Origin: Candidatus Naiadarchaeum limnaeum
GTDB taxonomy: Archaea; Undinarchaeota; Undinarchaeia; Undinarchaeales; Naiadarchaeaceae
Direction: 5' to 3'
Assembly (NCBI GenBank): GCA_014189685.1
Contig: DVAB01000024.1
Coordinates: 1 to 36,525 of the forward strand
DNA: 36,525 bases
The notes beneath the pieces were generated by a model. It did no database searches. It saw nothing but the letters and a program-made list of their open reading frames with translations, and was not told where the DNA came from. How positions within the stretch are numbered: the first letter of the stretch is position 1; every line of letters begins with the position of its first letter. Both the position numbers and the translations under genes were made by a program. Shown here one piece after another: positions 1-36,525 of this stretch.

Positions 1-489
1 GAGTCTGGGGTACCTTATGTAATCTTGCGCCCTAATACAATATATGGCCCTGGAGAACGTCAAGGTATAACAGAACTTATTAAATTGGTTAGAAAAAGTT
101 ATGTAGTCCCGATGGTTGGTAGTGGTAGAGCTATGCTCCAACCGATCCATGTCAGTGATGTGTGCAAAGCAGTATTGGCATCAGCTAATCCTTCTATTAA
201 AAACGACATTTTTGAAATTGGAGGCCCAGACACACTCACTTTCAAACAACTTATAGAATTGATCGCCAAAGAACTTGGTGTAAAGAGGATAACAGTGCCA
301 ATTCCCGTTTCTTTACTGGTAGCAGGCTCCTGGTTTTATAATCGACTTGCCCATCAACCTTGGAACAAGGACAAACTTCTGAATCTAACAAAAGATAAAA
401 GCATGAATATCACAAGAATGCGCAATGAATTCGGGATTCAGCCAATAGGTGTAAAAGAAGGCATTAAAGAGCTAGTTAAAATCACTTAA
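1..489 (+). CDS. NAD-dependent epimerase/dehydratase (SDR family), 5'-truncated at window edge
   Basis: Open frame from base 2 (ESGVPYVILRPNTIYGPGERQG...); extended-SDR-like YGPG and HVSDVCKAV motifs; stop at 489. The track start at 25 is an internal TTG. Confidence 0.85.
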   Translation, partial: ESGVPYVILRPNTIYGPGERQGITELIKLVRKSYVVPMVGSGRAMLQPIHVSDVCKAVLASANPSIKNDIFEIGGPDTLTFKQLIELIAKELGVKRITVPIPVSLLVAGSWFYNRLAHQPWNKDKLLNLTKDKSMNITRMRNEFGIQPIGVKEGIKELVKIT

Positions 490-490
490 T

Positions 491-1972
491 TTATTTCACC
501 AGCTTCCATTTTGCCCCTTCTTCCGTATCCTCTACTTTGATTCCAATATTTAAAAGCTCTTTTCTTAGCGCATCAGCATCTACAAAATTCTTATTTTGTC
601 TGAATTGCTCTCTAAGTACAAGCGCAGCTCTCATCAATGATTCTAAATCCCCTTCCTTAATTTCATAATCCGGCGAGAATTTTTTTATAATCTGAGTAAC
701 TCTTTCCTCTAAGCCTTTTACTAGCTGTGGCTCTGCTCTCATTTCTAAAATTCCAAGAACCTTGTCTAGCTCGAAGATTGCCTTTAAAATAGCAGCAGCA
801 TTCCTCTGGCTTATTTTTTTAGCATCAATTAGCTTGTTTATATCGCGAATAAAATTGAAAAGTGTTGCAAGTGCGCGAGGCATATCCAAATTGTCATCCA
901 TAGCCTTTTCAAACTCAGCGCACAGTTTTTTGAGCAATCTGTCTGCCTTTGGATTATTTTTAGTCCCTTTTGCCTCTTCAAGCCTATCAACAAAAGTAAA
1001 GATTCTCCCAACAGCATTTTTCGCAGCTTCCAATTCCTCAAATGTAAAGTTTAATTTTTGTTTGTAATGCGCAGAAAGCAGAGCATATTTTATTGCGCTG
1101 GCTGCATACCCTTTGTTTAGCAAATCGCGCAGCGTGTAAAAGTTTCCGAGAGATTTTGACATTTTCTTATTATTTACAAGCAAATGCTCGCAGTGTACCC
1201 AATATTTTACAAGTTTCTTTCCAGTAGTGCCTTCGCTTTGCGCTATCTCATTTTCATGATGTGGAAAAATCAGATCAACCCCTCCTGTATGGATATCAAA
1301 AGTTTTTCCCAAATGGCGCATGCTCATTGCGCTGCACTCAATGTGCCATCCTGGACGACCTTTCCCAATATCGGTTTCCCAAAAAATATTGCCATCTTGG
1401 AAGTCCCATGCTTTCCAAAGCGCGAAATCCTGAGCTTCCTCTTTTGTATATTGATCCTGTTTTACGCGGGCGCCGGCTTTTAATTTTTTAATTTGCAGGC
1501 CAGAGAGTTTTCCATATTTTTTGAATTTTCTAATGTTGTAATAAGTTGAGCCATCCTCTCCTTGGTATGCAATTTTTTTCTTTTGTAATTGCTTTATCAA
1601 TCCAATCATATCATTGATGTGCTCTGTTGCGCGGGGGTAGATATCAGCACGTTTTATATTCAAAGTTCTTATGTCCTCAAAAAAAGCATCCACATATTTT
1701 TTTGTAAATTCGTTTAATGGAACTTTTAATGCATGCGCGCCGCGAATTGTTTTATCATCGATATCTGTTAGATTCATTACTTGCTTTACTTTGTATCCTT
1801 TGTGCTCCAAATATTTTCTTAAAATATCTTGGAAAACATATGCACGGAAATTTCCGATATGCGCGTAATCATAAACAGTCGGGCCGCAACTGTACATTAA
1901 AACTATTTTGTCCTTTAGCGGTTTGAAGGGTTCTTTCTTTTTTGTTAGGGTGTTATAGAGTTTAAGCGTCAT
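491..1972 (-). CDS. cysS: Cysteinyl-tRNA synthetase
   Basis: 493 aa; class I signatures (YDYAHIGNFRAYVFQDILRKYL, KMSKSLGN) and CysRS motifs (GWHIECSAMS, DIHTGGVDLIFPHHENEIAQ). Confidence 0.97.
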   Translation of the reverse strand: MTLKLYNTLTKKKEPFKPLKDKIVLMYSCGPTVYDYAHIGNFRAYVFQDILRKYLEHKGYKVKQVMNLTDIDDKTIRGAHALKVPLNEFTKKYVDAFFEDIRTLNIKRADIYPRATEHINDMIGLIKQLQKKKIAYQGEDGSTYYNIRKFKKYGKLSGLQIKKLKAGARVKQDQYTKEEAQDFALWKAWDFQDGNIFWETDIGKGRPGWHIECSAMSMRHLGKTFDIHTGGVDLIFPHHENEIAQSEGTTGKKLVKYWVHCEHLLVNNKKMSKSLGNFYTLRDLLNKGYAASAIKYALLSAHYKQKLNFTFEELEAAKNAVGRIFTFVDRLEEAKGTKNNPKADRLLKKLCAEFEKAMDDNLDMPRALATLFNFIRDINKLIDAKKISQRNAAAILKAIFELDKVLGILEMRAEPQLVKGLEERVTQIIKKFSPDYEIKEGDLESLMRAALVLREQFRQNKNFVDADALRKELLNIGIKVEDTEEGAKWKLVK

Positions 1973-2256
1973 CGGAGTAAAACTTTAAAAAATATTACAA
2001 TTCGCCCGCTTCTTTCAATATATCTGATGCCAAGTTCAGGGTATGACACCTTTTTAAGAATTGCATTTGCTTCTTCAACATTTTTTCTCAATATTTCCAA
2101 TAAATTCACCACCTCTTCCTTAGCAATTAAATGCTGATAGTGAAATCTTATCTTTATACCCTTCTTTAGAATCTCCATTATTTTTTCCGGCATACTCCTT
2201 GGCAACTTCCTTAATTGTCTTATCGTGTCCATTTGGATGAGAATAACCACTCTCAT
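1969..2256 (-). CDS. Small hypothetical protein, ATGA-overlapping with cysS
   Basis: 95 aa ORF whose TGA overlaps the cysS ATG; GAGG Shine-Dalgarno-like motif and TATTATAAAAA box upstream on the minus strand. Confidence 0.6.
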   Translation of the reverse strand: MRVVILIQMDTIRQLRKLPRSMPEKIMEILKKGIKIRFHYQHLIAKEEVVNLLEILRKNVEEANAILKKVSYPELGIRYIERSGRIVIFFKVLLR

Positions 2257-2297
2257 ATCTTAGTCCTCTTATGCGTTCGTTTTTATAATATTTGTAG

Positions 2298-2340
2298 AGC
2301 GGAGGGTGGGATTTGAACCCACACTCGCTAGGCGGCGAGT
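2298..2340 (-). pseudogene. tRNA-like 3' half (T-arm + 3' acceptor strand + U73), tRNA-Cys paralogue
   Basis: Minus strand GTGGGTTCAAATCCCACCCTCCGCT differs from the tRNA-Cys 3' end GTGAGTTCAAATCTCACCCTCTGCT at 3 of 25 positions, two of them compensatory in the T-stem; no matching GCGGAGG 5' acceptor strand nearby. Confidence 0.6.
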
Positions 2341-2446
2341 ACGCCAGACTACATTGGGGACATTCGCAGTTAACTTTGCAATTTGTCATTTGTGAAGCGA
2401 AGTCCCCAAATAGGCTTATTTCTGCTTCTATTTTTGATACTTTGAA
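2320..2446. repeat. Dispersed double-hairpin element, copy R1
   Basis: CACTCGCTAGGCGGCGAGT hairpin, then TTGGGGACATTCGC...CTTTGCAATTTGT...GCGAAGTCCCCAA (2354-2409), then TTATTTCTGCTTCTATTTTT; similar to copies at ~4070 and ~7920. Confidence 0.65.
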
Positions 2447-2520
2447 AGCAGAGGGTGAGATTTGAACTCACATAGACACGCTCTGCAGGCGTGCGCATGA
2501 CCGTGTTCTGCCACCTCTGC
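2447..2520 (-). tRNA. tRNA-Cys(GCA)
   Basis: Acceptor GCAGAGG/CCTCTGC, anticodon arm CACGC-CTGCAGA-GCGTG, T-arm GTGAG-TTCAAAT-CTCAC, discriminator U73 as is typical for tRNA-Cys. Confidence 0.95.
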
Positions 2521-2596
2521 ACAATAGTTTCTAAACTAGTTCCCGAAAACTCCAAAGAAATCAAATGAGAACTAGGGCTTGCCTATGCTTTTGCTT

Positions 2597-2632
2597 CTAG
2601 CAGCAACAACAGCACAGACGAATTTGATTCAT
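2597..2632 (-). CDS. Putative polycysteine leader peptide MNQIRLCCCCC*
   Basis: ATG AAT CAA ATT CGT CTG TGC TGT TGT TGC TGC TAG on the minus strand; TTAAATAATA TATA-like box about 21-30 nt upstream of ATG; 76 nt upstream of tRNA-Cys. Confidence 0.45.
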   Translation of the reverse strand: MNQIRLCCCCC

Positions 2633-2658
2633 GATAATAATAGTATGTTTTTTATTAT

Positions 2659-3096
2659 TTAAGCATAACCTTTTTTTGTATCCTCAGATTTTGGCTGCTC
2701 AATCACAACGCTCGGCAGCTGGATTGGCATTGGTAAGCGCGCTTCTTTTGCAAGCCACAAAGCCTGCAGAGTTGAGGCGCGTAGGATTACATTTTGCACT
2801 TCCTGGAAGGCATTCATATCCTTGAAAGTTGTTCTCCCCTTTTCTTCCTTTATCGCGTCTGTGAGTTTAGGGGCTATGTATATCACTCGGCCACCAATTT
2901 TAATATCTCCTACATCAGGGGTGTAATTAGTCGTGAATTCAAAATGTACAACAATTGCCTCTACCCCGGAAACATCTTTCTTTTCAATTTTCTTTATGGC
3001 GCTGTTGCTATTTATCTTGAAATCTGCAGCAGCCGGTGTCTGGTGTTCCTTTCTGTTCGCCTCCAGCTTCTCAAATATAACATCTATGATTGGCAT
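2659..3096 (-). CDS. Hypothetical protein (possibly SecB-like fold)
   Basis: 145 aa ORF with alternating beta-rich pattern and C-terminal LPMPIQLPSV; family assignment is a guess. Confidence 0.65.
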   Translation of the reverse strand: MPIIDVIFEKLEANRKEHQTPAAADFKINSNSAIKKIEKKDVSGVEAIVVHFEFTTNYTPDVGDIKIGGRVIYIAPKLTDAIKEEKGRTTFKDMNAFQEVQNVILRASTLQALWLAKEARLPMPIQLPSVVIEQPKSEDTKKGYA

Positions 3097-3175
3097 AGTG
3101 CCTCTATCTTAAATGAAGTGCTTTAAAAAGGTTTCGTGTAAGAATTATTATAAATCTGTATAAACATAAAATAGT

Positions 3176-4057
3176 ATGCCTAAAGCAAAAACACTATCAC
3201 TTTTTGATTTAGATCCAAATGATTTTATCGTTAATCTTAGCAAGCAAGATGCTCGTTCACTTGGCGCAAGGATAAAAATATTAACGGTGGGGGAATTCTC
3301 AAGTTTGTTAACAGAATTTGCTAAAAGAAATAGGCAGTCTGCAGAGGAAGTGAAGCGTAGATACGAGAGCAGAGTAAACTCAATAATGACAGGGGAGCGC
3401 CCTCGTGCGTTTATTAGGGTTTGGCGTGTATATCTTACGTTTACTAAGGAATCAATGACTTTTCCTTTTGTTCTTGATGAAAGAATTGCAAAATTTTTTT
3501 GTAACTTTTTATTTTTGGCTAGCATAGATAAAAGAGGGGCATTTTACTTTATCTTAGACAATAAACAACAACTTGCGGATTTAATTAATGAGCTAGCAGT
3601 TTTTGGGAGGCTTCAAAAGAAGGGCCGCGATTTGATTCCTGGAGAGGAGCGCAAGGGGAAGGTATGGCGAATTCCTTTCCTAGTCAGCTCATTAATTTTT
3701 TCTTGGATCGCTAAATATGAGAAAAAATCATATAAACAAATTAGCTCAGAATTTATTGAAAAAGGCCCACAACTTTACAAACTTCTAGGAGACTATGAAG
3801 CGGTTTATAGAAAATACGCTAATTCCACAGAGCCAAGAATATTAATTAAAGGGAAAGCGAGAAAACCCTTGGCAGTGGGCCCCCCTCTAATTGCGGTTGA
3901 GCGCACAATTAAAGGCATAGCGTGTCCAGTCTGTAAGAACCTTGTTACCTTTACAGTAGGAACCGCGTTAACCGATGGAGAAAAAGTATTGTGCCGAAAT
4001 TGTAAAAGAAATGGAGTGGACACAGTTGTTGGAAAAGCTACTTATGAAGAGATTTAG
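3176..4057 (+). CDS. Hypothetical protein with C-terminal zinc ribbon
   Basis: 293 aa; CPVCKN...LCRNCKRNG; TATA-like ATTATAAAT about 30 nt upstream of ATG. Confidence 0.75.
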   Translation: MPKAKTLSLFDLDPNDFIVNLSKQDARSLGARIKILTVGEFSSLLTEFAKRNRQSAEEVKRRYESRVNSIMTGERPRAFIRVWRVYLTFTKESMTFPFVLDERIAKFFCNFLFLASIDKRGAFYFILDNKQQLADLINELAVFGRLQKKGRDLIPGEERKGKVWRIPFLVSSLIFSWIAKYEKKSYKQISSEFIEKGPQLYKLLGDYEAVYRKYANSTEPRILIKGKARKPLAVGPPLIAVERTIKGIACPVCKNLVTFTVGTALTDGEKVLCRNCKRNGVDTVVGKATYEEI

Positions 4058-4069
4058 AAAGGTTCCTTT

Positions 4070-4165
4070 CTCGCCAGGCCGCGAGTAGGCCAAGGGACGT
4101 TCGCTCGCTTTGAAATTTGTGAATCGCGAAGTCCCTTAATCTTCCGCTTCTATTTATCCTACTTT
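4070..4165. repeat. Dispersed double-hairpin element, copy R2
   Basis: CTCGCCAGGCCGCGAG hairpin, then AAGGGACGTTCGC...GCGAAGTCCCTT (4092-4137), then CTTCCGCTTCTATTT; parallels R1. Confidence 0.6.
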
Positions 4166-5346
4166 GTAGCTTTTAAAAACTCTTCAACCCTATCAAACGC
4201 TTCCCCTAAAATCTCAACCTTTGGTAGAAAAACTCCTCTAAAATGCCCTGTTCCAAATTTTTTCCCAAAACCGCTTCCATTAACAAATAGAACATATTTT
4301 TTGTGCAATAAATCAAGAACAAATTTTTTATCATTCCTTGCATATTTTGGGTGCTCGATTTTTGGAAATATGTAAAAAGTCCCTTCTGGTTTTGCTGTGG
4401 ATAACCCTTCAATTTCGTTTAATCGTTTGTGAGCATAATCCCTTCTTTTTCTTAGTTTCCTTTTTGTTTTCTTGATGTGGGTTGTCGGGCCTTTTAATGC
4501 GGCCAAATAAGCGTATTGTCCAGGCGTGTTAGCGCACAATCGAATTCTCGCCTGTCTTATGCAGGCATCAAACAATTCCTCAAAATTATTGCTCAATGCC
4601 ATATATCCAATTCTCCATCCCGGCGCGAGGTAGACTTTTGAAATGCCGTTTAATTGAATAAATTTCGCATCTTTAGAAAGAGAGCACGGGCTCACATGCT
4701 TTTTGTAATTCATTTGATCGTAAATCTCATCAGAAATAATTGGCAAATTATACGCCGCAGCAACATCAACAATTTGCTGCAGAGTTTTCTTTGAATAAAC
4801 AGCGCCTGTTGGGTTATTCGGGTTTATAATTACAATTGCCTTTGTGCGCTTTGTGATTTTTTTCTCCAAATAATCAATATCGGGCTGCCACCCCTCGCTT
4901 TCAATGCATCTGTACTCAATAGGATTTCCGCCGAAATATTTTACAAAAGATGTGTAAGGAGGATAGCTCGGGCCCGGAATTAGAATATTATCCCCTTGCT
5001 CAACTAGAGCTCCAAAGAGAAAGAGCAATGCTTCTGAAACGCCGTTTGTTATTATAATTTTATCTGCATTTAATTTAACGCGGTTAAACTTTTTCTCTCT
5101 TTGAACAAGTGCTTCTCTTAACTCCTTTAGCCCCTGCGAATCCTCGTAATAGTTGCGCCTATTTTTCAGAGCATGTGCATAGGCATTTTTAATAAAATCA
5201 GGGGTATCAAAATCAAATCGATTCGGATCGCCAATATTTAGCTTAATTATTTTTTTTCCTTTTGCCTCAAGCTTTTGTGCCGGAACAACCAAGTCTCTTA
5301 TCGCATATTCAATAGTTTCTGAGCGCCTTGTTACATTTAAAGCCAT
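4159..5346 (-). CDS. Aminotransferase class I/II (PLP-dependent, alanine/aspartate aminotransferase-like)
   Basis: LNIGDPNRFDF, NPNNPTGAVYSKKTL, ISDEIYDQMNY, GISKVYLAPGWRIGY; start set at internal ATG (MALNV) because TTTAAATA lies just upstream. Confidence 0.93.
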   Translation of the reverse strand: MALNVTRRSETIEYAIRDLVVPAQKLEAKGKKIIKLNIGDPNRFDFDTPDFIKNAYAHALKNRRNYYEDSQGLKELREALVQREKKFNRVKLNADKIIITNGVSEALLFLFGALVEQGDNILIPGPSYPPYTSFVKYFGGNPIEYRCIESEGWQPDIDYLEKKITKRTKAIVIINPNNPTGAVYSKKTLQQIVDVAAAYNLPIISDEIYDQMNYKKHVSPCSLSKDAKFIQLNGISKVYLAPGWRIGYMALSNNFEELFDACIRQARIRLCANTPGQYAYLAALKGPTTHIKKTKRKLRKRRDYAHKRLNEIEGLSTAKPEGTFYIFPKIEHPKYARNDKKFVLDLLHKKYVLFVNGSGFGKKFGTGHFRGVFLPKVEILGEAFDRVEEFLKATK

Positions 5347-5394
5347 TTGGCAGAAGTAAGTAAAGTACAATATTTAAAGATTGCTCAATGGATT

Positions 5395-5745
5395 TTATCC
5401 GTGCGAATCCCCGCAGCCACAGCTTGACTTAAAATTCTCGTTATTAACTTTAAATCCGCTTCCCTGCAAACTTTCAACATAATCAATCACAGCATTTTTC
5501 ATCATTGAGAGGCTGAATTTATCAACTATTACTTTTAATCCGCTTTTCTCAATCGCAACATCATCTGCAGCCTGATTTTTATCAAGAACAAAATCATAAG
5601 TAAATCCTGCGCATCCGCCAGGCAGAATTCTAATCCTCAATCCATAATCTGCTTTATTCTCGCGCTGCATTATTGCTTTTACTTTTTCAACAGCAAAATC
5701 CGTTATTGTAACCTTCTCCACTTCCTGTTGTATTTTCGGTTCCAT
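5395..5745 (-). CDS. HesB/IscA-family iron-sulfur cluster carrier
   Basis: GGCAGFTYDF and C-terminal SSCGCGDSHG, the conserved Cys pattern of A-type carriers. Confidence 0.92.
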   Translation of the reverse strand: MEPKIQQEVEKVTITDFAVEKVKAIMQRENKADYGLRIRILPGGCAGFTYDFVLDKNQAADDVAIEKSGLKVIVDKFSLSMMKNAVIDYVESLQGSGFKVNNENFKSSCGCGDSHG

Positions 5746-5825
5746 GCTATCAATTAGGGATGCCTAACTTTATAAAGTTTTCTTCTTCCATAATGTATAT
5801 AAATACTCGCACTTTAAATTGCAGT

Positions 5826-6470
5826 ATGGCAAAAAAATCAGAATCTGAAAAAGCAATGCCAGCAATGAAATTGCCAATGGATCCGAAGATGCTCGGAGCA
5901 ATAGTCGTAGTTATTATTATTGTAGCAGCGGTTTTTATGATGCGCGGCCCTTCAAACGGCCCAGAAACTGGTGGAACTACAACAGGCGGGGACGAGCCAT
6001 TAGCACCCCCAAGTCCACCGGCTCCAGAGCAGCCTGCAGCAACTTATGGATGCACCACAAATATCCAGTGCGATGATAAGGACAGGTGTACAACAGATAG
6101 TTGCTCAGCAGGAGTATGCAAAAATACCCCAGAGCCAGATTGTGCAGTTTCAACAGAGCAACAGCCAAAAATTGTCGCTGTTAACTTTGGTTCAAAAGAA
6201 GACGAATTTGTCCAGATCGAGGGGAAGAATTGGTATGTTGATAACTGGGTAATAACAAATGGCAAAGGCGAAGTTCTCATTAAATTTTTCCAAACTTATA
6301 CAACAGAGAACAAAATAAATGGCAAGTGGACAATATATACTAGCTGCGCCAGTCTGAGCACAAGCACCATAAAGTACGTTTGCAAGGACAAGGGTTTCTT
6401 CAGCGACACAGGGGACAAGGCAATTCTAAAGGACGAAGTTGGCAATGTTATTTCAGAGATGGCTGGATAA
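5826..6470 (+). CDS. Membrane-anchored protein with Cys-rich segment and lamin-tail-like domain
   Basis: N-terminal TM helix, Pro/Gly linker, CTTNIQCDDKDRCTTDSCSAGVC, then IVAVNFGSKEDEFVQIEG...DTGDKAILKDEVGNVISE (LTD-like); TATATAAATA upstream of 5826. Confidence 0.75.
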   Translation: MAKKSESEKAMPAMKLPMDPKMLGAIVVVIIIVAAVFMMRGPSNGPETGGTTTGGDEPLAPPSPPAPEQPAATYGCTTNIQCDDKDRCTTDSCSAGVCKNTPEPDCAVSTEQQPKIVAVNFGSKEDEFVQIEGKNWYVDNWVITNGKGEVLIKFFQTYTTENKINGKWTIYTSCASLSTSTIKYVCKDKGFFSDTGDKAILKDEVGNVISEMAG

Positions 6471-6516
6471 GCACGTCTTTGAGTACAACTGTTGATTTTT
6501 TCTTATTTTTGTATTT

Positions 6517-6576
6517 ATGCTACTTATAGTTTTAAGGGATGAATCTGCAAATATAATTTCAGAGATGACTAGCTAA
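6517..6576 (+). pseudogene. Relic of a second lamin-tail domain 3' end
   Basis: MLLIVLRDESANIISEMTS* parallels ILKDEVGNVISEMAG* that ends the preceding gene. Confidence 0.6.
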
Positions 6577-6596
6577 TTTATTTGCTTTTTGTACTA

Positions 6597-7742
6597 TTAT
6601 TTTTTTCTCAGTGCTGCTCTGCACCGTTTTATTCCATTATTTATATCATCATCCAGTTCTTCCACAATTTCTTTTTCTGCACTTTTCAAAACTGGCTGGC
6701 TTTTTGTTGCGTCAAGATAGACTTCCAAGGCTTCATCATATCTCCTTATTTTTTCTAGTGCTCGCGCTTTTGTGAAAAGAATCTCCTTATACGGAAAAGT
6801 CGCAGCTATTGCAGCGTCGCAAAAAGAAATTCTTTCTTCTGCCGGAAACTCTTCCCAAAATCCTCCGTCAGTTACTGTCGCATCAACAATTCCATCCCAG
6901 AAATCGCTAAATATACGATCAGAAAAGCGGAAGAGGTCCCTAAAACACTTCTTTGCTTCTGTAATTCGCTTATCTTTTATAAATATTCTGCACAATAATT
7001 CGTATGCTGTAATTACTATGGCCTCGCCGAGTATTTTTTCTTCACGCGAGGCTTTTGTTTCTTTTCTAATTCCCTTTGCAATAGAAAAAGTTTCAGGGGC
7101 AAATTCTCTAAAAGTAGTAAAATATACATATAAGCATGATACATATTGATCTAGAATTAAGAAATTAAGTGTTGGGTCTTCTTTATTATCTAATCTGTAG
7201 GCTTCTCTTATACTCTCAAGCATAACTCTAATCTTTTTCTTTCTTGAAAAACTTCCGTTAGGAGTGAAATATGATTTCTGAAAATAAAGGAAAGCTTTGT
7301 TTTGCTCTGGGGAGTCTTCCTCTTTTAGTACTATATCTAAAAAATGCAAAAAAATATCCATAAATTTTTTATCTTCTGTTAAAATATAGAATTCTTCATG
7401 TTTCAATAGAAAATATATAGTATAATGCATTGTAAAATAGAGGGCTTCGAAATCGTGTTGAATCAGTTCGACATTTTCAAGTACGCATCTTTTGAATTCC
7501 CCAATTTTCTGCAATCCTGTAAGTGCAATTATTTTTATCTCTATTGCTTCTATATTGGCCGGTTCGTTCTCTATAGTTTCCTCAGCTAATTTTAATGCGC
7601 CATCATAATCCTCAGCTTCGAGGCTATCCCTATATTTTTCTGACCGTTTTGCTGCACGTTGTCTAATCCTCTCAATGGTCAGTTGAAGCCCTTCTTCGAG
7701 TTTGTGTATAGGTGGTCGTTGTTCTTTTTTTGGCGTTGGCAT
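6597..7742 (-). CDS. Hypothetical TPR-like alpha-helical protein
   Basis: 381 aa, TPR-like repeats (YDGALKLAEETIENEPANIEAIEIKIIAL; RYDEALEVYLDATKSQP); TTTATATAA box upstream. Confidence 0.75.
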   Translation of the reverse strand: MPTPKKEQRPPIHKLEEGLQLTIERIRQRAAKRSEKYRDSLEAEDYDGALKLAEETIENEPANIEAIEIKIIALTGLQKIGEFKRCVLENVELIQHDFEALYFTMHYTIYFLLKHEEFYILTEDKKFMDIFLHFLDIVLKEEDSPEQNKAFLYFQKSYFTPNGSFSRKKKIRVMLESIREAYRLDNKEDPTLNFLILDQYVSCLYVYFTTFREFAPETFSIAKGIRKETKASREEKILGEAIVITAYELLCRIFIKDKRITEAKKCFRDLFRFSDRIFSDFWDGIVDATVTDGGFWEEFPAEERISFCDAAIAATFPYKEILFTKARALEKIRRYDEALEVYLDATKSQPVLKSAEKEIVEELDDDINNGIKRCRAALRKK

Positions 7743-7774
7743 AAGAAATAGTTGTTTTACAATTTTATATAAAT

Positions 7775-7912
7775 AGCGCCAGCGACAGGATTCCCACCTC
7801 AGAACCGAACTCTGAAACGCCTTGCCGGTTCCGACACAAAGCGAAGGTTTGTGAGGTGTTCCATTCGCCTCAAGTACTTGAAGCTGGATTTCCAGCCTTC
7901 GCTTTGTGTGAC
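7775..7912. ncRNA. Structured non-coding region of unknown identity and strand
   Basis: Perfect 14-bp inverted repeat ACACAAAGCGAAGG (7834-7847) / CCTTCGCTTTGTGT (7896-7909), inner GCTGGATTTCCAGC, and a competing CACAAA/TTTGTG pairing; no plausible ORF. Confidence 0.35.
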
Positions 7913-7918
7913 CTCCAT

Positions 7919-7975
7919 CAAGGGATTCATCTTTGCAATTTGTGCTAGAATCCCTTTTATTTCTACTTTTATTTT
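7919..7975. repeat. Dispersed hairpin element, copy R3
   Basis: AAGGGATTC...CTTTGCAATTTGT...GAATCCCTT followed by TTATTTCTACTTTTATTTTT; loop and tail match R1. Confidence 0.6.
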
Positions 7976-8005
7976 TCCCTGAGGTGCCTACTATTTTATT
8001 TAAAG

Positions 8006-8160
8006 CGCCGAGGACAGGATTTGAACCTGCAACCCCTTGCGGGAGCAGTTATCTCGTTATTTTAACACTCGGTGTCCAACATCTTTATGAGCTTGCTCAC
8101 AAGCGCTTCGGACACCTCGTGTTTCGAGACTGCCGCGATACCGGATTCTGCCACCTCGGC
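8006..8160 (-). tRNA. tRNA-Ser(CGA) with intron in the anticodon loop
   Basis: Acceptor GCCGAGG/CCTCGGC with G73; anticodon stem GCAGT/ACTGC; loop CTCGAA|A interrupted after position 37 by ~72 nt (about 8051-8122) containing GTGTCC...GGACAC; long variable arm TCCCGCAAGGGG; T-arm GCAGG-TTCAAAT-CCTGT. Confidence 0.9.
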
Positions 8161-8179
8161 ACATGATTTATTTCACAAA

Positions 8180-8231
8180 CGCCGAGGGTAGCGAAACTTC
8201 ATCTATTTTACCAATTTCGCCTGACCTCGGC
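8180..8231 (-). other. tRNA-like mini-hairpin with a tRNA-Ser acceptor stem
   Basis: Minus strand GCCGAGG-TCA-GGCGAAA...TTTCGC-TAC-CCTCGGC-G; acceptor stem and G73 identical to the adjacent tRNA-Ser. Confidence 0.5.
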
Positions 8232-8276
8232 AAATTAATTATAATTTCTAAAAATAGTCTTCCTGTGATTATCTTC

Positions 8277-9173
8277 TTATCTCGACGACTTCTGTTTTGA
8301 AAGCGCAGCCCAGATTGTTTCCTTTACATCTGCCATTGAGCGCTCAACTGTACGCGCAAGCCCCTCTTTTTCCAGAGCATACAATTCATTCAGTACAAAA
8401 TCCTCGTGCGCGTGCAAGCGCTTTGCAAGCTGCTTTACATTTCCTTTTCCACGGGCAAGCTCTTTGTAAACACGGTCTTTTAACAATTCTTTTCGCTCCT
8501 CTGCAAGCCTTTTTCCCCAGGGAGTTGCAGTGCGCTTGCTTATCAAAGAATCTATTTTCGAAATATTAGTTTCCAGCATTCGCATAAGCCTTTCTCTGGT
8601 TGTTTGCCTATCTGATGTAACTAATTCTAGAATCTCGCGGCCAGCTGTTTCAGAGCTCATGTTTAGTATCTGAATTCCATATGCGCCTGCGAGCTCTCTT
8701 GCAATATCGCTCAGCTCACGATTTACAGCAAGTATAACCATTCCTGGCAAGGTGTCAAGGGAGAGCCCAATTGCATCCTTAACAACTCTCGGGTCAACTC
8801 TATTCGATCTTCCTGTTTCAAGTTGTCTGCATTCAATAACAAAATCCGGATTTGACCGTGGCGAAATCCTGTGTGTTCCTCTATAAAGTGCGTAATCTAC
8901 AATTTGTGTTGTTCTCGATTCCCCCCTCAACGGCATTCTATACCATAGACTAAAAGCCTGATTCTCATAGCGCAAAATAGCAGTTGGCGGCTGGTCAAGG
9001 GTGGCTGTCTGTCTTAATCCAGAATGCTCATCCACTCTAAACTCTCTAGTTAAAGAATCAAAAACCTCGTGCTCAACTTCTTTTTTTGATTTAATGTATG
9101 CTATTTCTGTAAGGTCTTTTTGCTCGCGCTCTTTCGAATCCCCTGATCTGAAAATATCAAATATTCCTGGCAT
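8277..9173 (-). CDS. Hypothetical protein, possible restriction-endonuclease-like (PD-(D/E)XK/Mrr-type) fold plus winged-helix C-terminus
   Basis: NPDFVIECRQ core and LPGMVILAVNRELSDIARELAGAYGIQILN pattern; C-terminal helical HTH-like segment. Confidence 0.5.
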   Translation of the reverse strand: MPGIFDIFRSGDSKEREQKDLTEIAYIKSKKEVEHEVFDSLTREFRVDEHSGLRQTATLDQPPTAILRYENQAFSLWYRMPLRGESRTTQIVDYALYRGTHRISPRSNPDFVIECRQLETGRSNRVDPRVVKDAIGLSLDTLPGMVILAVNRELSDIARELAGAYGIQILNMSSETAGREILELVTSDRQTTRERLMRMLETNISKIDSLISKRTATPWGKRLAEERKELLKDRVYKELARGKGNVKQLAKRLHAHEDFVLNELYALEKEGLARTVERSMADVKETIWAALSKQKSSR

Positions 9174-9310
9174 AGTGTTTAAGATAGTACCCTTTGTGAA
9201 TTAAAAGTCAGAAGATATATAAAAACTTTTACGAATAGCACATTGCCATCATCAGCTATAGCCTCGGCTCATAAGCGAAAAAAGAAAAAAAGTCGCTTCA
9301 AAGTATGTGC

Positions 9311-9751
9311 TTATTCGTATTTGCCAGTTAAAGTTCCGCTTTCTAGGTAAGTAAGTCCCTCAACTGTGTAACTTATATCTACTGCAACTCCAGTGTACGG
9401 ATTTCCTCTTGCACCAGATGGCACACCTGTGCATGCAAGTGTCCAGTTGTCTCCGCCTCCTTTTGCACCACTGTCTCCTGTGCAGGTACCACTGCTTACA
9501 TTCGCTTCATTCATTACTATAGTACGTCCTTGCCTATCAGCATTGATTACAATAACAGTAGCACTTCCGTCGCTGCCAATCCTGAAGTTGGTTCCAACAT
9601 TGAAGGTGTCAAATCCTGTTGAGGTCTTTGGTGCGCTAGGCTTAAATACGCCGAGTCTCCACATAACTAGTCCTACAATTATAACTATAATTATGGCCCA
9701 GCCGTATGTCATGAGGTACTCCATAGCTGTCTGACCCTTTCTACTTCTCAT
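9311..9751 (-). CDS. Class III signal-peptide type IV pilin (probable major pilin)
   Basis: MRSRKGQTAMEYLMTYGWAIIIVIIVGLVMW; short 146 aa; own TATA (ATTTAAATAT) and strong SD GAGGTGAT upstream. Confidence 0.88.
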   Translation of the reverse strand: MRSRKGQTAMEYLMTYGWAIIIVIIVGLVMWRLGVFKPSAPKTSTGFDTFNVGTNFRIGSDGSATVIVINADRQGRTIVMNEANVSSGTCTGDSGAKGGGDNWTLACTGVPSGARGNPYTGVAVDISYTVEGLTYLESGTLTGKYE

Positions 9752-9759
9752 TTAGTGTA

Positions 9760-9800
9760 TCACCTCAGATGCACATAATTTTTCCATATTTAAATATCTA
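9760..9800 (-). promoter_or_regulatory. Pilin promoter and ribosome binding site
   Basis: Minus strand ATTTAAATATGGAAAAATTATGTGCATCTGAGGTGATACACTAAATG. Confidence 0.55.
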
Positions 9801-9808
9801 TCTGTGCC

Positions 9809-10918
9809 TCATGTACCAAAAGCAGCTCCGAAAGAGTTTGTAATGAATATCTTTACAATAAGGAAAATTGCGAGTCCCACCATAACAAACAGCGGTGCCA
9901 TTTCAAGCCCTCTTTTCTCATCACCATACTTAATTAGTCCTAATAAGAGCGCTGAGAAAAATGTTGTTATTGAAATTACAAAAATCGAGAAATAGAGCAG
10001 GAACTCAGGGGTTATGCTTGTGCTAAAAGTAAGCAGAGAAACTCCTGCTTCTTGCGCTTTTGCAGAAACTTCCCCCTCTAACCCTGCTACTGCGCTGAGC
10101 TTTGTGAGCATTTCCACAAAAAATCCTGATATTGCAAGCAAAAATGGTGCTCCAATCATTCCTGCAAAAATAATAAACATGCTATACATTGCAATATTTG
10201 CATCCATTTCTTTTCTTAAGATATCCAGGGATCGAATTTCTGCTGCTGTTTCGCTGAGCAATTTTCCAAGTTCTCCACCGCTTTCAAGCCCTTCTACAAC
10301 AAGGAGCACAGTTCTCTCAAGTATTCTCGAACGAACGCGTTTGCTCATATTTTGAAAAGCAATTGTTAGCGGAGTTCCACCAATTGTTTCTGCTCCGGCT
10401 TTCTTTATTTCAATCATAAGTGCCCCAAATTCTGGGCGTGCAGAAAGCCAGATTGCTCTATCTGGGGTCATTCCTGCCCTTATGTTAGCTGAAATTAATT
10501 GCAAAGCGCTTGGAAGCACAACCTCTACATCCTTTGCCCTTTTGTCTGCTGCTATTGATAGTCTGAAATACGGAGTTGATTGTGCAATTATAAAAATAAC
10601 CACTCCGACAATTAGTGTGTAAAATTCGTTTGTGATACTCCCAAAATAACTCGCCGTAGCAGTAGCTAGGCTCAACACAATACTATATATAAAAATTTTT
10701 CCAACCCAGCTTTCAACATGGGCCTCTTCTTTTCCAGAATAGCGCAGAAGAGTTTCAGCACTTGTTGTAAAGCTTTTTGGAAGTAAGCGACTGATTTTTT
10801 CAAAAAAAGTACTGCGCGTAGCTATCTTTATTTTTTTCTGCTCCTCTACATGGGCATGCGCTTCTTTTTGTACAGCCTCGAGACTTTTTTTCAGAGCTTT
10901 TTTATCTATTTTAACCAT
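9809..10918 (-). CDS. Type II secretion system F-domain membrane protein (TadC/FlaJ-like)
   Basis: ISANIRAGMTPDRAIWLSARPEFG, LVVEGLESGGELGKLLSETA, multiple TM helices. Confidence 0.88.
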   Translation of the reverse strand: MVKIDKKALKKSLEAVQKEAHAHVEEQKKIKIATRSTFFEKISRLLPKSFTTSAETLLRYSGKEEAHVESWVGKIFIYSIVLSLATATASYFGSITNEFYTLIVGVVIFIIAQSTPYFRLSIAADKRAKDVEVVLPSALQLISANIRAGMTPDRAIWLSARPEFGALMIEIKKAGAETIGGTPLTIAFQNMSKRVRSRILERTVLLVVEGLESGGELGKLLSETAAEIRSLDILRKEMDANIAMYSMFIIFAGMIGAPFLLAISGFFVEMLTKLSAVAGLEGEVSAKAQEAGVSLLTFSTSITPEFLLYFSIFVISITTFFSALLLGLIKYGDEKRGLEMAPLFVMVGLAIFLIVKIFITNSFGAAFGT

Positions 10919-11811
10919 TAAGTTATCACCATTGGCCTTTTTGTTTTCATAAAGCTCAGGAAGAAGACTTGGAAAAATACAACCATTATTACAATTAAAT
11001 AGAAAATTTCTTTTCCAGCAACCGAGCCTGCAAATGCGCTAATCACAATAAAGAATGTAATTCCAAGCGAAGGAAGAATTATACCCATCATCATGTACAT
11101 CATTGTCCAGGGGTTCATCTCTCTTCCATATTTTCTTATAATTATGAGCTGCTCTTGTTCAAATTCACCTACAAGTGTTTCTAAAGTTACTCCAATATCA
11201 GCTCCTGCTTTAAGGGAGTTTGAAAGTTGCCATATAACTTGTCTTAATTGAAGCGAGGGGTTTGCAAAAGCTGATCTCTCAAGAGCTACCTCCTCCGGAA
11301 CTCCTGCGTTTATTTGTTTCACAATTTTGCTGAACTCCTCTGAAACGATACCATAACCACCTTTGGCAATTGAAGCCATGGTATTGAAAAGCGTAACTCC
11401 TGATTTTACTTCTATTAACCCATGCCTTAAGGCGAATAACAGATCTCTTTCAAGAGTGCGCGTGCGCGCTCTTGCGCGTACAAGCGGATAAAAAACAAGG
11501 TAGAAAAATGCAAGTATTGTTACTGAGCCGCTTACAAGAAAAATAAGATAAAGATTTGCAATTATCTGAGCTGGAGTAGCTATGAGTACTGCTCCAAACA
11601 TGACTGCTGTAATTAGCGAAAACCAGAAAATTGTTGAAAAAAGGATAATTGAAAGGTAGCTAACTGCTTCTATATCTACTCTTCCTTGAATTAAATTAAT
11701 TTCAAGATTTGGAAAATATTTTAAAAGTTTCTGTGCGGCTCCACGAAAACTCTGGCTAACCTTTTTAGCTTTATCCAGTTTGAATGGAATGAACGGGATT
11801 ATATCGGGCAT
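10918..11811 (-). CDS. Type II secretion system F-domain membrane protein (TadB/FlaJ-like)
   Basis: ALRHGLIEVKSGVTLFNTMASIAKGGYG, SNSLKAGADIGVTLETLVGEFEQEQ; overlaps the downstream F-domain gene by one base. Confidence 0.85.
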   Translation of the reverse strand: MPDIIPFIPFKLDKAKKVSQSFRGAAQKLLKYFPNLEINLIQGRVDIEAVSYLSIILFSTIFWFSLITAVMFGAVLIATPAQIIANLYLIFLVSGSVTILAFFYLVFYPLVRARARTRTLERDLLFALRHGLIEVKSGVTLFNTMASIAKGGYGIVSEEFSKIVKQINAGVPEEVALERSAFANPSLQLRQVIWQLSNSLKAGADIGVTLETLVGEFEQEQLIIIRKYGREMNPWTMMYMMMGIILPSLGITFFIVISAFAGSVAGKEIFYLIVIMVVFFQVFFLSFMKTKRPMVIT

Positions 11812-11819
11812 ATCTTTCT

Positions 11820-13373
11820 TTAAACTTGCTGCTCTAATATTTCAGCAGGATTTTTGTTTTTGTTTACTACGTCTAAAACATAATCCTCATTTGTGTAATA
11901 GGTATTTACAATTCTGCCAACAGCATTTATATCTCGGGTATTGCTCTTTAGCATCCATTTGAGGATTTTTTCTTTATCATCCAGATTTTTTGCCATCTCA
12001 CTGCTACTCATTCCTGTTCTGAGCTGCAGTTCCTCTACGATTCGCTGGCTCTTATTAACAGGACTCATCTTATCACCTTTTGGGTCCCATCTGTACAAGA
12101 GGTTAAAATTAACAACAGCCTCTTTCTGCTGTTTTGGTACAACAACCTCTGCAACTTGCAAAGTGCGCCTTATGTTTAACCTTCTCTGCCTGAATTGCAC
12201 TAAAATTAGATGCAGAGTTTCAAGCATTTCAACAGGGACATTAATTGGTGGATTCACTAATCTTCTATAAGTTTGCTCTATTGTATCAGCATGCAGTGTT
12301 GAATAGACAGAGTGTCCTGTGTGCATTGCCTCAAACAGAACTTCTGCTTCCCTTGCTCTTCTAACCTCCCCAACAATCATTTTATCAGGTCTCATCCTCA
12401 GAGAGTTTATCATAAGATCAAGCATTGTAACCTCTCCTTTTCCCTCAGGGTTTGGACTTCTTGTTGCCATTGGAATCCACTGCAAGAAGTTCGGCAATTG
12501 CAATTCTCTAGTATCCTCTATCGAGATTATTCTCTGATTAGAGGGCATGAAAGCTGTTAAGGAATTGAGCATTGAAGTTTTTCCGCTTCCTGTTCCGCCT
12601 GCGATTAAAAGATTTATCTCGTTTTCAATTCCAAACCACAAAAGAGCTGCAATATCAGGGCTGAGTGAATTAACTTTCGGGTCTATAAAATCAATAACAG
12701 TCCAGGGAGTTCTTGCGAATTTTCTAACTGTTAATGTGTTTCCAAATGTTGATATTGGGAAAAGTGTTGCATTAACTCGATCGCCAGACGGAAGACGCGC
12801 ATCCATAAGAGGGCTTAGGTTCGTTATTTCACGGCCAACTCTTCTTCCGATAATAGACGCAAAGTTATGGATCTGCTCCTCACTCTCAACTATTATATTT
12901 GTTTTAAGCCAACCATGCTTTTTATGGTAAATCCAAACAGGCGTATCTGCTCTGTTGATGACAACCTCCTCAATATTATCATCCGAGAATATAGGCTCAA
13001 TTTGCGCAAGGCCAAGCATTTTGTTAATTAGATAATTTATTACAGTGCTTTTCTCATCAGCTGAAAGCCTTGGGAGCTCTTTTTGTATAATGTTTTCAGC
13101 TGTTTGCTTGTATCTATTTTTTAAAGCTTCAAAGGCCTTTGGGTCAACAATTTCCTCAACCTTTACCCTTACCTCTTCAATTAATCTATTGCGCACATTT
13201 TCCAGTAAAAGAAGTGTTGCCTTCTCAATTTGAGGAGTTTCAAGATTATAAATAAGAACAAATTCTTTCGGATCACGCTCAATATTTATATTTAAATAAG
13301 TATCCCCTGATTTTATTTTGTACGCATCAATTATTCCAACTTTTTGCATTCCAGTTTTTTGCACCGTGACCAT
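11820..13373 (-). CDS. Type II/IV secretion system ATPase (TadA/VirB11/FlaI-like)
   Basis: Walker A LIAGGTGSGKTSMLNSL, RIISIEDTRELQLP, RMRPDKMIVGEVRRAREAEVLFEAMHTGHSVYSTLHAD. Confidence 0.96.
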   Translation of the reverse strand: MVTVQKTGMQKVGIIDAYKIKSGDTYLNINIERDPKEFVLIYNLETPQIEKATLLLLENVRNRLIEEVRVKVEEIVDPKAFEALKNRYKQTAENIIQKELPRLSADEKSTVINYLINKMLGLAQIEPIFSDDNIEEVVINRADTPVWIYHKKHGWLKTNIIVESEEQIHNFASIIGRRVGREITNLSPLMDARLPSGDRVNATLFPISTFGNTLTVRKFARTPWTVIDFIDPKVNSLSPDIAALLWFGIENEINLLIAGGTGSGKTSMLNSLTAFMPSNQRIISIEDTRELQLPNFLQWIPMATRSPNPEGKGEVTMLDLMINSLRMRPDKMIVGEVRRAREAEVLFEAMHTGHSVYSTLHADTIEQTYRRLVNPPINVPVEMLETLHLILVQFRQRRLNIRRTLQVAEVVVPKQQKEAVVNFNLLYRWDPKGDKMSPVNKSQRIVEELQLRTGMSSSEMAKNLDDKEKILKWMLKSNTRDINAVGRIVNTYYTNEDYVLDVVNKNKNPAEILEQQV

Positions 13374-13375
13374 CT

Positions 13376-14188
13376 TTATCTCCTAGATTTCTTTCCCCCC
13401 TGAAGAACTCCTTCAAGGGTTTTTAAAAGCTTTATCTTTATTTTACTCTGCTCGTATTTTTTGGTTTGTGATTCTACGCTTTTTATTTCTACCTCTATTC
13501 GCTTTAGATCTTCTTTCATTGATCTTATTACATGTATCCCCATCTCAGTCTTTTTAGCATCTTCCACCTTCTTTTTCATGGCATCAACAAGCAGAAATAT
13601 TGCTTTCTTAAGAGTTGAAAGCCTGTGTTTCGCATCCTGGATATTTTTCTCGAGTTCCTTCTCTTCTGATTCTGCGTGTTCTACTTCTTTCTCAATATCG
13701 GAAGCAACTTTTTCAAGTTTCTCAATAACAGCTTCTACCTGCTTAATCTCCCCCAATCTTTGTTCGACTTCTTGCACCTCTTTTTCTGCAACTCCCCTCT
13801 CAACAGCTTTTGGCGTTTCTTTTTCTTCCTCTGGTTTCTTTGCCGGACCTCCAACTTTTGCTTTTTCAATTGCCTCTGGAATTTTACCCTCTGTATACTT
13901 CTCAAGTATGTCCTCAAGTTCGTCCTTTCCTTCTTTTATCTCTTCAATTTTCTCCTGTACTGCCACCTCTTTTTTTAATTCAGTTGCAACAATTTCAGGC
14001 TCACCAAAAGCAGGATATTTAATCTCGATGCCTGTTTCTTCTTTATGTTGGCTGAGGAGATTAGCCCATTCCTCAACTTTTTCCTCACTAATCCCAAGTA
14101 CACTAGCAGCTTCTTTGAAAGTTAGCTTCCCTCTTTTTTGAATTTCTTCTACGAATTTATCTATACCTGTTTCAATTTTTGATGGCAT
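13376..14188 (-). CDS. HTH plus coiled-coil protein in pilus cluster
   Basis: N-terminal FKEAASVLGISEEKVEEWANLL (HTH-like), long Glu/Lys-rich coiled coil; abuts the ATPase. Confidence 0.7.
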   Translation of the reverse strand: MPSKIETGIDKFVEEIQKRGKLTFKEAASVLGISEEKVEEWANLLSQHKEETGIEIKYPAFGEPEIVATELKKEVAVQEKIEEIKEGKDELEDILEKYTEGKIPEAIEKAKVGGPAKKPEEEKETPKAVERGVAEKEVQEVEQRLGEIKQVEAVIEKLEKVASDIEKEVEHAESEEKELEKNIQDAKHRLSTLKKAIFLLVDAMKKKVEDAKKTEMGIHVIRSMKEDLKRIEVEIKSVESQTKKYEQSKIKIKLLKTLEGVLQGGKKSRR

Positions 14189-14196
14189 CTTTTCCT

Positions 14197-15282
14197 TTAC
14201 TCATATAACTGATTATCAGATAGATTATAAAAATCTTTGTGCGTTGGAGTATCTATTCTAAACCAGGAGTAGCTATTGCTTACATTTACAACCTTCTTTC
14301 CCTGTAACGCCGGGCCGAAGAATAAATGGTCAACAACAGTTTGGTTTACTTTTATTATTTCAGACTGTATCTCCTGCGGAATAAATGTTTGCATTTCATT
14401 AACATCAACAAAAGTTTCAAGTCCAATTGTTATATTTGATGTATTAATATTAATTCCCTCGTCAGCGAATGCCTGCTGGGTTTTATTTAAGTAGTAATTA
14501 TGCCTTGCAGAATCAACTGGGCTGCCAAGTTTATTCTCAAGTCTCTCAAAGAAAGAGGGGCCGTCCTGGCTGGGATGGTAAAGTTTTTGCACAATATCTG
14601 TGTTTATATAAACAGTATTGCTGTGATTTCCAACGCTTACATTATCTCTTATGACACCTCTTGTTGTATAGCCATTTGTTCTCAAAACATAAAGAGGGTC
14701 CTCATAGCCTCTAATACTAACATTGGCATTTACCCATTTCTTCCCGCGCGGAAGCGCCCCATTGAAAGAACAGTATCCAAGATTGTCACGGATTGTTAAA
14801 TTGTTAATTCTTACGCGTGCCCAGTATTCCCACGAAGTATGTGGCACTGAGTCCATCTCCATTAAACTTACATCCAAATTTGTAGTAAAGTCTCTCTGCA
14901 CTGCAAGATTTGTAATTTTTACAGTCCAGTTTTTGAGCGTTTGATTCTGAAGATCAGGAGCTAAATTGCCCTTAAAGCTGGCATTTAATGTTAATTCATT
15001 CAAATCTTTTGCAGCATCGCTCAGCGGGGTTCCATTTGTAACAACAGTTCCAATGGCAAAAATTAGTGCCCTGGTGGATGAAATCGAAGTTGCTCTCCCC
15101 AGATCTTTTGTTATATCATCTAGAAATGAATTGAGCTCATCACATCTTACTCTGTAAACAGTAGATTCTCCCTGCTCTCTGCTCTGCTCAAGTCTCACTA
15201 AAAGAATTCCAAATATCACAATAACAAAAAGTGCTGCTGCTACTGTAAGCAACAAACCCCGTTTGTTTTTTAATACGCTCAT
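14197..15282 (-). CDS. Pilin-like surface protein with N-terminal TM segment
   Basis: MSVLKNKRGLLLTVAAALFVIVIFGILLVRLEQSRE; start reset to internal ATG directly after the upstream stop. Confidence 0.7.
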   Translation of the reverse strand: MSVLKNKRGLLLTVAAALFVIVIFGILLVRLEQSREQGESTVYRVRCDELNSFLDDITKDLGRATSISSTRALIFAIGTVVTNGTPLSDAAKDLNELTLNASFKGNLAPDLQNQTLKNWTVKITNLAVQRDFTTNLDVSLMEMDSVPHTSWEYWARVRINNLTIRDNLGYCSFNGALPRGKKWVNANVSIRGYEDPLYVLRTNGYTTRGVIRDNVSVGNHSNTVYINTDIVQKLYHPSQDGPSFFERLENKLGSPVDSARHNYYLNKTQQAFADEGININTSNITIGLETFVDVNEMQTFIPQEIQSEIIKVNQTVVDHLFFGPALQGKKVVNVSNSYSWFRIDTPTHKDFYNLSDNQLYE

Positions 15283-15284
15283 AA

Positions 15285-17132
15285 TTATTGCCACACTTCC
15301 AAAGTAAATCTTGATGGTCCCCACAGAGTTGGAATCCCGCCAACTGATACTGTTTCATTTGAAATTTCAAGGTTGCTTAAATCTATGCCCAAGGCTTCTG
15401 CTCTATCCTCAAGCCTTTCAATGGCATCATCAAGCGCATCCTGTCGTATATCAAAAACTTCTCCGTAAGGAACATTTATGCTTGCGAGAAAAGTGTATTC
15501 AACATTTGATTTTCCTATTATTTTATCTATTGTAACAATATCGCCGCTTTTATTGAAGTCAGTAATTTTGGCGTAATTTGTGCTGTTGATTTTGTACTTA
15601 TCCGGGTCAACATAGACTCTTGTGGGAACAGCTTTTACAGATGGAGCTTTCCAAGCAAGGCTTTCTGGCTTCTCAGGATACCATGCAGTTATATTGTCCA
15701 TTGTTACAAAAGCTTGTGCAATATTCACGAAAGTTTCAAATAAGGGTTCAGCTTCTGGGGGGATATTGAAAGTTATTTGTTTTGGATTTGAAGGCGCGCC
15801 GCCAAACTCAATGACTCTTGTTATGTCAATTTGGCCGAATCCAAATTTTTTAATCGGGGTTGTGTAATTAACTGCGATGTAAGATGTCGGCTTAATAATA
15901 GTATCCCTATCACCCCATGCTATATCTCCAAAAGCATTCATAGTGATTACAATTACATTTGTTCCAATCTGAGTGTAATTTGTTAAATCTAAATTATAAA
16001 CAGGATCTGCAGATGGGGCAGCATCCTGGAAAATCGGATTGTCAGAATTCACACGGATTTCAACATCTGTATGATTATATGTTTGGTTTTCATTTGCAGT
16101 GTTTTCAATGCTCCCCCCTTCTAAATGCAAGCTTGCTGTAATGCTAGTTGCATTTTTTGGCACAAAGTATGGAATTATAGCCCACACTCCGTTGTCGCCT
16201 TTGATATAATCAAAGTATTCTTTGTGCCTCACCTCTCCAATCTCAACAAGGCTTTGATTACTGGTAAATGTTACAACCATAAACATTCCAGGGTGAAGAT
16301 GCGAATTATTATGCGGAGCTCCTATTCTAAGCGTTACCGCGTTTAATCCAGCTTGCATAATAGATGTCGCATTCACAATCCCAAAAGCAGCTGTGCTATC
16401 ATAGATATCTTCTCTCTGCGTATATATCCAATCGATGTCATCTTTTTTCTGGTTGCCATTGATTTTTAACTCCTTAAACTCTGGACTGGATGTTTTGCTT
16501 CCGTATCTAAGCGAAACATAAAGCGTAGCGCTTTTTATAACCGTGTCATTTGGAAGTGAAAAATTCTTTTGTATCTCAAATTCCTTTGCTCTCCAGCCTG
16601 CCCCTGAAACATGAAACGGATATACACGGGTGGTTGTGCGATTCTGAATTTTAGTTGCAAAAGCTCTTGCTACATATCCTGTTTTCTTTCTTCCCTTTGA
16701 GAACCCAGAGGCAACTCTATTAGCTATAGATAACTGGCTTGCATTTTCAGAATTCAAGTAATTATTATTTTCATATATTGTATCATTTTCAAAGGAAATT
16801 CTATATCCAACATTTGACGGCATTAACTTATTTAGAGAACTTTGTGCAATATTGGTGGCATTTACACAATCAGGGTTATCTTGCGGGGTTGTACAATTTC
16901 CAGCAGCCCAATAAGCCCCAATATCATCAAGCGTTCCAATTTTGCTCATAACCTCCAAAGAATCCTGGGCATTATAATGCAGCTGTTCATAGTTTAAAAA
17001 AGGGGATTCGCTTTTTGTTGTTAAAAGCGCTGTGGCAAAAACAAAGGCCCCAATAACAATTACCAATCCGATTACTGCATCTAGGGTAAACACAAATCCT
17101 TTTCTATTTGTATCTTGTATTTTTATTTCCAT
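15285..17132 (-). CDS. Large (615 aa) pilin-like extracellular protein
   Basis: RKGFVFTLDAVIGLVIVIGAFVFATALL N-terminus; long N-x-S/T sequon-rich ectodomain. Confidence 0.75.
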   Translation of the reverse strand: MEIKIQDTNRKGFVFTLDAVIGLVIVIGAFVFATALLTTKSESPFLNYEQLHYNAQDSLEVMSKIGTLDDIGAYWAAGNCTTPQDNPDCVNATNIAQSSLNKLMPSNVGYRISFENDTIYENNNYLNSENASQLSIANRVASGFSKGRKKTGYVARAFATKIQNRTTTRVYPFHVSGAGWRAKEFEIQKNFSLPNDTVIKSATLYVSLRYGSKTSSPEFKELKINGNQKKDDIDWIYTQREDIYDSTAAFGIVNATSIMQAGLNAVTLRIGAPHNNSHLHPGMFMVVTFTSNQSLVEIGEVRHKEYFDYIKGDNGVWAIIPYFVPKNATSITASLHLEGGSIENTANENQTYNHTDVEIRVNSDNPIFQDAAPSADPVYNLDLTNYTQIGTNVIVITMNAFGDIAWGDRDTIIKPTSYIAVNYTTPIKKFGFGQIDITRVIEFGGAPSNPKQITFNIPPEAEPLFETFVNIAQAFVTMDNITAWYPEKPESLAWKAPSVKAVPTRVYVDPDKYKINSTNYAKITDFNKSGDIVTIDKIIGKSNVEYTFLASINVPYGEVFDIRQDALDDAIERLEDRAEALGIDLSNLEISNETVSVGGIPTLWGPSRFTLEVWQ

Positions 17133-17608
17133 ACGTATACGTTAATTATAATTTCCTTTCCATCATATACGGCTAGTCTCCTTGCTACCATTAGATTAGA
17201 TGAATTTTCAAAAGTAAGACCGCACGCAATTGATATGTTATTTATTCTGAGCTGTGTATTATTTGTATTAGAAAAATTTATTAAATACTCAAATCCGCTC
17301 AACCCTAAGTTTGTTTTCTCTGTTTGGTAATCACAATTTCCAAACGATAAAAGACTGGTTTCATTCAATTCCCCTGTTGTATTTACTGCTCGAACCCTTG
17401 TCAAATAATTACCCGCATCGAAAGTAGCCCGTTGCATATCGATTCTGCGCTGCCTTGAGTTGATTTCAGTGGAACTAGCTGTCCAGTAAATAAAAACAAG
17501 TGTAAGCATTAAACTCACAAGGGAGATTGCTATCAGTATATCTGTTGAAAAAAGCTGCCCTTTTTCGCGCATCCTTGCACTATGCCTCTTCAATATAAAT
17601 TGTTCCAT
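17123..17608 (-). CDS. Minor pilin-like protein
   Basis: EKGQLFSTDILIAISLVSLMLTLVFIYW hydrophobic N-terminus; in cluster. Confidence 0.65.
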   Translation of the reverse strand: MEQFILKRHSARMREKGQLFSTDILIAISLVSLMLTLVFIYWTASSTEINSRQRRIDMQRATFDAGNYLTRVRAVNTTGELNETSLLSFGNCDYQTEKTNLGLSGFEYLINFSNTNNTQLRINNISIACGLTFENSSNLMVARRLAVYDGKEIIINVYVWK

Positions 17609-17984
17609 TTATATTTTTTAAATCAATTTTTCCTTTTTGGTCTGTATTAAAGATAACTTGATTAGTTATAAGTCTACAATTAACGAATTTGCCGTTTGCA
17701 TTTAATAAAAGCGTTCTAGATGACCTGCTGATATTATATTCAAGATTCTTAATTCTGTTTGGGAGTGTTATATGCGCACTAAATCCGCTTCCGCCTGCAG
17801 CTGCTAAATTTATTGCTGTTGAAAAGCCATTGCACACACGTTGCATACTGAATTGTAAGCCCACATCGTTAATCGACCTATTCTGTGAACCTATAATGGC
17901 ATAGAGCCCAAGAAATACTATCAAAACTACTCCAATCATGCTTAGGAATTCCACACTTACCTGTGCTCTATGTGCGTGTAACAT
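17580..17984 (-). CDS. Class III signal-peptide pilin-like protein
   Basis: RAQVSVEFLSMIGVVLIVFLGLYAIIG. Confidence 0.75.
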   Translation of the reverse strand: MLHAHRAQVSVEFLSMIGVVLIVFLGLYAIIGSQNRSINDVGLQFSMQRVCNGFSTAINLAAAGGSGFSAHITLPNRIKNLEYNISRSSRTLLLNANGKFVNCRLITNQVIFNTDQKGKIDLKNINGTIYIEEA

Positions 17985-18387
17985 TTACGTAATTTCCAAA
18001 TGATTGAATGGTTACTTTATAGAAACCTCTTACTGTTGATAAATTACCAACTAATTTTGTCTTGGCAGTGGCAGTAACATCAGTTTTTCTCTTTACAATA
18101 AGAACACTCATAACAAGTGTATTATTATTAAAATTAATTGACTCAACATTTTCAGGAATCTGAATAACTAGAGTTGCTTTTGCAGGATATCCCTGCGAAT
18201 GCACTAAATTAGCTGATTCCACAATATTATTCACACTTGCGGATGCTGTTGAAACAACTGCAGATTGCCTTGCTGAAAGCGTATAGTTATATGCAAAGAC
18301 TGTAAGGCCAAGCAAAATAAGGAGTGCAAAGCCTATGGTCATGAGGTATTCCATTGCAGCTTGGGCCTTTTGTGAGGATTTTTGCAT
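17968..18387 (-). CDS. Class III signal-peptide pilin-like protein
   Basis: MQKSSQKAQAAMEYLMTIGFALLILLGLTVFAYNY; start set at 18387 because GTATAAAAAT lies about 28 nt upstream, inside the longer track ORF. Confidence 0.75.
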   Translation of the reverse strand: MQKSSQKAQAAMEYLMTIGFALLILLGLTVFAYNYTLSARQSAVVSTASASVNNIVESANLVHSQGYPAKATLVIQIPENVESINFNNNTLVMSVLIVKRKTDVTATAKTKLVGNLSTVRGFYKVTIQSFGNYVNVTRT

Positions 18388-18442
18388 ATTGGGGAGTAAG
18401 GAAAGCAAATTTTTATACCTTTGTGTATACATAGTTTAAGCA

Positions 18443-19079
18443 ATGCCAAAGAAAAAACCGATAGTTCCACTCAAGGATTTGGTTGAATTGCACGAGCGCG
18501 CAGAGTTTCCTTTGGATGCAATTTTTTTTAAAGTTTAAAGATTATGGCTGGCTTGCAAGATTTTTTGGAGAGTGCTTTGAATATTTGTACAAGCACGGGG
18601 AGATTAAGTTTGTGGAACGGGAACGGTCAGAAAGAAAATTGCCGCGAGGTTTGTGGAGTTTGAGCAGATATCTAACAAAAAAACTTAGTTACAGTGAAAT
18701 CGGTTTGCGCATTAATATTGCAAAGAAACAGGGTGTATCGTTGCTCATTATCACATTTTTAATTAAAAGTTGTGCCCGCAGTTATGATGAGGTGCAGGGG
18801 CAGGTAGATGATATGTATGCGAGGTTCAAACGTTCTAGGGGGGTAGTTATTGAAAATTTTGGAATGAAAACAATTTATATTTTTCATAAGTCAGAAAAAG
18901 CACTGGCACCCCATGAATTTGCAAGACTTTTAAAATCTGAGTTTGCTGATGATATTAGCACTAGCCACGCCGATGCCAATCTATATGCTCTTTTTCGAGG
19001 TGACTATTTATTAAAACACGACCGAATAGGCGCCCCTTATTACACCCTGCGCGGAGAAGAATATAAATTTAGAGGCTAA
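18443..19079 (+). pseudogene. Hypothetical gene interrupted by a +1 frameshift at a T8 run
   Basis: Frame from ATG 18443 (MPKKKPIVPLKDLVELHERAEFPLDAIFFKV*) stops soon after T8; the 18483-19079 frame continues (KFKDYGWLARFFGECFEY...). One fewer T joins both. Confidence 0.7.
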
Positions 19080-19096
19080 TTTTCCTCACGATAAGC

Positions 19097-19106
19097 TTTA
19101 TAAATA
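19097..19106 (+). promoter_or_regulatory. TATA box for the ribosomal protein operon
   Basis: CTTTATAAATA upstream of a long leader and L3. Confidence 0.5.
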
Positions 19107-19129
19107 AAACATATCATAATAAAAGACAC

Positions 19130-19304
19130 ATTCCGGCAAAGTTCAGCCACTATGGTTAGGTGGCGGTGCCCTCTGGGTATTATCTCATGGCATTAGGAAA
19201 TCTCGATTAGAGATATTTCTGATGCTATCTGCGAGGAAACGAGCAGATGCTCGTGAGAGCATTTTTGAGGGGATTAAATTCAAAACTAAGATCGGTTTTA
19301 GTCA
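19130..19304 (+). promoter_or_regulatory. Structured 5' leader of the L3 operon
   Basis: Hairpins GCCAC/GTGGC (19146-19164), a long imperfect stem 19190-19225, ATCTGC/GCAGAT (19227-19248), ATGCTC-GTGA-GAGCAT followed by TTTTT (19247-19266). Confidence 0.5.
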
Positions 19305-20285
19305 ATGGGAAGAATTCACTCACCGCGAAGAGGAAGTATGCAGTTCTCCCCGCGCTCAAGAGCAGCGCGGCCTTACGCAAGAGTGAGGACATGGCCCATT
19401 TCTAAAGAAGTAAAATTGCTCGGATTTGCTGGCTATAAAGCGGGCATGACCCATACTTTTGTTCTTGATATAAGAAAAGACACTCCAACCACAAATCAAG
19501 AGGTTTTTACCCCTGTGACAGTTCTTGAGTGCCCACCGCTTTCTGTTTTTGCAGTCCGTGTTTATGAAAAAACTCCTTATGGTTTAAATTTAAATGCTGA
19601 GTTTTGGACTGATAAAGTTTCTAAATTCTTGCCTCGCGCAACAGATATTCCAAAAAAATCACCTTCTGCTCCTGAAAAATTAACAGGAAATCACATTACA
19701 GTTCTTGTGCATACAAAACCATTTGATATTGATTTGAAAAAAACTCCTGAAATTTTTGAAATTGCTGTCGGGGGAGAAAAGTTTGAAGATAAATTAAATT
19801 ATGCAAAGAGCTTGCTTGGAAAAGAAATTCACGTGTCTGATCTATTCAAAGAAGGCGAACTTGTTGATGTTACTGCAGTTAGCAAAGGAAAGGGAACCCA
19901 GGGCCCAATTAAAAGATTCCATGTTAAGTTGCAGAAAAGAAAACATAGCCGGAGCTTGATTCATAGGCATGTTGGCTCAATAGGGGATCGAGCTGCCTAT
20001 GTTCGCTTTACTGTTCCAATGAGCGGACAGATGGGATATCAGACAAGAACTGATTTTAATAAATTAATTGTAAAAATCGGTAAGCTAGGGGAACAAATCA
20101 CCCCCTCAGGTGGTTTCTTAAATTACGGGGCTGTGCAGAATGATTTTGTTTTAATTAAAGGATCTGTTCCAGGAGCTGTCAAGCGTTTAGTTAGGTTTAA
20201 ACTTGCTGTTAGACCTCCCTCTCAATTCAAAATACAGCGGCCAAATGTGACATACGTAAGCTTGGCTTCAAAGCAGGGAAAGTGA
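19305..20285 (+). CDS. rpl3: Ribosomal protein L3 (uL3)
   Basis: MGRIHSPRRGSMQFSPRSRA; FHVKLQKRKHSRSLIHRHVGSIG. Confidence 0.95.
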   Translation: MGRIHSPRRGSMQFSPRSRAARPYARVRTWPISKEVKLLGFAGYKAGMTHTFVLDIRKDTPTTNQEVFTPVTVLECPPLSVFAVRVYEKTPYGLNLNAEFWTDKVSKFLPRATDIPKKSPSAPEKLTGNHITVLVHTKPFDIDLKKTPEIFEIAVGGEKFEDKLNYAKSLLGKEIHVSDLFKEGELVDVTAVSKGKGTQGPIKRFHVKLQKRKHSRSLIHRHVGSIGDRAAYVRFTVPMSGQMGYQTRTDFNKLIVKIGKLGEQITPSGGFLNYGAVQNDFVLIKGSVPGAVKRLVRFKLAVRPPSQFKIQRPNVTYVSLASKQGK

Positions 20286-20289
20286 TAGT

Positions 20290-21129
20290 ATGAAAGCAGA
20301 ATTGCTAAACATAAGCGGTGAGAAATCAGGGCATGTTGAATTGCCTGAAATTTTTAGCGAAGAGTATCGCCCGGATTTAATAAAGCGTGCATTTTTAGCT
20401 GAGCTCTCGCACAGAATTCAGCCCTGGGGCTCAAATCCGTTAGCTGGAATGAGAAGAATCGCAGAATCCTGGGATGTTGGAGGCGGGCGCTCAAGAATCC
20501 CAAGAGCAAAAGCAGGTCCGCACAGAGGGGCAAGAGCAAGAGGTCATAGGTATAGATCAAAATTTAGATGGTTCCCGGCAGCTGGCCGAGCTTTAGTTGT
20601 TCCAGGAACTGTTGGAGGAAGGGAAGCCCATCCACCAAAGTCTGAGAAAGTTTTGGCAGAAAAAATAAACAAAAAAGAGTTGAGAAAAGCAATAAGAAGT
20701 GCAATTGCAGCAACCACAAATAAAAATTTAATTCAGTCACGTGGCCATGTAATTGAAAATGTTAAAGCAATCCCGCTTATTGTTGACGATTCGATTTGCG
20801 ATTTAAAGAAAACAAAGGATGTACTAAAAACTTTTAATACACTCGGGCTTGAGAAGGAACTTTCAAGAGCCTCTGTAGTTTCACAGCGCTCAGGGAAAGG
20901 AAAAATGCGGAATCGCAGGTATAGGAGAAAGAAATCTGTTCTCGTTGTTATTCCAAAAGCAAAAAAAGATACTTACAAATTGTTTGCAAACATTTCAGGA
21001 GTTGAAGCTGCAACAGCTGATCAGCTCAGCATATCTCTATTAGCGCCTGGCGCAAATGCAGGAAGGCTGACAATTTGGACAAAATCAGCTTTAAAAGAAA
21101 TCGAAAGTAGATTTGAGGGGAAGCAATGA
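20290..21129 (+). CDS. rpl4: Ribosomal protein L4 (uL4)
   Basis: RAKAGPHRGARARGHRYRSKFRWFPAAGRALVVPGTVGGREAHPPKSEK; position in operon. Confidence 0.94.
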   Translation: MKAELLNISGEKSGHVELPEIFSEEYRPDLIKRAFLAELSHRIQPWGSNPLAGMRRIAESWDVGGGRSRIPRAKAGPHRGARARGHRYRSKFRWFPAAGRALVVPGTVGGREAHPPKSEKVLAEKINKKELRKAIRSAIAATTNKNLIQSRGHVIENVKAIPLIVDDSICDLKKTKDVLKTFNTLGLEKELSRASVVSQRSGKGKMRNRRYRRKKSVLVVIPKAKKDTYKLFANISGVEAATADQLSISLLAPGANAGRLTIWTKSALKEIESRFEGKQ

Positions 21130-21386
21130 ACCCGCACGATGTAGTACTCTATCCACTATTAACCGAAAAATCCATGGACTGCGTTGATAAGAACAATGAG
21201 ATAGTCTTTATTGTTTCTATAAAAGCAAACAAAAACCAAATACAGCAGGCTGTTGAAAAACTTTACGCTGTGGAAGTTCAGAGCGTAAATACAAGCATCG
21301 ATAGAAAAGGAAGAAAGCGTGCATATGTTAAACTTACAAAAGGATTCCAGGCAATTGATATAATGACAAAAATGGGAGTAATCTAA
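21126..21386 (+). CDS. rpl23: Ribosomal protein L23 (uL23)
   Basis: PLLTEKSMDCVDKNNEIVFIVSIKANKNQIQQAVEKLYAVEV. Confidence 0.94.
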   Translation: MNPHDVVLYPLLTEKSMDCVDKNNEIVFIVSIKANKNQIQQAVEKLYAVEVQSVNTSIDRKGRKRAYVKLTKGFQAIDIMTKMGVI

Positions 21387-22094
21387 ATGGGTAAGGTTAT
21401 TAGAGCACAAAGACTTGGAAGCACCCCGCGGAGAAGATCTCCTGGGCACAGGTTTAGAGCAAATGTTATTCATCCACAATTTGGGGTAACAGAAACTTAT
21501 GGGAAAGTGATCGATATTGTTCACGACCCTGGAAGAACAGCTCCTCTCACACTTGTCGAGTTCGAAAATGGAGAGAAATTGTATACAATAGCCCCTCTTC
21601 GAGTTAAAATCGGGCAAACGATTGTTTATGGAAAAGCAGAAATTGCTGAGGGAAACATAACATTTATAGGAGATATCCCAGAGGGAACACTGGTTTATAA
21701 TGTTGAAAACAATCCCGGGGATGGCGGGAAATTTGCAAGAGGCGCAGGCACATTTTGCAGAATTGTAACCCATGATGCAAGGGGAACTATTGTCCAGCTT
21801 CCATCTGGCGCATTTAAAACTATTAACTCAAAATGCCGCGCTGGAATCGGAGTTGTTGCAGGCTCAGGAAGACATGAGAAACCATTCATGAAAGCAGGCA
21901 CTCATTACTATGCAATGCGCGCAAGAAACAAGCTTTGGCCTGTTGTAAAAGGGGTTAATATGAATCCGGTTGACCATCCATTTGGAGGAGGCGGGCATCC
22001 ACACACTGGAAAGCCAAAAACTGTTGCAAGAAGCGCCCCGCCCGGAAGAAAAATTGGATCAATAGCTGCAAGGAGAACTGGAAAGAAGAGGTAA
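21387..22094 (+). CDS. rpl2: Ribosomal protein L2 (uL2)
   Basis: GVNMNPVDHPFGGGGHPHTGKPKTVARSAPPGRKIGSIAARRTGKK. Confidence 0.97.
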   Translation: MGKVIRAQRLGSTPRRRSPGHRFRANVIHPQFGVTETYGKVIDIVHDPGRTAPLTLVEFENGEKLYTIAPLRVKIGQTIVYGKAEIAEGNITFIGDIPEGTLVYNVENNPGDGGKFARGAGTFCRIVTHDARGTIVQLPSGAFKTINSKCRAGIGVVAGSGRHEKPFMKAGTHYYAMRARNKLWPVVKGVNMNPVDHPFGGGGHPHTGKPKTVARSAPPGRKIGSIAARRTGKKR

Positions 22095-22095
22095 A

Positions 22096-22476
22096 ATGGC
22101 TAAGATATTTACTTACAGAGGTTTCACATTGGAAGATTTGAAGAAAATGAGTTTGGAGGATTTCGCAAAAGTAGCAAATGCTGAAGTCCGCAGAAAATTA
22201 TTGCGCAGAATGCCAGAGAAGCACAAAAAACTTCTCCTGCGGTCAAGAAAAACTTCAGCTCCTCTGAAAACGCATTGCAGGGACATGATTATATTGCCAG
22301 AATTCATTGGCAAGCAGTTTAATGTTCACAATGGAAAGGAATTTATTCCTGTGCGAGTTGAGCCAGACATGATAGGCCATTACTTAAGCGAATTCGCTTT
22401 ATCCAGAAAGCGCGTTCAGCATAGTGCTCCTGGAATGGGCGCAACAAGAGCAAGCAAGTATGTTTCATTAAAGTGA
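22096..22476 (+). CDS. rps19: Ribosomal protein S19 (uS19)
   Basis: IGKQFNVHNGKEFIPVRVEPDMIGHYLSEFALSRKRVQHSAPGMGATRASKYVSLK. Confidence 0.96.
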   Translation: MAKIFTYRGFTLEDLKKMSLEDFAKVANAEVRRKLLRRMPEKHKKLLLRSRKTSAPLKTHCRDMIILPEFIGKQFNVHNGKEFIPVRVEPDMIGHYLSEFALSRKRVQHSAPGMGATRASKYVSLK

Positions 22477-22483
22477 GGTTAAA

Positions 22484-22969
22484 ATGGGCGATCTAAGATA
22501 CGCGTTCCAGCAAAAAACAGAAGAAAAAGTCGTGAAAGTACAGGGAAGGGATTTGAGAATAAGCCCGAAAGAAAGCTATGAGGTAGCGAATGCACTGCGC
22601 GGCATGAATGTTGTGAAAGCAAAACAACTTTTGCAGGGCGCAATTGAACTCAAAACACCGATTCCATTCAAGAGATATAATCGTTCTGGAGTTGGACATA
22701 GAAAAGGCCATTTTGGTCCAGGAAGATTTCCAGTTAACACAAGCAGAGAGTTCCTCAAATTGCTCAATCTGCTCGAGGCAAACGCAACTTTCAAGGGAAT
22801 GAACAAAGAGCAGCTTGTGCTTTTCCATGTTGCAACCCATAAAGCAGCTTCAGTGAGGCACTTTTTTAAGGGATCGCCTCACTCTACACAGGTAACCCAT
22901 ATTGAAATTGTTGCAAAAGAGCAAGAAGTGAAAGAAAAACAAAATAAAGAGGTTAAACATGGCAGTTGA
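22484..22969 (+). CDS. rpl22: Ribosomal protein L22 (uL22)
   Basis: ISPKESYEVANALRGMNVVKAKQLL; RSGVGHRKGHFGPGRFPVNTSREFLKLL. Confidence 0.94.
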   Translation: MGDLRYAFQQKTEEKVVKVQGRDLRISPKESYEVANALRGMNVVKAKQLLQGAIELKTPIPFKRYNRSGVGHRKGHFGPGRFPVNTSREFLKLLNLLEANATFKGMNKEQLVLFHVATHKAASVRHFFKGSPHSTQVTHIEIVAKEQEVKEKQNKEVKHGS

Positions 22970-23675
22970 GAGGAAGTTTTTGCAGGAGTCTCTGAAAAAA
23001 GTCCTTGTGGACAGGTATGTCCGCGAGGAAATGAAAAAGGTTGGAGTAGGAGATACTATAGTTAAGCGCACTCCTCTTGGGACCAGAATCATAATTGAAG
23101 CTGTTAAGCCTGGTTTGGTAATCGGAAGAAGAGGAAAAAATATCCAAGCATTAACAGATGCAATCAAAGAGAAATTCAATATTGAAAATCCACAACTAGA
23201 AGTTGGAGAAATTCCTATCCCCGAGTTCAATCCAGGGATAATGACAAAACAGCTTGCCCAAACTTTGGAGGCAGGTGTGCACTTTAGAAGGGCATGCTAT
23301 GATATGCTGCAACAGATTATGAGAAGAGGTGCTTTAGGAGTCATGATAATTGTAACAGGAAAAATCTCAGGCGCACGCGCACGCAGTGAAAAATTTAAGT
23401 CAGGATATATTCGCTATTGTGGAGAACCCGCATTACTATATGTAAAAGAAGCAACAACTCAGGCAAATCTAAGGCAAGGAATTGTTGGAGTTAAAATCAA
23501 GATAATGCCCCCGATTGAGAATGCAATTGATGCTCTTGAATTAAGAGATGTAAAGTATGTTGAAGCTGGGAAAGAAGCAGAAGTTTCTCATGAAGTTGTG
23601 TCTGAGGAGAAGAAAGAAGTAAAAACTGAGATGCATCCTAAGAAACGAACTAAACAGAAGGCAGGGAATAAGTAA
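22959..23675 (+). CDS. rps3: Ribosomal protein S3 (uS3)
   Basis: KH domain PGLVIGRRGKNIQALTDAIKEKF; GVMIIVTGKISGARARSEKFKSGYIRYCGEPA. Confidence 0.96.
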   Translation: MAVERKFLQESLKKVLVDRYVREEMKKVGVGDTIVKRTPLGTRIIIEAVKPGLVIGRRGKNIQALTDAIKEKFNIENPQLEVGEIPIPEFNPGIMTKQLAQTLEAGVHFRRACYDMLQQIMRRGALGVMIIVTGKISGARARSEKFKSGYIRYCGEPALLYVKEATTQANLRQGIVGVKIKIMPPIENAIDALELRDVKYVEAGKEAEVSHEVVSEEKKEVKTEMHPKKRTKQKAGNK

Positions 23676-23884
23676 TGGCCATAATCAGAAAAAAAGAGTT
23701 GAAGGCAATGCCCCAGTCTGAACTTGGCGCCAAGTTAAAGGAATTGCGCCAGGAGTTGCTGTCAACCCGTGCAAAAACAGCCTCAACAAAAGTTGCCGAT
23801 AATCCTGGAAAATACAAACAGATCAAAAAAACAATCGCTCGCATAAAAACAATTGCGAGTCAACGGAGGTACAAAATCGAATAA
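23675..23884 (+). CDS. rpl29: Ribosomal protein L29 (uL29)
   Basis: LGAKLKELRQELLSTRAKTAS...IKKTIARIKTI. Confidence 0.9.
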   Translation: MAIIRKKELKAMPQSELGAKLKELRQELLSTRAKTASTKVADNPGKYKQIKKTIARIKTIASQRRYKIE

Positions 23885-24168
23885 TGGCAATTTGCAAAAT
23901 ATGTGGTTTGCCAGAAGAGACTTGTATGCACAGCCAGCAGTTAGGGGGAGGTGCGCAGGTTAGGATAACAACAGATACACGCAGCTATGGGAAAAAAGTA
24001 ACTGTTGTTCACGGTGTTCCTCAGGATCAAATAAATGAAGTGGCAAAAGAGCTGAAAACAAGGTGTGCTGCTGGCGGGACAATAAAAAACGGCAAAATAG
24101 AGATTCAGGGCGAGCACAATAGGAAAGTAAAGACAATACTCGAGGAAAAAGGTTTCAGGGTTTCATAA
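23884..24168 (+). CDS. Translation initiation factor aIF1 (SUI1 family)
   Basis: RSYGKKVTVVHGV...ELKTRCAAGGTIKNGKIEIQGEHNRKVKTILEEKGF. Confidence 0.93.
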   Translation: MAICKICGLPEETCMHSQQLGGGAQVRITTDTRSYGKKVTVVHGVPQDQINEVAKELKTRCAAGGTIKNGKIEIQGEHNRKVKTILEEKGFRVS

Positions 24169-24170
24169 TC

Positions 24171-24449
24171 TTGCTTGGCAAAAACATGACACTCACAGCT
24201 CAAAACCTTGTGAGGCATGAGCTCACAGGAATGGAAGTAGAGGTAGTAATTAGTAAGGATCCAAACAAAATTGGGATAAAAGGAGTGGTAGTGGAAGAGA
24301 GCAAAAATCTGCTCACGATCAAAACCTCAAAAAACGAAACAAAAATTCCTAAAAAAGAATGTGTGTTTCGCTTTAAACTTGGTGGGCAAAAAATAGATAT
24401 AAATGGGGAAAAACTGGTCGGAAGGCCAGAGGACAGGATAAAGAGGTAG
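24171..24449 (+). CDS. rnp1: RNase P protein component 1 (Rpp29/Rnp1)
   Basis: LVRHELTGMEVEVV...GVVVEESKNLLTI...FRFKL...GEKLVGRPEDRIKR between SUI1 and S17. Confidence 0.92.
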   Translation: MLGKNMTLTAQNLVRHELTGMEVEVVISKDPNKIGIKGVVVEESKNLLTIKTSKNETKIPKKECVFRFKLGGQKIDINGEKLVGRPEDRIKR

Positions 24450-24454
24450 AAAAT

Positions 24455-24751
24455 ATGCAAACAGAATGCACAGATATTCACTGCCCCAAACATGCGGGCT
24501 TGGCTACCCATGGGGCTAAACTTGAAGCAGTTGTTGTTTCAGACAAGATGAAAAGAAGCGTAGTTGTTGAGCGCGAATATCCATTTTATGTTCCTAAATA
24601 TGAGAGATACGAAAGGCGTACAACTCGTATTCAGGCCCATAATCCAGATTGCATTAAGGCAAAAATTGGAGATAGGGTTTTGCTGCGCGGATGCAGGCCG
24701 ATAAGCAAACTGAAATCATTCGTGATAATTGAAAAGATAGGTGGCAAGTAA
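24455..24751 (+). CDS. rps17: Ribosomal protein S17 (uS17)
   Basis: VVSDKMKRSVVVEREYPFYVPKYERYERRTTRIQAHNPDC. Confidence 0.94.
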   Translation: MQTECTDIHCPKHAGLATHGAKLEAVVVSDKMKRSVVVEREYPFYVPKYERYERRTTRIQAHNPDCIKAKIGDRVLLRGCRPISKLKSFVIIEKIGGK

Positions 24752-25179
24752 TGGGAAAAATAAGGAAGAAAATAAAAGCTCACATAAAGGTGAAGGGCGA
24801 CTTTACAAGGGTTTTGCCAGTGGGAGCTTTCCTTACTGTTGCCGATAACACAGGGGCAAAAAGATTGCAAATAATTACTGTTAAAACTATGAAAGGCCGC
24901 AAGAGGCGCTCTCTTTCAGCCGGTATTGGAGACCAAGTAATTTGTAGTGTTGTAGAAGGAAATCCAGAGATGAAGCATCAAGTCGTTCCTGCTGTTATTG
25001 TAAGGCAGAGAAAAGAATTTAGGCGCCAGAATGGCGAGCACATAAAATTTTATGATAACGCAGCAGTTGTTGTAACTCCTGAGGGCGAAATGAAGGGCAC
25101 AGAAATCAGAGGCCCTGTTGCGCGCGAGGCTGTGCAGAAATGGACTGCCTTGGCCGCTGCAGCAAAAATAGTGGTTTAA
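24751..25179 (+). CDS. rpl14: Ribosomal protein L14 (uL14)
   Basis: LTVADNTGAKRLQIITVKTMKGRKRRSLSAGIGDQVICSV. Confidence 0.96.
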   Translation: MGKIRKKIKAHIKVKGDFTRVLPVGAFLTVADNTGAKRLQIITVKTMKGRKRRSLSAGIGDQVICSVVEGNPEMKHQVVPAVIVRQRKEFRRQNGEHIKFYDNAAVVVTPEGEMKGTEIRGPVAREAVQKWTALAAAAKIVV

Positions 25180-25217
25180 ATGATGAACAAAAGGAAGTAC
25201 TTAAAGGTGAATTTCAC

Positions 25218-25625
25218 ATGAAAGCAGAATTTAGCCCATCCTGGAAATCAAGCGTTCAAACACGAAAGCAGCGCAAATATCTAGCGAATGCTCCGTTGCA
25301 TGTTAAACAAAAACTAGTGGCTGTTCATCTTTCAAAAGATTTGAAAAAGCAATTAGGAAAACGCGCATTGGCTGTGCGCAAGGGCGATGAGGTAAAAATT
25401 GTGCGTGGAGCGAAAAAAGGATTAAAGGCAAAGGTTGCAGAGGTTGACCTGAAAAATTCCATTATTTATCTCGAGGGCCAGCTCACTGAAAAGGTCTCAG
25501 GAAGAAAAGTTCCGCTTAAATTCAGGCCTTCGAATCTCCTGCTCACAGAGGCAAAAATTTCCGATAAAAAAAGAGAAGCAATTATTCAGCGTGCAAAATC
25601 TGTGAAAAGAGTGGTGAAAAAGTAA
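25218..25625 (+). CDS. rpl24: Ribosomal protein L24 (uL24)
   Basis: KQLGKRALAVRKGDEVKIVRGAKKGLKAKV (KOW); start at internal ATG MKAEFSPSWKSS. Confidence 0.93.
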   Translation: MKAEFSPSWKSSVQTRKQRKYLANAPLHVKQKLVAVHLSKDLKKQLGKRALAVRKGDEVKIVRGAKKGLKAKVAEVDLKNSIIYLEGQLTEKVSGRKVPLKFRPSNLLLTEAKISDKKREAIIQRAKSVKRVVKK

Positions 25626-26326
25626 TGGCGCATTTGAAAAGATTAGTAGCTCCAAAAACTTGGCCAATAAAGAGGAAGAAAATGGTTTTTGTTACTAAGC
25701 AGTATCCACGAGCAAGAGCTGTTTACAGTATTCCTTTATCAATAGTACTTAGAGATTTGCTAGGAGTTGCACAAAAGGCGAGAGAAGTCAGTCGTATTTT
25801 GCGCGAACGCAATGTTCTTGTTAATGGAAAAGTTCGCACAGACTCAAAGTTTCCTGTGGTAATATTTGATGTTATAGATATCCCCTCTATTGAAAAAACC
25901 TACTCCCTATCTCTTAATAATTTTGGAAAACTATCTGTTAAGGAAGCCCATAAGCCAAAGCATCGGCTGGCACGAATTGAAAGTAAGACTATAGTAAAGA
26001 AGGGAAAAACTCAACTTAATTTGTTTGACGGTTCAAATATTTTAGTTGAAAAAGATGATTTTAGTGTTGGAGAGGTACTCAAGCTCTCAATTCCAGCCAA
26101 TAAGGTTATTGGAAAAATAAGCGCTAAAGAAGGTGCAGACGTTTTTGTGATTGGTGGAACACATAGTGGCGAATCTGCTCGAATAAAGTCATTGGAATTT
26201 GGAAAAATTCCAAAAGAGGTTGTGCTCGAGAATGAAGCCGGAGAATTTAGAACTCGCTTTAAGAATATTTTCGTTGTAGGAGAAAAATCCTCTCATGAGG
26301 ATCTTCTCGCAGGAGCTCGAAGATGA
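25625..26326 (+). CDS. rps4e: Ribosomal protein S4e
   Basis: MAHLKRLVAPKTWPIKRKKMVFVTKQYPRARAVYSIPLSIVLRDLLGVAQ. Confidence 0.96.
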   Translation: MAHLKRLVAPKTWPIKRKKMVFVTKQYPRARAVYSIPLSIVLRDLLGVAQKAREVSRILRERNVLVNGKVRTDSKFPVVIFDVIDIPSIEKTYSLSLNNFGKLSVKEAHKPKHRLARIESKTIVKKGKTQLNLFDGSNILVEKDDFSVGEVLKLSIPANKVIGKISAKEGADVFVIGGTHSGESARIKSLEFGKIPKEVVLENEAGEFRTRFKNIFVVGEKSSHEDLLAGARR

Positions 26327-26829
26327 ATTCGATTAGAATAAACAAAGTTAGTTTGAACATTGGTGTTGGAGACTCAGGAGAGAAGTTGCAAAAAGCTGAG
26401 AGGCTGCTCAGGGAACTCACTGGGCAAAAACCAGTTCGTACATATGGAAAGAAGACAATTAGCGAATGGAATGTAAAAAAATTTGCTCCGATAGGAGTAA
26501 AGGTTACTCTGAGGGGGGAAAATGCAAAAAAGTTTTTGGAGCGCGCTTTTGTTGCAGTTGAAAATATAGTTCGGCAAGAGCAATTTGATTCGCAAGGGAA
26601 CCTTTCCTTTGGGGTGAAAGAATATATCGAGCTTCCTGGTGCAAAGTACGACCCAGATGTTGGAATGTTTGGGTTTGATGTTAATGTTAATTTAGATCGG
26701 ATGGGCTATCGTATAGCCCGCAGAAAATATGCTAAACGAAAAATTCCATCAAAGCTGCGTATATCTCAGGAAGAGGCAAAGAAATTTTTTGAAGAAAATT
26801 TCAAAGTAAAAGTTCAGAGTGAGGCATAA
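26323..26829 (+). CDS. rpl5: Ribosomal protein L5 (uL5)
   Basis: INKVSLNIGVGDSGEKLQKAERLLRELTGQKPVRTYGKKTI. Confidence 0.95.
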   Translation: MNSIRINKVSLNIGVGDSGEKLQKAERLLRELTGQKPVRTYGKKTISEWNVKKFAPIGVKVTLRGENAKKFLERAFVAVENIVRQEQFDSQGNLSFGVKEYIELPGAKYDPDVGMFGFDVNVNLDRMGYRIARRKYAKRKIPSKLRISQEEAKKFFEENFKVKVQSEA

Positions 26830-26975
26830 TGACAACTCGAAAATATGGGCATGCATCAAAGTCTTGTAAAATATGCGGAACTCATGATCGCTTGATAAGA
26901 AAATACAGACTTTATGTCTGTGGGAGATGTTTCAGGGAAGTAGCTGTAAAGATGGGATTTAAAAAATACTCTTAG
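26829..26975 (+). CDS. rps14: Ribosomal protein S14 (uS14), 48 aa
   Basis: Below track cutoff; MTTRKYGHASKSCKICGTHDRLIRKYRLYVCGRCFREVAVKMGFKKYS, CxxC...CxxC zinc finger. Confidence 0.95.
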   Translation: MTTRKYGHASKSCKICGTHDRLIRKYRLYVCGRCFREVAVKMGFKKYS

Positions 26976-27074
26976 CTCAGAACCTGTTGTGAAGTAAATC
27001 TCGGTTCCGAGACCTCCCGATGATAATCAAATAAATCAAGTGTAAAATCAAATGCAAAAAAAGAGTCGATAAAA

Positions 27075-27464
27075 ATGTTGTTCGATCCACTTTCAAACGC
27101 AATGGTCTCGTTAAGGAATTACGAGGTTACTGGAAAGAATGACTGTTTAATCGAGCCTGCCTCAAAGCTCATAGGCGAAGTTTTGCGCGTTATGCAGGCA
27201 AGCGGGTACTTAGGAAGCTTTGAGTTTATAGATGATGGAAAATCAGGGAAGTTTAAAGTTAGGCTTGTTGGAAAAATAAACAACTGCCGCGCAATAAAGC
27301 CTCGTTATCCTGTTAAAGTTAGCGAGATAGAAAAATTTGAGCGTCGCTATTTGCCAGCAAGAGAGTTCGGCATATTAATAATAAGCACCCCTCTCGGAGT
27401 TTTATCACACAAAGAAGCGCGTGAAAAAAACACAGGCGGAATACTGCTCTCATATGTTTACTAA
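27075..27464 (+). CDS. rps8: Ribosomal protein S8 (uS8)
   Basis: [14 protein letters not shown]...[39 protein letters not shown]. Confidence 0.96.
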
Positions 27465-27465
27465 A

Positions 27466-28020
27466 ATGGCAGCACAAGCAAAAACAAAACGACACGAAGA
27501 AATAGTTGAGGAAATTGCTATTCCAGAGAATGTTCAAGTTAGTTTGAGCGGTGCAATAGTAAGTGTAAAAGGACAGAAAGGTGAGTTAAAGAGGGAATTT
27601 GCATATCCCGGAGTGAGCACTGAAAAAACAAACAATAAAATTGTGCTCAAAACCTCTGAGGTCACTAAGAAAAAAAGAGCTGTTATCGGCTCTTTTGTGG
27701 CGCATTTAAATAACATGTTCAAAGGAGTTACAACAGGATTTAAGTACAAACTTAAAATTGTTTATTCTCACTTTCCAATGACTACAAAAATTGTTGGCAA
27801 TCATGTCGAGATTTCAAATTATCTCGGAGAAAAATCTCCGCGCAGGGCAAAAATTTTCGGGAACGTGAAAGTTACAGCAGGAAAAGAAGAGATAACTGTG
27901 GAGGGAACAAATGTTGAAGAAGTCGGTCAGACTGCTGCAAATATTGAGCAAAAAACTCGAGTCCGCCATCGCGATTCAAGAGTGTTCCAAGACGGAATTT
28001 ATCTTGTGGGCACGGAGTAA
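27466..28020 (+). CDS. rpl6: Ribosomal protein L6 (uL6)
   Basis: EIAIPENVQVSLSGAIVSVKGQKGELKREF; start at ATG 27466. Confidence 0.93.
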   Translation: MAAQAKTKRHEEIVEEIAIPENVQVSLSGAIVSVKGQKGELKREFAYPGVSTEKTNNKIVLKTSEVTKKKRAVIGSFVAHLNNMFKGVTTGFKYKLKIVYSHFPMTTKIVGNHVEISNYLGEKSPRRAKIFGNVKVTAGKEEITVEGTNVEEVGQTAANIEQKTRVRHRDSRVFQDGIYLVGTE

Positions 28021-28026
28021 AAATAA

Positions 28027-28413
28027 ATGGCTGAAGAAAAAACCACTGTTATAGAAACGAGGAAAAAACTTATTTCCAGATTAAAGAAGCGCAAGCCCTG
28101 GTTTAGACGATACAGTCATTTTGCCTACTCCTTCCCGGATAACTGGAGAAAGCCCACTGGTCTGCATAGCAAAATGCGCGAGGACGAGAAAAACAAGCCA
28201 GCAACTGTAAAGCCAGGATACAGAACAGCAAAAATTATCCGATATTTGCATCCTTCTGGATACGAGGAGGTTTATGTTCGCACTTTAAATGAATTGCAAA
28301 AAATAGATTCAAAAACCCAGGCTGCAAGATTGGCCTCTGGGCTAAGTGAGAAAAAGCGCAAAACAATTGCTGAAAAAGCAAAACAAATTGGAGTAAAAGT
28401 TTTGAACCCATAA
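28027..28413 (+). CDS. rpl32e: Ribosomal protein L32e
   Basis: KPWFRRYSHFAYSFPDNWRKPTGLHSKMR; order L6-L32e-L19e. Confidence 0.92.
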   Translation: MAEEKTTVIETRKKLISRLKKRKPWFRRYSHFAYSFPDNWRKPTGLHSKMREDEKNKPATVKPGYRTAKIIRYLHPSGYEEVYVRTLNELQKIDSKTQAARLASGLSEKKRKTIAEKAKQIGVKVLNP

Positions 28414-28892
28414 TGGCCACAACTTTAGAAACTCAAAAAAGAATTGCAGCTCGCATATTGAAATGCGGTACAAGCAGAATCTGGATAGACCCAGATGCTG
28501 TGAATGAAGTAGCCACAGCCATGACAAGCGGGGATGTCAGAAAATACATTGGGCTTGGTTTCATAAAAGAAATTCCTGTTATTGGAATTTCAAGAGGGCG
28601 TTTTAGACATAGAAAATTACAGTTCAAAAAAGGAAGAAGGCGCGGATATGGAAGTAGGTCAGGTGCAAAATTTGCTCGGACCCCTGGAAAAGAAAAATGG
28701 ATGCGGCAAATAAGGGCGCAGAGACGTTTGCTTCAGGAACTGAGAACAGAGAAAACAATAAGCAACGATCAGTTCAGAAAAATTTACACTCAGTTAAAAT
28801 CCGGTATTTACAAGAGCAAGGCACATTTATTGGCATATTTGAAAGAGCAGGGTGTAAAATTCAAAAAGAGAACTAAAAAGGAGAAGAAATGA
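28413..28892 (+). CDS. rpl19e: Ribosomal protein L19e
   Basis: QKRIAARILKCGTSRIWIDPDAVNEVATAMTSGDVRKYIGLGFI. Confidence 0.95.
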   Translation: MATTLETQKRIAARILKCGTSRIWIDPDAVNEVATAMTSGDVRKYIGLGFIKEIPVIGISRGRFRHRKLQFKKGRRRGYGSRSGAKFARTPGKEKWMRQIRAQRRLLQELRTEKTISNDQFRKIYTQLKSGIYKSKAHLLAYLKEQGVKFKKRTKKEKK

Positions 28893-29548
28893 GATCTAGA
28901 TACGAACTAAAATTAAAAAGGCGCAGAAGCGGGCAGACAGACTATAGGAAAAGATTGAAACTTTTACTTGCAAGGAAGCCGCGAATTGTCGTACGAAAGA
29001 GTTTAAAACATATCAGAGTTCAAATAGCCTCTTATAGCCCCAAGGGCGATACGATCAGTGCAACTGCATTTTCAGCAGAGCTCAAAAAATTCGGTTGGAA
29101 TTATTCCACCAACTCGTTGCCAGCTGCTTATTTAACAGGAATGCTCTGCGGTTTGCGCGCCAAATCCAAAGGAGTAGGCGAAGCGGTTCTTGATATAGGA
29201 ATAAACACCTCGATTAAAGGGTCAAAACTTTATGCAGCTCTAAAAGGTGCAATTGATTCGGGATTGAAAATCCCTGCGAACCCAGAAATATTTCCAAGCG
29301 ACGCGCGCATAAAAGGCGAGCACATAATTGCTTATACATCAAAGTTGAAAAAAGAAAATCCCGAGAAATTTAAGAAAAGATTTTCTGCTTATCTAAGTAA
29401 AAAAGTTGACCCTGAAAAAATAGTCTATACTTTTGAGGAAGTAAAGAAAAAAATCCGCGAGTCTAAACACGGAGTAAAACATGGTTCGGAAAGCAAGCTT
29501 TCCTCCCCTCTTCAAAAAAAAGTAAATGAGGTTTTTGAACATGGCTGA
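28889..29548 (+). CDS. rpl18: Ribosomal protein L18 (uL18)
   Basis: [44 protein letters not shown]. Confidence 0.95.
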
Positions 29549-30248
29549 AAAAGAACAAGTGATTGGGGAAGCTGTAATCAAGGAAGCGGTAGTTGAGGAA
29601 GTAAAGGTGATTGAAGCGGAAGTAAGGGAGGAGGTATCTGGCTGGATTCCGAGAACTGGATTGGGCCGGGCTGTGAAAGGCGGAAAGATAGCAAGCATAG
29701 AGCAAATCTGGGAAATGGGGAAGGTTATCAAGGAGCCTGAGATTGTTGATTTCTTCTTAAAGGATTTAGAGGATAGAGTTTTAAAAATTGGCCGCGGAAA
29801 AAGGCCGTTTAAATGGGTTCAAAGAATGACAGACTCCGGAAGAAGGAACAAATATTTTGTTGTTGTAATTGTTGGAAATAAAAACGGATTTATCGGATTA
29901 GGATTTGGAAAGGCAAAGGAATATGGAGCTGCTATCGCATCCGCTTTAAGAAATGCAAAATTAAAAGTTATAAAAATAAACAGGGGATGTGGCTCATGGG
30001 ACTGCGGATGCGGTGCTACACACTCAATTCCTGTTGAGGTAACTGGAAAAAGCGGCTCTGTTAAAATTACCCTCAAGCCTGCTCCAAAAGGAACAGGACT
30101 TGTTGCGAGCGTAACATCAAAGGATATTTTGGAGTTCGCAGGCGTAAAAGATGTTTGGAGCTCAACAAAAGGACATACAAAAACAAGAGCAAATTTTGCA
30201 AAGGCAACATTCAATGCGCTTTTCAATCTTGCACGAATAAAGAAATGA
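29541..30248 (+). CDS. rps5: Ribosomal protein S5 (uS5)
   Basis: [45 protein letters not shown]. Confidence 0.95.
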
Positions 30249-30601
30249 CAAAATTGGCTTTAATTAGAGTCAGGGGAAAGGTAAAGGTGAATCCGGGGGT
30301 AAAAGATACCCTGGAGTACCTTGGGCTGAAAACTGTCAACAGCTGCACTGTTGTTGATGATACTCCAACTTATCGCGGAATGATTAGAAAGGTAAACGAT
30401 TATATTACCTGGGGCGAAATTTCAGAGGATATCGTAAAAGCTTTAGTGGAAAAACGTGCAGAAGGAGATAAAAAAATATTTCGCCTTCATCCACCTAAGA
30501 AAGGATGGGATAGGAAAGGAATAAAGAAGGCTGTGAAACAAGGCGGAGCCCTTGGATATAGAGGGACGGAGATAAACAATCTAATAAAGAGGATGTTGTG
30601 A
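30245..30601 (+). CDS. rpl30: Ribosomal protein L30 (uL30)
   Basis: [59 protein letters not shown]. Confidence 0.94.
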
Positions 30602-30602
30602 G

Positions 30603-31025
30603 ATGAGCAAATCAAAACCGCGAAAAATTAGAAATTTAAGGGGAAGGAAAACCGGCTTTGGTGCAAAAAAGAAGCACCGCGGAGCCGGGAGTAGAGGTGG
30701 CCGCGGGAAAGCAGGCTGGCACAAATACAAGTGGAGTTACGTTACTACATATGCCCCTGGCCATTTCAAAAAGCCAAGCATGAAACCAAAGCCAGACACT
30801 GTACATGCTATTAATCTCTGGCAGATAAATGAGATGGCTGCAAAACAAAATTTAAAAGAAATTAATTTGGAAAATTACAAAGTTTTAAGCTCTGGAAAAA
30901 TCTCCCATCCATTAGTGGTAAAAGCAGCTGCTTTTTCTGAAAAGGCAAAGGAAAAAATTCAGGGTGCAGGTGGGAAGGCTGAAATAATTAAGAAGCAAAA
31001 AGGGGTTGTTGAGAAGAAGGCATAA
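30603..31025 (+). CDS. rpl15: Ribosomal protein L15 (uL15)
   Basis: RGRKTGFGAKKKHRGAGSRGGRGKAGWHKYKWSYVT. Confidence 0.94.
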   Translation: MSKSKPRKIRNLRGRKTGFGAKKKHRGAGSRGGRGKAGWHKYKWSYVTTYAPGHFKKPSMKPKPDTVHAINLWQINEMAAKQNLKEINLENYKVLSSGKISHPLVVKAAAFSEKAKEKIQGAGGKAEIIKKQKGVVEKKA

Positions 31026-32450
31026 ATGGCACTAAGCGATATACTCACTTCGCTTCCAAGCGTTGCAAAGCCGGACAGGCGTCTAGGGTTCAAGGAAAAA
31101 ATAAAGTGGACCGCTATTACTTTAATTGTCTTCTACATTTTAGGTGAAGTAACTTTATTCGGATTGCAGAAAGGCCCAACCGGAAATATATTCGGAGAAC
31201 TTCAGATAATACTTGCTTCTCAGTTTGGAACTTTAATAACCCTTGGAATCGGGCCAATAGTTCGTTCCTCAATCATAATCCAACTTCTTTCAGGAGCAGG
31301 CGTTCTAAAGTTTGATATGAAATCGCCTGAGGGAAAAGCAACGTATATGGGAGCGCAGAAAGTTTTGGCAATAGCATTTACACTTTTTGAGGGCGGAATA
31401 TTAGTGTATTCGGGCCAGCTTCCAGTTGATCCGGGATTAGCAAGCTCTATAGGCGTGGGATCAGCTAATTTTCTTTTGCTCTTCCAGATTTTACTCGGCG
31501 GAATAATTATAATTTATTTAGATGAAATTGTTTCAAAATGGGGATTTGGCTCAGGGATTTCTCTGTTTATAGCAGCTGGGGTTTCAATGGAAATTGCTTG
31601 GCGCGCTCTTTCTCCTTTAATTGATATCGGGGGAAAAGCTGCTTGGATTGGGCAGGGCCCATTAATTGGAGCAATTCCTAATTTTGTATCAAAATTTGAG
31701 TTTATTCGTTCTCCTAGTTTAGCAGTTGGGCAAAATGATATGCTCGCTGTTACTGCAACGATTATTGTTTTTGTTGTAACAATGTATGCCCAGAGCATAA
31801 AAGTCGAGGTTCCAATCTCATATGGAAGAATTGCAGGATTTGCTCGCAGATATCCCTTGCCATTTATTTACGCATCTAACATGCCAGTTATTTTCATTTC
31901 TGCTCTAATTGCGAATCTGCGATTTTGGGTTGCGATTTTGCAGAATTCAGGAGTTTCATTTCTTGGGACAATTGATTCAAGTGGTATTGCGCACGGCCCG
32001 ATAAGATATATTCTCCCATATGGGACTCTTGCAAAGGATGTAATTCTTGGCCTTCCTGTAAATGTACTCCACGGCGTGGTTTATTTTTCAGTTTTGGTTT
32101 TGGGCTCAATTTTATTTTCTAAACTCTGGGTTAGTGTAAGCGGAATGGATGCAGCAAGTTTGTCTGATAAGCTTTCAGAAGCAGGAATGCAAATCCCTGG
32201 GTTTAGATCTGACCCAAGGGTGATTGAGAAGATTCTGAATAGATATGTTCCGTATCTAACAGTAATGGGGGGTGCGTTTGTAGGAGCTTTGTCAGCAGGC
32301 GCAGATTTTACAGGCGCTCTTGGCAGCGGCACAGGAATACTTTTAACTGTTGGAATAATATACCACTTGTATGAGGAGATTGCACGAGAGCAGGTGTTGG
32401 AGATGCATCCTGCAATCCGTTCATTCATAGGAGAAGGCGGAGTATTTTAA
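31026..32450 (+). CDS. secY: Preprotein translocase subunit SecY
   Basis: 10-TM pattern; LGIGPIVRSSIIIQLLSGAGVLKFD; GFGSGISLFIAAGV; GFRSDPRVIEKILNRYVPYLTVMGGAFVGALS. Confidence 0.96.
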   Translation: MALSDILTSLPSVAKPDRRLGFKEKIKWTAITLIVFYILGEVTLFGLQKGPTGNIFGELQIILASQFGTLITLGIGPIVRSSIIIQLLSGAGVLKFDMKSPEGKATYMGAQKVLAIAFTLFEGGILVYSGQLPVDPGLASSIGVGSANFLLLFQILLGGIIIIYLDEIVSKWGFGSGISLFIAAGVSMEIAWRALSPLIDIGGKAAWIGQGPLIGAIPNFVSKFEFIRSPSLAVGQNDMLAVTATIIVFVVTMYAQSIKVEVPISYGRIAGFARRYPLPFIYASNMPVIFISALIANLRFWVAILQNSGVSFLGTIDSSGIAHGPIRYILPYGTLAKDVILGLPVNVLHGVVYFSVLVLGSILFSKLWVSVSGMDAASLSDKLSEAGMQIPGFRSDPRVIEKILNRYVPYLTVMGGAFVGALSAGADFTGALGSGTGILLTVGIIYHLYEEIAREQVLEMHPAIRSFIGEGGVF

Positions 32451-33025
32451 TGGGAAAGGTAATTATTGTTACAGGAACTCCTGGGGCTGGGAAATCGACA
32501 GTTCTGGGAGGGGCGCTTGCAAAATTAAAAAATGTTCTTGTTGTGAACTATGGAAATGAGATGATGGCAGTTGCTGTTGAGCGCGGAATAAAAAATCGCG
32601 ATTTGTTGAGAAAACAGCCATTAAGCGTTCAGCATCAGATTCAAACTGCTGCTGCAAAAAGTATAGCAAAAATTGCGCGCTCCTCAAAAAGTCCGCTCAT
32701 TGTTGACACGCATTCAACAATTAAAACCCCTGATGGTTATATCCCTGGAATGCCTGAAAATATAATCAAATCTTTAAATCCAAGTGTAATAGTTTTAATT
32801 GAAGCCCCTACTAAGCAAATCGCAAAAAGGCGTGCAAAAGATAAAACTAGAAGAAGGGATGTCGAAACAATTGAACAAATTGAATTACAGCAAAATATTA
32901 ATAGGATGTTCGCTTCTGCTTATGCCACCATGACAGGCGCATCTGTAAAAATTATTGTAAATGCCGACAATAAGTTAAATAAGGCTGTTGCTGAATTAAT
33001 AAGGGTGGTGAATTCGCAGAGATGA
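32450..33025 (+). CDS. adkA: Archaeal-type adenylate kinase
   Basis: VTGTPGAGKSTV; VNYGNEMMAVAVERGIKNRDLLRKQP; KDKTRRRDVETIEQIELQQNINRMFA. Confidence 0.92.
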   Translation: MGKVIIVTGTPGAGKSTVLGGALAKLKNVLVVNYGNEMMAVAVERGIKNRDLLRKQPLSVQHQIQTAAAKSIAKIARSSKSPLIVDTHSTIKTPDGYIPGMPENIIKSLNPSVIVLIEAPTKQIAKRRAKDKTRRRDVETIEQIELQQNINRMFASAYATMTGASVKIIVNADNKLNKAVAELIRVVNSQR

Positions 33026-33492
33026 ACTTTTTCGCAAGGGAAAATGCAATGCTGTTTATCTTTATTATAGCAATGGTCGCTTCTGCTATTCTCACAATAA
33101 TAAACAAATTACTTGTCAACCAGGAAAGATTAAAGGAGATCCAAAAATATGTTTCAGACTATAACAAAAAGCTAATGCAGGCAACAAAGGAAAAAAATCA
33201 GGAAGCAATAAAGGCTTTGGAGGACGAGAAACAAAAAGTCATGCAGATGCAGTCTGAAATGATGAAAATGCAGCTGCCTGTTTTTGCAGCGCTCATACCA
33301 TTTTTTGTAGTTTTTGCAGTTCTTGGAAATATCGCTGATTCAAACCAATGGGGGCAGTTTATTAATCTTCCGTGGGGAAACGTAATTCCATTTTTAGGAC
33401 TAGGAGATGGGAAATTGGGGTGGCTTGGATGGTACATACTGGCATCCTTTCCTATGACCTCTGTATTCAGGCGCTCTTTGGGTGTGCATTGA
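33022..33492 (+). CDS. DUF106/EMC3-TMCO1 family membrane protein (YidC/Oxa1 superfamily)
   Basis: TM-coiled coil-TM architecture, MQMQSEMMKMQLPVFAALIPFFVVF; position between adkA and cmk. Confidence 0.88.
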   Translation: MNFFARENAMLFIFIIAMVASAILTIINKLLVNQERLKEIQKYVSDYNKKLMQATKEKNQEAIKALEDEKQKVMQMQSEMMKMQLPVFAALIPFFVVFAVLGNIADSNQWGQFINLPWGNVIPFLGLGDGKLGWLGWYILASFPMTSVFRRSLGVH

Positions 33493-33527
33493 ATAAATTC
33501 ATAAATAAGATATTCTAATTGAATCGC

Positions 33528-34097
33528 ATGGCAACTAAAATTTCCCAGCCAGGGCATGTAATAATTATTAGCGGCCCTCCTGGTGCAGGAACTACAACTA
33601 TTGCAAAAGCAGTTGCTAAGCATTTTGGAATGGATTTTTTTTCAACAGGTGATATTTTTAGAAAAGTTGCAAAGGAAAGAAATTTGCAAGTTGCAAAATT
33701 AAGCGGAATAGCTGAGCAGGAAGTTGATTGGGAGGTAGATAACAAATGCAAGCTTGTGGCGCAAAAAGGAAATGTTGTTATTGAATCGGATATTGCTGCT
33801 TGGTATGTAGATGGGGCGATTAAAATCTGGCTTGATGCTCCTCTAATGGTAAGGGCAGAAAGAGTTTTTAAAGATATAAAAAGAGTTGCTGAAAGGTACA
33901 AAAATCTTGCCGAGGTTGTAAAAAAAATCAAAGAGCGCCGCGATCGAGACAGGGACAGATATATGCAAAGATACGGCTATAATGTTGACGATACTTCAAT
34001 TTATGATTACAAAATAGATACTGAATTTTTAGGAATGCGGGAAGTGATAAATACAGTAATAGGTTATGTAGCGAAAAGATTAAAAACCCCTAAATAG
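33528..34097 (+). CDS. cmk: Cytidylate kinase (archaeal type)
   Basis: IIISGPPGAGTTTIAKAVAKHFGMDFFSTGDIFRKVA; RRDRDRDRYMQRYGYNVDDTSIYDYKIDT. Confidence 0.92.
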   Translation: MATKISQPGHVIIISGPPGAGTTTIAKAVAKHFGMDFFSTGDIFRKVAKERNLQVAKLSGIAEQEVDWEVDNKCKLVAQKGNVVIESDIAAWYVDGAIKIWLDAPLMVRAERVFKDIKRVAERYKNLAEVVKKIKERRDRDRDRYMQRYGYNVDDTSIYDYKIDTEFLGMREVINTVIGYVAKRLKTPK

Positions 34098-34127
34098 ATT
34101 TAATGAGCTACTTTACGGTGAGAGATT

Positions 34128-34478
34128 ATGTTATTAGAAGTTGGAAGAGTTTGCATAAAAACTGCCGGACATGAAACTGGCCTGAAATGTATTGTTATTG
34201 ATAATGCAGGAGATGGATTTGCAATTGTTGTAGGACCACGAGTAAAGAAAAGGCGCTGCAACATTAGACATTTAGAAATTCTCCCACACAAAATTGATCT
34301 TAAAAAAGGTGCTAGCGAAAAGGAAGCTGTTGATGCCTTATTAAAGGCTGGATTTGTCTCTTCTCAAGATTTATCACAAAAACCAACTCAGTACACTCCA
34401 ACGCCGCGCGGTGCTGAGAGAAAGATTGAGGTAAAGACAGTTGCTCAGAAAAAGACAGTTGTTAAAACTAAGAAATAA
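34128..34478 (+). CDS. rpl14e: Ribosomal protein L14e
   Basis: LEVGRVCIKTAGHETGLKCIVIDNAGDGFAIVVGPRVKKRRCNIRHLEILP. Confidence 0.92.
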   Translation: MLLEVGRVCIKTAGHETGLKCIVIDNAGDGFAIVVGPRVKKRRCNIRHLEILPHKIDLKKGASEKEAVDALLKAGFVSSQDLSQKPTQYTPTPRGAERKIEVKTVAQKKTVVKTKK

Positions 34479-34508
34479 TTAAGTAGTTCATTCTCATTCT
34501 TTATTTTT

Positions 34509-35471
34509 ATGGAAGATAAACTAGTTGTTAAGCACGAGGAAAACTCCGATTCCAATCATGGAAAATCTCCAGAGGAGCGTACAATTGAGGAGCTTTTGCA
34601 AACAGGGATTGTTAATATTGATAAGCCGGCAGGCCCAACTTCCTTTCAAGTTACAGAAAATGGTAAAAAAATTTTAGATGCAAAAAAAGCTGGCCACGCA
34701 GGTACATTGGACCCTGGAGTAAGCGGAGTTTTTGTTGTTGGATTAAACGATGGGACAAAAATCTTAAAGGCATTATTAGAAGCGCCTAAAGAATATATTT
34801 GTTTAATGCGCTTGCATGAGAGCGCTGAGTTAACTAAGCTTAAAAAAATTTTTTCAGAGTTTTCAGGCAAAATTTTTCAAACTCCTCCTGTAAAGGCAGC
34901 TGTGAAAAGAGTTCTAAGAATAAGAGAAATTTATGAAATAAATTTGATTGAAAAATCTGGAAAAGATGTTTTATTCCAAGTCTTATGCGAATCCGGAACT
35001 TATATTCGCAGACTCTGTCACGATATTGGATTGGCACTCGGAACAGCTGCACACATGCAACAGCTTCGCAGAACTAAAACAGGTCCTTTTGACGAATCTT
35101 CAATCGTAACTTTGCATGAGCTTGCCGATGCTTTTGCGCTTTGGAAGGAGGAGGGAGACGAAAAATATTTGCGAAGAGCGGTTCAACCTCTTGAAAATGG
35201 ACTTTCTCATTTACAAAAAGTAATTATTTCAGACAGCGCGGTTAATTCTATAACCCATGGGGCGCAGTTGGCAGTTCCAGGAATTCTAAAATATTCTCAT
35301 TCACTTAAAAGAAATGATTTACTCGCTGCTTTTACTCAAAAAGGCGAGGCTGTTATGCTCGGGCAAGCTCTTATGGACTCTGATGAAATCATGGAAGTAA
35401 AAAAAGGAATCGCTGTTAAAACAGAACGAGTTCTAATTGGCACAGATATTTATCCGCGCTACAAAAAATAG
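34509..35471 (+). CDS. cbf5: tRNA/rRNA pseudouridine synthase Cbf5 (TruB family, PUA domain)
   Basis: GIVNIDKPAGPTSFQVTE; KKAGHAGTLDPGVSGV; CESGTYIRRLCHDIGLALG; C-terminal PUA. Confidence 0.94.
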   Translation: MEDKLVVKHEENSDSNHGKSPEERTIEELLQTGIVNIDKPAGPTSFQVTENGKKILDAKKAGHAGTLDPGVSGVFVVGLNDGTKILKALLEAPKEYICLMRLHESAELTKLKKIFSEFSGKIFQTPPVKAAVKRVLRIREIYEINLIEKSGKDVLFQVLCESGTYIRRLCHDIGLALGTAAHMQQLRRTKTGPFDESSIVTLHELADAFALWKEEGDEKYLRRAVQPLENGLSHLQKVIISDSAVNSITHGAQLAVPGILKYSHSLKRNDLLAAFTQKGEAVMLGQALMDSDEIMEVKKGIAVKTERVLIGTDIYPRYKK

Positions 35472-35484
35472 ATTTGCTTAGAAT

Positions 35485-36222
35485 TTATCCAAATGGTGTA
35501 ATACCTGGGTTTAAAAGCCCAAAGCCTATCAAGAATCCTACCATCATAAGCCCAAAAACTATTGCTCCGATAATAAGACTTCCAATTAAGCAAACACCAA
35601 GTCCTGTGCCGGCAGAGTAATTGTGTGTTTCAACTAATGCGTAAACAAAGCAATAAATCTGATAAATCAAAACTAAAATAAGGAGAATAATAGCCACGCC
35701 CATTCCCCCAACCATTGCTAGAATATTTCTCCCGCCCAAACCCAAAAATAATCCTGCATTCATTAACAAAATTGGGAACCACCATAGAACTGCAAATCCT
35801 GGGGAATAGAGCGAAACAAGATATAGTTGTGTTTTCAGATTGCCTTTTCCCTGAAACCACAGCGAAATTTTGTATGCAATCCAGCCAAAAACAAACCAAC
35901 TAACTATTCCAATAATAAGCGCTACAACAAAGTTGATAACTATATTAATTGGAACAAGTTCTAGATCTACGCCTCCAAGAAAAAGATTGCCCCTTTGCGC
36001 AGCTTGTGAAATTAATTCCTCAATACTAATTCCAACAAAATTAGTTATTATAAGAACTAGTGCCCATGTACTTACCACAGCGAGTACCTGGCTTATAACA
36101 CTCTCACTAATTATATTTACAGCGCCATCCTCATAGTTCGCTTTGTTTTTTTGCTTCTTAAAAGTACTCCTAGGATGGCGAACTGCGTTATACCAAAGTT
36201 CCACCCACTCTTTGAATTCCAT
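35485..36222 (-). CDS. Yip1-domain membrane protein
   Basis: Soluble N-terminus (WVELWYNAVRHPRSTF) followed by five or so TM helices. Confidence 0.75.
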   Translation of the reverse strand: MEFKEWVELWYNAVRHPRSTFKKQKNKANYEDGAVNIISESVISQVLAVVSTWALVLIITNFVGISIEELISQAAQRGNLFLGGVDLELVPINIVINFVVALIIGIVSWFVFGWIAYKISLWFQGKGNLKTQLYLVSLYSPGFAVLWWFPILLMNAGLFLGLGGRNILAMVGGMGVAIILLILVLIYQIYCFVYALVETHNYSAGTGLGVCLIGSLIIGAIVFGLMMVGFLIGFGLLNPGITPFG

Positions 36223-36274
36223 CGAAAGTTTGACAAGCTCGCCACTCGCTGCGCGAGTGGAGGCAACCTACGCC

Positions 36275-36525
36275 TTATTTCGCTTTTGAAAGTCCAAGTG
36301 CGCCGCCGACTATTGCTAGTATTGGCCCTATTACTCCCCCAAAGAATGCTGTAAAATTTATCAAAGATATTATAGCAAGCACTAGGACAAGTATCGAACC
36401 TGCCTTTGCTTTATCTGGGTTGCGCATCATAATGCTGCCCACTATTATAATTATGGCCAATATCAGTTCAACAATAGGCCCTATAAAGTCAATTGCTGTA
36501 ATTCCTGCTGTGCTCTGCCCGGCTA
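36275..36525 (-). CDS. Small membrane protein, 5'-truncated at window edge
   Basis: The frame stays open to the window end (AGQSTAGITAIDFIGPIVELILAIIIIVGSIMMRNPDKAKAG...); the track start is an internal TTG. Confidence 0.65.
   Translation of the reverse strand, partial: AGQSTAGITAIDFIGPIVELILAIIIIVGSIMMRNPDKAKAGSILVLVLAIISLINFTAFFGGVIGPILAIVGGALGLSKAK

Follow-up and report, generated by a model that had tools for sequence, protein, structure and literature searches.

The polycysteine mini-ORF that stands before the tRNA-Cys gene of Candidatus Naiadarchaeum limnaeum is, in our judgement, quite probably a leader peptide serving, by ribosome-mediated attenuation, as a sensor of charged tRNA-Cys, its translation, the stalling of the ribosome and the output step being inferred. 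The signature of this type of control is a terminal run of codons for a single amino acid, located at a presumed transcription start and heading genes for the charging or the synthesis of that amino acid. Two hallmarks of an attenuator are present: a short ORF with a run of cysteine codons upstream of cysteine genes and, in seven leaders, a predicted hairpin that a ribosome stalled on these codons could disrupt. The evidence is restricted to sequence and folding, without transcript, ribosome-profiling or expression data, and the genomes are mostly metagenome-assembled.

In the window, by which we mean the whole stretch of 36,525 nt that was analysed, the mini-ORF occupies positions 2597-2632 of the minus strand, with its ATG at 2632 and its TAG at 2599-2597. 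Its codons (ATG AAT CAA ATT CGT CTG TGC TGT TGT TGC TGC TAG, minus strand 2632-2597) specify MNQIRLCCCCC, and the five cysteine codons followed by a stop that an earlier note on this DNA had described are indeed found there. The first gene 3' of the leader is that of tRNA-Cys (GCA; 2447-2520, minus strand), the mini-ORF lying upstream at a spacing of 76 nt. Between tRNA-Cys and cysS is a 95-aa ORF to which no family could be assigned (1969-2256, minus strand), and which overlaps the start of cysS, the gene of cysteinyl-tRNA synthetase (491-1972, minus strand; PF01406, E = 5e-112). A TATA-like box, CTTAAATA (2656-2663, minus strand), starts at -31 from the ATG of the mini-ORF, which is the spacing expected for a leaderless transcript; the note had pointed to this placement, and was equally right in cautioning that the box overlaps the stop of the preceding gene (145 aa).

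Comparison within the own phylum involved six genomes: that of the window (G000), G001, G002 and three members of family f4. In G001, the CysS of which is 63% identical, MKLNLCCCC and a stop are followed by tRNA-Cys, then by a cysteine synthase gene (cysK, assigned by NCBIfam TIGR01136, E = 4e-91), then by cysS. In G002 (CysS 46% identical), MEPKTIECCCCCC and a stop are followed by tRNA-Cys, then cysS. In the three f4 genomes, which belong to the same order, tRNA-Cys is not linked to cysS and the polycysteine mini-ORF is absent, so that within the order the mini-ORF and the linkage of tRNA-Cys with cysS are either both present or both absent. Loss of the cysteine run in close relatives that keep the synteny would, according to the earlier note, have refuted its proposal of an archaeal leader sensing cysteine or Cys-tRNA; the run is kept in both same-order relatives that have the linkage, and the proposal gains support from this conservation with synteny as well as from recurrence of the run in two further archaeal phyla.

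Mini-ORFs of the form ATG-X(2-12)-Cys(4-6)-stop, a few with CCC only, were found in about 14 archaeal genomes from three phylum-level groups, where they head tRNA-Cys, cysS and/or cysK. The carriers are G000, G001 and G002 in the own phylum, G330, G013, G169 and G188 in a second one, and further G266, G520, G412 (leader L090), G595, G336 and the Woesearchaeota leaders L088 and L095; the named hosts of L088, L090 and L095 are all Woesearchaeota. The peptides count 9-13 residues, none of which is conserved besides the cysteine run, and this run always ends at the stop. A survey anchored on cysS covered 174 archaeal and bacterial loci over at most 1.5 kb upstream (in places 2.5 kb). ORFs of 45 aa or fewer with at least four consecutive cysteines were seen eight times on the cysS strand of these 174 upstream regions and never on the opposite one, and all eight end in the cysteine run: MEPKTIECCCCCC, MLKAPCCCCC, MIRQDYYRCCCCC (with the close relative MIRQDYYRCYCCC), MNQIRLCCCCC, MDLCCCC (MNTMDLCCCC if read from an upstream ATG), MKSRTFCCCC, MQTQTKNVKCCCC and MKLNLCCCC. 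Mini-ORFs upstream of cysS with at least three cysteines and a TATA box in position were likewise distributed 8 to 0 between the strands. The bacterial upstream regions of the survey contained no mini-ORF with four or more cysteines. MKLNKYFKFCCC in G336 is likely a weaker case.

Two scans made without anchoring on a gene, one of 394 archaeal relatives for (TGY)4-5 followed by a stop, the other of 371 genomes from a different archaeal phylum for (TGY)4TAR, provide a sample only, the loci inspected being among the matches listed. A perfect TATA 8-mer at -34 to -28 of the ATG, which is met by 1.3% of 18,390 ATGs as background, served as the promoter criterion. Among the matches listed there were 20 ATG-started mini-ORFs with four or more cysteines: seven had both the TATA box and a cysteine gene, none the TATA box only, two the cysteine gene only and 11 neither (Fisher p = 4.6e-4 for the association in these 20). 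Within those same listed matches, every TATA-positioned mini-ORF (7/7) thus precedes tRNA-Cys, cysS or cysK. Taking the leaders together, in 10 of 12 a perfect 8/8 TATA box begins some 30 nt before the ATG, TSS data being absent; for G169 the distance was counted from the second in-frame ATG. The scans added G169 and G188 (cysK, then tRNA-Cys), G520 (tRNA-Cys, then cysS), G412 (before cysS, with a peptide identical to that of L090) and G595 (before cysK). MCLRRFFCCC in L251, considered as a further case, was rejected as due to chance, having no TATA box and being apparently located within a gene. In L456 (1213-1261, minus strand; G542) we also observed MKSITNNIFVNCCCC followed by a stop, without a good TATA box and with a cysK-like gene at most 1.5 kb downstream, a possible case.

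In the leader of the window, the RNA can be folded into two hairpins. Hairpin A (2582-2619, minus strand) combines an outer stem (2619-2611 / 2590-2582) with an inner one (2606-2602 / 2595-2591). The outer stem is 9 bp long, GUCUGUGCU:AGCAUAGGC; its 5' arm reaches the first cysteine codons and its 3' arm, which includes a conserved CATAGG motif, lies wholly beyond the stop, so that the loop side encloses most of the cysteine codons and the stop. The TTGCT/AGCAA stem that had been noticed earlier does exist, but it is merely the inner part of this hairpin, the outer stem having been overlooked. Hairpin B (2536-2575, minus strand; arms 2575-2567 / 2544-2536), between the mini-ORF and tRNA-Cys, is the 9-bp hairpin with one G-U pair already proposed, and we find it as described; weaker hairpins are at its place in G001 and G002. 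It is followed by UUUAGAAACU, without a U-run, and no bacterial-type intrinsic terminator is therefore seen in the window leader.

Hairpin A is kept in position with a different sequence in G001, G002, G013, G169, G188 and G330, the predicted pairing joining, in all seven leaders, the codons around the first cysteine codon to an ATAGG motif that is conserved downstream of the stop. The stems are AACCUGUGC:GCAUAGGUU in G001, AACCUA:UAGGUU with UGAAU:AUUCA in G002, AGGACCU:AGGUCCU in G330, CCAUGGACCU:AGGUCCAUGG in G013, GGCCUGUUGC:GCAAUGGGCC in G188 and UGGCCUGUUGC:GCAAUAGGCCA in G169, and a core position exchanges A-U for G-C (ACCU:AGGU, GCCU:AGGC, GUCU:AGGC). Compared with shuffled 3' sequence, the duplex energy gave p = 0.0015-0.0275 in 7/7 leaders from two phyla; these values must be taken as descriptive, because the windows were picked after viewing the folds and the leaders within a phylum are related. 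The same shuffled-sequence test found no significant hairpin A in the Nanoarchaeota-type leaders L088, L095, L090, L247 and L267, and in G330 and G188 it is missing when the longer leader is folded to minimum energy, other pairings being preferred.

Masking the stretch that a stalled ribosome would cover brings the modelled probability of hairpin A in the window leader from 1.00 to 0.00. Hairpin B forms with or without this mask, so that no complete switch is visible there, and a mask at the stop codon likewise removes most of hairpin A. The cysK leader of G169 (L356) has four segments with alternative pairings, the third resembling the first and the fourth, which holds the Shine-Dalgarno sequence of cysK, covering it when paired. 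With the ribosome masked, the 3' arm of hairpin A is predicted to give up the 1:2 pairing (P 0.99) in favour of 2:3 (P 1.00) as long as the fourth segment is incomplete; at equilibrium the 3:4 pairing prevails in every state of the full-length RNA. The cysK leader of G013 (L358) places a 13-bp hairpin over AGGAGG. Equilibrium folding of the full cysK leaders thus revealed no switch, the Shine-Dalgarno hairpin prevailing in G169 and G013 despite masking, and switching in these two would consequently have to be kinetic.

We may picture the process as follows. Transcription would start at the ATG of the mini-ORF or next to it, and the leaderless transcript would be translated at once. With ample Cys-tRNA(Cys), the ribosome would clear the cysteine codons and leave at the stop, hairpin A would form behind it, and the genes that follow (tRNA-Cys, joined in relatives by cysK and cysS) would be held down. 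With too little of it, the ribosome would stall on the run, where it would cover hairpin A on its 5' arm, and these genes would be expressed. These steps of translation, stalling and output are inferences built upon what can be read in the genomes, namely the ORF, its conservation, the position of the TATA box and the gene association, and upon hairpin A as obtained by folding. Since a tRNA is not translated, the output of leaders that come first to a tRNA gene must be transcription elongation or termination, or else RNA processing; most likely the stalled ribosome would block premature termination, of the FttA or the U-tract type. There is no evidence for a site or a factor of premature termination; polarity is established in archaea, where it is likely to act via FttA (review PMC12548453), and we infer that it offers a route. 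In leaders that come first to cysK, alternative pairing could expose or hide the Shine-Dalgarno sequence. That leaderless polycysteine decoding controls termination before tRNA-Cys in at least three phylum-level archaeal groups, making of it a self-regulated tRNA gene, with a Shine-Dalgarno version before cysK, is a generalization we put forward only tentatively, rating its chances below even.

Could the run be a chance trinucleotide repeat in a non-coding leader? This genome has 23 matches to TGYTGYTGYTGY, two of them within the run of the mini-ORF, hence 22 (TGY)4 runs, the mini-ORF being the only case of five TGY codons plus stop among the matches listed. Such runs being common, the significance rests on the conserved setting and not on the run itself; the majority of the unanchored sample (11/20, among the matches listed) is unlinked to cysteine genes. 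The caution voiced earlier is thus fair for the run taken alone, which is not beyond chance, but it fails when confronted with its setting: the strand bias of 8:0 upstream of cysS, the presence of all seven TATA-linked cases at cysteine genes among the matches listed, and the fact that the residues preceding the run show no relationship from one group to the next, that the run abuts the stop and that TGC and TGT are mixed, which together do not make a simple trinucleotide repeat. On the sequences compared, conservation already contradicts this explanation, to which we give hardly any credence. The polycysteine peptide might instead be the functional product, for example binding metal or involved in redox processes and made together with the cysteine genes. 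Consecutive cysteines could bind metal, and our data do not exclude it, but the lack of conservation outside the run, the length of 9-13 aa and the invariable end at the stop make this very improbable.

A more serious competitor accepts that the mini-ORF is translated in a cysteine-dependent way and dispenses with the RNA switch: ribosomes on the cysteine run would shield the leader from termination or decay, in a polarity-like manner, and hairpin A would be incidental. The Nanoarchaeota-type leaders suit it well, as they share the ORF and the TATA box without a significant hairpin A, and their distance to the tRNA is sometimes as short as about 25 nt; so does the polarity established in archaea, likely via FttA (PMC12548453). 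We hold it to be unlikely, yet by no means negligible, as it leaves aside the occurrence of hairpin A in seven leaders from two phyla, with pair changes that preserve the stem, and the full set of mutually exclusive pairings in G169. Another matter is the reach of the element in the window. The earlier warning of a possible separate promoter for cysS stands: a TATA-like box, TATTATAAAAA, near 2285 is at promoter distance from the 2256 ATG of the 95-aa ORF that overlaps cysS. Control of cysS by the leader is thus uncertain, and the leader may mainly affect tRNA-Cys in this genome. That it controls tRNA-Cys only, cysS being transcribed separately from this box, is a substantial possibility to which we give somewhat less than even weight: 624 nt separate the mini-ORF stop from the cysS start, with a repeat element in the interval, but in G001, G002, G520 and G330 no gap of this kind separates cysS from the rest of the tRNA-Cys unit.

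Several side observations concern repeats and tRNA-like sequences. A dispersed element is present in the window at 2302-2440 and 4060-4160 (both minus strand) and also in L042, L043, L044, L045 and L049, several copies being close to tRNA genes; copies in the own genome were found by similarity. Its layout comprises a AAAATAGAAGCAGAA-like start, a hairpin (GGCCTATTTGGGGC...GCCCCAATGTAGTCC type, with a loop near TTCACAAATTTCAAAG) and a second hairpin module. The idea that TAGAAGC, the stop of the mini-ORF with the following AAGC, borders a dispersed repeat found at 2424 and 4146 was dropped: within the window this heptamer is no more frequent than chance predicts, and relatives conserve the mini-ORF. 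Positions 2300-2360 (minus strand) resemble the 3' half of a class II tRNA, with a variable arm ACTCGC/GCGAGT, a T-arm GTGGGTTCAAATCCCAC and an acceptor CCTCCGC, without an adjoining 5' half and without an ARAGORN or Rfam call; it looks like a split tRNA half, a fragment or an integration remnant. L043 (1649-1890) carries a tRNA-Met-like gene with an intron of about 200 nt that contains one such hairpin element and a C/D-box-like TGATAGTCTGA stretch, called neither by ARAGORN nor by Rfam at gathering threshold. At 8006-8160 of the window (minus strand) Rfam reports a tRNA above its cut-off (35 bits) that ARAGORN does not call and that a long insertion or an intron seems to interrupt.

Attenuation by leader peptides, a mechanism familiar from textbooks on bacteria, requires transcription and translation to be closely coupled. 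The proposed archaeal leader has in common with the trp, his, leu and ilv attenuators a short leader, a run of regulatory codons, genes for the amino acid concerned and a hairpin around the run, the 5' arm of which a stalled ribosome could cover; it differs from them by the absence of a visible hairpin-plus-U-run intrinsic terminator, by a tRNA gene as first target and by the archaeal transcription machinery. With translational attenuators of the erm type it shares an alternative hairpin over the Shine-Dalgarno sequence of the next gene, as predicted in G169 (in G013 the case is less clear), whereas the signal is a codon run and tRNA charging, not a drug, and the comparison is inapplicable to leaders heading a tRNA. 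As T-box riboswitches do, it would sense the charging of one tRNA and control aminoacyl-tRNA synthetase or biosynthesis genes, sensing being proposed via translation and not via direct tRNA binding; Rfam scans of the window returned no T-box, and tRNA matches were all they contained of note. Leaderless polycysteine short ORFs of mycobacteria are reported to be cysteine-responsive attenuators (Canestrari et al., 2020, doi 10.1111/mmi.14498; as cited in PMC9094748). The likeness lies in a leaderless (here predicted) short ORF that contains a cysteine run, heads an operon and is proposed to respond to cysteine, and the difference in the archaeal host, the genes headed (tRNA-Cys, cysS, cysK), the run abutting the stop and the leader RNA. 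The anatomy is alike, no shared ancestry has been shown, and peptides of 9-13 aa are too short to trace descent. The literature searched, limited to open-licence papers, yielded no example of leader-peptide attenuation in archaea. With a conserved codon-run leader in archaea, coupling, termination under ribosome control and feedback at the level of tRNA become directly testable on a defined sequence; such a leader also provides a rare regulatory handle on uncultivated archaea with small genomes. If attenuation by the cysteine run is confirmed, this would be an unusual instance of a tRNA gene controlled by the very codon that its tRNA reads.
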